Source: Nitrospirota bacterium
GTDB lineage: Bacteria; Nitrospirota; Nitrospiria; SBBL01; JAADHI01
Direction of reading: 5' to 3'
Assembly (NCBI GenBank): GCA_029261195.1
Contig: JAJDBU010000029.1
Span: 1 to 63,497, forward strand
Length of the DNA stretch: 63,497 nucleotides
Each line of letters begins with the position of its first letter. Position 1 is the stretch's first letter. Made by a program: the position numbers and the translations under genes. Below the pieces are notes generated by a model. The model searched no databases and had not been told where the DNA came from. It saw only the letters and a list, made by a program, of their open reading frames with translations. Positions 1 through 63,497 of this stretch are shown piece by piece.

Positions 1-102
1 GAACCTTCGCTCAGAAAGATAAAAGGATATAGGTTTCTTCCACTGCTAAAAAGTAATATGGAGAAATTCGCTCAAGATCAAAATCAATCAAAAGCAGCAT
101 AG
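1..102 (+). CDS. possible C-terminal end of an upstream gene (partial)
   Basis: Frame 1 is open from the first base to a TAG at 100-102 and reads as 33 residues with a basic stretch (RKIKGYRFLPLL) and a polar end. The start lies outside the window. The basic pattern reminded me of the tails of some IS transposases, but 33 residues cannot support a family call. It ends about 20 bases before the 3' end of the convergent FGE-fold gene. Confidence 0.3.
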   Translation, partial: EPSLRKIKGYRFLPLLKSNMEKFAQDQNQSKAA

Positions 103-121
103 GTCATCTATCAATTTTCAA

Positions 122-973
122 CTAACCTTGGGATTGACTCCCTGCCCCCACCGTTTCTACACAGCGAAAACCAATCGCCGTATCCCGGTATTTCGGTATC
201 ATCTTAAGACGTGCGGTCGTTCGACCCGAAAACCGTGAGTCATTCCAGGACCCGCCCCGCATCACCTTTGTCTCTCCAAATTCAGGCCCCTGAGGGTTTT
301 TTGTCGGACCGTCTTTATAATAGTCATCTACATACCAGTCCTGCACCCACTCGCGAGCATTGCCCGCCATGTCATAGAGACCGTAAGGGCTTTTGTCTGC
401 TTCATAATGCCCGACCGGCATCGTCACCACCCCGCCATCCTCAACATTGATAAAGTTCGCAACACTCGGATCAAAGGGCTTCATCCAGGCCCAAGTTCCG
501 CCATCCGGCCCTCTCGCGGCCTTTTCCCACTCTGCCTCAGTCGGAAGCCTCTGCCCTCGCCATTTGCAGTAAGTGTAAGCATCTTCCCAAGCAATATAGA
601 TCGCAGGTTGATTCGGATGGTCAAAATTTTCGACATCGGTCACATAGCGGGAAAGGGGCTTGCGGTGCTCGGTCTCTTTGACAAATTCATTGTAATGCGT
701 TTGCGTCACTTCATATTTATTAATTGCGTAGGCGTCAAGATAGACGGATCGGACCGGCTGCTCATCCATGCCCCCGTCCATGGCACCCATAATAAATTCA
801 CCCGCCGGAATCAAGATCATCGGATTCTCAATCGGGGTCCGCGGCGCCGTAATCGGATGAGAGACCACAACCTCGGTCTTGTCCTGGTGCCTCGTCGCAA
901 CAATGAAAAAGATTCCGACTCCGCTAAAAAAGGCAACCATCCAGAAAACCGCCTTTCTAAAGGTGCTATCCAT
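122..973 (-). CDS. SUMF1/FGE-fold (formylglycine-generating enzyme-like) exported protein
   Basis: 283 residues. An N-terminal membrane or signal segment (about residues 7-27) is followed by the FGE-sulfatase fold: IPAGEFIMG (about 55), DEQPVRSVYLDAYAINKYEV, RLPTEAEWEKAARG (about 143), YGLYDMAGNAREWVQDWY and MRGGSWND ending in IGFRCVE. Real formylglycine-generating enzymes use a pair of cysteines shortly after the RGGSW motif. Here that stretch reads FSGRTTAR and lacks them, so sulfatase activation is unlikely. Family members of this kind often act as extracytoplasmic binding or structural modules. It is divergent from the amgK cluster and appears to be a single-gene unit. The exact role is unknown. 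Confidence 0.85.
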   Translation of the reverse strand: MDSTFRKAVFWMVAFFSGVGIFFIVATRHQDKTEVVVSHPITAPRTPIENPMILIPAGEFIMGAMDGGMDEQPVRSVYLDAYAINKYEVTQTHYNEFVKETEHRKPLSRYVTDVENFDHPNQPAIYIAWEDAYTYCKWRGQRLPTEAEWEKAARGPDGGTWAWMKPFDPSVANFINVEDGGVVTMPVGHYEADKSPYGLYDMAGNAREWVQDWYVDDYYKDGPTKNPQGPEFGETKVMRGGSWNDSRFSGRTTARLKMIPKYRDTAIGFRCVETVGAGSQSQG

Positions 974-1142
974 ATATTGACTCCTGTAGGCAATAGGGGA
1001 CGGAGGCTAGCACAAGGGCCCTTTGGAAGCAAAGATCAGGTATATCCTTGAGGGAATACGAACTATACAAGCGCTCCGCAAAAAGGTAAGATTCGAGGGG
1101 AGAGATGAAAAATCAAAATGAGCAGTCATTTCCGGAAACAAG

Positions 1143-2270
1143 ATGATTGATCCGAAAAGAATCAAAATGATGCTTGGCGAAACCTTCCATCGTCCCATTG
1201 AAGCGCTCGACATTGCTCCGCTCTTCGGAGACGCTTCCAGTCGCATTTATTATCGCCTCAATTGGCAGGAGGAAGGTGCCGGACGCTCTGCGATCTTAAT
1301 GGCGATGGCTCATTCGGGAGGCGCAAAGATCTCTGCGGAGATCGGCGGGGGTGGGCAAGCTGAAATAAAAGAAATCCCCTTTATCAACGTTCAACGGCAT
1401 CTCAGTGGGTGCAAAATTCCCGTTCCGGAAATCTATGCCTATCGTGCCTCCCTCGGATGGATGCTCCTGGAAGATCTGGGCGATGTTTCACTCCATGCGC
1501 ATGTTGCCCAATACGCGAAAAATTCACAAACGCTGCTAGATGTGTATAAAAATGCAATTTCAATTCTCATCGACATGCAATACAAGGCAACACCGGAACC
1601 CGAGCCACGAACAATCGCCCACCTGAGACATTTTGATTCGGCACTTTTTTTGTGGGAATTTGAACACTTTATCGAATACGGCATTGAACATCGAACAACA
1701 TTCGGAAAAGCTAAAAACGGAAAGACTAAAAAGTCCGCCGTCTCCCTTCCGAGCCAAAAGCGGGAAATAATGCTGGGGCATTTTTCAAAAATCGCCACCG
1801 ATCTTGCGGCCTTTCCACAGGTTTTTACGCATCGTGACTATCACAGCCGAAACCTGATGATGCAATCCGACCCCGACGGCACTAAAATCCGCGTCATCGA
1901 TTTTCAGGATGCCTTGTTGGGACCCGCAGAATATGACCTCGCTTCCCTCTTGCGCGACTCCTATGTTGAACTACCCGAAGAAGTCATCGATGAACTGCTG
2001 GCATATTACCTTGAAACCGTCAACCAAACTACAGGTTCTAGCCTACGAAGAGATGCAGTCGCCTTTCGGGAAAGTTTCGACCTCATCAGCATCCAGAGAA
2101 ATCTAAAAGCAGCAGGCCGTTTTATCTTCATCGACAAAGTCAAAAAGAAAGACCATCTGCTACCCTACGTCACGCCCACCCTGAACAAGGTCAAACAGAC
2201 CCTGCTCAAATACCCGCAGCTGCAAGCACTTCATAGGCTCTTGTCGGACTACGTTCCAGAGTTGCGTTAG
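1143..2270 (+). CDS. amgK: anomeric sugar kinase AmgK-like (aminoglycoside phosphotransferase fold)
   Basis: 375 residues, APH-fold kinase. The catalytic loop THRDYHSRN lies at about residues 227-235 and the metal-binding DFQDA at about 252. The N-terminal GDASSRIYYRL segment matches AmgK proteins, which phosphorylate MurNAc/GlcNAc at the anomeric hydroxyl. The next gene is a MurU-like nucleotidyltransferase only 26 bases downstream. That pairing defines the AmgK-MurU peptidoglycan recycling shortcut described in Pseudomonas, which makes UDP-MurNAc while bypassing MurA/MurB and the fosfomycin target. Cytoplasmic. First gene of a plus-strand cluster amgK-murU-DUF3386-amidase. The assignment rests on both motif and partner. 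Confidence 0.85.
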   Translation: MIDPKRIKMMLGETFHRPIEALDIAPLFGDASSRIYYRLNWQEEGAGRSAILMAMAHSGGAKISAEIGGGGQAEIKEIPFINVQRHLSGCKIPVPEIYAYRASLGWMLLEDLGDVSLHAHVAQYAKNSQTLLDVYKNAISILIDMQYKATPEPEPRTIAHLRHFDSALFLWEFEHFIEYGIEHRTTFGKAKNGKTKKSAVSLPSQKREIMLGHFSKIATDLAAFPQVFTHRDYHSRNLMMQSDPDGTKIRVIDFQDALLGPAEYDLASLLRDSYVELPEEVIDELLAYYLETVNQTTGSSLRRDAVAFRESFDLISIQRNLKAAGRFIFIDKVKKKDHLLPYVTPTLNKVKQTLLKYPQLQALHRLLSDYVPELR

Positions 2271-2296
2271 ATCATGATATTGAATAATCACGAACG

Positions 2297-3025
2297 ATGA
2301 AAGCCATCATTCTTGCAGCCGGTTTCGGCACCCGCCTTCGCCCCTTAACGGACAACACACCCAAACCGCTCATTCAGGTGGGCGGACGACCACTTATCCA
2401 TTACAGCCTATTGTTGCTTCGGAAGTACGGCGTCACCGACGTGGTGATCAATGTCCATTATCATGCGGACAAGATTGTTGAAGCGATCGGAAATGGTAGG
2501 CAGCTCGGCATGAAAATCGCCTACTCCAAAGAGCCGGAAATCCTGGGAACGGGTGGAGGAATCAAGAAAATCTTCGACGAAAGTTCTCACGAATGCTCAA
2601 TTGTAATCAACAGTGACATCGTGATAGAAATCGATCTCGCAAAATTGATCAAATTCCATTGCGGCAATAAAGGAGCGGCAACACTCGTCTTGAGAAAAGC
2701 GGAAGAAGACGACAGCTTCGGTCGTTTAGAAGTAGACCGAGAAGGTCACATTCGGAACATACTCGGCAAGCTGTGCTGGAAAGCCGAAGTGGATCAAGGA
2801 CTCATGTTCACCGGCCTTCATCTTGTCAATCGAGCAGTGCTCGACTTTATTCCGGAGAAGCAGTGCTACTCCATCATAGACGCCTACATTGAGATGCTTC
2901 GGCAGAACAAGAGACTCAGCGCCTACATCACGAAAGACTACTGGAACGATCTCGGGCACATCGACCGGTATCACTCAGTTGACCGAGCCTTGAAAGAAGG
3001 TCAACTGATGCTTAACACCATCTAA
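2297..3025 (+). CDS. murU: MurNAc-1-phosphate uridylyltransferase (MurU-like nucleotidyltransferase)
   Basis: 242 residues, the compact length typical of MurU (no left-handed beta-helix acyltransferase domain). The N-terminus carries the nucleotidyltransferase signature AAGFGTRLRPLT followed by PKPL (residues 7-25), then LGTGGGIKK near 80 and a metal-binding NSD near 110. It would transfer UMP from UTP to the sugar-1-phosphate made by the adjacent AmgK-like kinase. Related mannose-1-phosphate guanylyltransferases share these motifs; the amgK neighbour is the reason for preferring MurU. Confidence 0.82.
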   Translation: MKAIILAAGFGTRLRPLTDNTPKPLIQVGGRPLIHYSLLLLRKYGVTDVVINVHYHADKIVEAIGNGRQLGMKIAYSKEPEILGTGGGIKKIFDESSHECSIVINSDIVIEIDLAKLIKFHCGNKGAATLVLRKAEEDDSFGRLEVDREGHIRNILGKLCWKAEVDQGLMFTGLHLVNRAVLDFIPEKQCYSIIDAYIEMLRQNKRLSAYITKDYWNDLGHIDRYHSVDRALKEGQLMLNTI

Positions 3026-3043
3026 CAAAAGGGGGAAAAAGAA

Positions 3044-3730
3044 ATGGCGCTATACGATAGAGGAGAAGAAAAGACAGATGTGCAGGATGATCCGGAAGCA
3101 AAGGCGCTTTTACGCGAAGCCTTTGAAGGCACATCACGATGGGCGGAAGATTTTCCCGGTTTTACGGCAGATCTCGTCTTAAACGACAACGGGACGATCT
3201 ACAAGGGCAGCGTCAGCATCAAGTCACGAAGCGAGCTGACTGTTTTGATGGCTTTGCCTGAAGACAAGAAAGACCTCAAAGAATGGTTGGATGACACTGT
3301 CGGCATGATGGCCAGCCACCGCGCCTGGCGGACCTTTGAGGATGCAGACGGAAAAAGCCCCGTGACTTTTGGTGGCACTGACGCGCATCCTTTTGGACGG
3401 GAAGTGCTGATCCACGGCGATGGCATGTCCTCCCGCTACAGAATCAAGGACGGGCGCATCCAACAGATCTACCGTAATCCCGGCAGAATGTCATTCACGA
3501 TTAACATCGAAGAGGCGATGAAAACCGAAGATAACAAATCGCTGACGACCCGCTACGTCGTCTTTTATTTTCTCGCCGACGGAAAGGTGATGAAGGTCGA
3601 TAGCTTTACCGATGAACATGCAGTGCTGGATGGAAATTATCTTCCGGGAACACGGCGCGTGATTTCAACGAATAAGGGCAAAGCCATCGTGAGAATTCTG
3701 GCATTTTCAAATCACCGACTGCTTTCATAG
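3044..3730 (+). CDS. DUF3386-like protein of unknown function
   Basis: 228 residues, no signal peptide or membrane segment. It begins about 30 residues in with an ALLREAFEGTSRWAEDFPGF segment that resembles DUF3386 proteins, known mainly from cyanobacteria. The rest is predicted beta-rich: a substrate-sized sheet with recurring YVVFYFLADGK-type strands. A clear ribosome-binding site (GGGGGAAAAAG) precedes the ATG. It lies 18 bases after murU and 15 before the amidase gene, so it is very probably co-transcribed with the recycling genes. No biochemical role is known to me. Confidence 0.6.
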   Translation: MALYDRGEEKTDVQDDPEAKALLREAFEGTSRWAEDFPGFTADLVLNDNGTIYKGSVSIKSRSELTVLMALPEDKKDLKEWLDDTVGMMASHRAWRTFEDADGKSPVTFGGTDAHPFGREVLIHGDGMSSRYRIKDGRIQQIYRNPGRMSFTINIEEAMKTEDNKSLTTRYVVFYFLADGKVMKVDSFTDEHAVLDGNYLPGTRRVISTNKGKAIVRILAFSNHRLLS

Positions 3731-3745
3731 GGATCAAAAAGATCA

Positions 3746-4573
3746 ATGAAAGTCGGAATCGTCCAGACGAACCCGGAGTTCGGCCAGGTCACCCAAAATA
3801 TTGAGAAGGCTGTAACAGGCATTTCACAGCATGAGGCCGATCTCTGGGTTCTGCCGGAACTTTTCAACACCGGCTATCAATTCAAATCGAAAGAAGAAAC
3901 TGCCGCACTGGCCGAAGAGATTCCCGGAGGTCCGACGACCCAAAGGCTCATTGAGTTTGCAAAAGAAAAAAAGACCGCAATCGTCGCGGGTCTTGCCGAA
4001 CGCGCAGGCGACAAAGTCTATAACGCATCAATCCTGGTGAATCGAACGGGAGAGGTCTTCGTCTACCGGAAGATTCATCTGTTTTATGAAGAAAAGTTGT
4101 ACTTCACGCCGGGCGATCTTCCGTTTTCGGTCCACTCTGTTGAATATCGTGCTTCAAACAATCAAGTGCTCAAAGCAAAAATCGGGATGATGATCTGCTT
4201 CGATTGGATCTTCCCGGAATCGGCACGAAGCCTTGCCCTCTTGGGTGCCGATATCATCTGCCATCCCGCAAACCTTGTTCTGCCGCATTGTCCCGATGCC
4301 ATGCCCGTCCGCTGCCTTGAAAACCGTGTTTTTGCCATCACAGCCAACCGCATCGGCTCAGAAACTCGAACAAAAGAAACGCTCCGTTTCATTGGAAAAA
4401 GTCAGATCGTCGATCCAAGAGGGAAGATCCTCTTTCGCGCCTCCGACACGCAAGAGGCCGTTCAAGTCCTCAAAGTTAACCCGAAAGAAGCACGCGATAA
4501 ACAATTGAACCCCTACAACCCTCTCCTTGATGATCGTCGAGAAAGCTTCTACCTCGGATTGCCTTCAGTCTAG
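3746..4573 (+). CDS. carbon-nitrogen hydrolase (nitrilase superfamily amidase)
   Basis: 275 residues covering one nitrilase domain. The Glu-Lys-Cys triad is visible: Glu in VLPELFNTGY (about 40), Lys in YRKIHLFYEEK (about 107) and Cys in GMMICFDWIFPES (about 150). The sequence is closest in style to omega-amidase and aliphatic amidase-like members that hydrolyse small linear amides. As the last gene of the amgK-murU cluster it may recycle an amide released during cell-wall turnover, but the substrate cannot be read from the sequence. Confidence 0.8.
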   Translation: MKVGIVQTNPEFGQVTQNIEKAVTGISQHEADLWVLPELFNTGYQFKSKEETAALAEEIPGGPTTQRLIEFAKEKKTAIVAGLAERAGDKVYNASILVNRTGEVFVYRKIHLFYEEKLYFTPGDLPFSVHSVEYRASNNQVLKAKIGMMICFDWIFPESARSLALLGADIICHPANLVLPHCPDAMPVRCLENRVFAITANRIGSETRTKETLRFIGKSQIVDPRGKILFRASDTQEAVQVLKVNPKEARDKQLNPYNPLLDDRRESFYLGLPSV

Positions 4574-4598
4574 GAGACTATCCCTTACTCTCTCTGTT

Positions 4599-6377
4599 TT
4601 AAAACGGCCAGATTTGAGGGATCATCCAGGTAGCCAATAGCCAGAAAATAATATTCAGTGGTGTGCCGATGCGCAGAAAATCCGAAAACTTGTATTGCCC
4701 CGGCCCGTAGATCAAGGTGTTGGTCTGGTAGCCGACCGGGGTCATGAAACTGAGGGAGGCCCCGAACATCACTGCGACCAGAAAGGGGCGAGGGCTCAAA
4801 CCCTGAGCCTGGGCAGTGGCAATGGCGATGGGCGCAAGCAGGGCCGCAGTCGCGCTGTTGGACATCACATTGGATAACATTGTCGTCACAAAAAAGAGAG
4901 CCGAGAGCAGGGCGATGGGACCCCATCGCCCGATACCGGAAACCAGAGCATCCGAGATGAGGATGACGGCACCGCTTTTATCCAGAGCCGTTCCGAGCGT
5001 AAGCAGACCCGCCAAAAGGAAGATGACGCGCCAATCGATTGCTTCGTAGGCTTCATCAAGACTTAAGCAGCCGATCAAAATGAGCAGGACGGCCCCGGCG
5101 ATTGCACTCACGACAATCGGGAAAATACCGAGCGCACTGCAAGCCACAACGCCTGAGACGATGGCCAAGGCAGGAACAATCTTTGCTTTCCTGAAAGTAG
5201 GCACATCGACCTCTGAAATGAAAACAAATTCCGAATGCTGTTTGAGGTGGACCAACTGATCCCGCCGAACCTCTATCAGGAGGGCGTCGCCGGTGCGTAA
5301 GGGAATGGTCTCAAGTTTTTCGTGCCGAATACCGCCACTTCTACGGAGGGCAAGTACGATCGAACCGAAGCGATCACGGAACTTGATGCCTTCCAGTGAT
5401 TTTCCTTCCAGAAGCGAATTATGGGGGATGACCACCTCAACGAGGACGGCCTGTCCCGATTCAAGGTCTCGATCCCGCCACTGAAGCCCCGACTTGATGG
5501 CAATACCCTCACGCTCCTGAATAGCTCGAATTTCCTGCACATTTGCCCTGACTCGCAGTACATCATAGGCCTTTAGGATAATTCCAGGCTCTGGCAAGAG
5601 CAAGCGTTTTCCACCTCGAAAAACCTCCAGGATGTCAATATCCAGATCGTGAACCAGGGGGGCTTCACTGAGTCGTCTGTTAACCGATTTCGCTTTGGGT
5701 AGCAGAATCAATTCGGTTAGATAATCGGCCATCTCAAAGTTTTCGGTCAAATCCTCGCTTGAACGCGTGCTTGGAATCATCCGGACACCCGCAAACATCA
5801 TGTAGAGCAGTCCGACCAGAAAAAAAACCAGCCCCGCCGCCGTAAATTCAAACATGCCAAAGGCGGGAAGTCCGTGCTGTTCGGCGATTGAGCTGACCAG
5901 AATGTTGGTTGATGTACCGATCAAGGTGCAGACGCCACCGAACATTGATGCAAATGAAAGCGGCATCAAAAGTTTTGAAGGACTCACCTTGGATGCCTTC
6001 GCCACGCCAAGAACGATGGGCATAAAGATGGCGACTGTCGCCGTGTTGTTGACAAACGCAGAAATCGCACCGACGATAACCATCAAAGCGAACAGGACGG
6101 CAAAAAAACTGCGTCGACCGATCTGCGTGAGTTTGACTTCAAAAACATTGAGCGCTCCCGTCTTAAAAAGACCGGAGCTGATGACAAACATCGCGGCGAT
6201 TGTAACGGTGGCGCTATTGCTGAATCCGGCAATGCCATCTTCCGGAGAAATGATTCTGCTGAGCAAAAGCGTCGCCATGACCATCAGGGCAACAAGATCA
6301 ACAGGAAATTTCTCTGTAACAAAAAGGACGATGGTGACAAAAAGCAGGGCGAAAACGAATAGGATTTCGACTGTCAT
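4599..6377 (-). CDS. SLC13-family permease with two TrkA-C domains
   Basis: 592 residues from the chosen ATG (MTVEILFVFALLFV), which starts directly with a membrane segment; a longer ORF reaches 6449 but would add a polar tail. N- and C-terminal membrane blocks with ArsB/CitT-like motifs (NNTATVAIFMPI, GTSTNILVSSIA, SNVMSNSATAALLAPIA, TPVGYQTNTLIYGPG) flank a soluble centre with two TrkA-C (RCK-C) repeats at about 190-360. This is the architecture of the SLC13/DASS transporters of dicarboxylates or sulfate; the TrkA-C domains probably sense a cytosolic ligand. It converges with the amidase gene. Confidence 0.85.
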   Translation of the reverse strand: MTVEILFVFALLFVTIVLFVTEKFPVDLVALMVMATLLLSRIISPEDGIAGFSNSATVTIAAMFVISSGLFKTGALNVFEVKLTQIGRRSFFAVLFALMVIVGAISAFVNNTATVAIFMPIVLGVAKASKVSPSKLLMPLSFASMFGGVCTLIGTSTNILVSSIAEQHGLPAFGMFEFTAAGLVFFLVGLLYMMFAGVRMIPSTRSSEDLTENFEMADYLTELILLPKAKSVNRRLSEAPLVHDLDIDILEVFRGGKRLLLPEPGIILKAYDVLRVRANVQEIRAIQEREGIAIKSGLQWRDRDLESGQAVLVEVVIPHNSLLEGKSLEGIKFRDRFGSIVLALRRSGGIRHEKLETIPLRTGDALLIEVRRDQLVHLKQHSEFVFISEVDVPTFRKAKIVPALAIVSGVVACSALGIFPIVVSAIAGAVLLILIGCLSLDEAYEAIDWRVIFLLAGLLTLGTALDKSGAVILISDALVSGIGRWGPIALLSALFFVTTMLSNVMSNSATAALLAPIAIATAQAQGLSPRPFLVAVMFGASLSFMTPVGYQTNTLIYGPGQYKFSDFLRIGTPLNIIFWLLATWMIPQIWPF

Positions 6378-6518
6378 CTGAGAGGTGATTTCTCCGTCGC
6401 TTAGATTAAGGCCCTGCAGGGTTTTCGGAACGGAACCCTCGCAACGCAAGGGTCACGGTTACTTTAACCGAAAGCGCTTAAATCTTACAAGCGGGAGTAT
6501 CCTTTGGGAGAATACCTG

Positions 6519-8129
6519 TCAGGCGACCACGCCCTGACTTAGGAGATAGCTTTCGTAGTTGTTGTTGTAGTCAATCATCCTCTCCGGTGTGATTTCAATA
6601 ATGCGTGTCGCAAGAGAAGAGACAAATTCACGGTCGTGGCTCACGAAGATCAAGGTGCCTTCGTATTTCTCAAGTGCGCTGTTGAGGGATTCAATGGATT
6701 CCATATCGAGGTGGTTGGTTGGCTCATCCATCACCAATACATTCGGCCTCTGCATCACCAGTTTTCCAAAGAGCATCCGTCCCTGCTCGCCTCCAGAGAG
6801 GACCTTGACTGATTTTTTCATTTCCCCTTTGGAGAACAATAGTTGGCCCAGGGTTGCGCGAACCCCCTGCTCATCGTCTCCTTCTTTCATCCATTGGCTC
6901 ATCCACTTGAAAACGGTCAAATCACTCTCAAAATCGGCGCCGTGGTCTTGCGCAAAGTAGCCGACTTCTGCATTTTCAGACCACTTTACAGCCCCTTCGG
7001 AGGGATCAAGGCCTTCTGTTTTAATCTCCGGAAAAAGGCTGCGGAGCAGGGTTGTTTTTCCAACGCCGTTCTGGCCGATGATGGCAATCCGTTCCCCGGC
7101 CCCGACGCTCAGGTTTAGCCCCTCAAAAAGGGCGCGTCCTTCATACCCTCTTTTTAAATCGATGGTTTCCAGAACTGAACGGTAGAGTTTTTTCCCCTGT
7201 TCAAAACGGATGTAGGGGTAAACCCGGCTGGAAGGCTTGACCTCTTCGAGTTTGATCTTGTCAATTTGATTGGCACGGGAAGTCGCCTGCCTTGCTTTTG
7301 AAGCATTGGCCGAAAAGCGTCTCACGAAGGTTTGAAGCTCTGCGATCTGGGCCTTTTTCTTGGCATTGTCGGAAAGCAGGCGTTGTCTGACCTGGCTTGA
7401 TGCCGCCATGTAGTCGTCATAATTGCCCGGAAAAATCCGGATTTCACCGTAGTCAAGATCGGCCATGTGCGTGCAGACACTGTTTAAAAAATGGCGGTCA
7501 TGGGAGATGATAATCATAGTGGATTCGCGGCGGTTCAAGGCTTCTTCCAGCCAACGGATGCTATTGATATCGAGATGGTTTGTCGGTTCATCCAGCAGCA
7601 GCACATCCGGATCGGCAAAGAGCGCCTGTGCGAGCAGTACTCGCAACTTCCAACCCGGCGCGACGGCGCTCATCGGGCCTTCATGCTGCTCAAGGGGGAT
7701 GCCGGCACCCAGCAACAAGTCCCCCGCACGTGATTCGGCAGTATAACCGTCGAGTTCGGCATAGGCGACTTCCAGGTCGGCCACCTTAAGGCCATCTGCT
7801 TCGCTCATTTCAGGGAGGGCATAGATGCGGTTTCGCTCCTCCTGGATTTTCCAGAGTTCCTCATGACCCATGATAACGGTATCAAGTACCGTATAATGTT
7901 CAAAGGCAAACTGGTCTTGGCGAAGCGAAGCCAGTCGTTTGTTTGTCCCGATTGAGACTGACCCGCCTGTTGCGTCAAGATTCCCCGCCAAGATTTTAAC
8001 AAAGGTGGATTTGCCAGAGCCGTTGGCGCCGATTAGCCCGTAATGGTTTCCATCTCCAAATTTGACTGAAACATTTTCAAAAAGGGGCTTCACCCCGAAC
8101 TGCATCGTAAGACTTCCGGTAGAGATCAA
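6519..8129 (-). CDS. ybiT: ABC-F family ATPase, YbiT-like
   Basis: 536 residues, two ABC ATPase domains joined by a charged linker and no membrane segments, as in ribosome-associated ABC-F proteins. Visible motifs: Walker [10 protein letters not shown] and [18 protein letters not shown] signature, Walker [12 protein letters not shown] and [11 protein letters not shown]. The wording over the whole length, including [17 protein letters not shown] and [10 protein letters not shown], matches E. coli YbiT. I place the start at a TTG (8129-8127) preceded by GGAGG at six bases, giving [12 protein letters not shown], which aligns with YbiT MLVSSNVTMQFG. The longer ATG-type ORF to 8267 runs into the tRNA gene and is not credible. 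Confidence 0.93.
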
Positions 8130-8196
8130 TTGCGCCTCCAAAACGTAAAAAAATCGCGCAAGAACAATGCATGTCATTTGAGCGAAAAAAATGAGT

Positions 8197-8273
8197 TGGT
8201 CGGGGTGAGAGGATTTGAACCTCCGACTTCCTGCTCCCAAAGCAGGCGCGCTGCCAGGCTGCGCCACACCCCG
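8197..8273 (-). tRNA. tRNA-Pro (anticodon TGG), CCA encoded
   Basis: The reverse complement starts CGGGGTGTGGCGCAGC and folds into a full cloverleaf: seven-base acceptor stem CGGGGTG/CACCCCG, D-arm with GCAGCCTGGCAGC, anticodon loop CTTTGGGAG with TGG, and T-arm GGAGGTTCAAATCC. The discriminator A is followed by an encoded CCA (8199-8197). It sits between ybiT and the gsp promoter. No sign of an integrated element ends at it within this window. Confidence 0.97.
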
Positions 8274-8541
8274 TCATTCAGATAAGCGAGTACTATAAGC
8301 GGATTGCCCTGGTTAGTTCAATATATATTTAGGTCTTTCTTCAGTCATTTGCAGCAGGTATTTGACAAAGCAATAGCAATATCCGCTCAAAGTAAACTCC
8401 GACCACGCCATGAATTGTTCTTCAGAGCTAAAACGTCTCGATTCTGAGTTGAAAATCCTGAAAATAGCTTTTCGGTGAACAGGTACCGAATACCCTCCTT
8501 TTCTCCAAGGTCAATCGCCTATCCTGGGCTCATCGAAACTA

Positions 8542-8569
8542 TTGACTTTACGAGTAAACTAACTATACT
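8542..8569 (+). promoter_or_regulatory. sigma70-type promoter of the gsp operon
   Basis: TTGACT (8542-8547), 16-base spacer, TATACT (8564-8569). It is the best promoter-like pair in the 447-base gap between tRNA-Pro and gspC, and points at gspC about 150 bases downstream. The rest of the gap (8274-8541 and 8570-8720) is AT-rich with no supported gene. Confidence 0.65.
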
Positions 8570-8720
8570 TTGGTTAGTTATTCATGCAGAGGATTGCCCT
8601 TCCGTGATGCACTTAAGCGGGATCGCTGGCTGATTGGCCTCCCTGGTAGAGTCGTTTATCTATTATCTGATCCATGCCGAAATTTGGAAGTCTCTCACTT
8701 GAAAATGGAAAAACACAACT

Positions 8721-9623
8721 ATGCCTAGGTCGTATTATTGGCTGCTCCACCTCGTGATGATCGCTGGCGGTGCCTACTTGACTGCCGACATGACGAATAT
8801 CAGTCTTGCATCCTACATGGAAGACGCACTCGAAACGCCTCAGCGCACAAGCGTTTCCCCCATCGGAGATCTCCACCGAAGGAAAGTCCAACTCTCTCGC
8901 AATTATCGTTCTATTTTGCAGAAAAACATCTTTAATTCCCGTGCCAATGAGACTTTGCCCGTCCAAAACGCTTCGCAGGAAACCGCAGAAGCCAAAGTCG
9001 CCCCTACCGATTTACCGCCTCTGAATATGAGTCTAGTCGGAACGATTGTTTTAAAAGGAACTCCGCCCTATGCGGTCATCAAGGAAAACAATAAAAATGA
9101 ACAGACGATCTATCGTAAGGATGACATGGTCGCAAACACCGCTAAGCTCATTGAGATTGATCGGAAAACCGTTGTTTTGCTTCGTGGCGGCAGAAGAGAA
9201 GTCCTCGAATTGACTCCGGAGAAAAAAGGGGAAAGAAAAGCCACGCCGGTTGTCCGGAGCGTGACACCCCCGAAATCGGGAGATACGATTCGAAAGCTTT
9301 CAGAGAATGAGTGGGTACTTGATCGTCGTGAAATCGATGAGGCGATGAAGAACCTTCCACAGCTTTTGACCAAGGCAAGAATTATCCCCAACTTTAAGGA
9401 CGGCAAACCGGATGGATTTCGAATTTTTGCAATCGCCAGAAACAGCCTGTTTTCAAAAATCGGACTTCAGAACGGGGATATCTTAAGCCGGGTTAACAGC
9501 GTCGACGTGAAGAATCCTCAGAATTTCATGAAGGTGCTCGAACAACTCAAGGACGAAAACAGCATCAGCATCGACTTGGTTCGCAGCAATCAACAGAAGA
9601 CATTTAACTATGATATTAGATAG
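8721..9623 (+). CDS. gspC: type II secretion system protein C
   Basis: 300 residues. A short cytoplasmic N-terminus and one membrane helix (about 4-22) are followed by a proline-rich linker, the homology region (LNMSLVGTIVLKGTPPYAVI, about 98-117, with IYRKDD nearby) and a C-terminal PDZ domain (about 215-300, FRIFAIARNSLFSKIG, LQNGDILSRVNSVDV). GspC links the inner-membrane platform to the secretin through the homology region. First gene of the gsp operon; its end overlaps gspD by 14 bases. Confidence 0.9.
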   Translation: MPRSYYWLLHLVMIAGGAYLTADMTNISLASYMEDALETPQRTSVSPIGDLHRRKVQLSRNYRSILQKNIFNSRANETLPVQNASQETAEAKVAPTDLPPLNMSLVGTIVLKGTPPYAVIKENNKNEQTIYRKDDMVANTAKLIEIDRKTVVLLRGGRREVLELTPEKKGERKATPVVRSVTPPKSGDTIRKLSENEWVLDRREIDEAMKNLPQLLTKARIIPNFKDGKPDGFRIFAIARNSLFSKIGLQNGDILSRVNSVDVKNPQNFMKVLEQLKDENSISIDLVRSNQQKTFNYDIR

Positions 9624-11100
9624 TCTAGGGCTGATGAAGCGGTTTCCTACCAAGCATCTACGGTTTCTCAGTGTGTCGTTTTTTGCCGTTTTTATTCTCA
9701 TTATAGTTTCCACCTCTTTTGTCGAGGCCAAGGGAAAGGAAAAACAAAACGGCAAAGGCGTCACGCTCGACTTTAATAATGTCGACCTCCCCGTTCTGGT
9801 CAAACTGGTGAGCGAGCTGACCGGGAAAAATTTTGTGATTGACGAAAAAGTCCGTGGCAAGGTCTCAATCATTTCACCCAAAAAAATCCCGGCAAACCGT
9901 GTCTACGAGGTCTTTCTCTCCGTTCTGGAATTGAAAGGTTTAACCGTTGTCAAAAGTGGCGATATTCATCAGATCCGGCCTTTTGCAGAGGTGCCGCCGG
10001 AGCGCTCGGTTCATGTCGTCAGGCTTGTTAACATGAAAGTCGAAGAAATGGCAAAGGTGCTTCGAGGCTTGATCGCAAAACCGGCAACACGCGGACGAAG
10101 TACTGTTCGCTCAAAAAAAGGAATTGCCGCAGAGGTACAGATTTTGTCGGACAAGGAGACGAACAGTCTGATCATTACTGCGACCGACAGCGACTTTGAG
10201 ACCCTCAAGGCGGTCATCGAAGAACTCGATCTTAAGCGCCGTCAGGTCTATGTCGAGGCGGTTGTGCTGGAAATTTCCGCCGATAAGTTCAAGGAAATCG
10301 GCACCGACATCAGCGCCGCCTTCGGCGGGACATTTGATCTCTTTGGAAGTGAAAATTCCGCCGGAGCATTTGGCGGACTGAACGGTCTTGATATATCGGC
10401 CCTTTCCAGTCTTGCGGGAACAGGCGTCTCAATAGGATCGTTCAATATTCAAGCGATCATGAGAGCGCTGAAGTCCTCCTCCGATGTCAATATTCTGTCC
10501 ACTCCCCAAATTCTGACAAGCGACAAACAGAAGGCGGAAATCGTCGTCGCCCAGAATGTGCCTTTTCCAGGGGCGCAAAGTCAGACCGTCGGTGGAAACG
10601 TCCAGACAACGATTGAGAGAAAAGATGTCGGTATTATTCTCCGTCTGACCCCCGATGTGCTGGATGACGAACGCGTGCAACTTGATGTTTACCAGGAGAT
10701 TTCCTCGGTCGTCGAAACAGTGCAGACCTCTGATGGTGCAGACCTCGGTCCGACAACCAATAAACGCTCCGCCAGCACGACGATTGTTGCCAAGAGCGGA
10801 CAGACCATCGTGATCGGGGGCTTGATCAAGGACAATGTTATCTCAATTGACCGTAAGGTCCCCTTTCTTGGCGATATTCCGATTCTCGGATGGTTGTTTC
10901 ATTTTCAATCCAGCCGGATAGAAAAAACGAATCTCATGGTTTTTCTAACCCCCCATATTATCCTTGATGATGAAAAACTTGAAGAGCTTCGGCGCAATAA
11001 GGCCGGAGAAATTTCTGGATTTCTCGAAGAGGCAGAAGAGGATGGACCGCCGAATGCCTGGGGAGCGAGATTCAAAACAATGATTAACCTGCCGGAATAA
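9610..11100 (+). CDS. gspD: type II secretion system secretin GspD (compact)
   Basis: 496 residues. After a signal sequence (about 10-35) comes an N0 domain (TLDFNNVDLPVLVKLVSEL, about 50-115), then a single secretin N-domain (about 130-205, VHVVRLVNMKVEEMAKVLRGL to NSLIITATDSDFETL), then the C-terminal secretin beta-barrel region (from about 210; VPFPGAQSQTVGG, GLIKDNVISIDRKVPFLGDIPILGWLF, LMVFLTPHII). Classical GspD proteins are about 650 residues with N0-N1-N2-N3, so this one has fewer periplasmic repeats. It forms the outer-membrane channel. There is no S-domain-like extension, so pilotin dependence is doubtful. Confidence 0.93.
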   Translation: MILDSLGLMKRFPTKHLRFLSVSFFAVFILIIVSTSFVEAKGKEKQNGKGVTLDFNNVDLPVLVKLVSELTGKNFVIDEKVRGKVSIISPKKIPANRVYEVFLSVLELKGLTVVKSGDIHQIRPFAEVPPERSVHVVRLVNMKVEEMAKVLRGLIAKPATRGRSTVRSKKGIAAEVQILSDKETNSLIITATDSDFETLKAVIEELDLKRRQVYVEAVVLEISADKFKEIGTDISAAFGGTFDLFGSENSAGAFGGLNGLDISALSSLAGTGVSIGSFNIQAIMRALKSSSDVNILSTPQILTSDKQKAEIVVAQNVPFPGAQSQTVGGNVQTTIERKDVGIILRLTPDVLDDERVQLDVYQEISSVVETVQTSDGADLGPTTNKRSASTTIVAKSGQTIVIGGLIKDNVISIDRKVPFLGDIPILGWLFHFQSSRIEKTNLMVFLTPHIILDDEKLEELRRNKAGEISGFLEEAEEDGPPNAWGARFKTMINLPE

Positions 11101-11117
11101 GGAATGAGGCTTCATCA

Positions 11118-12818
11118 TTGATACAGGAAAAAAGGGCGCTGATTGGTGAAATTTTCATCGAAAAAAAGGTCTTAAGCTCCGACAAACTTGCAGAAGCTTT
11201 AGCGCTCCAGTGCGAAGAGGGCGGCCTAATCGGCGAAGTCCTCATTCGCTTAAAATATCTTACTGAAGAAACCCTACTGAAAGGCCTCTGTGTTCAATGG
11301 GGTTTTCCCTACCTTCAAAAACTGAATATCGACGAGATTGATCCTGCACTCACAAAGGAGATTCCGCTCTCCTTTGCGAAACGCCACCTTTTTCTCCCGA
11401 TCAAGCGCATCGGCGAGACCATCCGCTGTGCCACTTCAAGACCAGTCAACCTGGCTGCCCTGGATGACTTCCGTCTTTTGTTGAAGGCCCCGATCGAACT
11501 CATTGTGGTTCCGGCCTCTGAAATCATGCAGCAGCTCAATCAGATCTACGAGTTGGCACGAGACAGTCCGGAAGAGGCCATCTCCGATTTTTCCGGAACC
11601 AGCTTGAGCGATCTGGCAGAAGAGTTGGCAGAACCGGAAGATCTGCTCGACACCGCAGATGACGCACCCATGATCCAACTGGTCAACTCCATCTTTTTTC
11701 AGGCGGCTCAGCAGCGGGCTTCCGACATCCACTTTGAACCCTTTGAACGCGAGATTAAGATTCGTTTCCGGGTTGACGGGGTACTCTACAACATCCTATC
11801 ACCGCCGAAGCGGCTTCAATCGGCCCTGATCTCTCGTGTGAAGGTCATGGCAGGCATGAACATCGCTGAAAAGAGACTGCCTCAGGATGGCCGGATTTCC
11901 CTGCGCATCGGCGGTCGAGAGATTGACATCCGGGTTTCCGACGTCCCGATTGCACATGGTGAACGACTCGTCCTTCGCCTGCTGGAAAAAACGGAACAAT
12001 CGCTGAACCTGGATGATATCGGCCTTTCCAAAGAGCACCTTGTCTCAATGAACAAATTGATCAAACTCGCCCACGGCATCGTCCTTGTCACCGGCCCGAC
12101 CGGAAGCGGCAAGACAACGACCCTCTACTCTGCTCTGAACCGGATCAATGCTCCCGATAAAAACATTATTACGATAGAAGATCCCATCGAATATCAGTTG
12201 AACGGCATCGGTCAGATTCAAGTCAACTCAAAGATCGGTCTGACATTCGCCAGCGGCCTACGGTCCATCCTGCGCCAGGATCCCGATGTGATCATGGTCG
12301 GCGAGATTCGGGATGTTGAAACCGCCGGTATCGCCATCCACGCTTCACTCACCGGCCATCTCGTTTTCTCTACCCTTCACACCAATGACGCCGCCGGGGC
12401 CGTCACACGTTTGCTCGACATGGGTATCGAACCCTTCCTCGTTTCCTCATCGGTTGTCGCGGTGATTGCTCAACGGCTCGTACGAAAGATCTGTCCGGAG
12501 TGCCGGACGGCCTATCGACCCGGTGCGGAAGAATGTCAAAAACTCGGCCTGGATCTGAATGAGGAATACTCTTTTTTCAAGGCTAGCGGCTGCTCTCATT
12601 GTCTTAAAACCGGATTTAAGGGGCGTTTTGGGATCTATGAAATTTTGCTCCTGGATGACGAATTGAGAAACATGATTCTATCGAAGCTTGATTCAACCCT
12701 GATCAAAGCGAAGGCGGTTTCAAAGGGAATGCTAAGCCTTCGGGGAGATGGGGCCTTACGGGTCGTAGCGGGACTGACCACAACCGACGAAGTGCTAAGA
12801 GTGACTCAGGAGGAATAG
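11118..12818 (+). CDS. gspE: type II secretion ATPase GspE
   Basis: 566 residues, TTG start. N-terminal MshEN/T2SSE_N domain (1-150), then the hexameric secretion ATPase: Walker A GPTGSGKTTTLYSAL (about 330), Asp box, Walker B DVIMVGEIRD, His box TLHTNDAAGAVTRLLDMG. A C-terminal zinc-binding segment has paired cysteines (KICPEC and SGCSHC). It powers pseudopilus assembly from the cytoplasm. It sits 17 bases after gspD and 8 bases before gspF. Confidence 0.95.
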   Translation: MIQEKRALIGEIFIEKKVLSSDKLAEALALQCEEGGLIGEVLIRLKYLTEETLLKGLCVQWGFPYLQKLNIDEIDPALTKEIPLSFAKRHLFLPIKRIGETIRCATSRPVNLAALDDFRLLLKAPIELIVVPASEIMQQLNQIYELARDSPEEAISDFSGTSLSDLAEELAEPEDLLDTADDAPMIQLVNSIFFQAAQQRASDIHFEPFEREIKIRFRVDGVLYNILSPPKRLQSALISRVKVMAGMNIAEKRLPQDGRISLRIGGREIDIRVSDVPIAHGERLVLRLLEKTEQSLNLDDIGLSKEHLVSMNKLIKLAHGIVLVTGPTGSGKTTTLYSALNRINAPDKNIITIEDPIEYQLNGIGQIQVNSKIGLTFASGLRSILRQDPDVIMVGEIRDVETAGIAIHASLTGHLVFSTLHTNDAAGAVTRLLDMGIEPFLVSSSVVAVIAQRLVRKICPECRTAYRPGAEECQKLGLDLNEEYSFFKASGCSHCLKTGFKGRFGIYEILLLDDELRNMILSKLDSTLIKAKAVSKGMLSLRGDGALRVVAGLTTTDEVLRVTQEE

Positions 12819-12826
12819 TTTTAATC

Positions 12827-14044
12827 ATGAGCGCTTTTGCTTATAAAGGACTCGACCTCCGGGGAAAAAGTACCACGGGTATCATCGACGCCGACAACCC
12901 GAGACAGGCCAGATCGAAACTGCGTCAGGACGGGATTTTTCCGACAGAGCTGAAATCGGAAAAAGAGAAGGCGACCGGCCTGTCACAACCGGTTACATTG
13001 TTTGCGCCGAAGGTAAAACTTTCGGAAACGGCATTGATGACCCGGCAGTTATCGACCTTACTCGGTGCGGGTCTTTCCATTATGGAAGGGCTTTCGGCCC
13101 TGATTGAACAAACCGAAAACGAAGCCTCAAAGAAGGCGTGGGTGGATGTGCGTGACAGCGTCAAAGAAGGCTCTTCACTTGCAGAGGCCCTGGGCAAACA
13201 TCCGAAGATCTTTTCGACCCTCTATTGCCAGATGGTCCGGGCGGGCGAAGCCAGCGGCACCCTCTATAAAATACTGAACCGGCTTGCTGACTATCTTGAG
13301 AACCAGCTCAGGCTTCGTGGCAAAATTTTTTCGGCAATGACCTATCCGATACTCATGATGGTTGTCTCTGTCCTGATCCTCCTCTTTTTAATCGCCTATG
13401 TCGTCCCGAAGGTCACCTCCATCTTTGCCGACCTGGATCAGGCCCTCCCCCTGCCAACGGTCATTCTCTTAAGCATCAGTGAGTTCATACAAGCCTACGG
13501 CCTCTTGCTCGCCATTGCCGTCGGTATCGCACTCTTTTTTCTGAAGCGGCACATCGCAACACCCAAGGGGCGAGAGCAGTATGATCGGATCTCTCTAAAC
13601 GCGCCTATCTTTGGCCGTCTCATCAAGATGGTCGCGATTTCCCGCTTTACCAAGACCCTCGCGACACTCTTATCCAGTGGCGTACAGTTGCTCAATGCGC
13701 TGGAGATTGTTGAGCAGATTGTCGGCAACAAGGTCATGGAAAAGACAATTCGGGAGGCACGCGGCAATATCCGCGAGGGGGAAAGCATCTCTGATCCGCT
13801 CAAACGCAGCGGCCTCTTTCCGCCCCTGGTCACCCATATGATCGCAGTGGGGGAAAAGAGCGGTGAGTTGGAACGGATGCTTCAAAAAGTATCAGAGGCC
13901 TACGATAACGAGGTCGATACGGTGGTGAACGGGATGACCTCCTTGCTTGGCCCGATCATGATATTGGGCATGGGCTTTGCGATTCTTTTTATCGTTCTGG
14001 CCATTCTTCTTCCGATCTTTGAAGTGAGTCAGATGGTAGGATGA
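12827..14044 (+). CDS. gspF: type II secretion inner-membrane platform protein GspF
   Basis: 405 residues, normal family length. Two T2SSF four-helix domains (about 65-190 and 270-390) with the repeated signature TRQLSTLLGAGLSIMEGL / TKTLATLLSSGVQLLNAL, and three transmembrane helices at about 170, 220 and 375. It recruits the GspE ATPase and forms the core of the pseudopilus assembly platform. Confidence 0.95.
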   Translation: MSAFAYKGLDLRGKSTTGIIDADNPRQARSKLRQDGIFPTELKSEKEKATGLSQPVTLFAPKVKLSETALMTRQLSTLLGAGLSIMEGLSALIEQTENEASKKAWVDVRDSVKEGSSLAEALGKHPKIFSTLYCQMVRAGEASGTLYKILNRLADYLENQLRLRGKIFSAMTYPILMMVVSVLILLFLIAYVVPKVTSIFADLDQALPLPTVILLSISEFIQAYGLLLAIAVGIALFFLKRHIATPKGREQYDRISLNAPIFGRLIKMVAISRFTKTLATLLSSGVQLLNALEIVEQIVGNKVMEKTIREARGNIREGESISDPLKRSGLFPPLVTHMIAVGEKSGELERMLQKVSEAYDNEVDTVVNGMTSLLGPIMILGMGFAILFIVLAILLPIFEVSQMVG

Positions 14045-14123
14045 TACAATAGTGAAGTAGAGGGTCTGAAGTTTGTAGAACAGGAAGGTTATAGAACGGG
14101 TTGAGGGTATTTTGAGGATGTTG

Positions 14124-14579
14124 ATGAAAAAAACAAAAAAAACAGATAAAAGGCATCTTAACGAAGAGGGTTTTACCCTGATCGAAATTATGGTCGTCGT
14201 GACGATTCTGGCAATCCTGATTGCCCTCGTTGCCCCGAAAATGGTGGGACGGACGGATCAGGCCAGACGGGTTTCGACGAAGGTCCAGATTAAAAATATT
14301 GAAGGCGCCCTTCAGCTTTATAAACTCGACACCGGAATCTACCCCAGCACAGAGCAGGGACTGGATGCCCTTTCGGAATTACCGAATATCGGTGAAATTC
14401 CGAAAAATTGGAGAAAAGGAGGCTACCTGCCGAAGGTGCCGGAAGATGCCTGGGGAAACCGCTTTGTCTATGTGAGTCCAGGTACACATGGCGACTATGA
14501 CCTTGTCTCTTACGGGGCAGACAACGAGGCGGGAGGGGACGACAACGATGCCGACCTCGAAAGCTGGAATCTCAGCTAG
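14124..14579 (+). CDS. gspG: major pseudopilin GspG
   Basis: 151 residues from the ATG at 14124, chosen because GAGG lies six bases upstream; a TTG start at 14112 would add four residues. The prepilin cleavage site EEG|FTLIEIMVVVTILAIL has Glu at +5. The C-terminus holds the GspG fold with DTGIYPSTEQGLDAL, DAWGNRFVY and a calcium-type loop rich in Asp (GADNEAGGDDNDADL). Major subunit of the pseudopilus. A 79-base gap separates it from gspF. Confidence 0.95.
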   Translation: MKKTKKTDKRHLNEEGFTLIEIMVVVTILAILIALVAPKMVGRTDQARRVSTKVQIKNIEGALQLYKLDTGIYPSTEQGLDALSELPNIGEIPKNWRKGGYLPKVPEDAWGNRFVYVSPGTHGDYDLVSYGADNEAGGDDNDADLESWNLS

Positions 14580-15078
14580 ACAGGCCGCCGGAGCGGGAAA
14601 GAGCGGATTCACCCTGCTGGAGTTGATGCTGGTCATGGTTATCCTGGGCATCACCGCAGTCCTGGTTTTTCCCAAGCTCTCCGCATTTGGAGCAGGCGAT
14701 CTAAAACGAACGATTCGTCACCTTTCAGGGATGATTGAACATCTTGCCCAGGAGGCATCGTCTACAAAGCAGACCTACCGTCTCCACTATGATCTTGAGG
14801 AAGGGGCCTATTGGGCCGACATACTCCAGAATAACAGGGAATTCGGCGACATCAGCGATTCCCTCGTCAAACGACGCAAGTTACCGAAGGGCATTACATT
14901 TCAGGATGTCATCACGCCACGACACGGCAAAATCGAATCAGGGAAGGCCTATACCGTTTTGTTTCCAATGGGAGTCGAAAAAAGCACGATTCACTTGAAG
15001 AAAGAAAATCACACTTGGACGCTCACCATTAATCCCCTGACCGGACGGGTGAAGGTCCATGATCGTTACGTGGAATAA
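14548..15078 (+). CDS. gspH: minor pseudopilin GspH
   Basis: 176 residues from the ATG at 14548, which gives a plausible prepilin leader ending KSG|FTLLELMLVMVILGI (Glu at +5). A further in-frame ATG at 14488 would give an over-long leader. The start lies inside the 3' end of gspG (32-base overlap), so translation is probably coupled. The body is a beta-rich GspH domain. Assigned by motif and by position between gspG and gspI. Confidence 0.85.
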   Translation: MPTSKAGISARQAAGAGKSGFTLLELMLVMVILGITAVLVFPKLSAFGAGDLKRTIRHLSGMIEHLAQEASSTKQTYRLHYDLEEGAYWADILQNNREFGDISDSLVKRRKLPKGITFQDVITPRHGKIESGKAYTVLFPMGVEKSTIHLKKENHTWTLTINPLTGRVKVHDRYVE

Positions 15079-15089
15079 AATGGATCGTT

Positions 15090-15488
15090 ATGTGGAATAA
15101 AAAACGGAGGCCGGACTCAAAAGGTTTTACCCTGCTTGAAATTATGGTGGCGCTGGCGGTTATTTCAATTTCGCTCGTCGTCTTACTCGGACTCAGAAAT
15201 CGGGACCTCGTGCTCTCGGCCACGGCACGCGACATGACGAAAGCAACGATGCTGGCACGTAAAAAAATCACCGAAATCCACATGAGCAGCTTCCCTGACC
15301 TGGGTGAAAAAAAAGGTAGGTTTGGAGAAGAGGCCCCTGAGTTCCGATGGCGGCAGGAGGTCGTCCAGACTCCCTTTGAGGCAGTACGGGAGATGGTCCT
15401 AGAGGTGAGTTGGGGGGGCAGTGAAGATCATGAAGAAGAAAAGGATGGACAAGTCAGCTTTACAAGCTATCTCTTTGACGGGACCTGA
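15090..15488 (+). CDS. gspI: minor pseudopilin GspI
   Basis: 132 residues with prepilin motif SKG|FTLLEIMVALAVISI and the GspI pattern MLARKKITEI. With GspJ and GspK it forms the tip complex that starts pseudopilus assembly. It lies 11 bases after gspH and 5 before gspJ. Confidence 0.88.
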   Translation: MWNKKRRPDSKGFTLLEIMVALAVISISLVVLLGLRNRDLVLSATARDMTKATMLARKKITEIHMSSFPDLGEKKGRFGEEAPEFRWRQEVVQTPFEAVREMVLEVSWGGSEDHEEEKDGQVSFTSYLFDGT

Positions 15489-15493
15489 ATCTT

Positions 15494-16117
15494 GTGACAA
15501 AAGTGCAATCCCAAAACGGTTTTACCCTGCTGGAAGTGATGATTTCCTTAGGCATTTTGTCCGTCATTTTCACTCTCCTCTATGGTACCTTCAATGCAGT
15601 GTATCGCGGAGGAGAACAGATGGAGTCAGAGGCCGATAAGTACCGATTGCTCCGAATCGGTACTTATCACATGGCGAACAACCTGAGCATGATCCACGTT
15701 GGCTCGGCTTCGGACGGAGAAAGCGCTTCCCTGCAGGGAGAAGACAGAGAGCGCCTGATCGGGGATGATGCCTATGCAAACGATTCGATTCAATTTGTCT
15801 CCCTTGCACACGGGCGGACCATGCAGGATGCGCCTGAATCTGAGCGGGCGACTATTCGCTATGTACTGAATGGAAATGTCCTGATGCAGGAAATGCTGCT
15901 TTCGAACGGCAGGGAATTGAGCTATGAACTCGGCGGGCCCATTGCAGGACTTAATTTTAGATATTTTGATTCAATCAAAAAAGAATGGGTGGAGAGCTGG
16001 GATGATACAGGAAGCAATAAACTCCCCCTTGCTGTAGAAATTGAATTTGTACTCACCCGCAAAGACCGCGAACCCCAGCGATTCAAGACCTGGGTCGACC
16101 TCCCCAAAAGCGGATAA
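15494..16117 (+). CDS. gspJ: minor pseudopilin GspJ
   Basis: 207 residues, GTG start. Prepilin motif QNG|FTLLEVMISLGILSV (Glu +5), then a GspJ body with RLLRIGTYHMANNLSMI and a C-terminal VEIEFVLTRKDREPQRFKTWVDLP strand pair. Tip pseudopilin partner of GspI and GspK. Confidence 0.88.
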   Translation: MTKVQSQNGFTLLEVMISLGILSVIFTLLYGTFNAVYRGGEQMESEADKYRLLRIGTYHMANNLSMIHVGSASDGESASLQGEDRERLIGDDAYANDSIQFVSLAHGRTMQDAPESERATIRYVLNGNVLMQEMLLSNGRELSYELGGPIAGLNFRYFDSIKKEWVESWDDTGSNKLPLAVEIEFVLTRKDREPQRFKTWVDLPKSG

Positions 16118-16148
16118 ATTGTAGAATCTACCTGAAAATGATGAACTC

Positions 16149-17048
16149 ATGAAAACAAAAAAAGAAAAACTCCTCATCCTCATCGCCTATTCGCTTTTCG
16201 GCTTGATTGCCTTTATTCTTTTTTTTCTTGCAACCTTCCCCTTTAGCGCTTTGGAAGAGAAGGGGCTGCAACTCCTTGAGGCAAAGATAGGCTGTGTGGT
16301 CACGATGACTGCAAGCCGGGTCTCTTTTCCGGTTTCGATTACCTGGGAAGGGATTGATGCCAGGTGCCCGAAAAAGTTGATTAAGAAAGGGGCGGCAGGG
16401 CAAGCCCATTTAAAAGTCCCAGCCCTGAACCTTTCCCTTGCGCTCTGGCCGCTTCTTTTGAAACAACAGGGGGAAATTGATTTTAATGCCCGCTGGGGAG
16501 GCGGAACCTTATCCGGACATCTGACTGTCACACAAGAGGAAGAGGAGCCCTCATTTGTTCTGAAGGATCTCAAAGGAGATGCCCTGGAAGTGAAGGAAAT
16601 CGACCCCGGCATTTCAGGACGCCTTACAATCACCGGTGAAGGACGCTGGCGTGCTCAGGAAATCATCAAAGGGACAGGGCGCCTTATATTCTCCCTTGAT
16701 GAAGCCAAACTCAGATCGCTGGGCGGGAGACAGCTTCCGGTCGGGGAAATAAGCTTTGCGAAGATACAGGGTAAGCTCGACTGGAAAGAGGGAAGGCTTG
16801 TCGCTGAACAGTTTTCGGCGACTGGAGCCATGGTCGATTTGAAGAGCGAGAGCGGCACCCTCGTACTCCGCAAGCCACTGAATCGCAGCCTTCTGGCCCT
16901 TTCTCTGCTCGCAACACCGAAAGGCAGTATCAAGCAGATGGCCTCCATGTTTGTGCAAGACTATAATGAGAGGGAGCCTTTGAAACTCCGTTTGAATGGT
17001 CCCTTAGGTCAGCCTAAAATTTCGGTGAACGGGCGACCGGTTCTATAA
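16149..17048 (+). CDS. gspN: type II secretion protein GspN-like
   Basis: 299 residues with one N-terminal membrane helix (about 9-29) and a long periplasmic beta-rich part (SWEG-type repeats, LSGHLTVTQEE, RLTITGEGRW). It ends GPLGQPKISVNGRPVL, the closing pattern of the AsmA-like GspN family found in delta-type T2SS operons. GspN is accessory and missing from many systems. Here it sits between gspJ and gspL. Confidence 0.75.
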   Translation: MKTKKEKLLILIAYSLFGLIAFILFFLATFPFSALEEKGLQLLEAKIGCVVTMTASRVSFPVSITWEGIDARCPKKLIKKGAAGQAHLKVPALNLSLALWPLLLKQQGEIDFNARWGGGTLSGHLTVTQEEEEPSFVLKDLKGDALEVKEIDPGISGRLTITGEGRWRAQEIIKGTGRLIFSLDEAKLRSLGGRQLPVGEISFAKIQGKLDWKEGRLVAEQFSATGAMVDLKSESGTLVLRKPLNRSLLALSLLATPKGSIKQMASMFVQDYNEREPLKLRLNGPLGQPKISVNGRPVL

Positions 17049-17085
17049 GTAAGGATGAGTCACAATTAAAAGGACATCAGCGTAA

Positions 17086-18780
17086 ATGGGACAGATGATC
17101 TTAGGTCTTGATATCGGGCAATCGTCGATTAAAGGTGTTCGGCTCGCCAAGGGCTTTCGGGGGCTTCGCCTGGTTGATCTCTTTGTGCATCCCATTCTAA
17201 GGGATGGCTCACTTCCGGAGCCCGGTCATTTCAGCATTCGGCAGATTGAAGCACTTGAGATCTTGATTGCAGAAGGGAAAATCTTTTCTGGAGACCTCAT
17301 CGCCCTTTCACTGCCCGGAGACCTCATTTCATTCCGTGAAATGGTTTTTCCCTTTTCCGACCCGAAAAAACTTGAGCAGATCATACCCTTTGAAATTGAA
17401 GCAGAACTTCCCTTCGACCTTGATGAACTGACAATCGACTACATGGCGCTTAATAAGCACAATCAAACGCGTCACTCAGAAGTTGATCAAAAAAATCCCC
17501 TACTCGTCGCTGCAATTCAGAATTCGATATTATCCAACTATCTGGAACAATTACAGCCGCTAGGAATCGATCCGGCATGGGTCGGTCCGAATGCCCTGGC
17601 ACTTTACGCCTATGCACAATATAAGCTCGGCATCGACCCTGAAACAGAACAGGAGCGGAACGCCTTGCTCGTCGTCAACATCGGCGCATCGAGAACGGTA
17701 CTCTGCAATATTTTCGGAGGGGCACTCCAGTGGATCCGGACCCTCCCGATTGGAGGCGACCTGCTCACCAATGGTCTAAAAAGAGAGTGCGGGCTCACCT
17801 GGGGAGAGGCCGAGGCTCAAAAAAAAGAGATTGACCTACTAAAAGCCGATCCAAACCCAGCGGAGCAAAAGGAAATTACCGCTTTGGAAAACGGTTTAAG
17901 GCGATGGATGATGGAGATCGAAAAAACCGTTCGCATCAATTATTCAGCGCCTAAGTTGGAAAAAGACGAGCTGGAAACAGACAACGAAGAACCGCGTGAG
18001 GAGCAGCAAGAGAGACGACAACTGCTTCACCTCTGTGGCGGCGGAAGTGAGCTTAAGGGCTTGCAAGACCTCTTGTCGAATCGACTGGATATGGAGCCAC
18101 TTTCCATCAATGACAAAACGGAGGGCCGTGCCGCATCGGTTTCCGGAATTGATCTGGTCGAGAAAGGCCTTATTTCTTCTGTTTATGCAGAGGCTTTCGG
18201 GATCGCCTTTCAGGAAAGCGAGGGGCCGCCGATTAACTTCAGAAGAGGTCCCTTTGTTTTCGGAAAGGAAACCATCGAAAGGCGGCACCATTTTGTCACG
18301 ATCGCCGTGATTGGCATCATCCTCCTCGCCTTGATGGGAAGCGACCTCTACCTCCATTATTCAATGAAGGAGCAACGCTACCAAACATTAAAAACAACAC
18401 TTCGAACGACTTTCAATAGTACCTTTCCGAAGATCAGGAATGTCATCAGCGAAGTGGATCAGACGCGCGTTGCCATCTCCGAGTTGAAAAAGCGGGCGGA
18501 CTTTTTGGGTGTGGATGAAAAAAGCCCGCTTCTGGTACTAAAAGAGGTGACGGAGGCTATCCCTGACGGTGTTAAAATAGATGTCTTCAATATCGTGATC
18601 GACAGTGGAAAGGTTCGTATTCAGGCCCATACCCATTCATTTGAATCAGTCGATCGCATTCGCGGTGGACTACTCAGCACAAAGCAGTTCAAAGGGGTCG
18701 AGGTGAGTGACGCGAAGGTGATGGCCGATCAGAAGCGGGTACGCTTCCGGATTAAAATGGACATTGCTACAGGACAATAA
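17086..18780 (+). CDS. gspL: type II secretion protein GspL (PilM-like actin fold plus periplasmic ferredoxin-like domain)
   Basis: 564 residues. The N-terminal actin/PilM fold (1-380) shows LGLDIGQSSIKGVRL, FEIEAELPFDLDELTIDY and LVVNIGASRTVLC. A single membrane helix at about 405-422 is followed by a coiled coil and a C-terminal ferredoxin-like domain. This fuses the jobs of PilM and PilN and gives GspL, which binds GspE and pairs with GspM. A charged low-complexity insert (about 286-308) interrupts the actin fold. Confidence 0.85.
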   Translation: MGQMILGLDIGQSSIKGVRLAKGFRGLRLVDLFVHPILRDGSLPEPGHFSIRQIEALEILIAEGKIFSGDLIALSLPGDLISFREMVFPFSDPKKLEQIIPFEIEAELPFDLDELTIDYMALNKHNQTRHSEVDQKNPLLVAAIQNSILSNYLEQLQPLGIDPAWVGPNALALYAYAQYKLGIDPETEQERNALLVVNIGASRTVLCNIFGGALQWIRTLPIGGDLLTNGLKRECGLTWGEAEAQKKEIDLLKADPNPAEQKEITALENGLRRWMMEIEKTVRINYSAPKLEKDELETDNEEPREEQQERRQLLHLCGGGSELKGLQDLLSNRLDMEPLSINDKTEGRAASVSGIDLVEKGLISSVYAEAFGIAFQESEGPPINFRRGPFVFGKETIERRHHFVTIAVIGIILLALMGSDLYLHYSMKEQRYQTLKTTLRTTFNSTFPKIRNVISEVDQTRVAISELKKRADFLGVDEKSPLLVLKEVTEAIPDGVKIDVFNIVIDSGKVRIQAHTHSFESVDRIRGGLLSTKQFKGVEVSDAKVMADQKRVRFRIKMDIATGQ

Positions 18781-18794
18781 GAAGGGAAGTCGGC

Positions 18795-19358
18795 TTGAAA
18801 AAAACAGGACTCTTTAAAGCTGTCGATCAGTTCCTGATGCGTCTCTCGGGACGAGAAAAATGGATGTTGGGAGGAGGGGGCGCCATCGCTATCCTTCTGA
18901 TGACCTACTTCATGTTGGTCGATCCGGTATTGTTACGCATGGATAAATTGGAAAAACTGATTCCAAGAAAGCAGCGAGCCCTTCGGGAACTGCAAATTTT
19001 AAAGAAGGAATATATTGAAGTGGCTCAAAAAATTGAGGAAATTGAAAAAGGTCTACCTGCTGAGAGCGCCTTTTCGTCCTTATCCTTCCTTGAAGAGAAT
19101 GCGGCAAAAAATCGTATTCGAGACAAAATTGCCTTCATTCGTCCCTTAAGTCCACAGATCAAGACGCCCTACCGTGAAATCCCGGTTGAGGTCAAAATTG
19201 AAAACGTCAAGCTGGCTCAAATCATTCCTTTTTTGACCGCCATCGAAACAGCCCCGCAAGGTCTGAGGATCAAACGGCTTACAATGCTTACCCGCTTTGC
19301 AGATCCCGACAAGATGGATCTCACCTTCCTGGTACTCTCGTATGAAAAGATTCAATGA
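18795..19358 (+). CDS. gspM: type II secretion protein GspM-like
   Basis: 187 residues, TTG start. One membrane helix (about 24-44), a coiled-coil stretch (RKQRALRELQILKKEYIEVA) and a ferredoxin-like end (IPVEVKIENVKLAQIIPFL). Identified by architecture and by its place after gspL. Its TGA overlaps the gspK ATG (ATGA). Confidence 0.8.
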   Translation: MKKTGLFKAVDQFLMRLSGREKWMLGGGGAIAILLMTYFMLVDPVLLRMDKLEKLIPRKQRALRELQILKKEYIEVAQKIEEIEKGLPAESAFSSLSFLEENAAKNRIRDKIAFIRPLSPQIKTPYREIPVEVKIENVKLAQIIPFLTAIETAPQGLRIKRLTMLTRFADPDKMDLTFLVLSYEKIQ

Positions 19359-20356
19359 TTAATGTAGGGGCGGTCCCTTGTGGCCGCCCTCGTGTGGGCA
19401 GGCACAGAGGCCTGCCCCTACAAAACCAACGAGGCTTCGCCCTCCTGCTCTCCCTTCTGATCATCTTTCTCATGGTCGTCATCATTCTTGAAGCGGATTT
19501 TCAGGTCAGGGCCGATCTGCGCGCAGCGGGAAACTTTCGAGATGATCTGAAGGCCTTCTATCTCGCTCGTTCCGCCGTTTCTGCAGCAGAAGCGCTGCTC
19601 AAGGACGACACACAAAACAGCAATACATATGACGGACTTGATGAATTCTGGGCTTTTCCTATTCCTGAGTACCCTCTGGGTGATGGCTTTTTAAGCGGTT
19701 CACTTGTAGATGAAGAACGGAAAATCAACATCAATTTTTTAGTGACCAAGAACAGTGGAGGAGACAGGGTTGTTGAAAGTGGCCGCAAGGCCCAGCTTGA
19801 ACGCCTTTTCAGGCTTTTAGAAGTCGACCCTGAACTGGTCGACCCCATCGTTGACTGGCTCGACAGCGACAATGAAACACTCCCCTACGGTGCAGAAGAG
19901 GGCGCTTACCAGGGACGTGATCCCTCCTATTCTCCGGCAAACGGACCCTTTGAAACCTTACAGGAGCTTCACATGGTCGAAGGCATCACTGACAAGGTCT
20001 ATAAAAAAATTGCTCCCTACCTCACGATCTACGGCAAAGGACAGGTCAACGTCAACACCGCCGACAGCCTTTTGCTTCAGAGTTTTGACGAAGGGATAGA
20101 CGAAACAGCCGCCCGCATTATTACGGGTAAACGGCCCTTCGATAGCGTGGGAGAGTTCAAAACTCACCTGAAGGACGAATTAAACGGAGTCTATCAGCGG
20201 ATGCTGGGCCTTAGAAGTCTCAACTGGCTTGCGATTAAAAGCAATTATTTTCTCCTGAGTGCAGAAGGCCGGGTCGACCGGACACGAAAGATCGCCCGTG
20301 CCGTCATCAAGAGAACCGGAAGGAAAACGCAACGACTGTATTTTCGAGTTGAGTGA
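19355..20356 (+). CDS. gspK: minor pseudopilin GspK with repeat-bearing leader peptide
   Basis: 333 residues. The prepilin site QNQRG|FALLLSLLIIFLMVVI lacks Glu at +5, as is normal for GspK. It is followed by FQVRADLRAAGNFRDDLKAFYLARSAV and the large helical insert with SAM-like domains (DPIVDWLDSDNETL, GQVNVNTA). The leader before the cleavage site is about 27 residues because a GC-rich palindromic repeat (19364-19421) is translated in frame. The leader would be removed by prepilin peptidase, whose gene is not in this window. Start fixed by the ATGA overlap with gspM. Last gene of the operon. Confidence 0.9.
   Translation: MINVGAVPCGRPRVGRHRGLPLQNQRGFALLLSLLIIFLMVVIILEADFQVRADLRAAGNFRDDLKAFYLARSAVSAAEALLKDDTQNSNTYDGLDEFWAFPIPEYPLGDGFLSGSLVDEERKININFLVTKNSGGDRVVESGRKAQLERLFRLLEVDPELVDPIVDWLDSDNETLPYGAEEGAYQGRDPSYSPANGPFETLQELHMVEGITDKVYKKIAPYLTIYGKGQVNVNTADSLLLQSFDEGIDETAARIITGKRPFDSVGEFKTHLKDELNGVYQRMLGLRSLNWLAIKSNYFLLSAEGRVDRTRKIARAVIKRTGRKTQRLYFRVE
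19364..19421. repeat. GTAGGGGC...GCCCCTAC palindromic repeat inside gspK
   Basis: A 58-base element bounded by GTAGGGGC and GCCCCTAC, with two inner inverted repeats (GGGCGG/CCGCCC and GGGCAGGC/GCCTGCCC). It lies wholly within the translated leader of gspK. A 26-base half copy occurs at 34019-34044. The structure is that of a REP/MITE-like dispersed repeat. Confidence 0.75.
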
Positions 20357-20429
20357 GAACACCGACCGCAAATACTCATGTGCCCGATTCATCTTCATCT
20401 CCGGGATCTGAAGACCCTCGACAGAGAAA

Positions 20430-21767
20430 TTATGCTGCTTTCAGGAAGACCTTTTTTTCGACTTCACAGAGGGCTTCTTCAAAGAGGGAAAGTCCTTTCA
20501 GCGCTTCTTTCTCTGTCAAGGTCAATGGCGGCATAAATCGCAGCACACTTTCTCCGCAGCCCAAGACCAGCAGACCTAAGTCAAAACAGCGCCCTACCAG
20601 TTCATTCCTCTCCGCAATCGCCGGTAATTTGCTTTCCCGATCTTGCACCAACTCTATGCCGACCATCAGGCCTAAGCCCCGAACATCTCCCATGAGCCGA
20701 TGGGTCTTCTGCATTTCACGAAGCCGATCCAGGAAAAGATCGCCCACTTTTTTTGCATTCTGCATCAGTTCTGTTTTTAACAAATCAATCGTCGCCAGCG
20801 CGGCTTCGCAAGCAATGGGGTTGCCTCCAAAGGTGTTGGCGTGCGAGCCGGATTCCCAGGCATCCATGATTTTATCCTGAGCAATGATCGCGCCTAAGGG
20901 CAGACCGGAGGCGATGCCTTTGGCAAGGCACATGATCTTGGGTGCGTAATTGAAATGTTCGCTGGCGAACATCAGGCCGGTACGGCCCATCCCGGTCTGG
21001 ATTTCATCCACAACGACAATGATACCGTAGGATTCCGCCAGTGCTCCAAGCCTTCGTAAGAAGGACTGTGGCGGAACGATGTAGCCCCCCTCCCCCTGAA
21101 TCGCTTCAACAAAAATGGCTGCGACTTCTTCCGCCGGAACCAGGTGACGAAAGGCTGTCTCCTCAATCCAGTCAAGCGTGAAATCGACGCAGCCCTCTGC
21201 TGATAAACCCGCTGGAGGACGATAGGGGTTTGGATAAGGGGCGTGAATGACTCCAGGTATCAAGGGAGCAAATCCCTTTTTTTGTAAGGACTTGCTCGCT
21301 GTCAAAGAAAGGGCTCCCATTGTTCTGCCGTGAAAGGCCCCGGTAAAGGCAATGTAATAAGGACGACTTCTCTCATAGCGGGCCAACTTCATGGCCGCCT
21401 CAACGGACTCGGCACCGGAGTTGGTAAAAAAGACTTTTTTCTTCCAGGGACCGGGAGCAAGACCTACGAGTTCCTCAGCCAATCTTACCTCTGAGGGGTA
21501 ATAAAAGTCGGTACCCGACATGTGGATGAGCCGCTTTGCCTGGGCGGTGATGGCCTTTATGATTTTCGGATGGCAATGGCCCGCCGCTGTGACAGCAATG
21601 CCCGCCGTAAAATCAAGGTAGCGATTGCCGTCGACATCAGTCATAGTGCAGCCCTTTGCAGATGCAACGACGAGCGGATAGGCACGTGTCACCGACTTTG
21701 AAATGACGGCGTGATCGCGCTTCACCCAGTCTTGTGCTTTTTTATTGGACCGATGTTTTTTTTTCAT
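20430..21767 (-). CDS. class III aminotransferase (acetylornithine/4-aminobutyrate aminotransferase family)
   Basis: 445 residues from the ATG at 21767 (good site GAAGGAGG). PLP fold with TNSGAESVEAAMKLARY (about 117-133), GAFHGRTMGALSLTASK, the cofactor-binding VVVDEIQTGMGRTG and catalytic Lys in LAKGIASGLPLGA. The length and N-terminal style fit the GabT-like group rather than the shorter ArgD. Downstream of an agmatinase-family gene on the same strand (46-base gap), so it may act on the amine or guanidino-acid product of that enzyme, for example putrescine or 4-aminobutyrate. That substrate link is inference. Confidence 0.85.
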   Translation of the reverse strand: MKKKHRSNKKAQDWVKRDHAVISKSVTRAYPLVVASAKGCTMTDVDGNRYLDFTAGIAVTAAGHCHPKIIKAITAQAKRLIHMSGTDFYYPSEVRLAEELVGLAPGPWKKKVFFTNSGAESVEAAMKLARYERSRPYYIAFTGAFHGRTMGALSLTASKSLQKKGFAPLIPGVIHAPYPNPYRPPAGLSAEGCVDFTLDWIEETAFRHLVPAEEVAAIFVEAIQGEGGYIVPPQSFLRRLGALAESYGIIVVVDEIQTGMGRTGLMFASEHFNYAPKIMCLAKGIASGLPLGAIIAQDKIMDAWESGSHANTFGGNPIACEAALATIDLLKTELMQNAKKVGDLFLDRLREMQKTHRLMGDVRGLGLMVGIELVQDRESKLPAIAERNELVGRCFDLGLLVLGCGESVLRFMPPLTLTEKEALKGLSLFEEALCEVEKKVFLKAA

Positions 21768-21813
21768 GACAACCTCCTTCGGGCACGACACGGCATCAAG
21801 TGTCTTAAGGCCC

Positions 21814-22740
21814 CTACAAGAGTGTAAAACGCGCTTTCCGCAGTTTTCTACGATGCACCACGCCAAAAAGCGCCATGATTAACCTCAGAGCTGCAAAACT
21901 GGTGATGTCGGCTGAATCGAGTGGAGGAGAAACTTCTACGAGGTCGGCTCCGATAATGGGCAGAGGCTCAAGCAAAGTGATCAGGGTCATCAAGTCCCGT
22001 GTTGATAGCCCACCGGCATCGGGCATGCCTGTGCCGGGAGCGAATGCGGGATCAAGGGCATCGATATCGATGGAGAGGTAGACATTTGATACACCTGAAA
22101 ATTGTTTGACAATGTCAGCGGCGATTGATTTCATGCCGCGATTTGCAATTTCATAGGCCGGAAAACAGGTCAGATGATGTGCTTCAATGTAGCGCAGGCC
22201 TGCCGGTTCGAAACAGCGTGTTCCCACAAGAATGGTATTTTCGGGTGAAAATTGCTCGCATTCCATCGCTCGACGGAGCGGGCAGGCATTGGAATAGGGT
22301 GAACCCTGGAATTGATCCGAAAGGTCGGTATGGGCATCAATAAAGACGAGCCCGATTTCATCCTTCGCACTCTGGCTAAAGGCCCGATGAACCGGAATGG
22401 CGATGGAGTGATCGCCCCCGAGGGTGAGTAGAAATGATTCTTTGAGTTTTTGTTTTATGCGGCTTTCAATTTGGGGAAAGGAAGCAGCAAAATCTTCTTC
22501 GAGAGGAAGGTTGCCGTCATCGCGAACAATCAGTTCGCTTAAAGACTCGCCGGTTTCCAGAATAGGAGGGATTTCTGTAGAAAGGCTTCGGATGCGCTCC
22601 GGCCCCTCAGATGCGCCGGTACGAAAACAGACGGCTCCGTCATAAGGGATGCCGACAACGATGATGTCGGCTGCTTTGGCATCGGGCTGATTCAAGCCTG
22701 CCCAAAGCCGATTTTTCGCGTAGATTTGTGTTGGTCGCAT
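21814..22740 (-). CDS. agmatinase/arginase-family ureohydrolase
   Basis: 308 residues. The binuclear manganese ligands are in place: GGDHSI (about 122), DAHTDLSD (about 147) and SIDIDALDP (about 226). The N-terminal GIPYDGAVCFRTGASEGPERIR is the agmatinase signature. It would release urea from agmatine or a related guanidino compound. The substrate loop (QGSPYSNACPLRRAME) differs from the usual SHG form, so guanidinobutyrase or another ureohydrolase activity is possible. It probably forms a two-gene operon with the aminotransferase downstream. Confidence 0.85.
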   Translation of the reverse strand: MRPTQIYAKNRLWAGLNQPDAKAADIIVVGIPYDGAVCFRTGASEGPERIRSLSTEIPPILETGESLSELIVRDDGNLPLEEDFAASFPQIESRIKQKLKESFLLTLGGDHSIAIPVHRAFSQSAKDEIGLVFIDAHTDLSDQFQGSPYSNACPLRRAMECEQFSPENTILVGTRCFEPAGLRYIEAHHLTCFPAYEIANRGMKSIAADIVKQFSGVSNVYLSIDIDALDPAFAPGTGMPDAGGLSTRDLMTLITLLEPLPIIGADLVEVSPPLDSADITSFAALRLIMALFGVVHRRKLRKARFTLL

Positions 22741-22885
22741 CTCCTGCCCCGATAGTGAATTATAACAAATCAGGGCAAAGAGTCGGAAATATGCTTAGAA
22801 ATTGAATCAGAGCTTTCCTATGAAAGTAATATCGATATAGAGCGGAAGAGGCTCGGACTTTACCTCCAGACAGTCCTGAAGTAAA

Positions 22886-23242
22886 ATGGGCGACATGAAG
22901 GTAAATCCGGTCTTTCCTCTTTTTCCATATCTTGTTTGTCTCTTAGTCGTTTTCGTGACTCTCGGATGTAAGACAAAGGACATTCCGCTTCCGGAGCATC
23001 CCGGCAGCAAAATCTACCACGGTATTTGGCGATACGATGTAAAATGCTACGGTTGCCATGGCTGGATTGGAGAAGGTTCGATGCATGCGCCGGCCTTGAT
23101 GCAGCCCGGCCTTGCCATTTCACGGAGAGAATTTGTCAGTGCAGTCCTTTACGGAAGAACAAAGATGCCTGCCTATCAAAATGTCATCAACGAAGAAGAT
23201 ATTCTTCAGATCATCGACTGGATAGAAAAAATTCCACGGTAA
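22886..23242 (+). CDS. small class I cytochrome c, membrane- or lipid-anchored
   Basis: 118 residues. An N-terminal hydrophobic segment ends in VTLGC (a weak lipobox). There is one heme site CYGCH (about 52-56) and a likely axial Met in TKMPAYQ (about 91). A monoheme periplasmic electron carrier. A second in-frame ATG at 22895 is an equally good start. Six bases separate it from the next gene, suggesting coupling. Confidence 0.85.
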   Translation: MGDMKVNPVFPLFPYLVCLLVVFVTLGCKTKDIPLPEHPGSKIYHGIWRYDVKCYGCHGWIGEGSMHAPALMQPGLAISRREFVSAVLYGRTKMPAYQNVINEEDILQIIDWIEKIPR

Positions 23243-23248
23243 AATAAA

Positions 23249-24646
23249 ATGGGCTTTATCAAAAAGTTTTTTTGGATTTCATTGACCCTGTCGGTTCTGC
23301 TTCCAATGGGTTTTGTCTTTTTTGCTCTCGAAGAGAAACCGGCTGTCATCAATGCACAAACGCCGGGTTCTGATGATGCATTGAGGACACGACAATTTAT
23401 AAAAAAGATCCTGGGTGATTTACTGAATCGAAGTGATCAGGCCCTTTTAATCATTGCGACGGAAGAGGACTTAAGAGGCCTCTTTGCATTCGGACACCGA
23501 TCCATCTCACGACTGAAAGGCCGGGTCGATATTTCGCCAGAACGCTTTGAGCTGGTGTCGACAATCACAATCCCCCGGAATCCGATCGGAAATTATTTAA
23601 ACTTCACCCTGGCTTTGCCGCCTTCAAAATCAGGCTTTGTCATTAGACGGGCCACAATCGGAAGGGTGTCCTTCCCCGATTCAGTCGTCCGCTTCCTATT
23701 GGGCCTGATACTTAAACTTGCGATTGGCGGGGATGACGGCGACAGGCTGCTGGAAGCAATCGATTCGGTTGCCTTAAGCGAGGGACGGATCGCGGTACAA
23801 CTCAAGACGATCCCAAATCTAAAACAACTTGTCCAAAGGACGAGAAAGCGCATTGGCGGCGTAAGAGACGAAGTTGCTCTGATGGGCAATCCCGCTTTAA
23901 TTCGCCCCTATTATACAAAGATCATGACACTTTCTGAATCGGTATCGAACAATGATGCAGTATCACTCTCTTACTATATCGGCCCTCTTTTTGATTTGGC
24001 TCAGGCGCGTGGAGGAGATCCGGCGCTTGAAAATCGGGCGGCAATACTTTCACTCGGCATCTATTTTGGCTCTTGGCACGTGGAGCGGATGATCGGTCAG
24101 GTTCGCACAGCGCGGATGAAAGCACACCGTAAAAAAACAAATAAGGTCGGCCTGGCAAACCGTGAAGACCTCAGACTGCATTTCATTATTTCTTCGGCAC
24201 TTCAAATTGCCTCAGATCAGGGGATTACAAACGTGATCGGGGAATTTAAAGAGCTACTGGATGCAGGCAAAGGAGGCAGCGGTTTCAGCTTTGCGGATCT
24301 TGCCGCCGACCGTGCAGGTGTCCGATTCGCCCAGGCAGCAACAAATGATGCCAGTGCCCTTCGCTTTCAAACTCACCTGACCCACAATGCAAAGGAAGAC
24401 CAGTTTTTTCCAGACATCACCGGCTTACCGGAAGGTCTGTCTCAGCAGGCATTTGAGCGCTATTTCGGAGACCTCGAAAGTGAGCGTTACCGGTCCTTGG
24501 TCGCGAGTGTCGATACCTGCATTCATCAGCTTCCGATCTATTCTGCGCTTCTGATCTCTTCGGAAAATGAAGACGGGAGCACATCACAAAGCTGCGACGT
24601 CGGATATGTCGTTCCAGAAGAATTGTTTCAGGGCCAGTCAGAGTAG
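23249..24646 (+). CDS. exported protein of unknown function
   Basis: 465 residues with one N-terminal membrane/signal segment (about 5-27) and no others. The body alternates beta-rich (LKGRVDISPERFELVSTITIP) and helical parts. About residues 270-410 hold a segment with many conserved-looking polar residues (GSWHVERMIGQVRTARM, LRLHFIISSALQIASDQG). I do not recognise the family. It follows a cytochrome c gene by six bases, and its stop codon is part of a 50-base hairpin shared with the convergent gene. Confidence 0.7.
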   Translation: MGFIKKFFWISLTLSVLLPMGFVFFALEEKPAVINAQTPGSDDALRTRQFIKKILGDLLNRSDQALLIIATEEDLRGLFAFGHRSISRLKGRVDISPERFELVSTITIPRNPIGNYLNFTLALPPSKSGFVIRRATIGRVSFPDSVVRFLLGLILKLAIGGDDGDRLLEAIDSVALSEGRIAVQLKTIPNLKQLVQRTRKRIGGVRDEVALMGNPALIRPYYTKIMTLSESVSNNDAVSLSYYIGPLFDLAQARGGDPALENRAAILSLGIYFGSWHVERMIGQVRTARMKAHRKKTNKVGLANREDLRLHFIISSALQIASDQGITNVIGEFKELLDAGKGGSGFSFADLAADRAGVRFAQAATNDASALRFQTHLTHNAKEDQFFPDITGLPEGLSQQAFERYFGDLESERYRSLVASVDTCIHQLPIYSALLISSENEDGSTSQSCDVGYVVPEELFQGQSE

Positions 24647-24693
24647 TGGTGTAATCGGGAACCGGCTTCAACCAGTTCCCGATTACGGCACTA
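24644..24693. terminator. hairpin formed by the two convergent gene ends
   Basis: GTAATCGGGAAC (24651-24662) pairs perfectly with GTTCCCGATTAC (24675-24686). After a two-base internal mismatch, TAGTG (24644-24648) pairs with CACTA (24689-24693). The outer TAG and CTA are the stop codons of the plus- and minus-strand genes. No U-tract follows on either side, so it may act as a bidirectional 3'-end-protecting or Rho-assisted hairpin rather than a classical terminator. Confidence 0.7.
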
Positions 24694-25269
24694 ATAGGTG
24701 GGAAGTTCTTTATCTTCGCCGGTGATGGAGCGATAGTAGGTGTGGAACTCTTCTGTTGAGAGCTTTGGATCTCTCAACTTATCCAACTCCTCCGGCATGA
24801 TCGGGATCTCTGCCTGTTCATCAAATGCGGATGAACCAAATGCAATGTAATGCGGGAAAAACCGAAACTCCGGCAGGAGGGTGTCTACCCCGCCGTTTAA
24901 GAGAATCGCTGCTTCAATGGCAAGTCGACCAATATGTGCGGGGACATCCCGACCGACAATTAAGTTCGTCGGAGGTTCACCGTGTCGGAAGTACTGGATG
25001 AAAACCCGGTTGATTGAAGCCTCTCGAAATATTTCTTTGATGGCCTTGTCTTCTTTTTTCCACTTTCGCGCTAAAATCAATTCAACTTTGATGTCTTCGG
25101 GCTTAAGCGGAGGCCGTTCCAGGTTAACCCTCTCCTCTTCCGGAACCGCAATCGAAGAGGCTTCGCCCGCGCTAATCTCTTCCGAAAAGGAAGGGATCGG
25201 GTGGGCGAAGCTTACGGCGATCAGAAAAAATCCGATGGCCCGGCCAAGCATTGTTTTTATTTTGTTCAC
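24691..25269 (-). CDS. secreted protein of unknown function
   Basis: 192 residues. A signal peptide is visible (MNKIKTMLGRAIGFFLIAVSF, cleavage near PSFSEE). The mature part is charged and contains no motif I can assign; it includes KVELILARKWKKEDKAIKEI and a C-terminal half with EELDKLRDPKLSTEEFHTYY. It converges on the 465-residue exported protein. Likely periplasmic. Confidence 0.65.
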   Translation of the reverse strand: MNKIKTMLGRAIGFFLIAVSFAHPIPSFSEEISAGEASSIAVPEEERVNLERPPLKPEDIKVELILARKWKKEDKAIKEIFREASINRVFIQYFRHGEPPTNLIVGRDVPAHIGRLAIEAAILLNGGVDTLLPEFRFFPHYIAFGSSAFDEQAEIPIMPEELDKLRDPKLSTEEFHTYYRSITGEDKELPTY

Positions 25270-25459
25270 AGGATTCTCCTTAAGGTGCTTTCCATTTGAA
25301 TAAATCGTCAGTGGTTTTTCTAGTTCATATTTCGGATACTGCCCACTAATGGGGCGGATTATATCAAATGTTCGTTTTTATTAAAAGCGCACTGACAACT
25401 CATGGACTTGACCCAAAAATAGAAAGTTTAAAACCTCCTTTCCGGCTCGGCTCTCTTGA

Positions 25460-25488
25460 TTGACACCCCAAAACCCCTTTGCTACTCT
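25460..25488 (+). promoter_or_regulatory. sigma70-type promoter
   Basis: TTGACA (25460-25465), 17-base spacer, TACTCT (25483-25488). It lies in the 327-base gap between the secreted protein and the small membrane protein at 25597 and probably drives that gene and the CDF transporter. The remainder of the gap has no supported gene. Confidence 0.6.
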
Positions 25489-25596
25489 AAGGCTAAAGGG
25501 TGATTCTTTTGCATTTTCAAGTAGATATTAAAGACTAATAATAGATTAAAAGGTATAAAACTTCTCAAAATTATAACAATATGGAGACATGATTCC

Positions 25597-25812
25597 TTGG
25601 GACGACCTAGAAAAAAAATCGCTGCAAAAGGTTTTAGTGACCTTATGATCGGGCAGTTTCTACTGGCAGCTCTCCTTTATGTCATTGTCGCGTTCTACGA
25701 AAGCAACAGGGAAGTGGCTCTTGGCCTTGGCCTTGTTCTTCTATTAGGGGTACTCTTTTTTTCCATTCGCGGCTTCCGACAGCTTTGGGCAAAAAAATCA
25801 AAACAGAAATAG
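25597..25812 (+). CDS. small two-helix membrane protein
   Basis: 71 residues from a TTG preceded by GGAG eleven bases upstream. Two hydrophobic helices (about 17-34 and 41-58) have a basic N-terminus (GRPRKKIAAK) and a basic C-terminus. No family recognised. It lies 13 bases ahead of the cation exporter gene, so the two are probably co-transcribed. Confidence 0.55.
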   Translation: MGRPRKKIAAKGFSDLMIGQFLLAALLYVIVAFYESNREVALGLGLVLLLGVLFFSIRGFRQLWAKKSKQK

Positions 25813-25825
25813 TGTCAAAATAATA

Positions 25826-26821
25826 ATGAGCGGCCATCATCCAGGAAACGAAGCAGGAAATGAAACAGGAAGCGAAGAAACCCTGCATCTGCATCCGCCC
25901 GTTTGTGAACTCGACCTTTGTCATCCACACAAGGCCAATCCCTTAAATATCATGCCATCCGACCATCCGCAGTTTTATTGGGCCATCGGACTGACGGCTG
26001 TCGTGATGGTCGTCGAGGTTATCGGGGGACTTTTCACAAACAGCCTTGCCCTGCTCTCCGATGCAGGTCATATGTTGAGTCACCTTCTGGCACTGGTGAT
26101 CAGCTTCCTGGCGATTATTTTTTCAAGCAAAGCCCCGACCTTAAAAAATTCCTATGGTTTTTACCGTCTCGAAATCCTGGCTGCCCTTTTCAACGGCTTT
26201 TTCCTCTTTTTGATCACCCTCTGGATCCTCTACGAAGCCTACGTCCGTTTAGAATCACCCGAGCCGGTCGCCACAACCGAAATGACGATCATCGCCGTCA
26301 TCGGCCTCGTCACGAACCTGCTTACCGCTTACTTCTTAAGCGCTACCCATCGCAAAGACGTGAATACCCGCTCGGCCATATTGCATCTCATGGGAGATAC
26401 CTTTGCTTCTGTCGGGGTTGTTGTGGGTGCGGTGGTCATTACTTACACCGGATGGTTGTGGGTCGATCCCGCCTTAGCCGTATTGATTTCAGTGCTCATC
26501 CTTTATTGGGCTGTCCAACTCATCCGGGAAGCGATTGATATTCTGCTAGAAGCCACGCCGAAAGAGATCAACCCCGAGCGGGTCGTTGAAGCCATACAGG
26601 TTTTTGAAGAGGTGAAGGGGATGCACGATGTCCACGTTTGGACACTGACATCGGGCATGTACGCCCTCTCCGCCCATGTCGCAGTCCGGGACATGTCAAT
26701 CCGGGAAACAACTCCCCTACTCAAAAAGATCAACTTTCTGCTTTGCCAGCGTTTTAAGATCGGTCATGCCGCCATCCAGCTCGAAGCAGAAGGCTCGCCG
26801 ACACCAGTAATAAAATCATAA
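25826..26821 (+). CDS. cation diffusion facilitator (CzcD/ZitB-type metal exporter)
   Basis: 331 residues. A His-rich N-terminus (HLHPPVCELDLCHPH) precedes six membrane helices (about 50-235) and the cytoplasmic C-terminal dimerisation domain (VEAIQVFEEVKGMHDVHVWTL). TM2 has SLALLSDAGHMLSH and TM5 has AILHLMGDTFAS. In zinc-type CDF proteins the site is HxxxD in both helices; here TM2 reads HMLSH, with His in place of the second ligand Asp. It exchanges divalent metal for protons at the inner membrane. Confidence 0.9.
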   Translation: MSGHHPGNEAGNETGSEETLHLHPPVCELDLCHPHKANPLNIMPSDHPQFYWAIGLTAVVMVVEVIGGLFTNSLALLSDAGHMLSHLLALVISFLAIIFSSKAPTLKNSYGFYRLEILAALFNGFFLFLITLWILYEAYVRLESPEPVATTEMTIIAVIGLVTNLLTAYFLSATHRKDVNTRSAILHLMGDTFASVGVVVGAVVITYTGWLWVDPALAVLISVLILYWAVQLIREAIDILLEATPKEINPERVVEAIQVFEEVKGMHDVHVWTLTSGMYALSAHVAVRDMSIRETTPLLKKINFLLCQRFKIGHAAIQLEAEGSPTPVIKS

Positions 26822-26838
26822 AACAAACAAAGGATAAG

Positions 26839-27909
26839 ATGAATAATCAGGATAAAATCGCTATCGACCTCTTTGAAAAAATGGCACCCGACGGCCACGA
26901 ACAGGTACTCTTCTGCTCCGACCCGGCCTCAGGTCTCAAGGCCATTATTGCCATCCACAACACAAGCCTTGGACCCGCCCTCGGCGGATGTCGTATGTGG
27001 CCTTATCAATCCTTCGATGCGGCCCTGAGCGACGTCATGCGACTCTCCAGAGCGATGACTTATAAAGCAGCCGTCAGCCATCTTTCGCTCGGAGGCGGAA
27101 AAAGCGTCATCTGGGGAGATTCCAGGACAGAAAAATCGAAAGAGATGCTTCTCGCCTTTGCTCAACATGTCGATGCCCTGTCTGGGCGCTATATTGTTGC
27201 TGAAGATGTCGGGATTGGTGTGCCGGACATTGAAGTGATGCAAAAGGTGACATCCCATGTCGCAGGTAAGCCCACCAAACAAGGGGGCAGTGGCGATCCC
27301 TCGCCTGCAACCGCCTATGGTGTTTTTTGCAGTATGCGTGCCTGCCTCGAAGAGGTCTACGGTGTAGACTCATTTGAAGGAAAACGTGTCGCCATCCAAG
27401 GCCTGGGCAAGGTCGGCTTTGCCTTGGCGAAACGTCTGCATGAAGCCGGCGCCAAACTTTATGTTTCTGACATGGACCCGGAATTGATGGCGAAAGCAGG
27501 CCGCGCATTTGATGCAGACCCCATCCACGGTCACGAGATTTACCGAGTCGATTGCGACATTTTTGCACCCTGCGCACTGGGAGGGATTATCAATGAGCGC
27601 AGCATTTCCAGTCTGTCCTGCCGCATCATTGCCGGCGCAGCCAACAATCAACTTGCAAGCAGCGCCCTGGCCGAACAACTCATGGATATGGATATTCTCT
27701 ATGCCCCCGACTACGTCATCAATGCCGGTGGCCTGATCAACATCTATGAAGAGCTGAATCATTACGATGAAACCCAAGCCTACAAACGGGTTTCTGAAAT
27801 CTATGGCCGTCTCAAAGCGGTTTTTGCCCTCGCCAAGAAGGAGGACATTTCAACTGCCGAAGCGGCAGATCAATTTGCAGAGGCACGGCTAAAGGGAGAG
27901 GCCTCATGA
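26839..27909 (+). CDS. Leu/Phe/Val-type amino acid dehydrogenase
   Basis: 356 residues, the length of leucine dehydrogenase. The N-terminal catalytic domain has GPALGGCRMWPY (about 45), Lys residues in AMTYKAAVSHLSLGGGKSVI (about 73-92) and VAEDVGIG. The Rossmann domain carries VAIQGLGKVGFALAKRL (about 184). It catalyses NAD-dependent oxidative deamination of a branched-chain or aromatic amino acid. Phenylalanine versus leucine preference cannot be settled here. Overlaps the next gene by four bases. Confidence 0.88.
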   Translation: MNNQDKIAIDLFEKMAPDGHEQVLFCSDPASGLKAIIAIHNTSLGPALGGCRMWPYQSFDAALSDVMRLSRAMTYKAAVSHLSLGGGKSVIWGDSRTEKSKEMLLAFAQHVDALSGRYIVAEDVGIGVPDIEVMQKVTSHVAGKPTKQGGSGDPSPATAYGVFCSMRACLEEVYGVDSFEGKRVAIQGLGKVGFALAKRLHEAGAKLYVSDMDPELMAKAGRAFDADPIHGHEIYRVDCDIFAPCALGGIINERSISSLSCRIIAGAANNQLASSALAEQLMDMDILYAPDYVINAGGLINIYEELNHYDETQAYKRVSEIYGRLKAVFALAKKEDISTAEAADQFAEARLKGEAS

Positions 27910-28292
27910 GCATTCAATTTGTAAAGCCTACAATCGGGAGAATCATTGTGACTCTTTTATTTTCCCTCTTTTTTTACAGGCTTCCGGAAATCATGACGAT
28001 GACCTCAAAGATCATCGTCGTGCTCTTCATCCTGTTATTTTTTCTTGTTCTTCCGGATCAAAAAGGACTGAAGGGAGGGCTGCTCGCCGGATTTTTTTCC
28101 CTGATCTTCGCCGGTCTGGGCCAGCTATATGTACGAGAATACGGAAGAGCATTCCTGTTTATTCTCATCGCCGTCTTTAGTTACATGACCACGGGTTATT
28201 CAGGAAAGGCCTGGGTCCTCAACAATATTGTATTTATTATCTCCGCCGTTGATGCGTTTTCATTCGGAAAACGCGGAATCGGGATTCTCTAG
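27906..28292 (+). CDS. small multi-helix membrane protein of unknown function
   Basis: 128 residues with four or five predicted membrane helices. The central GGLLAGFFSLIFAGLGQLYVREYGRA has the G-x-GQ-Y pattern of TM2/DUF5683-type proteins. Start by ATGA overlap with the dehydrogenase gene. Function unknown. Confidence 0.6.
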   Translation: MSIQFVKPTIGRIIVTLLFSLFFYRLPEIMTMTSKIIVVLFILLFFLVLPDQKGLKGGLLAGFFSLIFAGLGQLYVREYGRAFLFILIAVFSYMTTGYSGKAWVLNNIVFIISAVDAFSFGKRGIGIL

Positions 28293-28337
28293 GAATCTTA
28301 CCCCTGTTTTAACGGGGAGGATTAAAAAAAGGGGGGG

Positions 28338-30077
28338 TTATTTAGAACTATTCTTGTGCGTGTATGCTGCCGTGGACGGAAGTACCTTAATATTTTCTTG
28401 AAATTTTTCCGGCTCTGCAATCTCTGCTAAGCCGGGCTTTCCATTACCGTTCGAAGAAGATTCTTGCTCGATTTTTCGAACAATCTTTTTGTAGCTCCGA
28501 ACCAACGAAAAATATTGGCCTACCTTTCTAATTGTCTCTCCCAGATAGCGAGGGTAAAAAAACAGAGGATTTTCAAGAGGCATACCGAAACGTCTATCCT
28601 TTCGATATTTCAGGCGAACAAATCCGCCCTCCAGGGGATGGACTTTTTCTATCTTGGCGCAGGCATAAAAACTGAGTAGCTTCATCATCATTTCCTTCGG
28701 ATCCACTCCCCAAAGTTTTGCTCTCCGAATCACCTTTTCCACGTGTTTGGGGGTGTAATAGCTATGCCAGGCCTGATGATAAATATCCAACCATTCCTTG
28801 TCCGTCATCGTGGCATGAGGGGTGGTGACATGAACGACGTCATAGTGATTCATGTCGGAGTCCAGGGGAACCCCTTTTTCATGAAGGATCTTGTGATCCT
28901 CAGAACCGGGAAGCGGGGTCAGTATAAAAAATTCCAGGATATCAATCGGAATTTCGTCCTGAATCGTTTTAATATCTCTTAAGATACTTTCCGGCGTGTC
29001 GCTCGGAAAACCCAGGATGTATCCGGCATAGGTCAAGGCCCCGGCTGCATGCCAGGCATCCAGCATGGTCTGATATTCTGTAATCTGGTTCTGTTTTTTC
29101 TTGGCCGCTTTTAAGGCTTCGGGATTAATGCTTTCCATGCCGATAAAAACACGGGTCACTCCCGCCCGGCCTGCTTTTTTAATAAACCGGGGGATCTTGT
29201 GGCACATGGTATCGACCTGGATGACAAAGCGGATGTTCAGGCCTTCTTCTTCCCGTAAATAAATCAGGCGATCAAAAATACTCTCCCAATTCCGGTTACG
29301 CGCGAAATCGTCATCGCTAATGAAAAAATTATGAATATTCTGGGCCAGATTATCCCGCATGATTTTTTCGATGTCGTCTGCGCTGCGGTAGCGGGATTTA
29401 TGTCCCTGCACATTGATAATCGTGCAAAAGCTGCACAGAAAGGGACAGCCTCGCCCGGCGTCAAAACTGGCTCTCAAGCCTGCCGTTTTCTTGAGTTTAT
29501 GCATCGGGAGGAAGGGAACCGGCTCGCCCTCCATATTGGGAAGGTCATCCATATAGTTGTAGAGAGGCTTCATCTTTCCTGCATAGGCTTCCTGGAGAAG
29601 CGACTCAAGCCGCCCTTCGGACTCTCCCGCAAAAAGAGAGATGCCCATATTCATTGCTTCATTGAGATCTGCCGGAATCTCTTTCAGCATCGCCAAACAA
29701 CCACTGACATGAAATCCGCCAATGCAAACCGAAATGCCTGAGGCGCGAAATTGACGGGCAATATCTACCGCACGAGGGAATTGATTCGATTGTACCCCCA
29801 CGAGGGCCACTAGGGCATGGCCGCCTGATTCCTGGATGGTTTTTGAAAGTTGTTTGACGTCTGTCCGGGTGTTGGTCTCGTCATACACACTCAGGACAAT
29901 CTCCACATCCTCACCCAGAACATTTCGGCTGGAACAATCGAGCCCTAAACCATAGAGGGCCGCAAGAGAATTAGAGGGGAGAGATGAGCGAAGCCACTGG
30001 ATGACATAACCCTCATCATCGTAATGAGAGGGTTTGATCATGATAAAGTGAAAGGTTTTTTTAGCCGTTTGGATCAA
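28338..30077 (-). CDS. B12-binding radical SAM protein
   Basis: 579 residues from a TTG with GGAAAGGG upstream; a longer ORF reaches 30125. The N-terminal cobalamin-binding-like domain has FRASGISVCIGGFHVSG. The radical SAM core carries the 4Fe-4S triad in CPFLCSFC (about 205), followed by YAGYILGFPSDTPESI. The C-terminal tail (about 450-579) is basic with a Ser/Gly-rich linker. Such proteins methylate or rearrange unactivated carbons, often in lipid or cofactor pathways. The substrate is unknown and no partner gene is adjacent. Confidence 0.85.
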   Translation of the reverse strand: MIQTAKKTFHFIMIKPSHYDDEGYVIQWLRSSLPSNSLAALYGLGLDCSSRNVLGEDVEIVLSVYDETNTRTDVKQLSKTIQESGGHALVALVGVQSNQFPRAVDIARQFRASGISVCIGGFHVSGCLAMLKEIPADLNEAMNMGISLFAGESEGRLESLLQEAYAGKMKPLYNYMDDLPNMEGEPVPFLPMHKLKKTAGLRASFDAGRGCPFLCSFCTIINVQGHKSRYRSADDIEKIMRDNLAQNIHNFFISDDDFARNRNWESIFDRLIYLREEEGLNIRFVIQVDTMCHKIPRFIKKAGRAGVTRVFIGMESINPEALKAAKKKQNQITEYQTMLDAWHAAGALTYAGYILGFPSDTPESILRDIKTIQDEIPIDILEFFILTPLPGSEDHKILHEKGVPLDSDMNHYDVVHVTTPHATMTDKEWLDIYHQAWHSYYTPKHVEKVIRRAKLWGVDPKEMMMKLLSFYACAKIEKVHPLEGGFVRLKYRKDRRFGMPLENPLFFYPRYLGETIRKVGQYFSLVRSYKKIVRKIEQESSSNGNGKPGLAEIAEPEKFQENIKVLPSTAAYTHKNSSK

Positions 30078-30271
30078 AGGACCCTTTCCAAGGGGAAAAA
30101 TAGATGCACTAAAACAGGCTAGCATTTCCTGGTAATTGAAGTCACCTGAATAAAAGTTAAGGACTATCGTATCCGATTAGGATTTCCCGGAAAATTTCCC
30201 TGCTCCGGCAAGAATGAACGCTTCCGTAACATGTTTTAGGAGTCTGTCGGACTTCCTCACTTTCCATTTTG

Positions 30272-30319
30272 ATTGTATATTGCCCATACAATTGACAGAT
30301 CTCTGTTTTGTGATACTTT
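30272..30319 (+). promoter_or_regulatory. promoter with abutting palindromic operator for the tandem kinase gene
   Basis: TTGACA (30292-30297), 16-base spacer, TACTTT (30314-30319). A perfect inverted repeat ATTGTAT-N7-ATACAAT (30272-30292) ends on the first base of the -35 hexamer, an arrangement usual for a repressor or activator site. About 130 bases of leader follow, including a 58-base segment closed by GTCTTGC/GCAAGAC (30373-30430). Confidence 0.55.
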
Positions 30320-30448
30320 GAATGTATCTATTTATATGTTTGAAGCAGGGGTAGGCTGATCTTAAGAATCGGGTCTTGCTTCGATAAGGCTTGAGTCCAG
30401 GGCACGAGGATTCGAGTCCTGCGGCAAGACAAGTCAATGGAGTTTGAG

Positions 30449-32185
30449 ATGCCTGAACAGAAACCTTACAAAATCGGAAACTATGAGATCACGGGAGTGG
30501 TGGGTCGCGGCGCCATGGCTACCGTATACAGGGGTTTGCAAACCTCCTTAAATCGGCCTGTTGCAATTAAATTGCTCTCTCAAAAGGTCGCAGGCAACCA
30601 GGAGATTGTCTCTCGTTTTAAGTTGGAATCTCTTATTATTGCCCGCCTGATGCACCCGAATATCGTCCATATCATTGACCGTGGACTCACAAAGGAGGGC
30701 TGGCCCTTCTTCGTGATGAACCTTGTCAAAGGAACGACTCTTTCAAAAGTGATGCTTGCCGCTTCTCCACCCCTAAGCAAAAAATGCAAGCTCATCCTGC
30801 AGATCTGTAAAGGCCTCGCTTACGCCCATAAAAATGGCGTCATTCACCGGGACATTAAACCTGCAAACATTTTGATTGATGTCGAGGGCAACGCGATTTT
30901 GGCCGACTTCGGCATTGCTCAATTTTATAACCCAACAGGGGAACATCAGGAAAAGACAAAAAAAGGGCCTGTATTAGCTACACCCTCTTACATGTCTCCA
31001 GAACAGAAAGTCGGTTCAAAAGAGATCGGTGCGACAAGTGACCTTTATTCACTCGGGGTCATCATGTATGAGTTTTTTACCGGCACTCAACCCATGGGCT
31101 ATTTCAAACCGCCCTCGGAACTGGTCGAGGCCCTTCCGAAACATCTCGATGAAATCGTGTTCAAATGCCTGGCCTCAAATCCCTCAGATCGTTACCAATG
31201 TGCAGATGAAGTCAGGGATCAACTCCTTAAAGCGCTTAAAGGCTTACATCTCGGAAAAAAGAAAAAAGAACAGGCCTTGACCGGCATCCCAAATCTAAAG
31301 AAACGCTTTGTCTTGTTAGATGTCATCAGTGAAAACCGCTATGGCGCGGTCAACCTATTGCAGGACACAAGGGATAGCCAGTTGGTGGTCGTGAAAAAAA
31401 GTAAACAATCGCGTGATTGGCCCTTTGAAAAAGCGAAGTTAAACACCTTAAGGCATAAAAATATCGCGAAGGTTTTCGGTTCCTCGGAGGAAAAAAACCA
31501 TTGTAATATTGTGATGGAGTATCTCAGCGGTGGCAGTTTGAAAGACCGTATGGTCCAGGAACACCCTTGGCCTGAGGTTGTCCGGGTCGCAAAGCAGATC
31601 TGCGAAGGGCTTGCTTACGCCCACATCCACGGCATTATTCATGGAAATATTCGGCCAAGCAATATACTAGTGGATGAATCTGGAACTGAAAAAATCGTTG
31701 ATTTCGGCCTTGAGCCGCATTACCATCCGTCGGGAGAAAAGCGAAACGGGTATAGTCCCGAGGGGGAAAAACGATCGAATCAGGCCGATATCTATGGTGT
31801 TGGCGTCATTCTATATGAAATGCTGATGGCGGCGCGTCCAATCGTGAGAGCGGGAGAAGTCATCCCGCATGAGGCATTTGAAACCCTGCCGCAAGACCTG
31901 CAAACCCTGATTCTAAAGATGATTGCCCAAAAGCCGGAAAAGCGTTACCGCAACCTTGATGAGGCACTTAACACGATCGACCAACTGGCTAAGATGAAAG
32001 AGGAAACGCTTGCTTTGCACCCGCCCCCTGTCCAGGCTAAGTTTCAAGAAACGGTCGAAGTCGAGAACGAACAAAGCGCTCGACGAACCGCCCTGCTGTT
32101 CACCCTGCTCTTAGCGCTCTCCCTTCTTTTTTATCTGCAATTTTATGAGGCCTTTCAGGCTTTGATTGATCCGAGTATTCGGTAG
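30449..32185 (+). CDS. tail-anchored Ser/Thr protein kinase with tandem kinase and pseudokinase domains
   Basis: 578 residues from the ATG at 30449 (GGAG seven bases upstream; another ATG at 30437). Kinase 1 (about 10-270) is complete: GRGAMATVYRG loop, VAIKLL lysine, HRDIKPANI, DFG, TPSYMSPEQ and SDLYSLGVIMYE. Kinase 2 (about 285-525) has a degenerate glycine loop (SENRYGAVNLL), a lysine pair in VVVKKS, HGNIRPSNI in place of HRD, and a retained VDFG. The HRD Asp is replaced by Asn, so domain 2 is a likely pseudokinase. One membrane helix sits near the C-terminus (about 548-568), placing the kinases in the cytoplasm. The second domain probably regulates the first. Confidence 0.9.
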   Translation: MPEQKPYKIGNYEITGVVGRGAMATVYRGLQTSLNRPVAIKLLSQKVAGNQEIVSRFKLESLIIARLMHPNIVHIIDRGLTKEGWPFFVMNLVKGTTLSKVMLAASPPLSKKCKLILQICKGLAYAHKNGVIHRDIKPANILIDVEGNAILADFGIAQFYNPTGEHQEKTKKGPVLATPSYMSPEQKVGSKEIGATSDLYSLGVIMYEFFTGTQPMGYFKPPSELVEALPKHLDEIVFKCLASNPSDRYQCADEVRDQLLKALKGLHLGKKKKEQALTGIPNLKKRFVLLDVISENRYGAVNLLQDTRDSQLVVVKKSKQSRDWPFEKAKLNTLRHKNIAKVFGSSEEKNHCNIVMEYLSGGSLKDRMVQEHPWPEVVRVAKQICEGLAYAHIHGIIHGNIRPSNILVDESGTEKIVDFGLEPHYHPSGEKRNGYSPEGEKRSNQADIYGVGVILYEMLMAARPIVRAGEVIPHEAFETLPQDLQTLILKMIAQKPEKRYRNLDEALNTIDQLAKMKEETLALHPPPVQAKFQETVEVENEQSARRTALLFTLLLALSLLFYLQFYEAFQALIDPSIR

Positions 32186-32310
32186 ATTTTTTCTCGAAAT
32201 CGAGCTGCCTTCAATATGAAGAGCAGCCAACTCAGTCGCTCAACAAAGCTCGTAATCCTTGCGATTTTTAAGCAGGTTTGTTATTTTCCCCCACGACTCC
32301 GGAGGAATTG

Positions 32311-33018
32311 ATGTTACGCAAGAAGCTGCTTATTTTGTTTGTTTTGCTTTTGTCCGCCTGTGCAGGAACGGAAGAAAAATCTGAACTCCTGACCATTCTC
32401 GGTGTGGATGAAAAAATTGTCGATACCGATCAGGAATCGGAAAACACCTATGACGCGCTCACGCTGTTAAAAAGAGGGGAGGCCTACTTTATCAAGGAAG
32501 ACTATATTGAGGCCGTCTCTGAGTTTGAACGCTTCCTGTCGCTGCACCCCTTCCATCGTATGGCTGCTTTTTCTCAGTACAAACTGGCGATGAGCTATTT
32601 TCATCAGATTCATACCATTGACCGTGATCCCGCACCCATGGAAAAAGCCCTCGCCGCCTTTCAGAAAGTGAAAACCCAATTCCCTAAATCACTCTATGTC
32701 GATGAGGCAACAGAAAAGATCGCCGAACTTAAAAAGCGACAAGGAGAGCATCAGTTCCAAATTGGCCGGTTTTATTTTCGGACAGAGGCCTACCCCGCCG
32801 CAATCGCACGTTTTGAAAAGGTACTGGCGCGCTTTGAAAAAGGAGAACTCACTGAAAAAACCCTTTTTTTTCTTGGGCGCAGCCATTTCGGCGCCGGTGA
32901 TCACGAGGCCTCTTTAAAAGTCTTTGATGCCTTGCTTACAAGTTATCCCGATAGCCAATACAAAAAGAAAGTTGGAAAGATCCGGCGCAAAATAACGACC
33001 GCCCCCCCCGCTTCGTGA
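32311..33018 (+). CDS. bamD: BamD-like outer membrane assembly lipoprotein
   Basis: 235 residues from the ATG at 32311 (GGAGG six bases upstream). The lipoprotein signal FVLLLSACAG puts the acylated Cys at about 17. The mature part consists of TPR repeats typical of BamD/YfiO (YFIKEDYIEAVSEFERFLSLHP, AAFSQYKLAMSYF, FRTEAYPAAIARFEKVLARF). It helps insert beta-barrel proteins into the outer membrane. First gene of an envelope/repair operon; its end overlaps the next gene by four bases. Confidence 0.85.
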   Translation: MLRKKLLILFVLLLSACAGTEEKSELLTILGVDEKIVDTDQESENTYDALTLLKRGEAYFIKEDYIEAVSEFERFLSLHPFHRMAAFSQYKLAMSYFHQIHTIDRDPAPMEKALAAFQKVKTQFPKSLYVDEATEKIAELKKRQGEHQFQIGRFYFRTEAYPAAIARFEKVLARFEKGELTEKTLFFLGRSHFGAGDHEASLKVFDALLTSYPDSQYKKKVGKIRRKITTAPPAS

Positions 33019-33515
33019 AAGAATCCGCAACGCACTACTATCCCGTTTTTCTCGACTTGAATCAATATCCCGTCATCGTCATCGGCGGTGGAGCGGTTGC
33101 CGAAAGGAAGACGCGAAAGCTGATTGAATCCGGGGCAGTCGTCACCCTGATTAGCATGAGCATCACAGAAAACTTGAAGACATGGGCTGCACAAAACTTA
33201 ATCAGTATCCTGCTGCGCCCCTTTCGACGGGGAGATCTACAAAAAGCCAGACTTGTTTTTGCCGCCACCGATTCGGAACGCGTCAATCGTGCCGTCTGCG
33301 AAGAAGCCGGGCGGGAAGGGGCTTTTGTGAATGTAGCCGACCAAAGCACGCCGGGGGATTTTATTGTGCCGGCCGTTTTTTCGGGGCCGGATTATCGTGT
33401 TGCAGTTGCAAGTGACGGACTGAGTCCATCGCGATCGGTCGGAATCCGGAATAAGATCCAGTCCTTTTTGTCGGATTCTCCCAAAATAGACGAGGACAAA
33501 TTCAGTGAAAATTGA
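33015..33515 (+). CDS. precorrin-2 dehydrogenase/sirohydrochlorin ferrochelatase (Met8p/CysG N-terminal type)
   Basis: 166 residues, GTG start. Rossmann NAD-binding site VIVIGGGAVAERKTRKLIESGA (residues 20-41 region), then RLVFAATDSERVNRAVCEEA and VADQSTPGDFIVPAVF, the conserved core of siroheme synthase N-domains. It oxidises precorrin-2 to sirohydrochlorin and may insert iron. The usual C-terminal dimerisation part is short. Overlaps bamD by four bases and rfaE2 by eleven. Confidence 0.85.
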   Translation: MKESATHYYPVFLDLNQYPVIVIGGGAVAERKTRKLIESGAVVTLISMSITENLKTWAAQNLISILLRPFRRGDLQKARLVFAATDSERVNRAVCEEAGREGAFVNVADQSTPGDFIVPAVFSGPDYRVAVASDGLSPSRSVGIRNKIQSFLSDSPKIDEDKFSEN

Positions 33516-33993
33516 CAAATACATGGACTTGGCAGAACTCCAGAAAGAGATCAAGACCCTGCAATCAGAGGGAAAGAAGCTTGTTTTTACGAACGGCTGC
33601 TTTGATCTCCTTCACGTCGGCCATGTCCGTTATCTCAAGGCAGCTCGAAACTTAGGTGATCGTCTCATCGTGGCCGTTAATTCCGACCAAAGCGTGCAAA
33701 CATTGAAAGGCCCGAAGCGCCCGATTGTGCCGGAGGCCGAGAGGCTGGAGGTCTTGTCAGCCCTCTCCTGCATCGACTACCTCATTCTCTTCTCAGACCT
33801 GACTCCGGCACAATTGATTGTCGACCTCGTACCCGATATTCTGGTGAAGGGAGCCGACTGGGCACACAAAGACATTGTCGGCGGAGATTTCGTAGAGCAG
33901 CGAGGTGGAAAAGTGGTTCGGATTGCCTTGGTTGACGGGGCTTCGACCACTTCGATTATCGAACGAATAGAAAGACGATTGAGGAGAAGATAG
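33505..33993 (+). CDS. rfaE2: D-glycero-beta-D-manno-heptose 1-phosphate adenylyltransferase
   Basis: 162 residues, GTG start. Cytidylyltransferase fold with TNGCFDLLHVGHVRYL (HxGH motif, about 29-44), NSDQSVQTLKGPKRPI and the end GASTTSIIERI. This is the stand-alone form of the HldE C-terminal domain, supplying ADP-heptose for the LPS core. Its presence supports an LPS-bearing outer membrane. Confidence 0.9.
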   Translation: MKIDKYMDLAELQKEIKTLQSEGKKLVFTNGCFDLLHVGHVRYLKAARNLGDRLIVAVNSDQSVQTLKGPKRPIVPEAERLEVLSALSCIDYLILFSDLTPAQLIVDLVPDILVKGADWAHKDIVGGDFVEQRGGKVVRIALVDGASTTSIIERIERRLRRR

Positions 33994-34018
33994 GCCAGCG
34001 TCTACAGAAACCGAATCA

Positions 34019-34044
34019 GGGCAGATACAGGGATCTGCCCCTAC
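34019..34044. repeat. half copy of the palindromic repeat, upstream of mfd
   Basis: A 26-base segment that begins GGGCAG and ends CTGCCCCTAC, matching the right half of the element in gspK (same length; differences only in the arms next to the loop, at compensating positions). It ends eight bases before the mfd start codon. Confidence 0.65.
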
Positions 34045-34052
34045 AAAAACAC

Positions 34053-37000
34053 ATGCCAATCAATCAGAAAAAATCTTCCCCTTTCGCCTCCGTTTTTGAA
34101 GCGATTGATCAGGGAGAGAAAACATTCAAGATCAGCGGTCTTGCCGGATCTTCACAGGCCTACCTGCTGGCCGAACTCGCAAAGGCCGGACGACCCTTTT
34201 GTCTCGTCGCTCCCTCATTTGAACAGGCGGAAGACCTCTTTCGGGAGATTCACTTCTTTTTAGAAATTGCTAAACAACGCTCTGAGGATCCGGACGAGAC
34301 GATTTCGCCAACTTTTCTTTTTTACCCGCCCTGGGATATTCTGCCCTACGAGTCGGCAACGCCCCGTCCGGATCGCATTGCCGAACGCCTCAGCACCCTC
34401 CATCGCCTGGCCGACGCCGACCGGCCTGGTAAAACAGATGCCACAGCTTGTGGTGAGAGGGATGTAAAGCATCCTGTCTACTCCGTCATGACATCCGTGA
34501 TCACGACAATCGACGCCTTTCTTCAAAAGGTCGTTTCAAAGACATTTCTTTTGGATCGCACCCTCTCTCTTCGCGTCGGGGAGACACGCTCACGGGAGGA
34601 CTTGATTGAGCAGCTTTATGATCGAGGCTACGAGGTCGAAAGCGTCGTTTCGGGGCCGGGCGAAATCGCAGTGCGTGGCGGTATTATCGATCTTTTTCCT
34701 CCGGCGATGGACGGGCCCGTCCGCATCGAATTTTTCGGTGACGAAATTGAATCGATTCGGACCTTCGATCTTGAAACACAACGATCACTCAAGGCGCTTA
34801 AACAGCTCCAAATTATTCTCGGCCATGAAGACCTGCACGACCCCAATTTTTATCGCTGTCCCTTTTCAGACTATCTCAGCAAGGAGATGCTGCTGATTCA
34901 GCATGAACCGGAGACACTGTTTTCAAACGGGAAGCGCTACCTGGAAGAAGTCAAGGAGGCCTCGTTTTTTGCGCTTAAGCGCGACAGCGAGATGCCCAAG
35001 GCCGACGCGCTTTTTCTGCCCCTTTCTCACCTGGCCGATGTGGCATTTCACCGAAGCACGATTGACATCGAAGGCCTGGTGCTTCGTCCGGAAAAAGGGG
35101 TACGTCGTCTGACTTTCGAGACCCGTTCTCCTGCCGTCCTCGGTTTCGAGAGACCGGAACAAAGTTTTGAGGAAACGAGCGCACACCTGCAAACACTCCG
35201 CCAAGATCACCTCGTCATCCTGGCCCTGAAGAATCAACACCAGTTAGAGCGCTTTGAACGCCTGCTCAGTAATCATGATGTGCCCTGGGGAAAGCTGTCA
35301 CACATTCCGGGTGCCTTCCCTGCGCCGCCCGCCCCCGTCCTTTTGTGTATCGGACATCTCTCCCGGGGTTTTTCACTGGAGCGCTCAGAGCTGCTCTTTC
35401 TGACCGACGACGCCCTGATGGGCGGTCGGAAAGGGACGAGTCATGCAGCAAGCCACGCCACACGAGCTAAGCCCGGCAAGCTTGGCAAATCAGATGACAA
35501 GCTCAAAGGCTTCCTCGCCTCGTTTGAAGATTTAAAACCCCGCGATTATGTGGTGCATATCGATCATGGTATCGGGCGCTATGTCGGTTTGAAACGCCTG
35601 AGCATTCGGGAAGGTGAACGCACAAGCGCTTACGAAACCGATTTCATGGTGCTGGAATATGCAGGGGGAGACAAGGTCTATGTCCCGCTCGAATCCTTCA
35701 GTCTCGTTCAACGCTACGTCGGCGCGGAAGGGGCTGCACCTAAGTGCGACAAACTCGGCGGAATGCGTTGGAGCAAGGCCAAAGCCAAGGTCAAAGGCGA
35801 GATCAAAAAAATGACGGGCGAGTTACTCGAACTCTATGCACAGCGGGAGCTGGCGAGGGGGCAGGCCCTGGAGATTTCGCTTTCCGATGCAGAGGCCTTC
35901 GCCGCCGCCTTTGAATTTGAGGAAACACCCGACCAGCTTCGCACAATTCAGGAAGTGGCCGCCGACATGGAACAGGAAAAACCGATGGACAGACTCGTCT
36001 GCGGCGATGTCGGATACGGCAAAACCGAGGTCGCCATGCGAGCCGTCTTTCAGGCGGTGATGGGTGGTACGCAGGCCGCCATCATCGTTCCGACGACCCT
36101 GTTGGCCCAACAACACTTTCAAACCTTTAAAGAACGCTTCGCCCCTTTCCCCGTCGAAGTCGGACTTTTAAGCCGTTTTCGCACACGGGCCGAGCAGAAG
36201 GTGACCTTGGCCGGTTTAAAAAAAGGCATTGTCGATATCGTCATTGGCACCCATAGGCTCTTTCAGAAAGACATTGAGTTTCGGGACCTCGGCCTGATTG
36301 TTGTTGACGAAGAACACCGCTTCGGGGTGCGTCATAAAGAACGCCTGAAGCAGATGCGGAAAGAGGTGCATGTGCTGACCCTTACCGCGACACCCATCCC
36401 GAGGACTTTGCAGATGGCGATTGCCCAGGTGAGAAGCCTCTCGGTCATTGAAACCGCCCCGGCCGACCGTCTGGCGATCCGGACACAACTGGCCCCCTTT
36501 GATCCGACGATTATCCGGGAGGCCGTCTTCCGGGAACTGGTTCGAGGTGGACAGGTCTTTTTTCTTCACAATCGCGTACACAATATTGATCAGATCGGGT
36601 CGTTTCTGGCAGAACTCCTGCCGGAAGCAAAGATCGGCATTGTCCACGGACAAATGCCGGAAGGGGCGATTGAAAAGGTCATGCTCAAATTTTTGAGTCA
36701 AGAGACTAATGTGCTTTTAACCACGACGATTATCGAATCGGGCATTGACATTCCTTCTGCCAATACCATCATCATCAATCATGCCGAACGCTTCGGCCTG
36801 TCCGAACTTTATCAGTTGCGAGGGCGGGTAGGCCGTTCCGGTGAACAGGCCTATGCCTACCTTCTGGTTCAGGAAGGGAAGGTGCTCACAAAAGAAGCGC
36901 GTCAGCGTCTTGAGGCGATTCAGGAATTTACAGAGCTGGGCTCGGGTTTTCGCGTTGCGGCGCGCGACCTGGAGATTCGCGGCGCCGGCAACCTGCTGGG

Positions 37001-37559
37001 CAAAGAGCAATCGGGGCAGATTGCCGCCGTGGGTTTTGAACTCTACCTTGAAATGATCAATGACATGGTTCAGGAACTCAAAGGGACGGTTGTCGAAAAA
37101 GAGATCGTGCCAAAGCTCCATTTCAGGGTTTCCGCCTACATGCCGGAAGACTACATCCCCGACTCTTTTCAGCGACTTTCCATTTACAAACGCTTATCCA
37201 ATTGCAAAGATCTGGAAGAATGCCAGTCCATCCAGGATGAGCTGGAAGACCGCTACGGTCCCCTGCCCGATGCGGTTTTACACCTTGTGCAGATCATCCA
37301 ATTAAAGGAGATGGCCCGAGCGCTGAAAATCTCAAAACTGGAAGAGCGGAAACTTAGCCTTCGTTTCACCTTTGATGCTCAGGCAAATCCGCCGGAGAAC
37401 ACCTTGAAGAAACTGCTCGAAAAATTTCCAGGGAGGATCCGCTTTGTTTCCGCCTACGCCTTTGAGCTGAAGGTTCAGAGCAATCTCTGGGCAGACCTTT
37501 ACCTGGATGCCGCCCTTTGTTTGAAAGCCATGCAGGACAGTGAGGTGAAAGCCCGGTGA
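34053..37559 (+). CDS. mfd: transcription-repair coupling factor Mfd
   Basis: 1168 residues, full family length. Order: UvrB-like N-terminal domains (about 1-350), RNA polymerase interaction domain (DYVVHIDHGIGRYVGLKRL, about 494), translocase motifs GDVGYGKTEVAMRA (Walker A, about 650), VVDEEHRFGV (DEEH, about 750), TATPIPRTL, FLHNRVHNI, GRVGRSGEQAYAY, and the C-terminal TRCF domain. It removes RNA polymerase stalled at lesions and recruits UvrA. An unusual Gly/Lys/Ser/Ala-rich loop (about 463-483) precedes the polymerase-binding part. Four-base overlap with the next gene. Confidence 0.97.
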   Translation: MPINQKKSSPFASVFEAIDQGEKTFKISGLAGSSQAYLLAELAKAGRPFCLVAPSFEQAEDLFREIHFFLEIAKQRSEDPDETISPTFLFYPPWDILPYESATPRPDRIAERLSTLHRLADADRPGKTDATACGERDVKHPVYSVMTSVITTIDAFLQKVVSKTFLLDRTLSLRVGETRSREDLIEQLYDRGYEVESVVSGPGEIAVRGGIIDLFPPAMDGPVRIEFFGDEIESIRTFDLETQRSLKALKQLQIILGHEDLHDPNFYRCPFSDYLSKEMLLIQHEPETLFSNGKRYLEEVKEASFFALKRDSEMPKADALFLPLSHLADVAFHRSTIDIEGLVLRPEKGVRRLTFETRSPAVLGFERPEQSFEETSAHLQTLRQDHLVILALKNQHQLERFERLLSNHDVPWGKLSHIPGAFPAPPAPVLLCIGHLSRGFSLERSELLFLTDDALMGGRKGTSHAASHATRAKPGKLGKSDDKLKGFLASFEDLKPRDYVVHIDHGIGRYVGLKRLSIREGERTSAYETDFMVLEYAGGDKVYVPLESFSLVQRYVGAEGAAPKCDKLGGMRWSKAKAKVKGEIKKMTGELLELYAQRELARGQALEISLSDAEAFAAAFEFEETPDQLRTIQEVAADMEQEKPMDRLVCGDVGYGKTEVAMRAVFQAVMGGTQAAIIVPTTLLAQQHFQTFKERFAPFPVEVGLLSRFRTRAEQKVTLAGLKKGIVDIVIGTHRLFQKDIEFRDLGLIVVDEEHRFGVRHKERLKQMRKEVHVLTLTATPIPRTLQMAIAQVRSLSVIETAPADRLAIRTQLAPFDPTIIREAVFRELVRGGQVFFLHNRVHNIDQIGSFLAELLPEAKIGIVHGQMPEGAIEKVMLKFLSQETNVLLTTTIIESGIDIPSANTIIINHAERFGLSELYQLRGRVGRSGEQAYAYLLVQEGKVLTKEARQRLEAIQEFTELGSGFRVAARDLEIRGAGNLLGKEQSGQIAAVGFELYLEMINDMVQELKGTVVEKEIVPKLHFRVSAYMPEDYIPDSFQRLSIYKRLSNCKDLEECQSIQDELEDRYGPLPDAVLHLVQIIQLKEMARALKISKLEERKLSLRFTFDAQANPPENTLKKLLEKFPGRIRFVSAYAFELKVQSNLWADLYLDAALCLKAMQDSEVKAR

Positions 37560-38506
37560 AAATATTCGGGGGACTGATATTAGCGGCTTTTTTATTTGTC
37601 ACGGGCTGTGAGCAAAACAAAAGCGATTCGTCTTTGGCGACGATTGCCCTTGTCAACGATGAAGCGATCCGGGTTTCCGACTTGCTCGCCCTGTTGCCGG
37701 AAGCGGATCCGGAACAGCCCGATGCAGGCCGGGCCTCCCCTGAAGAGCGCGCAGCGCTCAGCCGTGCCTTTCTTGATCAGCTCATTGAAGAGGCCATGTT
37801 ACTTCAAGAGGCCGAGCGCTTAAAGATTCATGTGACGAAAAAAGAGCTTGCCGCACGAATGGCTGAATACAGAGAAGAACTGAGCAAGGAAGCGTTTTTA
37901 GCTTTGCTCGCTGAGCAGAACTTGTCGATCGAGGAGCTAACGCAGCACACCCGAAAAGACTTGTTAATCGAAAAATTGCTCAACCGACTTCCGGTCGAAA
38001 ACGGGGACGAGCCCCTGGACATCCCCGAGACGGCAGTTCGGGCTTATTATGAGCAACATCGTCAGAGATGGCAGATTGATGTGGAACTCAAATTAAGGCA
38101 GATCATCGTCAAAACCCAGGAAGAGGCGGAAGAGATCTACCTCTCCATCCTAAAGGGAGCCGATTTTGAAGCCTTGGCAAAAACCCATTCCAAACAGTCT
38201 CAGGCGGGAGAAGACGGCGACTTGGGCTTTTTGCAACAGGGTGAAACCCCGATCGAATTCGATCCCCTTTTTCAGATGGAGGTCGGAAAAATCTCTCATG
38301 TCATCCAGAGTCCTTTCGGTTATCATATCGTCAAGGTTGAAGACCGGAGAGAACAGCGTTTTTTGAGTTACGAAGCCGTGCATGAGAAAATATACAAGCT
38401 CTTGCTTGATCAGAGACGAGAGACCGCCTACGCAAAGTGGATATCCAGATTAAAAGAGAGAACAGAGGTTCGAATTAATGAAAAACTCCTTAAAAAGTAT
38501 TCTTAG
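37556..38506 (+). CDS. periplasmic peptidyl-prolyl isomerase lipoprotein (parvulin type)
   Basis: 316 residues, GTG start. The lipoprotein signal ends AAFLFVTGC (Cys at about 18). SurA_N-like helical domain (30-150) then a PpiC/parvulin domain (about 175-270: LRQIIVKTQEEAEEIY, DGDLGFLQQGE, VIQSPFGYHIVKVED). A chaperone for secreted proteins. Paired with surA, overlapping it by 29 bases; the mfd-ppi-surA order recurs in several Gram-negative lineages. Confidence 0.88.
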   Translation: MKIFGGLILAAFLFVTGCEQNKSDSSLATIALVNDEAIRVSDLLALLPEADPEQPDAGRASPEERAALSRAFLDQLIEEAMLLQEAERLKIHVTKKELAARMAEYREELSKEAFLALLAEQNLSIEELTQHTRKDLLIEKLLNRLPVENGDEPLDIPETAVRAYYEQHRQRWQIDVELKLRQIIVKTQEEAEEIYLSILKGADFEALAKTHSKQSQAGEDGDLGFLQQGETPIEFDPLFQMEVGKISHVIQSPFGYHIVKVEDRREQRFLSYEAVHEKIYKLLLDQRRETAYAKWISRLKERTEVRINEKLLKKYS

Positions 38507-39467
38507 GCCCTCACAAGGGATCATAAGGCGAAAATGCGGTCTGCCGGTTTTATTTGCGGCCTTACTGATCACAACTGTAAGTGCCGACCCGGGGCCTAGT
38601 GAAATCGTCATTGACGCCGTCGTTGCCATCGTCGGAAACGAGATTGTAACGCAGAGTGATCTGGATCGACTTTCACTGGACAATCAGGGAAGCGGTCGCA
38701 AAGAAGATCGGACAAAACTGATCCACCGACTCATTGAAGAACGTCTAATCCTGCAAGAGGTTCGTAGAAAGCGGGTTTCTGTCAGCGATGCGGAAATTGA
38801 ATTTGCTCTAAATGACATTCAGTCGAGAAACCGTTTCCCGGACAGAGCGGCCTTTAAAAAGGCGGTCGCCTCTGAAAACCAAAGTTGGCGCAAATATGTC
38901 AGTGACCTGGAAAATCAGTTGATGATTTTAAAACTGCTGAGCAGGGAGGTCAACATCAACAACAAGGTCGACGAAACGGCAATTCGGCGCCACTATGAGA
39001 CCTATCCGGATCAATTCAGACTGCCCGATCGAGTGCGTCTGTCCCGGCTTCTCTTGAAGGGCGGTTCAGAGGCGTCTGAAGAGAAAAAGAAAGAAGTCGA
39101 GGGGAAACTGGCAACAATCTACTCCGCTTTAAAAAAGGGGAGCGCTTTTGCGGACCTGGTCAAACAATACAGCGAAGGCCCGAGAAAGGGGAAGGCCGGG
39201 GATCTGGGCTTTTTTATTCGGGGCGACCTGGCCCCGGAAATTGAACAACTCATTTCCGGACTTAAAGCAGGAGCTGTCAGCTCCCCCCGTCACACCACAC
39301 AAGACGTTCAGGTTTTCAAACTGGAAACACGGGAAGCAGGACGAAAGCGGGACTTTGAAAGCGTAAAAAAGGAAATAGAAGAACGCCTGCTCTCAGAGCA
39401 ACGGGCGACGCTTCAGGAACAATGGATCGCCGGTCTTTTTGAACAGACTTATGTGGATATTAAGTAA
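38478..39467 (+). CDS. surA: SurA-like periplasmic chaperone/peptidyl-prolyl isomerase
   Basis: 329 residues. A signal peptide (about 20-36) precedes the SurA N-domain pattern IVIDAVVAIVGNEIVTQSDLDRL and one parvulin domain (about 195-285: LLLKGGSEASEEKKKEV, AGDLGFFIRGDL). E. coli SurA has two parvulin domains; this shorter single-domain version is common outside gammaproteobacteria. Escorts outer-membrane proteins to the BAM complex, consistent with bamD in the same operon. Confidence 0.88.
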   Translation: MKNSLKSILRPSQGIIRRKCGLPVLFAALLITTVSADPGPSEIVIDAVVAIVGNEIVTQSDLDRLSLDNQGSGRKEDRTKLIHRLIEERLILQEVRRKRVSVSDAEIEFALNDIQSRNRFPDRAAFKKAVASENQSWRKYVSDLENQLMILKLLSREVNINNKVDETAIRRHYETYPDQFRLPDRVRLSRLLLKGGSEASEEKKKEVEGKLATIYSALKKGSAFADLVKQYSEGPRKGKAGDLGFFIRGDLAPEIEQLISGLKAGAVSSPRHTTQDVQVFKLETREAGRKRDFESVKKEIEERLLSEQRATLQEQWIAGLFEQTYVDIK

Positions 39468-39539
39468 TACCTGACTGCCTGGTCCGACTTTGACGTCAAA
39501 ATCACATTGAAACAGACAGGATCATCAAAAAAATGATCG

Positions 39540-39937
39540 CTAATTTTTTGTGTCTTGCGCCAGGTTTTTCCTGAAAAAATCGGCGATAGCCGTCTTGGTG
39601 GTCTTTCCCTGGGCCACATTGAGAACAGTTCCACCAATACCTTGTTTGTAATCTTAAGCATGACATCGTTTATTTCCAGAAAGACAAGGGCCGATGCAGC
39701 GCCGACCCGCTTATTGCCATCGATAAAAGGATGGTTCTGAACGATGTGAAAGAGATAGGCCGCTGCCATCTCACAGAGACCGTTATGCAGGTATTGATCG
39801 GCAAAGGCGGCTTGCGGCATCGCAACAGCGGACTCAAGAAGGCCCGTATCCCGAATACCGTGACTGCCGCCGTAGCCTTCGATCTGGTCATCGTGAATCG
39901 CCATAACGTCGTCTGCCGTGAGAAAAACGGGTGTCAT
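39540..39937 (-). pseudogene. doc: Doc/Fic-type toxin, frameshifted near its C-terminus
   Basis: The first about 103 codons read as a Doc toxin with the Fic signature HPFIDGNKRVGAA (HPFxDGNK) and N-terminal GIRDTGLLESAVAMPQAAF. Near 39627 a one-base deletion shifts the frame: the intact frame would continue VLNVAQGKTTKTAIADFF and stop at 39542-39540, while the actual frame runs on to 39449 with 60 unrelated residues. Doc toxins phosphorylate EF-Tu. The catalytic motif survives but the last helices are lost, so activity is doubtful. Three bases downstream of its antitoxin gene. Confidence 0.8.
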
Positions 39938-39940
39938 GAT

Positions 39941-40168
39941 TTACTTTGCAAGTTCTTTAAACGCAGGGGCATAACGTTGATTGACTTTTTCTAAGGCTTT
40001 TTTAAAAGCCTTCTGTCGTTTTTCATCCCGGTCCGGAGAAATAATCAGAGACTGGCCGTCTGTCGTGATGGCAAGCGGGGTATCGGCATTGATGTTCAAA
40101 AGATCCAGCACCGGCTTGTCGATGACTAAAGCCAGGCTGTTGCCATGTTTTGTAAGATGTTTGACCAT
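39941..40168 (-). CDS. AbrB/MazE-type antitoxin
   Basis: 75 residues. Swapped-hairpin AbrB domain at the N-terminus (VKHLTKHGNSLALVIDKPVL, with ITTDGQSLIISP). The charged C-terminal tail would wrap the toxin. Partner of the frameshifted doc gene, which starts three bases later. AbrB-type antitoxins with Doc toxins are a known alternative to Phd-Doc. It probably represses its own promoter. Confidence 0.85.
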   Translation of the reverse strand: MVKHLTKHGNSLALVIDKPVLDLLNINADTPLAITTDGQSLIISPDRDEKRQKAFKKALEKVNQRYAPAFKELAK

Positions 40169-40193
40169 GATTGCCCTCCAAATTTGTTCACAT

Positions 40194-40203
40194 GTATATA
40201 CAG
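40194..40203. promoter_or_regulatory. palindrome upstream of the abrB/doc module
   Basis: Perfect 10-base palindrome TGTATATACA, 26 bases ahead of the antitoxin start codon on the minus strand. Position and symmetry suit an autoregulatory operator for the AbrB-type antitoxin. The flanks are nearly but not exactly symmetric. The rest of the gap to cas5 shows only a weak promoter-like pair (TTGAAA 40301, CATGAT 40324). Confidence 0.4.
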
Positions 40204-40402
40204 TGTATGACCTTTTGTTTTTGGCGTCAATGTGGTGTATGAAGCCTGGTGCTTATTGTGGCGGTATCAGAAGGTGAAAGTGGGGCGGAAGAAAAAAGTT
40301 TTGAAAAATGTGAAATTCCGTGACATGATCTGTCCCAAAATGGGTATAGGATGGGGGTGTTGATTATTCTCCAACTTTCAATTAAATAAAAAAGGAAACC
40401 CG

Positions 40403-41047
40403 ATGAAAAAGAACTACTTGATTCAGCTTGAGATTTCTGGACCAACGGCAATCTGGACTCGGCCGGATTCAGGAGACTGTCCTGTGAGCTACCCTGCACC
40501 GACATATTCAGCGGTGAAGGGTATTTTCGAATCAATTCTGTGGATTCAGACTGTTGAAATTGTTCCGATCAAAGTTGAACTCTGTGCGCCTATCATCTAT
40601 CACGGCTATAACACCAATTATGGCGGGCCATTGCGAAAGGGAGGGGTTATTAAAACCGGTGGCAGTTATCAATTGCTCGCGTCCGTTCTGGTCAATCCAT
40701 GTTATCGGCTATTCTCAGAAGTGAAGCGGAATCAAAAGACCAATGGACAATTGACTGCCCGAACACGTGAATGGGAACAAAAAACCACTTCTTCAGAACA
40801 CGCATACAAGGACATATTCAACCGCCGTCTCATCCGAGGACAATCTTTTTCGATCCCTTTTCTGGGCTGGAAGGAGTTTGTGCCTGATTATGTCGGCCCC
40901 TTTCGCAACAGCACACGGGTAATGAATGATATTACCTTAAGAATCCCGAGCATGTTACGTCATGTTTTCCCAGACGGAGTACACAGTAAGGTGCGGTATG
41001 TCTATGATCAAGATATTGAAATAAGGAGTGGCGTTCTCACCTATTAG
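40403..41047 (+). CDS. cas5: CRISPR-associated protein Cas5 (type I-C, Cas5d)
   Basis: 214 residues. RAMP fold with the type I-C signature PAPTYSAVKGIFESILW near residue 30 and a C-terminal VRYVYDQDIE strand. In type I-C, which lacks Cas6, Cas5d cleaves the pre-crRNA at the base of the repeat hairpin and stays bound to the 5' handle. First gene of the cas operon; AGGAG within its stop region serves the next gene, 10 bases on. Confidence 0.88.
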   Translation: MKKNYLIQLEISGPTAIWTRPDSGDCPVSYPAPTYSAVKGIFESILWIQTVEIVPIKVELCAPIIYHGYNTNYGGPLRKGGVIKTGGSYQLLASVLVNPCYRLFSEVKRNQKTNGQLTARTREWEQKTTSSEHAYKDIFNRRLIRGQSFSIPFLGWKEFVPDYVGPFRNSTRVMNDITLRIPSMLRHVFPDGVHSKVRYVYDQDIEIRSGVLTY

Positions 41048-41057
41048 GAGCATACAA

Positions 41058-43184
41058 ATGCTAAATGAACTTTATGACCTGTCATTGAGTTTGGAGAAAG
41101 CGGGGATATGTCCTGAAGAATGGCATCCTGATTTCAAAGAACTACCCAAAATTTCTAAAGCAAAGCCTTGTTTTAAATTGTTAATTGGTGCTGAAGGCAC
41201 TGTTTCTGAAATTGAACCCCTTGAAAACAAACAATATCTTGACGGTATCAGAAAATGGCAATGTGGCGGTAATGGCTATTCGTTTCCTTGTTTTAATGTT
41301 CGGCCTTTGTTCACGCTTGTTACAGACGGAACAAGCGAAGAGGAAAAAGAAGAGAGGAAAAAGTATTTAACAAAATGGCTGAAAACCATCAAAAAACAGA
41401 CGGAATTTTCAGAGAATGATCTGATCAACCTTGAAGGGTATATGGTTGACGATAATCAACTTTGGAGTCCTAAACATAACGAACGTGTTGCGGACTGTTT
41501 AGACAAAATTCCAAGCCTGTTACGTGAAAGGCTTGGGGAAGCGCCAGATGAGTTCAGGGCTATTACCAAATTGATTGAGCGTTGCGGAAATATGGTGCCG
41601 GAAAAATTTTTTCAACAGCTTAAGAGTATTTTAGTAGCGCAGATTTTACGAAATCCAGGCGAGTGTGAACAGTATATTCCCTTCCTGCTTTATGCCGGGA
41701 CCAACCCACCCAATAACAATATCTCCATCATGCTTGAATTGACAGATGGCCTTTCGGCGTTTCCACGTCCTGTCGTGCACCCCAAGGTGCATCAGTGGAT
41801 TAACAGACGATTACTGATTGATGACCAAGGTTCTTCTGTTTCAGACCTTCTTTTTCCTGAAGATGGGAAAGATGCCTTCAATCAAACTGATGCGGACTGG
41901 AAAACTAAGCTTTCCGAGGTGAAGGTTCCAATTTTGGGTGGTGTTAAGCTACGCGCTATGAATTCTGAATCGTTTTGCCAAACGCGTTACGGTCGCATTG
42001 ATGCGAAATCGTTCGTCATTGGTCGTGACACTCGCAAACAAATCAAAGGAGCATTGGAATGGTTGACCGGCGAAGGGCGCCGAAACAAAACCTGGGGCAA
42101 TATTTCTTTTGCATCGGACAACGATGAAATTCTTTTGATCTATCCATCCGTACTACCAGAACGGCCCATCCCCGCTGTTTCTATGCTGGGTGGAGCCGTT
42201 CTGAAGGTTGAAGAGCAAACCACAAAATTTGTAGATTGCGCAAAAGCTGTCACCAGCGCACTACGGGCAATTCAACATCCCCTTAAAGAAGTGGAAATAC
42301 GTGTTTTCGGTCTACGAAAAATGGATAAAGCAAGGACCCAGGTCTCGTGCAATCAGCAATATACAGCCGAACGCCTCATCACCGCCGCCGAAGAATGGCA
42401 AAATGACTGCGGTAATGTTCCCTCAATCAAGATCAAACAATGGGGAAATGAGAAGGGAAAACCAGAATGGTTTGACTTGGAAACACCGTTTCCCTTTGAG
42501 GTAATTTCCTCCCTGAATACGGTATGGCCTTGTAGTGGAAAGACACCCACCCGAGTACGCACATTCTCCAGCGTAGAAGGAATAGGGCTGCTGTTGTATG
42601 AACAAACACGTTTGAATCCTTTGGCGAAAAGAGCTTTACATGTTGCAGTTATCAATGGCAGCGGCCTATTGATATCAATAGGCCATTCACAGCACCAGGG
42701 CAGGGTCCACCCAATCAGTAAAAAGTTTGAAAAACAAGCACGCATACTCCCCACAATACTCGGCTTGCTTTTAGCAAAACTTGGACAAATCAAGGAGGAT
42801 TATATGAAATCAGCACCCTATCTAATCGGCAGACTGCTCAGCTTGGCAGATCAGCTTCATTCTCACTATTGTCAGAAGGTGAGAAATGGACAAGCACCGA
42901 CCCAGCTTATGGGAAATGCACTGATGGCGACTTCCTTAGAAACACCGACAAAGGCCCTGGCCTTGTATGCCCACCGTATTCTTCCCTATCAGGCCTGGGC
43001 AAAAACAGCGCATGGAGAAGATGCGGGACTTGCAAGGTATTTTCTGGCCGAACTTGGAAAAGTCTCGTCAGATGTTGCCACTGTTGAGGTGCCGACTCGG
43101 TGCAAAGATGCAGATAAAGCCCAAATGTTGCTGGGCTATCTTGCAAGAGCGGACAAATCGGATGCAACCGGAAACAAACAATAA
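41058..43184 (+). CDS. cas8c: Cascade large subunit Cas8c (Csd1-like), divergent
   Basis: 708 residues from the ATG at 41058 (AGGAG seven bases upstream). Between cas5 and cas7, with features of the Csd1 family: N-terminal FNVRPLF, GDxL-like central part, RTRKQIKGALEWLTGEGRRNKTWGN type region and a helical C-terminus (IGRLLSLADQLHSHYC, QLMGNALMATSLETPTKAL). It recognises the PAM and holds the complex. The sequence departs clearly from the usual I-C proteins I know, so a subtype variant is possible. The C-terminal part contains its own translation start for Cas11c. Confidence 0.8.
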   Translation: MLNELYDLSLSLEKAGICPEEWHPDFKELPKISKAKPCFKLLIGAEGTVSEIEPLENKQYLDGIRKWQCGGNGYSFPCFNVRPLFTLVTDGTSEEEKEERKKYLTKWLKTIKKQTEFSENDLINLEGYMVDDNQLWSPKHNERVADCLDKIPSLLRERLGEAPDEFRAITKLIERCGNMVPEKFFQQLKSILVAQILRNPGECEQYIPFLLYAGTNPPNNNISIMLELTDGLSAFPRPVVHPKVHQWINRRLLIDDQGSSVSDLLFPEDGKDAFNQTDADWKTKLSEVKVPILGGVKLRAMNSESFCQTRYGRIDAKSFVIGRDTRKQIKGALEWLTGEGRRNKTWGNISFASDNDEILLIYPSVLPERPIPAVSMLGGAVLKVEEQTTKFVDCAKAVTSALRAIQHPLKEVEIRVFGLRKMDKARTQVSCNQQYTAERLITAAEEWQNDCGNVPSIKIKQWGNEKGKPEWFDLETPFPFEVISSLNTVWPCSGKTPTRVRTFSSVEGIGLLLYEQTRLNPLAKRALHVAVINGSGLLISIGHSQHQGRVHPISKKFEKQARILPTILGLLLAKLGQIKEDYMKSAPYLIGRLLSLADQLHSHYCQKVRNGQAPTQLMGNALMATSLETPTKALALYAHRILPYQAWAKTAHGEDAGLARYFLAELGKVSSDVATVEVPTRCKDADKAQMLLGYLARADKSDATGNKQ
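42804..43184 (+). CDS. cas11c: internally translated small subunit Cas11c
   Basis: 126 residues in the same frame as cas8c, starting at an ATG preceded by the strong ribosome-binding site AAGGAGG (42792-42798) five bases upstream. Nothing in the Cas8c reading requires such a sequence. Type I-C, I-B and I-D systems are known to make their small Cascade subunit from an internal start of the large-subunit gene, and both length and position match. The product is all-helical and starts MKSAPYLIGRLLSLADQL. Confidence 0.8.
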   Translation: MKSAPYLIGRLLSLADQLHSHYCQKVRNGQAPTQLMGNALMATSLETPTKALALYAHRILPYQAWAKTAHGEDAGLARYFLAELGKVSSDVATVEVPTRCKDADKAQMLLGYLARADKSDATGNKQ

Positions 43185-43198
43185 CGCAAGGAGGAAAC

Positions 43199-44074
43199 AT
43201 GAATAACACAGAAAATAAGATCAAACGAGCAACGGGCTTGTTGGTTATTGAAGTGATCAATTCAAATCCTAACGGTGATCCTGATCGAGAAAGTGATCCC
43301 CGACAAAGGCCCGATGGACGCGGAGAGATTTCGCCTGTTTCTTTCAAGCGAAAGTTACGCGATCTTGTTGAAGATAAGGAGGGGCCTGTTTGGCAAGCAT
43401 TAAACCCAAACAAGCAAGTAAACGATCATAAGGATACTGAGAATGCCAACAAGTTTTTCATCCTTGAGTCACGTGGACGGAACAGAACAACCATTAAGGA
43501 TGAGCTGAAAAACGGGAAGTTCACAAACAAATATTGGGATGGTCGTCTATTTGGAAATACTTTTCTGGAAGATGCAATGGATAAAGGAACAATCAAGACC
43601 GGTGTTGTCCAGTTTGGCCTCGGTGTGTCCGTGTCTCCTATTGAAATTGAGCGACATACCAATACAGTAAAAGCTGGCGTGGAAGAAGGCAAAACAGCGG
43701 GCATGGCCCCAATGGGTTATCGCTTCGTTCAACATGGTGTCTATTGTATGCCTTTTTTCGTTAATCCCAGCATGGCGCATAAATCGGGATGTACACAGCA
43801 AGATATCGATCTTTTGAAAAACCTGATTCCCTACGCCTATTCTCACACCCGCTCTCACGCCCGACCGCTCGTGGATATTCGCCACGCCTGGTATTGTGAA
43901 CACGAAAATCCCCTTGGGTCATGCTCTGATTTCGCATTGATCGAAGCCTTAACACCTAAAAAACGGAGCGAAACTAAAACGGCATCTGTTAATTGGGCGG
44001 AATATGATGTGCCAAAAAGTTTACCCGATGAACTAGATAAAAAAGTGGTCTGCCTGGATTTGATGACCCTGTGA
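43199..44074 (+). CDS. cas7: Cascade backbone Cas7 (type I-C, Csd2-like)
   Basis: 291 residues. Characteristic opening LLVIEVINSNPNGDPDRESDPR (about 14-35) and FKRKLRD, then the DGRLFGN-type segment near residue 118 with FLEDAMDKGTIKTGVVQFG. It coats the crRNA spacer as repeated subunits. AAGGAGG precedes its ATG by six bases. Its stop overlaps the cas3 start. Confidence 0.9.
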   Translation: MNNTENKIKRATGLLVIEVINSNPNGDPDRESDPRQRPDGRGEISPVSFKRKLRDLVEDKEGPVWQALNPNKQVNDHKDTENANKFFILESRGRNRTTIKDELKNGKFTNKYWDGRLFGNTFLEDAMDKGTIKTGVVQFGLGVSVSPIEIERHTNTVKAGVEEGKTAGMAPMGYRFVQHGVYCMPFFVNPSMAHKSGCTQQDIDLLKNLIPYAYSHTRSHARPLVDIRHAWYCEHENPLGSCSDFALIEALTPKKRSETKTASVNWAEYDVPKSLPDELDKKVVCLDLMTL

Positions 44075-46290
44075 TGAGTTATCTCGCACACAGCGCTCGA
44101 CCTGAAAAAGGCATTCCCGCACAGGACTACGACGAACATGTCAACAAAACGCGCCAGCACGCTTTGGAGAACGCCGAAGGTGCTGGGCGTTACTCACCAA
44201 AATACGGCAGTCTGCTAAAGGTTTCCGCCGCCCTTGCCGGAGAGTTCCATGACATGGGCAAGCTCGACGAAGAAAATCAACGAGTCCTCTCTGGAAAGGT
44301 CGCAGCAAAAAAACTTCCTGTTCAGCATGTGGATGCCGGGGTTTCTCATCTGCTTGCATTGGGTAAACAGTGGCACCAATTGGCGGCGTTCATTTCTTAT
44401 GCGCATCACATTGGTTTGCCGTCACTGCCAAAAGAGGAAAACAAGGGGAATGCTTTTTTGCGTGATCCAAAGATGGTGTCTTATACGCTAGAGCGATTAT
44501 CCGAATATCTACGAAAACACCGTGAAGATGTTGAGAAGTTCCATTTTGATTTTCCTAATTCAACGCTCCTGGACAAACCTCAGTTGTTTTTTCGGATGGC
44601 TTTGTCTTGCCTGGTTGATGCAGATCATGGTGATACAGCACGGCATTACGGAAAATCTACAACTAAAGAAGCGGAATTATTGCAGCCCTTAAAGCGTCTT
44701 AAAGCGTTAAACCAGTATGTTGAAAACTTGGGTGAAGACGATGATACAAATAATGATCGTAACCGTATTCGGCAGTGCGTCTACGAGGCTTGCCGTAATG
44801 CAGAGACGACCCCGGCGATGTATGCCTGTGACAGCCCGGTAGGTACAGGCAAAACCACGGCAATCATGTCGCACTTATTGAAAGCCGCACATGACAAAGG
44901 CTTGCGGCGCATATTTGTGGTTTTGCCCTATATCAATATCATCAAACAATCAGTCGATGTTTATCGCAAGTCTCTTCGACTCGACGGAGAGGTGTCTGAG
45001 GAGATCGTGGCGGCACACCATCACCGCGCCGATTTTCAAGACCCGGACACCCGACAGTTCACCTTGCTTTGGCGCTCACCTATTGTGGTCACCACAGCCG
45101 TTCAGTTTTTTGAAACGCTGGCAAGCAACCACCCGGCCACATTACGCAAATTGCATCACCTTTCGGGGGCCGCAGTGTTTTTTGACGAAGCCCATGCCGC
45201 TTTGCCTGCCCATTTATGGCCGCAGGCCTGGCGGTGGTTACGAGAATTGAGTGATGAATGGGGTTGTCATTTTGTGTTTGGCTCGGGTTCTCTGAATCGT
45301 TTTTGGGAGCTACCCGATTTCGTAGAACCCCCTGTAAAAATCCCTGAATTGGTAAAACCGGAAATACGAATATCTCTCGCCACCAAGGAGTCAACCCGGA
45401 TTATCTACAAACGAAAACCTGACCCACTCGACTTAAAGCGGCTAATTGCCTGGCTCGATAAGTTGGAGGGACCTCGGCTCTTAATAGTGAATACTGTCCA
45501 GTCTGCGGCAGCCATTGCCAAGGAGATCGCCGAAAAACAAGGAAGCGACAAAGTGGAACACATTTCTACTGCCTTATCCCCGATTGATCGTGAGCAAACA
45601 TTGGATCGGATAAAAGACCGGCTGTCACAATGTAAACCTCCGATGAAAAACAAAGCACTTGCTGATTGGACATTGGTTGCCACTTCTTGTGTAGAAGCAG
45701 GTGTCGATTTATCTTTCAAAACCGGTTTGCGTGAAAGCGCAAGCCTTGTCAGCTTGCTGCAAATTAGCGGGCGTGTGAACCGCCACCAGGAATACGGATG
45801 CAGCGATGTTTGGTCTTTTACCTTGCAAGCATCTAATTTACTCAGGCGTCATCCTGATTTTAAAAATTCCTCTAAAGTACTTGATCAAATGTTCGATGAA
45901 AACCGCGTCACGCCAGAGAGTTGCAAAGAAGCTTTGCGACGTGAAATATGCTTAGACATTCTGAAAGATGAAATCCGTAAACACGAAGACGCAAAAGATT
46001 TCCCAGAAGTTTGTGCATTATTCCGCGTGATTAACGCAGATACATATACGGCAGTGGTTGACGAAAACACGAAACAGCGTCTTAGAGCGGGCGAGAAAGT
46101 CCATTCGCGCGACATTCAGGCGCATAGCGTTCAAATCTGGGGGAACAAATTACAATTATTAAAAATACCCGAGTTTGTCAGATACCCCGGCCTTTATGAG
46201 TGGAATCTGGAATACGATGATTTTATTGGCTACATGTTGGGCGTTTTGAAAAACATAGAATTTAATGCAAATGGAGGTGCGATAATCTGA
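44071..46290 (+). CDS. cas3: Cas3 HD nuclease-helicase
   Basis: 739 residues, GTG start overlapping the cas7 stop (an ATG follows at once). The HD nuclease domain has GEFHDMGKLDEENQ (about 69), a downstream His in QHVDAGVSH and YAHHIGLPS (about 110). The helicase has Walker A CDSPVGTGKTTAIM (about 253), DEAH in VFFDEAHAALP (about 370), SCVEAGVDLSF and ISGRVNRHQEYG. It degrades target DNA after Cascade recruitment. In most I-C loci cas3 comes first; here it follows cas7. Confidence 0.92.
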   Translation: MMSYLAHSARPEKGIPAQDYDEHVNKTRQHALENAEGAGRYSPKYGSLLKVSAALAGEFHDMGKLDEENQRVLSGKVAAKKLPVQHVDAGVSHLLALGKQWHQLAAFISYAHHIGLPSLPKEENKGNAFLRDPKMVSYTLERLSEYLRKHREDVEKFHFDFPNSTLLDKPQLFFRMALSCLVDADHGDTARHYGKSTTKEAELLQPLKRLKALNQYVENLGEDDDTNNDRNRIRQCVYEACRNAETTPAMYACDSPVGTGKTTAIMSHLLKAAHDKGLRRIFVVLPYINIIKQSVDVYRKSLRLDGEVSEEIVAAHHHRADFQDPDTRQFTLLWRSPIVVTTAVQFFETLASNHPATLRKLHHLSGAAVFFDEAHAALPAHLWPQAWRWLRELSDEWGCHFVFGSGSLNRFWELPDFVEPPVKIPELVKPEIRISLATKESTRIIYKRKPDPLDLKRLIAWLDKLEGPRLLIVNTVQSAAAIAKEIAEKQGSDKVEHISTALSPIDREQTLDRIKDRLSQCKPPMKNKALADWTLVATSCVEAGVDLSFKTGLRESASLVSLLQISGRVNRHQEYGCSDVWSFTLQASNLLRRHPDFKNSSKVLDQMFDENRVTPESCKEALRREICLDILKDEIRKHEDAKDFPEVCALFRVINADTYTAVVDENTKQRLRAGEKVHSRDIQAHSVQIWGNKLQLLKIPEFVRYPGLYEWNLEYDDFIGYMLGVLKNIEFNANGGAII

Positions 46291-46295
46291 CGGCT

Positions 46296-46913
46296 ATGGA
46301 AAACGATATTCCCATCTCTGCATTAAACCACTATACCTACTGCCCTCGGCGTTGTGCCCTTATCCACATCGAACAGACATATAACGAAAACATCTACACA
46401 ATGCGTGGAAATGATTTGCACGAACGCACAGACAAACCCGAAGAAAGTGCATGGGAGGAAGGGATTCGTGTGGAGCGGGCACTTCCTCTTTGGCATACGG
46501 GCTTGGGCCTGATCGGAAAGGCGGATGTGGTCGAATTCCACGGAGACATCCCTTATCCGGTTGAATATAAAGCAGGCCGTTTACGAAAGTTTACCAATGA
46601 TGAGCTTCAACTCTGTGCCCAGGCCATTTGTCTGGAAGAAATGACTGGAAAGTCAGTCCCAAAAGGCGCGATTTTCCATCATGGTTCGCGAAGAAGGCGA
46701 GAGGTCATTTTTCATCAAGACTTACGAGATCTCGTTAAAACAACGGTTCAAGGCATCCGGGAACTGCTTTCATCACAGGTGATCCCGGCGCCCGTCAACG
46801 ACCAGCGCTGCCCGAATTGCTCTCTACAAGAATCCTGTATGCCATCGGCAAGTGGCGAACAGGATCGGACCTTATGTGCGCAGAAGAAGCTTTTCATGGT
46901 TTCAGATTTGTAG
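46296..46913 (+). CDS. cas4: Cas4 exonuclease, copy A
   Basis: 205 residues. RecB-type nuclease with GKADVVEFHG and PVEYKAG (Asp, Glu-x-Lys). Iron-sulfur cysteines are in YCPRRC at the N-terminus and CPNC/SC in the C-terminal part. Cas4 trims prespacers and selects the PAM end during adaptation. From the HQDLRDLV segment on (46711 onward) the DNA is almost identical to copy B, while the first about 138 residues are only roughly two-thirds identical. Separated from cas1 by 2.3 kb of TA genes and the second cas4. Confidence 0.9.
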   Translation: MENDIPISALNHYTYCPRRCALIHIEQTYNENIYTMRGNDLHERTDKPEESAWEEGIRVERALPLWHTGLGLIGKADVVEFHGDIPYPVEYKAGRLRKFTNDELQLCAQAICLEEMTGKSVPKGAIFHHGSRRRREVIFHQDLRDLVKTTVQGIRELLSSQVIPAPVNDQRCPNCSLQESCMPSASGEQDRTLCAQKKLFMVSDL

Positions 46914-47121
46914 TTTATGAATACTCCGCCTTCAAAAGAGGAAGGTGAGGAATGAACATCGAATTCAAGGAAAACATCTATGAGCATTGATCAAATCGCT
47001 AGAGAAGCCCTTCGGCTCAATCCTCGTGACAGAGCGATCCTGGCCGAAACAATATGGGAAAGCCTTGAGGACCCATATATCGTCCCATGTGAAATTTCTG
47101 ATGAGGACGCGATTGCTGTAG
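46711..47121 (+). repeat. direct repeat A (cas4 3' half plus antitoxin 5' part)
   Basis: About 410 bases that recur at 48453-48863 with some 97% identity by eye (a few substitutions and one one-base indel). The homology covers codons 139-205 of cas4, the intergenic stretch and the first about 47 codons of the addiction-module antitoxin. It stops abruptly inside the antitoxin gene. Confidence 0.85.
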
Positions 47122-47147
47122 CAACGGAGGCAGAAGCTGAAAGATAG
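46980..47147 (+). pseudogene. truncated addiction-module antitoxin (remnant)
   Basis: 55 codons starting MSIDQIAREALRLNPRDRAI, nearly identical to the intact antitoxin at 48722 up to ISDEDAIA. It then diverges to VATEAEAER and a TAG. The C-terminal toxin-binding part and the toxin gene are missing. Repair of the break left about 165 bases without a recognisable gene (47148-47312). Confidence 0.75.
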
Positions 47148-47327
47148 CGTAAGCGTGCCGAGAGATTTCGACGATTACACCGTGACGGTCGATGGGAACG
47201 ATTTACCTCCGGGTGTTACTCTGGTGTGATTGGCGGTGTGACCCTATCTGTTTAGTTCCTGACACCTGTCTTCCAAACAGTCACACCATGATAATATCGT
47301 CTTATAGCAAAAATGAGGAAGAGAAAA

Positions 47328-47540
47328 ATGGTAAGGCTCAAATATATTTTCTGGCAAGATGAAAACATGTGGATTGCTTACCTGGAGGAATACCCTGATT
47401 ACATGACCCAAGGCGAGACTAAAAATGAATTAATAGACCATCTGAAGGATATTTACGCCGAACTGAATAGCGGAAATATCCCTTGTGTCAGAAAAGTTTC
47501 GGAGCTGAAAGTGTCCCTAAGTTCGGCAGTTATTACTTAA
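47328..47540 (+). CDS. HicB-family antitoxin, orphan
   Basis: 70 residues from the ATG at 47328 (five codons after an upstream ATG at 47313). Partial RNase H-like HicB fold: KYIFWQDENMWIAYLEEYPDYMTQGETKNEL, followed by ELNSGNIPCVRKVSELKV. HicB proteins of this form normally partner a HicA mRNA-cleaving toxin. No HicA lies directly beside it; the nearest is at 47774 after a second HicB. Confidence 0.75.
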   Translation: MVRLKYIFWQDENMWIAYLEEYPDYMTQGETKNELIDHLKDIYAELNSGNIPCVRKVSELKVSLSSAVIT

Positions 47541-47558
47541 ATTCAAAGAGGTCAATCT

Positions 47559-47777
47559 ATGAAAAACGAATACACCGCAGTCCTTAAACAAGAAGGTGAT
47601 TGGTGGGTGGGATGGGTTGAGGAAGTCCCCGGCGTAAATTGCCAGGAAAGAACCTATGAAACATTAAAAGAAACCCTGTCAGTGACGCTCAAGGAAGCCC
47701 TGGAATTCAACCGCCTGGAGGCCTTAACGGCGGCGGGCAGTGAATACCGGGAAGAAAAAATCGCCGTATCTCCATGA
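47559..47777 (+). CDS. hicB: HicB-family antitoxin
   Basis: 72 residues with the compact HicB core YTAVLKQEGDWWVGWVEEVPGVNCQERTYETLKETL and a LKEALEF helix. It overlaps the start of hicA by four bases (ATGA). The antitoxin-first order is the reverse of the classical hicAB arrangement but occurs in this subfamily. No DNA-binding domain is fused, so autoregulation may need another factor. Confidence 0.82.
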   Translation: MKNEYTAVLKQEGDWWVGWVEEVPGVNCQERTYETLKETLSVTLKEALEFNRLEALTAAGSEYREEKIAVSP

Positions 47778-47962
47778 AGAGAAACAAGTTTCTCCAGTAT
47801 CTTCGCAATCATGGCTGTGTGCTCCTAAGAGAAGGGGGGAAACATTCATGGTGGCATAATCCGGCATTAAACAAACGCTCTGCAATTCCAAGACATACGG
47901 AAATACAGGATCTATTGGCAAGAAAAATATGCAAGGATTTGGGGGTGGAGCCCATCAAGTAG
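47774..47962 (+). CDS. hicA: HicA-family mRNA interferase toxin
   Basis: 62 residues, double-stranded RNA-binding-like fold: FLQYLRNHGCVLLREGGKHSWWHNPALN with the conserved His in GGKHSWW, then IPRHTEIQDLLARKICKDLGV. Full length and intact. It would cleave mRNA when unbound by HicB. Located between the two cas4 genes. Confidence 0.85.
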   Translation: MKRNKFLQYLRNHGCVLLREGGKHSWWHNPALNKRSAIPRHTEIQDLLARKICKDLGVEPIK

Positions 47963-48020
47963 CCGCTGGACAACAAGTTTAAGCTGGCATAGAAACGAGA
48001 CATAGATATAAGAATGCATC

Positions 48021-48656
48021 ATGAAAGTATCATTTATTGTAGATCATGCCCCCGTCATGATATCGGCCCTGGAACATTTCAGTTACTGCCCTCGGCAGTG
48101 CGCCTTGATCCATGTCGAGCAGACCTTCGATGAAAATATTTACACCCTGCGCGGTCAGGCAGTGCATCGCCGGGTGGACGAAGTGAAAACGGAATATCAG
48201 GAGGGTGTCCGTATCGAACGAGCGCTGCCCCTTTGGAGTCATCATTTGGGTTTGATCGGTAAGGCCGACGTCGTTGAATTTCACGGAAAAGTCCCCTATC
48301 CGGTCGAATACAAACACGGTTCCCGAAGAAAAAAAGAACACGACGATCTTCAACTCTGCGCACAAGCAATCTGCCTGGAAGAGATGACGGGAGAAACTGT
48401 GCCGAAAGGTGCCATTTTTCACCACAGCTCACGACGGAGACGGGAAGTTGTATTTCATCAAGACTTACGAGATCTCGTTAAAACAACGGTTCAAGGCATC
48501 CGGGAACTGCTTTCATCACAGGTGATCCCGGCGCCCGTCAATGACCAGCGTTGCCCGAATTGCTCTCTACAGGAATCCTGTATGCCATCGGCAAGTGGCG
48601 AACAGGATCGGACCTTATGTGCGCAGAAGAAGCTTTTCATGGTTTCAGATTTGTAG
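48021..48656 (+). CDS. cas4: Cas4 exonuclease, copy B
   Basis: 211 residues, intact. Same layout as copy A: YCPRQC, GKADVVEFHG, PVEYKHG and the C-terminal CPNC cluster. The N-terminal 140 residues are about two-thirds identical to copy A; the last 66 residues are identical. An in-frame second ATG (MISALEHFSYCP) gives the more typical N-terminus. Closest cas4 to cas1-cas2. Confidence 0.9.
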   Translation: MKVSFIVDHAPVMISALEHFSYCPRQCALIHVEQTFDENIYTLRGQAVHRRVDEVKTEYQEGVRIERALPLWSHHLGLIGKADVVEFHGKVPYPVEYKHGSRRKKEHDDLQLCAQAICLEEMTGETVPKGAIFHHSSRRRREVVFHQDLRDLVKTTVQGIRELLSSQVIPAPVNDQRCPNCSLQESCMPSASGEQDRTLCAQKKLFMVSDL

Positions 48657-48863
48657 TTTATGAGCACTCCGCCTTCAAAAGAGGAAGGTAGGAATGAACA
48701 TCAAATTCAAGGAGAACATCTATGAGCATTGATCAAATCGCTAGCGAAGCCCTGCGGCTCAATCCTCGTGACAGGGCGATCCTAGCCGAAACAATATGGG
48801 AAAGCCTTGAGGACCCATATCTCGTCCCATGTGAAATTTCTGATGAGGACGCGATTGCTTTAG
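48453..48863 (+). repeat. direct repeat B (cas4 3' half plus antitoxin 5' part)
   Basis: Counterpart of the segment at 46711-47121, offset about 1742 bases. Here the antitoxin continues intact into its toxin gene, so this is probably the parental arrangement. Confidence 0.85.
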
Positions 48864-48946
48864 CGCGAAAGCGTGACGAGGAAATTGAAAAGGGAAAAGT
48901 TAAACCCTTATCTCATGAAGAACTCATGAGAAAGCTACGTAATTGA
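48722..48946 (+). CDS. addiction-module antitoxin (TIGR02574-like)
   Basis: 74 residues: MSIDQIASEALRLNPRDRAI, AETIWESLEDP and a charged end DEEIEKGKVKPLSHEELMRKL. This is the short antitoxin family usually followed by a ParE/RelE toxin, as here. The toxin start codon overlaps its stop (TTGA). Confidence 0.85.
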   Translation: MSIDQIASEALRLNPRDRAILAETIWESLEDPYLVPCEISDEDAIALARKRDEEIEKGKVKPLSHEELMRKLRN

Positions 48947-49236
48947 AAGTTGAATACCATCCTGAAATTGAGCATGAGTTACGACAAATCATTGATTTCT
49001 ACAATGAACGCTCTTCGGGCCTGGGGATACAATTTTTGAATGAGTTTGAAAAACAGATTTTGAATATCACGTCTATGCCAACCCGATGGCTGATTGTTAA
49101 AGCCGATCTCCGACGCTCGTTGATGAAACGATTTCCTTACGTTATCTATTTCCGGGTATTGAAAAATAACGTGCTTCGAGTGACAGCAGTTAAGCACCAA
49201 CGCAGGTATCCTGATTATGGTCTCGGTAGAAAATAA
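48943..49236 (+). CDS. ParE/RelE-family toxin
   Basis: 97 residues, TTG start overlapping the antitoxin stop. RelE fold: VEYHPEIEHELRQIIDFYNERS, LRRSLMKRFPYVIYFRVL and VTAVKHQRRYPDYG. ParE-like members inhibit gyrase, RelE-like ones cleave mRNA; the sequence alone does not decide. Intact, and only 17 bases before cas1, so a polar effect or co-expression with cas1-cas2 is expected. Confidence 0.85.
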   Translation: MKVEYHPEIEHELRQIIDFYNERSSGLGIQFLNEFEKQILNITSMPTRWLIVKADLRRSLMKRFPYVIYFRVLKNNVLRVTAVKHQRRYPDYGLGRK

Positions 49237-49253
49237 ATATTGAGAATCACGTC

Positions 49254-50285
49254 ATGCACCAGCTTTTAAACACACTCTACATCACCACCGAAGGGGCCTA
49301 TCTCCATCTCGACCACGACACGCTTAAAGTCGAGATTGCGAAAGAAACCAAACTTCAAGTTCCCGTGCATCATTTAGGTGGCGTTGTTTGTTTCGGAAAC
49401 GTCATGCTCAGCCCGGCGGCAATGGCCCGCTGTGCGGCGGATGGCCGCTTTGTGGTGCTGCTTGATCGTAATGGGCGGTTCAAGGCCCGCGTTGAAGGGC
49501 CGGTTTCAGGGAATGTCCTTTTAAGAACTGCACAGCATGAAGCGATGGCAGACCTGAAAAAGTCTCTCGAACTCGCCAGAAACATGGTTGCGGGCAAGCT
49601 TCAAAACAGCCGTCAAATTGTCCTTCGAGGTCGGCGGGAAAGCACAAATGAAGAGGACAGACAGATATTGAAAAAAACAGGCGTTCACCTGGCAAGCGCC
49701 CTGTCTCGTCTTCCGGCTTCTAAGGACATTGATTCCGTTCGTGGCATTGAGGGCGAATCTGCAAGGGCCTATTTTTCGTCATTTGATCGCATGGTACGTG
49801 AAGATCGCGAAACTTTTCGCTTTAATGGCCGAAACAGACGCCCGCCGCGTGACCCGGTGAATGCCCTGATTTCTTTTCTCTATGCCTTGTTGATGAATGA
49901 CTGCGTGGCCGGGGCCGAAGGCGTTGGGCTTGATCCTCAAATGGGTTTTTTGCACGCGATTCGACCGGGACGGGCCGCACTGGCATTGGACTTGATGGAA
50001 GAGCTTCGCTCTGTTCTTGCGGATCGATTGGCGCTTACATTAATCAACCGGAAACAGATCAAAGCAAAACACTTTATCGACAGACCCGGTGGAGCGGTTC
50101 ATTTGAATGACGATGGCCGAAGGGAAGTTGTCGTCGCCTATCAAAAACGGAAACAGGAAGAAGTCACTCATCCCCTTCTGAATCAAAAAATGCCTCTGGG
50201 TTTAATCCCCCATGTGCAGGCGCGTTTGCTTGCACGAACACTGCGAGGAGACATGGAAGCCTATATCCCTTATCTTTACCGCTGA
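49254..50285 (+). CDS. cas1: CRISPR integrase Cas1 (type I-C)
   Basis: 343 residues, usual I-C length. Beta-rich N-domain ([20 protein letters not shown]) and helical C-domain with the metal ligands in [15 protein letters not shown] (Glu, about 166), [19 protein letters not shown] (His and Asp/Glu, about 223-243). It inserts prespacers at the leader end. Six residues of overlap with nothing; cas2 follows after 8 bases. Confidence 0.95.
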
Positions 50286-50293
50286 GAGATCGC

Positions 50294-50584
50294 ATGCTTA
50301 TTGTAGTGACATATGATGTTTCAACGGAAACACGGGAGGGCCGACGGCGGCTGCGTCATATCGCCCAGGCCTGTAAAAATTTCGGGCAACGTGTGCAGTA
50401 CTCTGTATTTGAATGCACTGTCACTGCAATGCAGTATGAAGAATTAAGGCGAAGACTCTTGAGTATTATCGAAGAAAAAGAAGACAGACTTCGGATTTAT
50501 CGTCTTACCGAACCCAGGGAAAAGTATATTGAGATTTACGGGCTTGACGGGACGGTTGATTTTGAAGGGCCATTGCTGGTTTAA
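50294..50584 (+). CDS. cas2: Cas2 (type I-C)
   Basis: 96 residues. Ferredoxin-like fold with [41 protein letters not shown] and the I-C style end [20 protein letters not shown]. Dimeric bridge between Cas1 dimers. Last gene before the leader. Confidence 0.95.
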
Positions 50585-50761
50585 GCGCGAACCGCCAGCA
50601 ATGCTAAAACAGTGGGAGGTTCGCGAAGCGTATAAGATATTGAAATGAAAAGAAATTTTTCAAAGAAAGTGTAATATGTTTTTTAAAATACAGTGCAAAA
50701 AGAAAAGTCCGCGTCTTTCAATATGTAAAACACTGAAAACAAAGGATATTTCACAAGCACT
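50585..50761 (+). promoter_or_regulatory. CRISPR leader
   Basis: 177 bases between cas2 and the first repeat. It starts with an inverted repeat CGCGAACC (50586-50593) / GGTTCGCG (50618-50625), a feature I recognise from type I-C leaders, and becomes AT-rich toward the array. It should contain the array promoter and the integration anchoring site. Confidence 0.75.
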
Positions 50762-51880
50762 GTCGCATCCGCCCTTCGGGGCGGGTGAGGATTGAAACAA
50801 CTGTTTGTCGGTATCGTTGCCAGGGCCGCCGACGTCGCATCCGCCCTTCGGGGCGGGTGAGGATTGAAACTTCTGGAGAAATAAAACGGCCTTCGATGCC
50901 GGGGAGGTCGCATCCGCCCTTCGGGGCGGGTGAGGATTGAAACACCACTGGCACTATATCAAGCTTTATGCCAGTGGTGCGTCGCATCCGCCCTTCGGGG
51001 CGGGTGAGGATTGAAACAACAGATGCACCATTTGAGATCGGACATCTTCTGGTCGCATCCGCCCTTCGGGGCGGGTGAGGATTGAAACTCCATTGCGCCC
51101 CAGCAGGGACAGTGTAGGTGAAAGTCGCATCCGCCCTTCGGGGCGGGTGAGGATTGAAACAAATTAGCCCCGACAGCGGGATTCGCATCCGCAAGTCGCA
51201 TCCGCCCTTCGGGGCGGGTGAGGATTGAAACGGTGTGAAGGGATGTTACTTGGATCATCGGTGAAACGTCGCATCCGCCCTTCGGGGCGGGTGAGGATTG
51301 AAACGAGCGTCGAGCCAGACGACCGGACAGAGACGGAGAGTCGCATCCGCCCTTCGGGGCGGGTGAGGATTGAAACAAGAAATTGAACCTATCACAAAAA
51401 ATCACCAAGAGTCGCATCCGCCCTTCGGGGCGGGTGAGGATTGAAACCATAGACGAACCTTCTTTCCTCACTATCTCAAGATAGTCGCATCCGCCCTTCG
51501 GGGCGGGTGAGGATTGAAACGGAGGATAGTCCTAAAAACACGAGGGATTACATTTGTCGCATCCGCCCTTCGGGGCGGGTGAGGATTGAAACTACAAAAT
51601 GCACGCAGCAAACGGGAATACTGACGGGTCGCATCCGCCCTTCGGGGCGGGTGAGGATTGAAACGATTCGCTCCGGTCTACCGAACCCGACGTGCTTAAG
51701 GTCGCATCCGCCCTTCGGGGCGGGTGAGGATTGAAACCGTGCTGATCATACCCGGATCACGATATGGCGATGTCGCATCCGCCCTTCGGGGCGGGTGAGG
51801 ATTGAAACACCCCTGGCACTGTAGCAAGCCTTGTGACAGTGGTGTCGCATCCGCCCTTCGGGGCGGGTGAGGATTGAAAC
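50762..51880 (+). CRISPR. CRISPR array, 16 repeats and 15 spacers (type I-C-like repeat)
   Basis: Sixteen identical 37-base repeats that start GTCGCATCC, contain the hairpin CCGCCC-TTC-GGGGCGG and end GATTGAAAC. Starts at 50762, 50834, 50907, 50981, 51052, 51124, 51195, 51268, 51340, 51411, 51484, 51556, 51628, 51701, 51772 and 51844. Spacers are 34-37 bases. The GATTGAAAC end fixes transcription rightward, in line with the cas genes. Spacers 3 (50944-50980) and 15 (51809-51843) are homologous to each other. Confidence 0.99.
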
Positions 51881-51923
51881 GATGAGTAAAAGATACAAAT
51901 CTAATGTCAGAAAAGCAACTTTC

Positions 51924-52155
51924 ATGAATAATCCGCTGATTCGAGTCATGGCCCTGCACGCCCTTGCCTATTGCGAACGCCTTTTCTATCTGGAAGAGGT
52001 CGAAGAAATCCGCGTCGCCGATGCCTCGGCTTAAAAAGGTCGATTGCCTTCGCAGAAGAGATGGCCGACTGATTCCCTGCGACCACAAACGGGGCCGATG
52101 TCGGCCAGTGAATCAATCTGTGATACCGAAAGGCCTTGAGCACCCCTTAAGTTGA
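51924..52155 (+). pseudogene. remnant of a cas4 domain of the cas4-cas1 fusion type
   Basis: The segment from ATG 51924 reads NNPLIRVMALHALAYCERLF then YLEEVEEIRVADA, the start of Cas4 in Cas4-Cas1 fusion proteins (type I-G, formerly I-U, and relatives), and stops at a TAA near 52034. The next frame resumes with KKVDCLRRRDGRLIPCDHKR GRCRP, the nuclease-core segment of the same domain. About 50 codons between them are missing. Nothing of the Cas1 part remains. It lies 43 bases beyond the last repeat. Confidence 0.75.
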
Positions 52156-52206
52156 ACTCGCCTCAATGCAGACTTTTTTCATTAAGTGATTGACCCTCTG
52201 GACGCC

Positions 52207-53562
52207 TTATGTGAGTCGATAAAAACAAACCCTGTCCCGCCCCTCCCGCTTTGCGCGGTAGAGGGCCTCATCGGCATAGTGGAGAAATTGCTTCGCTGTG
52301 AGTTCTGCCCCCTTCGCCTTTTTGAAGGTACAGACCCCGATGCTACAGCTCAGGGATGCGTCCTCCGGGAGCAGAGCACTCTCCCTGGCCGCAAGACGCA
52401 ACCTTTCCGCCGATGCAGCCGCCTCCGTCTCGCCGGTTTCAGGCATCAGAATAATAAACTCTTCACCTCCGAAACGGGCCAGGACATCGTAGGGCCGAAC
52501 GATCGACTCAAAGCAGTGGGCAAGACCTTCAAGCACCTGATCGCCGACCGGATGGCCGTAGTTGTCGTTGACCTGCTTGAAGTGATCAATGTCAATCAGC
52601 ATGACAGACAAGGGACGATTCAGGCGCGATGCGCGGTCAATTTCAGAAACCATGATCTTGTTGAAGTAGCGTCGATTGTAGAGCGATGTCAAAGGATCAC
52701 GGATCGACAGCTCTTTAATCCGTTCAAAGGTTTGCTGTTTCTGAATGGCGATGACCGCCTGTGTCGACAGCATCTGCAGGTGGTCTGAGAGTCTATCCGG
52801 AAAAGACCTCGCTTCAAAATCATCACAGTATAAAATGCCCACCGGTCCCTTGTCTCCGATCAAAGGAATCGCAATGAGGGATTGGATGCCCTCTTTCATA
52901 ATGGTTGGATTATTAAACGCGGGGTAATCGGCGATATCAGGCACCAGGATGGGCATCTTGTTCGATAGAATGTGTTCGGTAAGCCCTCCGGGACGAACCG
53001 AATAAATAGCGTTTTGATAAAATTCAGAGGAAAACCCCTTTGTTGCCACGAGAAAAAGCTGTTGTTTTTCTTTGTTATACACCGACAGAGAGGCGGCCGG
53101 CATCTTAGAGATTCGGATGACACCCGAAACGATGGCCTCAAAAATCTGATCGGGGGTTTCCGAGCGGGAGAGCATCAGGCCTATCTCAAGCAGGACTTGA
53201 TGTTTTCCCAACTCATTTTTAATTCGTTTTTCTTTATTTTCGAGCTCGACAATGATCTTCCAAAGTGCCTTTGTCACCTCTCCGGTTGCCACATCAAAGT
53301 CATCACCTGCCAAGTCCAAGAGTTTTTTGCCGACCTCGGGATTCCCGCTCAGGTCAAAGACCAGGTCCACTACCAGGTTTTGGAGGATAAAAAGAGGGTC
53401 TTCTAAAAAGACAGGCAGATCGGCATCCCTTGCCAGCTTTAGGGCGGGAGCCTCAGCATCAAGGTCGGCCACACCGATGATTTGAATCCAGTTGAATTTG
53501 ATCAGTCGGTGCAAGACTGCCACGCCACCGCTTCCACCTCCGATAATAAAAACTTTAACCAT
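52207..53562 (-). CDS. diguanylate cyclase with Rossmann-like and GAF sensor domains
   Basis: 451 residues. N-terminal dinucleotide-binding-like domain (KVFIIGGGSGGVAVLHRLI, VADLDAEAPALKLARD, residues 1-100), a short coiled coil, a GAF domain (about 125-275) and a C-terminal GGDEF domain (about 295-451) with active site FGGEEF. RPYD, five residues before GGEEF, is an intact RxxD inhibitory site. It makes c-di-GMP from GTP. The Rossmann part suggests control by a nucleotide cofactor or redox state, which is inference. Confidence 0.9.
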   Translation of the reverse strand: MVKVFIIGGGSGGVAVLHRLIKFNWIQIIGVADLDAEAPALKLARDADLPVFLEDPLFILQNLVVDLVFDLSGNPEVGKKLLDLAGDDFDVATGEVTKALWKIIVELENKEKRIKNELGKHQVLLEIGLMLSRSETPDQIFEAIVSGVIRISKMPAASLSVYNKEKQQLFLVATKGFSSEFYQNAIYSVRPGGLTEHILSNKMPILVPDIADYPAFNNPTIMKEGIQSLIAIPLIGDKGPVGILYCDDFEARSFPDRLSDHLQMLSTQAVIAIQKQQTFERIKELSIRDPLTSLYNRRYFNKIMVSEIDRASRLNRPLSVMLIDIDHFKQVNDNYGHPVGDQVLEGLAHCFESIVRPYDVLARFGGEEFIILMPETGETEAAASAERLRLAARESALLPEDASLSCSIGVCTFKKAKGAELTAKQFLHYADEALYRAKREGRDRVCFYRLT

Positions 53563-53627
53563 GATTTTTGATTAGGCCTTCATTGCTCGCTGTTCAGGTC
53601 ACTTATATGATGTAAACAATCGTGCCT

Positions 53628-54161
53628 TCAGACAACCTTGAGTTGAAGTTGCTCATTTTCCACTTCGTAGAGATAGTGAGCCTTTTTTAGAATCGTCTGA
53701 AACGCGTTTAGATCAATGGGTTTTGAAAAGAAATCGTAGGCTCCCTGGCTCACGGCATTGATCTCATTACTGCGTTCCATATTTCCGGAAACGATGATCA
53801 CCTTGGTCATCGGCGCTTCGTCCAGGAAAGCCTTGAGCAGTCTCAGACCCTCAATTTCAGTTCTGGGACGAGGAGGAAGGCCAAGATCAAGGACAACAAG
53901 AGGGGGACGTTCCTTTTTGAATACGGACAAAGCACACACCCCGTCTTCAGCGAGACTGACCTCGTAATCGTTTGAGAGGCCCCATTTCATCTGCGTCAAA
54001 ATCGCTTCGTCGTCATCAACAATGAGCAGTTTCGTTTTTTTTGAAAGCGCTTCCGAAGTTTCTAATATTTCTGAAGTTTCTGAAGTTTCTGATGACCCAC
54101 TGTCTTTCGGCTTTGCTCCGGAAGATGGAGAAGATCCGTTTTTTTTATTTTCTATTCTCAT
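53628..54161 (-). CDS. stand-alone receiver protein, PrsR-like
   Basis: 177 residues. A Ser/Thr/Glu-rich tail (repeated SETSE, 1-40) precedes one receiver domain: IVDDDEAIL, VVLDLGLPPRPRTEIEGL (phospho-Asp), IIVSGNMERSNEINAVSQGAYDFFSKPID, ending HYLYEVENEQLQ. The wording is that of the PEP-CTERM-box regulator PrsR, whose receiver is followed by a sigma54 AAA+ domain and HTH. Here the protein stops right at that junction. Output must come from protein interaction, or the gene is a truncation product. Confidence 0.82.
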   Translation of the reverse strand: MRIENKKNGSSPSSGAKPKDSGSSETSETSEILETSEALSKKTKLLIVDDDEAILTQMKWGLSNDYEVSLAEDGVCALSVFKKERPPLVVLDLGLPPRPRTEIEGLRLLKAFLDEAPMTKVIIVSGNMERSNEINAVSQGAYDFFSKPIDLNAFQTILKKAHYLYEVENEQLQLKVV

Positions 54162-54231
54162 GTTTTTTCGTTTTAATCACATGAATACTCTAACTATACC
54201 CCAGGTTTATCTATGCGTACATGATCCCGGG

Positions 54232-54269
54232 CGATCCATCGCCTACCAATCGATCCATCGCCTACCAAT
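54232..54269. repeat. 19-bp tandem duplication at the 3' end of fabH
   Basis: Two exact copies of a unit CGATCCATCGCCTACCAAT (54232-54250 and 54251-54269). The second copy contains the fabH stop codon, so the duplication left the coding sequence intact. Confidence 0.8.
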
Positions 54270-55233
54270 CGATGAGCGCATTTCCCCAGGTAATGCCGCC
54301 ACCAAAGGCAGAAAGCAGCACCCGCTCTCCTTTTTTGATTTTTTTCTCTTCCAGGGCGACATCGAGCGCGATGGGAATCGTCGATGAAGAGGTATTGCCG
54401 AAGCGCGAGAGCGTGATATGAACACGATCAGCGGGGATGGCGTTCCGCCTTAAAATAGCCTCCAGGATTCTTAGATTCGCCTGATGAAAAATATAGTGAT
54501 CAATTTGATCAAAAGAGAGTGAGAGAGACTTTAGAAATTTAAGCAGCTCCCGTTCCATTGTTTTGACAGCGGTTCGGAAGAGTTTCTGCCCCGCCATCTG
54601 CATGTAATGCCGTCCTCTTGCAAGTGATTCAATACTTAAGGGCTCCAGTGATCCGCCCGCCGGAAGCCGGATGAGCCTGTGAGCCCTGCCGTCCGCACCG
54701 AGCTGAATTTTACAGAGCCCCCCTTCTCCCTTCGAGAGAATCATCGCCCCTGCGCCGTCGGCAAACAGGATTGCAGTTGCAGCATCATCCGGATTAATCG
54801 ACCTTGACTTGATTTCCGATGAGGCGATCAAAACATGTTTCGCCGAGTCGGTGCATAAATATTGATCCGCAACCGAAAGTGCATACAAAAATCCCGAGCA
54901 GGAGGCATTCAGATCGAATGCCGGAATATTTCGGGTGGAAAGCCCGCGTTGCACCAGGCAGGCTGTTGAGGGGAAGAACATATCTGCTGAGCTTGTTGTC
55001 ACGAGAATCAGGTCAATCGCCTCCGATGAAAGTCCCGCTGCAAGCAAGGCTTTCTTAGAGGCTTCAATGGCGAGGCTCGCTGTCGTCTCTTTCGGATCCG
55101 CCCAATGCCGGGTCACGATTCCGGTTCTTTTTAGAATCTCTTCCGGGTAGATTCCAAGGCGCTCAGAAAGTTGATTGTTCGTCACAATCCGCTTTGGAAG
55201 CGCCCGCCCTGTTCCAATAATCGTCGTTGGCAT
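54262..55233 (-). CDS. fabH: 3-oxoacyl-[ACP] synthase III (FabH-like)
   Basis: 323 residues. Catalytic Cys in LNASCSGFLYAL (about 113), His in DHYIFHQANLRI (about 245) and Asn in LSRFGNTSSSTIP (about 275), the full KAS III triad. It condenses acetyl-CoA (or a branched or special acyl-CoA) with malonyl-ACP. Away from the usual fab cluster, so it may make a special primer rather than housekeeping fatty acids. Confidence 0.9.
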   Translation of the reverse strand: MPTTIIGTGRALPKRIVTNNQLSERLGIYPEEILKRTGIVTRHWADPKETTASLAIEASKKALLAAGLSSEAIDLILVTTSSADMFFPSTACLVQRGLSTRNIPAFDLNASCSGFLYALSVADQYLCTDSAKHVLIASSEIKSRSINPDDAATAILFADGAGAMILSKGEGGLCKIQLGADGRAHRLIRLPAGGSLEPLSIESLARGRHYMQMAGQKLFRTAVKTMERELLKFLKSLSLSFDQIDHYIFHQANLRILEAILRRNAIPADRVHITLSRFGNTSSSTIPIALDVALEEKKIKKGERVLLSAFGGGITWGNALIDW

Positions 55234-55485
55234 AAAAACCCCTGATGGAGAAGCGGATTGTCCTATAAAAATCAGTTGGGCGCAGCTTGGACGTGCAAGT
55301 AATTGATGTGCATAGTGAATTGAAAAACTTACGAGTCACCTTATTGGTGATGAGCAAGTTTTTGAATTTGCTTGGTGCATCAAGGACTTGTGTGGACTGC
55401 TGTGTTCCAACTGATTTTTATAGGATTATAAAAGCCGACCTGAATGGTGTCAATCTGAGAAAAAAGCCAGACTATTCATGAGTCT

Positions 55486-55500
55486 GTTATAATCCCAGGC
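55486..55500 (+). promoter_or_regulatory. extended -10 promoter immediately before rnr
   Basis: GTTATAATCCCAGGC: TATAAT at 55488-55493 with TG one base ahead (extended -10). The start codon is at 55501, about where transcription would begin, so the rnr mRNA may be leaderless. No matching -35 is evident. Confidence 0.5.
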
Positions 55501-57690
55501 ATGAATCGAGCGCCTTACAACCAAAATACAAAAACAAAATTGCAGCAGGCCCTAAGCCAATCGGAGTATCCGCTGCTCATCAAGGAAGTGATGAAAGCGA
55601 TGAACTGTCACAAATCGGACCAGCCTGAGATCAAAACACATCTCCGTAATATGGTAAAAACCGGTGAAGTCGTCCGGATTCAGGGAAACCGTTACGGGCT
55701 GCCACAGAAACTGGACTTGGTCGTCGGACGCTTCAAGGGCCATCGGGAGGGTTACGGCTTTGTGTTGCCGGACATTGAAGAGGGAGGAGGGGAAGGGGAG
55801 GACGATGTCTACATCAATGCCAGACACTCAAATGACGCAATGCACGGCGACCATGTCTGCGCACGGATTGAGGCAAGAAAAACCGGGGGCAAACGCGAGG
55901 GGCGAATTATCCGAATTGTTGAGCGTGCTCACAAGCATCTAGTCGGTCGCTATGAAGTTGAAAGAGATTACGGTTTTGTCATCCCCGCCGAGCGACGCAT
56001 CGTACATGATCTTTTTATTCCGAAAGGTGAGGCCCAGGGTGCAGAACACGGGGATATTGTATTGGCTGAAATTCTTAGCTACCCCACAAAGCGGCGCAAT
56101 GCGGAAGCGAAGGTTGTAAAGAGACTCGGAAAGCCTACATCCCCTAAAATTGACACCGAGATCGTCCTGACCTCCTACGGGCTTTCAGAATATTTCCCTG
56201 AAAAAGTCGCCACGGAAGCAGATGCGATTGAAGAGCGGATTTCCGCAGCCATGCTTGCCGGCCGCATCGATCTTCGTAATCTTCCGACTGTGACGATCGA
56301 CGGCAAAGACGCGCGTGATTTTGATGATGCCATCTCAATAGAAAAGATCGCATCGGGTTATCGCCTCTGGGTGCATATTGCCGATGTGGCCCACTATGTG
56401 CCGGAAGGCGGGGTACTCGACCGGGAAGCCTTTCAGCGCGGGACTTCGGTTTATTTTCCAGACAAAGTCCTGCCGATGCTTCCCGAAAAGTTGTCAAACG
56501 GGGTCTGCAGTCTCAAGCCGAAAGTTGATCGTCTGACTCTGACGGTCGAAATCGACTTTGACGAGCTCGGAAATCGACTGAAGCACCGAGTCTATGAAAG
56601 TATCATCCGGAGTGATGAACGGATGACTTACAGCGACGTTTGGGAGAGTCTTGAGGGCTCGAAGCCTGAATTGCTTAGGCGCTACGCCGACCTGCTTCCC
56701 CGGTTTCGTCTCATGGAGGCCCTTGCCAAATTATGCCGAAAAATCCGACATCAACGAGGCAGTCTGGATTTTGAGATTCCCGAAGCCCTTATCATCATGG
56801 GTCCGACGGGGGAAACCCTTGACATCGTCCGGGGAGAGCGCAATTTTGCGCATCGGATCATCGAAGAATTTATGTTGGCCGCAAATGAAACAGTGGCATA
56901 TTATATGACGAGTCGTCACTTACCCATGATCTATCGTATTCACGAGCCGCCCGCGCCCGAGCGGATAGCCGCCTTCAATGAACTGGTCCGCCAAAGCGGA
57001 TTAAGTCCGAAACGAAGGGACAAAGAGGGAGAAAAGAAGCTCAGCGCCAAGGCCTTGAGTGAAATACTGGAAGCAGTAAAGGGACGCCCGGAAGAACAGT
57101 TGATGAATCAGCTGCTTCTGCGTGCCATGCGGCAGGCCTGTTATTTTGAGGAAAACAGAGGGCACTTCGGCCTTGCCTCTCCCGAGTATACGCACTTTAC
57201 TTCTCCGATCCGCCGCTATCCCGATCTCGTTGTCCATCGACTAATAAAATCAGTCCTGCATTCAAAGCTATCTGAGGCGGACAAGGAAAAGTGGCGAATG
57301 AAGCTTCCGAAAATTGCCAAACAGGCCTCGGCACGGGAGCGGGTCGCAGTGGAAGCCGAGCGGGAGGTCATGCAGCGGAAAAAGGTGAAGTTTATGGCCG
57401 ACAAGATCGGCAGACGCTATCAGGGCCTGATTACCGGCGTCACCGGCTATGGCCTCTTCGTAATGCTCGACGAACTCTTTGTCGAGGGCATGGTTCATGT
57501 CAGCAGTTTAAACGATGATTATTACCTGTACGATGAAAAAACGCATTCCCTCATCGGAAAGACGCGTCGTATTCGCTACCGGCTTGGACAAACCCTTGAG
57601 GTCATCGTTCACGAGGCAGATCTTGAAAACTGGCGGGTCGATTTAAGAATTGTTAGAGAAAGAAAAGGAAAAAAATCGAAGCAGGCGTGA
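55501..57690 (+). CDS. rnr: ribonuclease R
   Basis: 729 residues. Winged-helix N-domain (1-65), two cold-shock domains (GRFKGHREGYGFVLPD, YEVERDYGFVIP), RNB catalytic domain with IDGKDARDFDDAISIE (the four-Asp site, about 262-277) and ENRGHFGLASPEYTHFTSPI, and a C-terminal S1 domain (about 640-720) ending in a basic tail. A 3'-5' exoribonuclease that degrades structured RNA and takes part in rRNA quality control. Confidence 0.95.
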   Translation: MNRAPYNQNTKTKLQQALSQSEYPLLIKEVMKAMNCHKSDQPEIKTHLRNMVKTGEVVRIQGNRYGLPQKLDLVVGRFKGHREGYGFVLPDIEEGGGEGEDDVYINARHSNDAMHGDHVCARIEARKTGGKREGRIIRIVERAHKHLVGRYEVERDYGFVIPAERRIVHDLFIPKGEAQGAEHGDIVLAEILSYPTKRRNAEAKVVKRLGKPTSPKIDTEIVLTSYGLSEYFPEKVATEADAIEERISAAMLAGRIDLRNLPTVTIDGKDARDFDDAISIEKIASGYRLWVHIADVAHYVPEGGVLDREAFQRGTSVYFPDKVLPMLPEKLSNGVCSLKPKVDRLTLTVEIDFDELGNRLKHRVYESIIRSDERMTYSDVWESLEGSKPELLRRYADLLPRFRLMEALAKLCRKIRHQRGSLDFEIPEALIIMGPTGETLDIVRGERNFAHRIIEEFMLAANETVAYYMTSRHLPMIYRIHEPPAPERIAAFNELVRQSGLSPKRRDKEGEKKLSAKALSEILEAVKGRPEEQLMNQLLLRAMRQACYFEENRGHFGLASPEYTHFTSPIRRYPDLVVHRLIKSVLHSKLSEADKEKWRMKLPKIAKQASARERVAVEAEREVMQRKKVKFMADKIGRRYQGLITGVTGYGLFVMLDELFVEGMVHVSSLNDDYYLYDEKTHSLIGKTRRIRYRLGQTLEVIVHEADLENWRVDLRIVRERKGKKSKQA

Positions 57691-57706
57691 TCCCTCATTG
57701 TCCCTA

Positions 57707-60700
57707 TTAAATCGGAGCGATTTTTTCTTTCGTGAACTGCTTTTTAATATTAAGCATCAAGGTAAAAAGCGCCGGCACGAGAAAAAGGGTAAACACGGTC
57801 GATAAGACCAGGCCGCCCACAACGACACTGCCGATGCCTCTGTAGATTTCTGAACCCGCTCCGGTGAATAGCACCAATGGAAGCATACCGAAAACAGAGG
57901 TGAGTGTGCTCATGAAGATCGGACGGATGCGGACACGCACCGAACGCTGCATTGCGTCTGCAGGGTTCTTTTTCTCAAGCGCTTCTTCGTCCTCTTCCCG
58001 CATATAATGAAGGGCCTGATGGACAATCAGAATGGCGTTGTTGACCACTATCCCAATCAGGATGATGAAACCCAACATCGTCAGGATATCGAGGGTCTGA
58101 TAGGCCACAAAGTTGCTGACCATCCAAAGTCCTAAAAAACCGCCACCCGCTGCCAGTGGCACGCTGATCATGATGACAAAAGCGTAAAAAAAGGACTCAA
58201 AGAGAGAGGAGATGAGGAGATAGGTGATGAAACCCGCAAGAATGAGATTCCATTTGACCGCCTCTTTCGTCACCACAAGGTCGTCCGCCGTACCGCTCAT
58301 TGTGACGCGATAGGGTGCTTTGAGCCTCCCCTGCGCCTTCATCGGAGCAATGACTTCTTCATTGATCCGTTCCATGACTTCCTGCAAAGGCAGTTCTATC
58401 GGTGGAACAACTCGTATTGAGACGGTTCGGTCCCGCTCAAGGTGATTGACCTGCTCCGGCCCGTTCGTGACAATTACCTCCGCAAGGGAACCCAGGGTTA
58501 CGATTTTTCCTGTTGGTGTCCGGATCACTGCTTGCTCCAGATTGTCGGTTTGCCATTGCTCGTCTGGCTTACCCGTGACAACGAGGTCGATTCGTTTTCC
58601 CTCTTCAAAATAGTCGCTCGCGATGCCTCCGTCTAAAAGGAGGTCTACAATGTTTCCGAGCGCCTCTGCCGAAAGACCGACATCGGCCATGCGGACCGGA
58701 TCCGGTAGAATTTGAACTTCCGGGGCGCCGAGATCAAGGCTGGGTACCGGGCGGAGCTGGGCCGCAGGCATCATGCCCATCACTTGTCCGAAAGTCCCTC
58801 CCGCCAGCCCGACCAGTTGGCGCAGATCGGGACCGGAAAAGGCAATATCAATGGATCGTCCCGCTCCGAGTCCCCTGGAAAAGAGTCCCGATTGCAGGAC
58901 AATGGCGATCATGCCGGGGATTTTGCGCAGAGTCTGTTGCATGACCGGGATCATCTCGCGTATGCGGGCGGGGTCTTTCGTTCGAAGCCCCATGAAGACT
59001 TGTCGACCCGAAGCGACATAGAAAAAATTCGTAATGGCCGGGCCTTCCGGATCACTGGATTTCGGGCTGCCCTCATCCTTTTCCCAGTAGGGTCTCAGGT
59101 CGGCTTCGATTCCCTCTCCGATCTCCCGTATCTCTTCCAGGTTATATCCGGGCGGTGGCAGGAGAATGCCGAGTACGAGATTTCGGTTCCCTTCCGGCAG
59201 GTATTCGGCCTTCGGCATCAGGAACCAGGCCAAGCCGATTGAAAACAGGGTGAGTCCTATAACGACCACTCCGGAGAGAAAAGGTCGTCGGCAAATCAGG
59301 CCCACGGTTCTTGCGATCGCGTCAGCAATACGGACGGCGGCAGGAACAAGGCCTAAGAGCTGGTTTTCGTCCTTCTTCTTTCCCTTTCCCCCGGCGCTCA
59401 GGCCATCTACGCCTCCTCCGATGACTCTGGATGCAAAGGTCGGGATGACTGTCATGGCGACAATCAGGCTAAGAGCGACGCTGGCGCTGATGGCGATGGC
59501 AATGTCTTTGAAGAGTTGTCCCACCTGTTCCTCAATAAAAAAGATCGGGAGAAAGACGGCGATGGTCGTGAGGGTGCTGGCGAAGACGGCCCCCCAGACC
59601 TCGTCCATGCCATCGACAACCGCCTCTTTACGATCCTTGCCCATCTGGCGATGTCGGTAGATATTTTCCAGTACGACAATGGCGACATCGACGACCATGC
59701 CGACGGCAAAGGCCATACCCGCCAGAGAGACGACGTTGAGGTTTCGTCCAAGCAAGAGCAGGACGATGAAGGTCCCGACAACGCTAATCGGGATGGCGGT
59801 TGCAACAATCAAGGTCGATGAGGCGCTCCTTAGAAAAAGAAGGAGGACGGCAATCGCCAGAAATCCACCGACGATGAGGTTCTGCTGAACAAGTTCAATT
59901 GAACTATTGATGTAGTCTGTTTCGTCATAGACCTGGGTGATGATGAGCCGATTGTCCTTCAGAAGGTTTTCGTTAAGCTCTTTGAGCGCCTCTCGCAGAC
60001 CGTCCATGACATCAAGGGTGTTGGCGCCCGATTCCTGGAGTACATTGATGGCAACAGCAGGGTCGCCGTTTTGTCGAACCGTTCTCAAGGGTTTTTTGAA
60101 GCCGAGCCCGACTTCTGCCACATCTCCGACACGGATCTGCCTGCCGTCAATGGATTTGATCACGACATTTTCGATGTCTTGAGGCGAGCGGTATTTACCG
60201 AGGGTTCGCACCAGGTAACGCCGTTTTCCCTCTTCAAAGTCGCCCGCGCTGACATCGGCATTTTCTCGTGCCAGGGCCTGCTTTAAATCAAGCAAGGTAA
60301 TATCGCGTGCGGCAATAGCGTTCGGATTGATACGAACTTGCATCTCTCGAACCCTGCCACCGTAGATATTACTGATGGCCACGCCCGGAACCCGTTCAAA
60401 TCGCGCCTTGATAAAATCTTCGGCAAAATCGTGGTAAGTGTTGATGTCGGTTTGATTTCCGGGAAGGGTCTTAAGGATAAACCAGGCGATGGCGGAAGAA
60501 TTGGTGTTGACGGTTCTTAAGATCGGTTGATCGGCATCTTTAGGCTTATCTTTGACCTGATTCAGACGGTTGGAGACTTCAAGCAGGGAGGTATCCAGGT
60601 TTGTCCCGGTCTCAAAGGTGAGTACAATGGACGCCTGACTTTCCCGGCTTTCACTGGTCATTTCGATCAGTCCGGGAATGGCCTTCAGTTGCTCTTCCTG

Positions 60701-60898
60701 CCGCTCTGTGACTTCTCTCTCAATCTCGCGCGGACTGGCCCCGCGCCAGAAGGTTTCGACCGTGATTTCCGGTTTGATGACTTCCGGTGTCAGTTGGATG
60801 GGGATTTCAAAGAGGGCAATCAGCCCGAAAAGCAGGACGAGGATGACACCGACGCTCACGGTCACCGGGCGATCAATCATGCTTTGAATGGGTTTCAT
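57707..60898 (-). CDS. RND-family efflux permease (AcrB/HAE1-like)
   Basis: 1063 residues, twelve membrane helices in two halves with large periplasmic loops. Opening KPIQSMIDRPVTVSVGVILV; TM4 motif GMAFAVGMVVDVAIVVLENI; TM10-11 GIVVNNAILIVHQAL. Compared with AcrB the Asp407 equivalent is kept, but the Asp408 equivalent is Val and the Lys940 equivalent is Asn. A Gly/Lys-rich linker lies near residue 500. Works with the adaptor encoded upstream (four-base overlap). No TolC-like gene in the window. Substrates unknown. Confidence 0.92.
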   Translation of the reverse strand: MKPIQSMIDRPVTVSVGVILVLLFGLIALFEIPIQLTPEVIKPEITVETFWRGASPREIEREVTERQEEQLKAIPGLIEMTSESRESQASIVLTFETGTNLDTSLLEVSNRLNQVKDKPKDADQPILRTVNTNSSAIAWFILKTLPGNQTDINTYHDFAEDFIKARFERVPGVAISNIYGGRVREMQVRINPNAIAARDITLLDLKQALARENADVSAGDFEEGKRRYLVRTLGKYRSPQDIENVVIKSIDGRQIRVGDVAEVGLGFKKPLRTVRQNGDPAVAINVLQESGANTLDVMDGLREALKELNENLLKDNRLIITQVYDETDYINSSIELVQQNLIVGGFLAIAVLLLFLRSASSTLIVATAIPISVVGTFIVLLLLGRNLNVVSLAGMAFAVGMVVDVAIVVLENIYRHRQMGKDRKEAVVDGMDEVWGAVFASTLTTIAVFLPIFFIEEQVGQLFKDIAIAISASVALSLIVAMTVIPTFASRVIGGGVDGLSAGGKGKKKDENQLLGLVPAAVRIADAIARTVGLICRRPFLSGVVVIGLTLFSIGLAWFLMPKAEYLPEGNRNLVLGILLPPPGYNLEEIREIGEGIEADLRPYWEKDEGSPKSSDPEGPAITNFFYVASGRQVFMGLRTKDPARIREMIPVMQQTLRKIPGMIAIVLQSGLFSRGLGAGRSIDIAFSGPDLRQLVGLAGGTFGQVMGMMPAAQLRPVPSLDLGAPEVQILPDPVRMADVGLSAEALGNIVDLLLDGGIASDYFEEGKRIDLVVTGKPDEQWQTDNLEQAVIRTPTGKIVTLGSLAEVIVTNGPEQVNHLERDRTVSIRVVPPIELPLQEVMERINEEVIAPMKAQGRLKAPYRVTMSGTADDLVVTKEAVKWNLILAGFITYLLISSLFESFFYAFVIMISVPLAAGGGFLGLWMVSNFVAYQTLDILTMLGFIILIGIVVNNAILIVHQALHYMREEDEEALEKKNPADAMQRSVRVRIRPIFMSTLTSVFGMLPLVLFTGAGSEIYRGIGSVVVGGLVLSTVFTLFLVPALFTLMLNIKKQFTKEKIAPI

Positions 60899-61989
60899 TT
60901 AGGCACGACTTGAACCGCCTGGCCGTTTCGCAAGCGTTCGTTTCCACGAATGACAACTAAAGCGCCTTCCTGAATGTCGCCATTTATTTCTATCAAATCG
61001 CCTTTTGACTTGCCGATCTGAACGCTTTGTTGCAGGGCCTTGCCCTCCGCTACCACAAAAACAAAGATCTGCCCGTCTTTACGAATCACAGCATCTTTGT
61101 CGGCCATTAAGACGGAACGTCTTTGCCCCAAGTCGAAACTGGCCCTGGCAAGCATCCCTTCTTTGATACGAAGGGCCTTGTTCTCGACATAGATCTCAAG
61201 GGGAAAGAGCCGGGACGAGCGATCACCTTCCGGGATCAGAGCGTGAATTATTCCAATGAATTTTTCTCCTGGAATCGCGTCAAATCCGACCTGAACCGCC
61301 GTGCCTATCAGAATATCGGGAACATATTTTTCGGGCAGATCCACCAGGATACGCACCTTTGATGCATCCGTTAACTGCAAGACACTGCCACCCTTTGTCA
61401 CCCACTCGCCCTCTGCTATCAACTCCCGTGTAACAATGCCTGTAAAGGGAGCGCGAACGTCTTTTTTAGCGAGCAAATCTTCCAGCTGCAACTGTGCCGC
61501 CTTGTTCACGGCGACACTTTCTTCCATTTCGCGCAAGCGATGTAAGGCCTCCCGATAGACCTTTTCAGAAACCAGCGATGCCTCCATCAGCTTCTCCGCC
61601 CGTTTCAGATCGTCTCGCGCCGTTGCAAGACGGGCAAGCGCCGCATTCCCTTCCGCCTCCGATTCCTTCAGTTGAAGCAAAAGCTCACTTGCGCCCAGCC
61701 TTGCCAGAACCTGTGCTTTTATAACTGAGGCCCCCCGCCGCACAAATAGGGCCTCGACCCTTCCGGAGGCTTCACTTGCAACCCGGCTTGTCCGCCACGA
61801 TTCCACCGTGCCGATCAAGGGAATCCGATCCTGAAGACTCTCACGCACAACAGGCGAGACAAGAACTTTCGCCGGAGGACGATCCTGGGCGAGTGCTTGC
61901 TGATACAGCAAACAGATTGTCAGGAAAAAAAAGAACCGGCTCAGGGAGGTGCAAGCAGGGATTATTCTGCCTGTTTCTAATCTACGCAT
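60895..61989 (-). CDS. RND membrane-fusion (periplasmic adaptor) protein
   Basis: 364 residues from the ATG at 61989; a TTG-started ORF reaches 62037. Signal segment (about 15-32), then biotin-lipoyl-like hairpin (VASEASGRVEALFVRRGASV, about 65-85), coiled coil (about 100-165), VRAPFTGIVTRELIAEGEWV and beta-barrel domains. It bridges the permease to an outer-membrane channel. First gene of the two-gene efflux operon. Confidence 0.9.
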   Translation of the reverse strand: MRRLETGRIIPACTSLSRFFFFLTICLLYQQALAQDRPPAKVLVSPVVRESLQDRIPLIGTVESWRTSRVASEASGRVEALFVRRGASVIKAQVLARLGASELLLQLKESEAEGNAALARLATARDDLKRAEKLMEASLVSEKVYREALHRLREMEESVAVNKAAQLQLEDLLAKKDVRAPFTGIVTRELIAEGEWVTKGGSVLQLTDASKVRILVDLPEKYVPDILIGTAVQVGFDAIPGEKFIGIIHALIPEGDRSSRLFPLEIYVENKALRIKEGMLARASFDLGQRRSVLMADKDAVIRKDGQIFVFVVAEGKALQQSVQIGKSKGDLIEINGDIQEGALVVIRGNERLRNGQAVQVVPK

Positions 61990-62360
61990 ATTCCGCCATC
62001 CAATTTCATAGCCCAAAAGTAGCAGAACTTGTCTCAAGGATCAATCAAAGTAAAAGCAAGGTAATAGCAAAGTAAAAGCAGCCAAAGGACAAAAACGAAA
62101 TCGATACGGCAGGAAAATAGATAGTCTTTTTCACATAAAACCGGTAACGGGTTCCACACCTCCCTTCAATACAAGTGGGCCCCACAATGGAAAATGAAAT
62201 GCACGTATTTTATATTTATAAATTTTTTAAGTAAATTTTCTATTAAACTACGCGATTTATCGTCCTAAAACAAAAAAACAAGCACTTGAAGACTCCGCCA
62301 CACCCACTTTGGCATTCCAATTGTAATGAGAACCTGGCAACTGTGAAATCCTTTGCTCAA

Positions 62361-62430
62361 AGCAAATCTATTGAAAAGTAGAGACGCAGAGCAACGGGAC
62401 TAAAGAAGCTTAGGGCCTACTCCGAATACT
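62361..62430 (+). ncRNA. possible GEMM-class cyclic-dinucleotide riboswitch
   Basis: AGCAAA is followed by a hairpin closed by a GAAA tetraloop (TCTATT GAAA AGTAGA, 62368-62383), then GACGCAGAGC (consensus GACGCAAAGC) and ACGGGACTAAAG, which resembles the tetraloop-receptor arm. These are the conserved parts of GEMM-I c-di-GMP or cGAMP aptamers in their usual order. The 3' half is less clear. It precedes a secreted FN3 protein, a typical GEMM target. The stretch 62038-62360 contains no gene I can support. Confidence 0.45.
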
Positions 62431-62476
62431 GCCAATATTAAAGACTATTGCAGGCCCTTCTTCCATGTCCGCCGGG

Positions 62477-62512
62477 CCGCCAAAGGATGTTTGACTTTTT
62501 TCCTTTCGGTGG
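62477..62512 (+). promoter_or_regulatory. hairpin that can mask the FN3-gene ribosome-binding site
   Basis: CCGCC-AAAGGA (62477-62487) pairs with TCCTTT-C-GGTGG (62501-62512). GGTGG overlaps the first two bases of the Shine-Dalgarno GGAGG (62511-62515), seven bases before the ATG at 62523. Suits a translational expression platform for the upstream RNA. Confidence 0.5.
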
Positions 62513-62522
62513 AGGCGTTTTC

Positions 62523-63497
62523 ATGAATCATTTCATAAATCATAAAAAATCAAATGGCCTGTGTTTTGTTAGCCTGAAGCACTTTTTTTTCACAAGCATT
62601 CTGGTTCTTGCCGCATCGACTTCCGTTTTCGGAGCAAGCGCCAATCTCTCCTGGAATGCGAATATTGAACCTGACCTTGCCGGGTACAAGGTTTATATCG
62701 GTACGGCATCCGGAAGCTACGGAGGACCGACATCCGTCGGAAATACCACGAGTTATGCTGCGACCGGCCTCGCAGACGGCACCTATTTTTTTGCCGTGAC
62801 TGCGATAGATCTCTGGGGAAATGAGAGCGGATTTTCAACTGAGGTGAGCAAGGCGGTTTCGACAACAGACAGCATTCCGCCTCTGATATCGAGTCTTGCC
62901 GCCACAAGCATCACCCCTGGCAGCGCCTTAATCTCCTGGGCTACCGACGAAGCCGCCGACACTCAAATTCAATACGGCGCAAGCACGGCTTATGGATCCA
63001 CAAGCGCTCTGGATCCCTCTCTGGCGACAAGCCATAGCCAGACTCTGAGCGGACTGGCTCCATCTGCCCTGTATCATTATCGTGTACTCAGCCGGGATGC
63101 TGCGGGCAACCTCACCAGCTCAGCCGACAACACCTTCACAACGACAAGCGCGGTTGATACAGTGCCTCCCTCTATTTCAGGTGTGGCAACCGGCAGTGTC
63201 TCGACAAGCAGCGCCGGGGTCTCATGGACAACAAATGAAGCCTCTGATGCACAGCTTGAATACGGGACAACAAGCGCCTATGGATCAACAAGCGCTTTAG
63301 TCACAAACCTCGGCACTTCGCATCACATCAATTTAATCAACCTTAGCGCTAACACCACCTATCACTTCCGGGTTTTAAGCCGTGACGCCGCAGGCAATCT
63401 TGCGAGCTCCGGCGACATGACCTTTGTGACGCTTAATGTCCCGGACACGACTTCGCCGCTTCTCTCCGGCATCACTGTAAGTGGCCTGAGCGCAACT
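62523..63497 (+). CDS. secreted protein with fibronectin type III repeats (3' end outside window)
   Basis: Open for 325 codons from the ATG at 62523 to the window edge. A signal peptide (FFFTSILVLAASTSVFGA) is followed by a first FN3-like domain (ANLSWNANIEPDLAGYKVYI) and then repeats of about 100 residues with near-identical patterns (YGSTSAL, LSRDAAGNL twice, TFTT/TFVT). Purple-acid-phosphatase-like or FN3 domains of this style occur on extracellular adhesins and hydrolases. Possibly exported by the type II system in this window; that link is inference. Confidence 0.85.
   Translation, partial: MNHFINHKKSNGLCFVSLKHFFFTSILVLAASTSVFGASANLSWNANIEPDLAGYKVYIGTASGSYGGPTSVGNTTSYAATGLADGTYFFAVTAIDLWGNESGFSTEVSKAVSTTDSIPPLISSLAATSITPGSALISWATDEAADTQIQYGASTAYGSTSALDPSLATSHSQTLSGLAPSALYHYRVLSRDAAGNLTSSADNTFTTTSAVDTVPPSISGVATGSVSTSSAGVSWTTNEASDAQLEYGTTSAYGSTSALVTNLGTSHHINLINLSANTTYHFRVLSRDAAGNLASSGDMTFVTLNVPDTTSPLLSGITVSGLSAT

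Follow-up and report, generated by a model that had tools for sequence, protein, structure and literature searches.

Type I-MYXAN CRISPR-Cas systems (also dev or MxI-B) are known from Myxococcus and Nitrospira moscoviensis; MxI-B repeats are 36 bp long and end in TTGAGCAC, and the Cas1 protein is fused to Cas4 (PMC11237760). Such loci have been lost in Myxococcus, where residual sequence stays behind (PMC11237760), while an orphan type I-F array in E. coli has outlived the loss of its cas genes and keeps spacers that match I-F cas genes (PMC8616872). A fused Cas4-Cas1 is found in type I-G as well.

The locus described here lies in a 63,497-nucleotide stretch of a Nitrospirota genome (the window), directly behind a type I-C array that looks functional (Table 1). 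It is of a known kind, the decayed CRISPR remnant, to which it adds a case from the Nitrospirota at a late stage of loss. We interpret about 255 bp (51889-52143) as what remains of a type I-MYXAN locus that the bacterium gained and later lost, and put the probability of this reading at roughly 0.93. The relic resembles intact I-MYXAN systems in the branch of its Cas4-Cas1 fusion, in its repeat core and in a 36-bp repeat with the same ending, but it has kept just a Cas4 fragment and one repeat, with no effector, Cas1, Cas2 or spacers. As in Myxococcus, the same subtype was lost and left residual sequence, although in the window this residue belongs to a member of the Nitrospirota, adjoins an I-C array and has resolved junctions. 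Unlike the E. coli remnant, it holds no spacer of the lost system. The type I-G fusion is much more distant in sequence and goes with a different repeat.

Table 1. Features of the relic and of the wider locus in the window.
Feature	Position	Strand	Comparison or basis
doc/phd-like toxin-antitoxin pair preceding the cas operon	39449..40168	-	DNA match 39510-40220 to CRISPR loci or ghosts of G007, G013, G014, G011 and G021
57-bp match to the end of a WYL regulator gene (wider locus)	40233..40289	+	G007 WYL gene, 3' end: 79% identity
Operator- or promoter-like stretch with TGTGA motifs, upstream of the first cas gene	40284..40355	+	Common to G007 (I-E): score 40 (highest of 500 shuffles, 30)
I-C-like operon cas5-cas8c-cas7-cas3-cas4-(TA genes)-cas4-cas1-cas2, outside the relic	40403..50584	+	NCBIfam; same operon in G021
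Type I-C array, 16 identical 37-bp repeats and 15 spacers, outside the relic	50762..51880	+	
Relic Cas4 piece 1 (cas4-cas1 fusion gene)	51889..52027	+	Frame open 51882-52034; G007 contig C89 29018-29157: 86-87% DNA identity (139 bp), 31/35 amino acids
Relic Cas4 piece 2, same domain	52025..52112	+	+1 frame past 85-bp deletion relative to G007; C89 29240-29331: 82-87% DNA identity, 21/23 amino acids
Single relic CRISPR repeat, I-MYXAN type, GTGAATCAATCTGTGATACCGAAAGGCCTTGAGCAC	52108..52143	+	32 of 36 positions as in the single G007 repeat; core common to the N. moscoviensis and Rokubacteria MAG arrays

Cas4 pieces and lone repeat behind the type I-C array

The original prediction held that two frames past the last I-C repeat encode separate parts of a Cas4 domain of the Cas4-Cas1 fusion type, and the positions of both were confirmed. 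The first frame, open for 50 codons, ends in MNNPLIRVMALHALAYCERLFYLEEVEEIRVADASA followed by a stop; the second is a plus-strand +1 frame that ends at 52155 and contains KKVDCLRRRDGRLIPCDHKRGRC. When searched against Cas4-Cas1 fusions, both pieces matched far above shuffled sequences and best in the MYXAN branch: against the intact N. moscoviensis fusion, piece 1 scored 141 (maximum of 1000 shuffles, 48) and piece 2 scored 97 (maximum of 1000 shuffles, 46). NCBIfam gave weak matches to positions 1-26 of cas4g_cas1g (E = 0.0026 for piece 1 and 0.00011 for both joined), and Pfam and PDB scans of the pieces, which are short for single-sequence searches, returned no match. Judged by these comparisons of sequence, window 51889-52112 is the shattered Cas4 domain of a cas4-cas1 fusion gene, whose fused state we infer from G007 (a relative described below) and the loci L064 and L065 because the Cas1 part is absent from the window.

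The second frame proved to be Cas4 only as far as 52112. Its tail, PVNQSVIPKGLEHPLS, is a CRISPR repeat read as codons rather than protein, since the core of this sequence forms arrays beside intact cas1_MYXAN genes elsewhere and matches the MxI-B repeat ending. The repeat in the window is mutated, and its 36 bp recur 3' of cas2 in G007. Chance expectation for the repeat pattern was 0 matches, but the pattern was taken from the window and G007 copies, and independent support therefore comes from the arrays of relatives. In both N. moscoviensis and a Rokubacteria MAG an array follows cas2, and GATGCCGAAAGGCGTTGAGCAC is the 3' core common to the repeats. A scan of 270 class genomes, allowing up to two mismatches, found the core arranged in arrays in G431 and G204 only, both with an intact cas1_MYXAN; as a single copy it is present in the window genome, in G007 and in three further genomes. 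Orphan MYXAN repeat cores are present without a MYXAN cas1 in G478, G159 and G393 (L122 1500-1527; L120 1501-1608; L124 1484-1527) and may be further ghosts; G159 has a second, weaker copy near the first.

As to subtype, a type I-G-like adaptation module had been proposed, and this assignment did not hold. Four MYXAN fusions gave the pieces scores of 268, 259, 248 and 238, and none of 28 I-G-type fusions of the same phylum exceeded 107, under half of these values; the repeats beside the I-G-type fusions, ending or starting with CCCCATTGAAGC or similar, are unlike 52108-52143. The ghost is thus I-MYXAN and not I-G, and the intact relatives of its module are of the MYXAN subtype by TIGR03983, TIGR02807, TIGR03485 and TIGR02586. 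Its remaining Cas4 part falls in the MYXAN branch and its repeat has the MYXAN length and ending, while no cas1_MYXAN is left. That a type I-G adaptation module decayed here after serving the I-C array seems to us very improbable: the best NCBIfam match of the short pieces is indeed the I-G model, though the Cas4 half has no MYXAN model, and relatives of the G007 WYL regulator adjoin I-G operons in G011 and G014, but besides the fusion scores and repeats just given, the I-C array differs in repeat and comes with a cas1-cas2 of its own.

The relic is likewise foreign to the I-C locus, as had been supposed. The two Cas4 proteins of the I-C operon score just 35-37 and 26-29 against the pieces, and the relic repeat is unlike the I-C repeat. 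A decayed second system flanking the I-C array is therefore what the window contains; the suggestion that it once served this array is unsupported, as the I-C repeat is unrelated, the I-C operon includes a cas4-cas1-cas2 set, and the relic still contains its own repeat.

The I-C locus has several features of its own. Its effectors (40403-46290) fall under the NCBIfam cut-offs (Cas8c 25 bits, Cas7 120 bits), with cas3 after cas7, and the same divergent operon is carried by G021, with cas5, cas7 and cas1 68-76% identical. Between 46296 and 48656 lie two cas4 genes that hardly differ in their 3' halves, together with a duplicated ORF resembling RHH-type antitoxins; HicAB-like genes stand between the two cas4 genes, with a RelE-like gene next, and the related operon of G021 has one cas4. 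Spacers 3 and 15 (50944-50980 and 51809-51843) are alike, each with an inverted repeat of the CACTGGCA...TGCCAGTG type, which might point to a repeated palindromic element as their source. The idea that I-C spacers target MYXAN genes was dropped: the 15 spacers had no match beyond 12-13 bases in the MYXAN loci fetched.

A less decayed copy and intact relatives

Among 58 genomes (the window's own and its relatives), one other matched the pieces strongly: G007, a MAG of the same family, whose contig C89 (JALUVJ010000089.1, labelled Nitrospira sp.) carries them in a single open frame at 89% and 79% amino acid identity. There a Cas4 ORF of 186 residues is followed by a MYXAN-type Cas1 without its first ~100-110 residues, by cas2 and by a single repeat. 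The G007 cas4-cas1 (L062 10034-11604) is itself broken, the C-terminal part of Cas4 and the N-terminal part of Cas1 being absent, and is preceded by a type I-E array as well as by a pair of PemK/MazF-like genes.

Compared with G007, 85 bp are missing from cas4 in the window, and owing to this internal deletion the domain now lies in two reading frames. A second loss, about 1.58 kb by blastn coordinates, runs from cas4 to a point past cas2; its junction was blurred in the MAFFT alignment with G007 and was resolved by local blastn. This deletion took the rest of cas4-cas1, cas2 and the leader, and the lone repeat stands at its right edge. A relative with an intact gene at this spot, for which the original prediction had called, was thus found in part: the less decayed G007 copy stands beside another array, while intact systems were found only elsewhere in the class and no strain with an intact MYXAN locus at this very spot was found.

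A contig search added two more relatives, N. moscoviensis and the Rokubacteria MAG. N. moscoviensis (NZ_CP011801.1) has a complete I-MYXAN system by NCBIfam, with cas6_cmx6, Cas3, Cas8a1 (csx13), Cas7 DevR, Cas5 DevS, Cas4/Cas1 (TIGR03983, 502 bits) and Cas2. Its array (L065 14999-17445) is interrupted by two ORFs resembling IS21-type istA/istB. Judged by Cas1, 3 of 270 genomes of the class carry I-MYXAN.

The window genome (99% complete, 77 contigs) has one Cas1, that of type I-C, and MYXAN cas7 and cas8 (cas8a1) were not found in it in searches run without a positive control. With Cas1 and Cas2 entirely missing, most of Cas4 lost and a cas4-cas1-cas2 set belonging to the I-C array itself, the relic would have no adaptation function today; neither adaptation nor interference activity is expected, and it probably does nothing now. 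Could it nonetheless be kept for some function, such as a small protein from the first frame or a regulatory RNA from the lone repeat? The 50 open codons and the 32 repeat positions shared with G007 would fit such a role, but the frame stops at the deletion scar, a G-to-A change has struck the 5' side of the repeat's inner inverted pair GCC/GGC, and the window and G007 copies have decayed along different lines; we give retention for function hardly any credence.

Origin and course of decay

The window and G007 agree at 87% (139 bp), 87% (79 bp) and 89% (repeat) of positions in the relic DNA, although it is broken in both genomes; the values for orthologous genes are 62% for FabH, 60% for SurA, 58% for a PpiC tail and 65% for a GGDEF gene. 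Decaying DNA is not expected to outdo living genes by descent alone, and these four gene pairs suggest that the module probably reached one or both lineages by horizontal transfer. Such modules can move, as MYXAN fusions are present on seven cyanobacterial plasmids. Chromosomal synteny of the insertion site was not demonstrable, surA and the GGDEF gene lying on different contigs in relatives.

The likely course of events is as follows. An I-MYXAN locus was gained, probably by horizontal transfer. The start of its cas4-cas1 gene was broken by the 85-bp deletion, and the second deletion (~1.6 kb relative to G007, which itself is without part of Cas1) joined the cas4 remnant to one repeat of the array. 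Collapse of an array to one repeat through recombination between its repeats is an ordinary expectation, and the MYXAN array presumably shrank in this way. The effector genes may have gone before the I-C locus now adjoining the relic arrived, or at the same time.

A possible unit upstream of the cas operon

In G007, counterparts of the doc/phd pair, the WYL piece and the TGTGA stretch all lie immediately ahead of the type I-E operon; the doc/phd pairs of G007 and the window are 73% identical, and the G007 part of the TGTGA stretch also matches G014 (I-G). WYL orthologues and doc/phd precede the type I-G operons of G011 and G014, and G021, from another family, has doc/phd and a piece of WYL ahead of the I-C operon that is also found in the window. 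G013 has doc/phd and WYL remnants, with no cas genes within the 19 kb read. In a search of 270 genomes with the doc/phd DNA, the five best matches were the window, G007, G013, G014 and G011, with G021 seventh. The cas promoter region of the window (40169-40402) keeps the operator-like motif, and no full WYL gene of the G007 family was seen in the window genome, which would leave the putative operator without its regulator here.

The WYL fragment was considered as the left border of the MYXAN ghost, and as a sole reading this was dropped. G021 has the I-C operon, doc/phd and the WYL fragment and no MYXAN relic in the 18 kb read, and the G007 WYL protein is nearer to the I-G-associated proteins (59-61% identity) than to the one at the N. 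moscoviensis MYXAN locus (42%).

Another possibility, which we regard as tentative and as falling somewhat short of even odds, is that doc/phd, WYL and operator hold together as a unit and complete cas cassettes (I-C, I-E, I-G) are exchanged behind it, the MYXAN relic coming from an earlier occupant or neighbour. The window and G007 share both flanks of the cas cassette and not the cassette itself, they have the motif upstream of the first cas gene in common, and the unit also stands ahead of the I-G operons and of the G021 I-C operon. On the other hand, the left flank is 73% and the right flank 87% identical, so the two need not come from one event; outer neighbours differ between genomes, so the site is not fixed in the chromosome; doc/phd and WYL do not always come in the same order; and G021 combines the I-C operon and the left unit with no MYXAN relic in the 18 kb read. 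The varying outer flanks and the unequal identities keep our confidence at this level. We are slightly more doubtful still of the general form, namely that in this Nitrospirota class doc/phd, WYL and operator would stay together while the cassette is swapped among the three subtypes, with relics like the MYXAN fragment marking earlier occupants. We found little literature on cassette exchange at one locus.

The relic indicates that I-MYXAN systems are being gained and lost in this class, and together with G007 it offers two decay stages of one module, each beside another CRISPR type. If cassettes are indeed exchanged behind a shared unit, one type of regulator and operator would control unrelated CRISPR subtypes, and it would become testable how these subtypes replace one another and whether the shared WYL regulator and toxin-antitoxin pair help to keep the locus.
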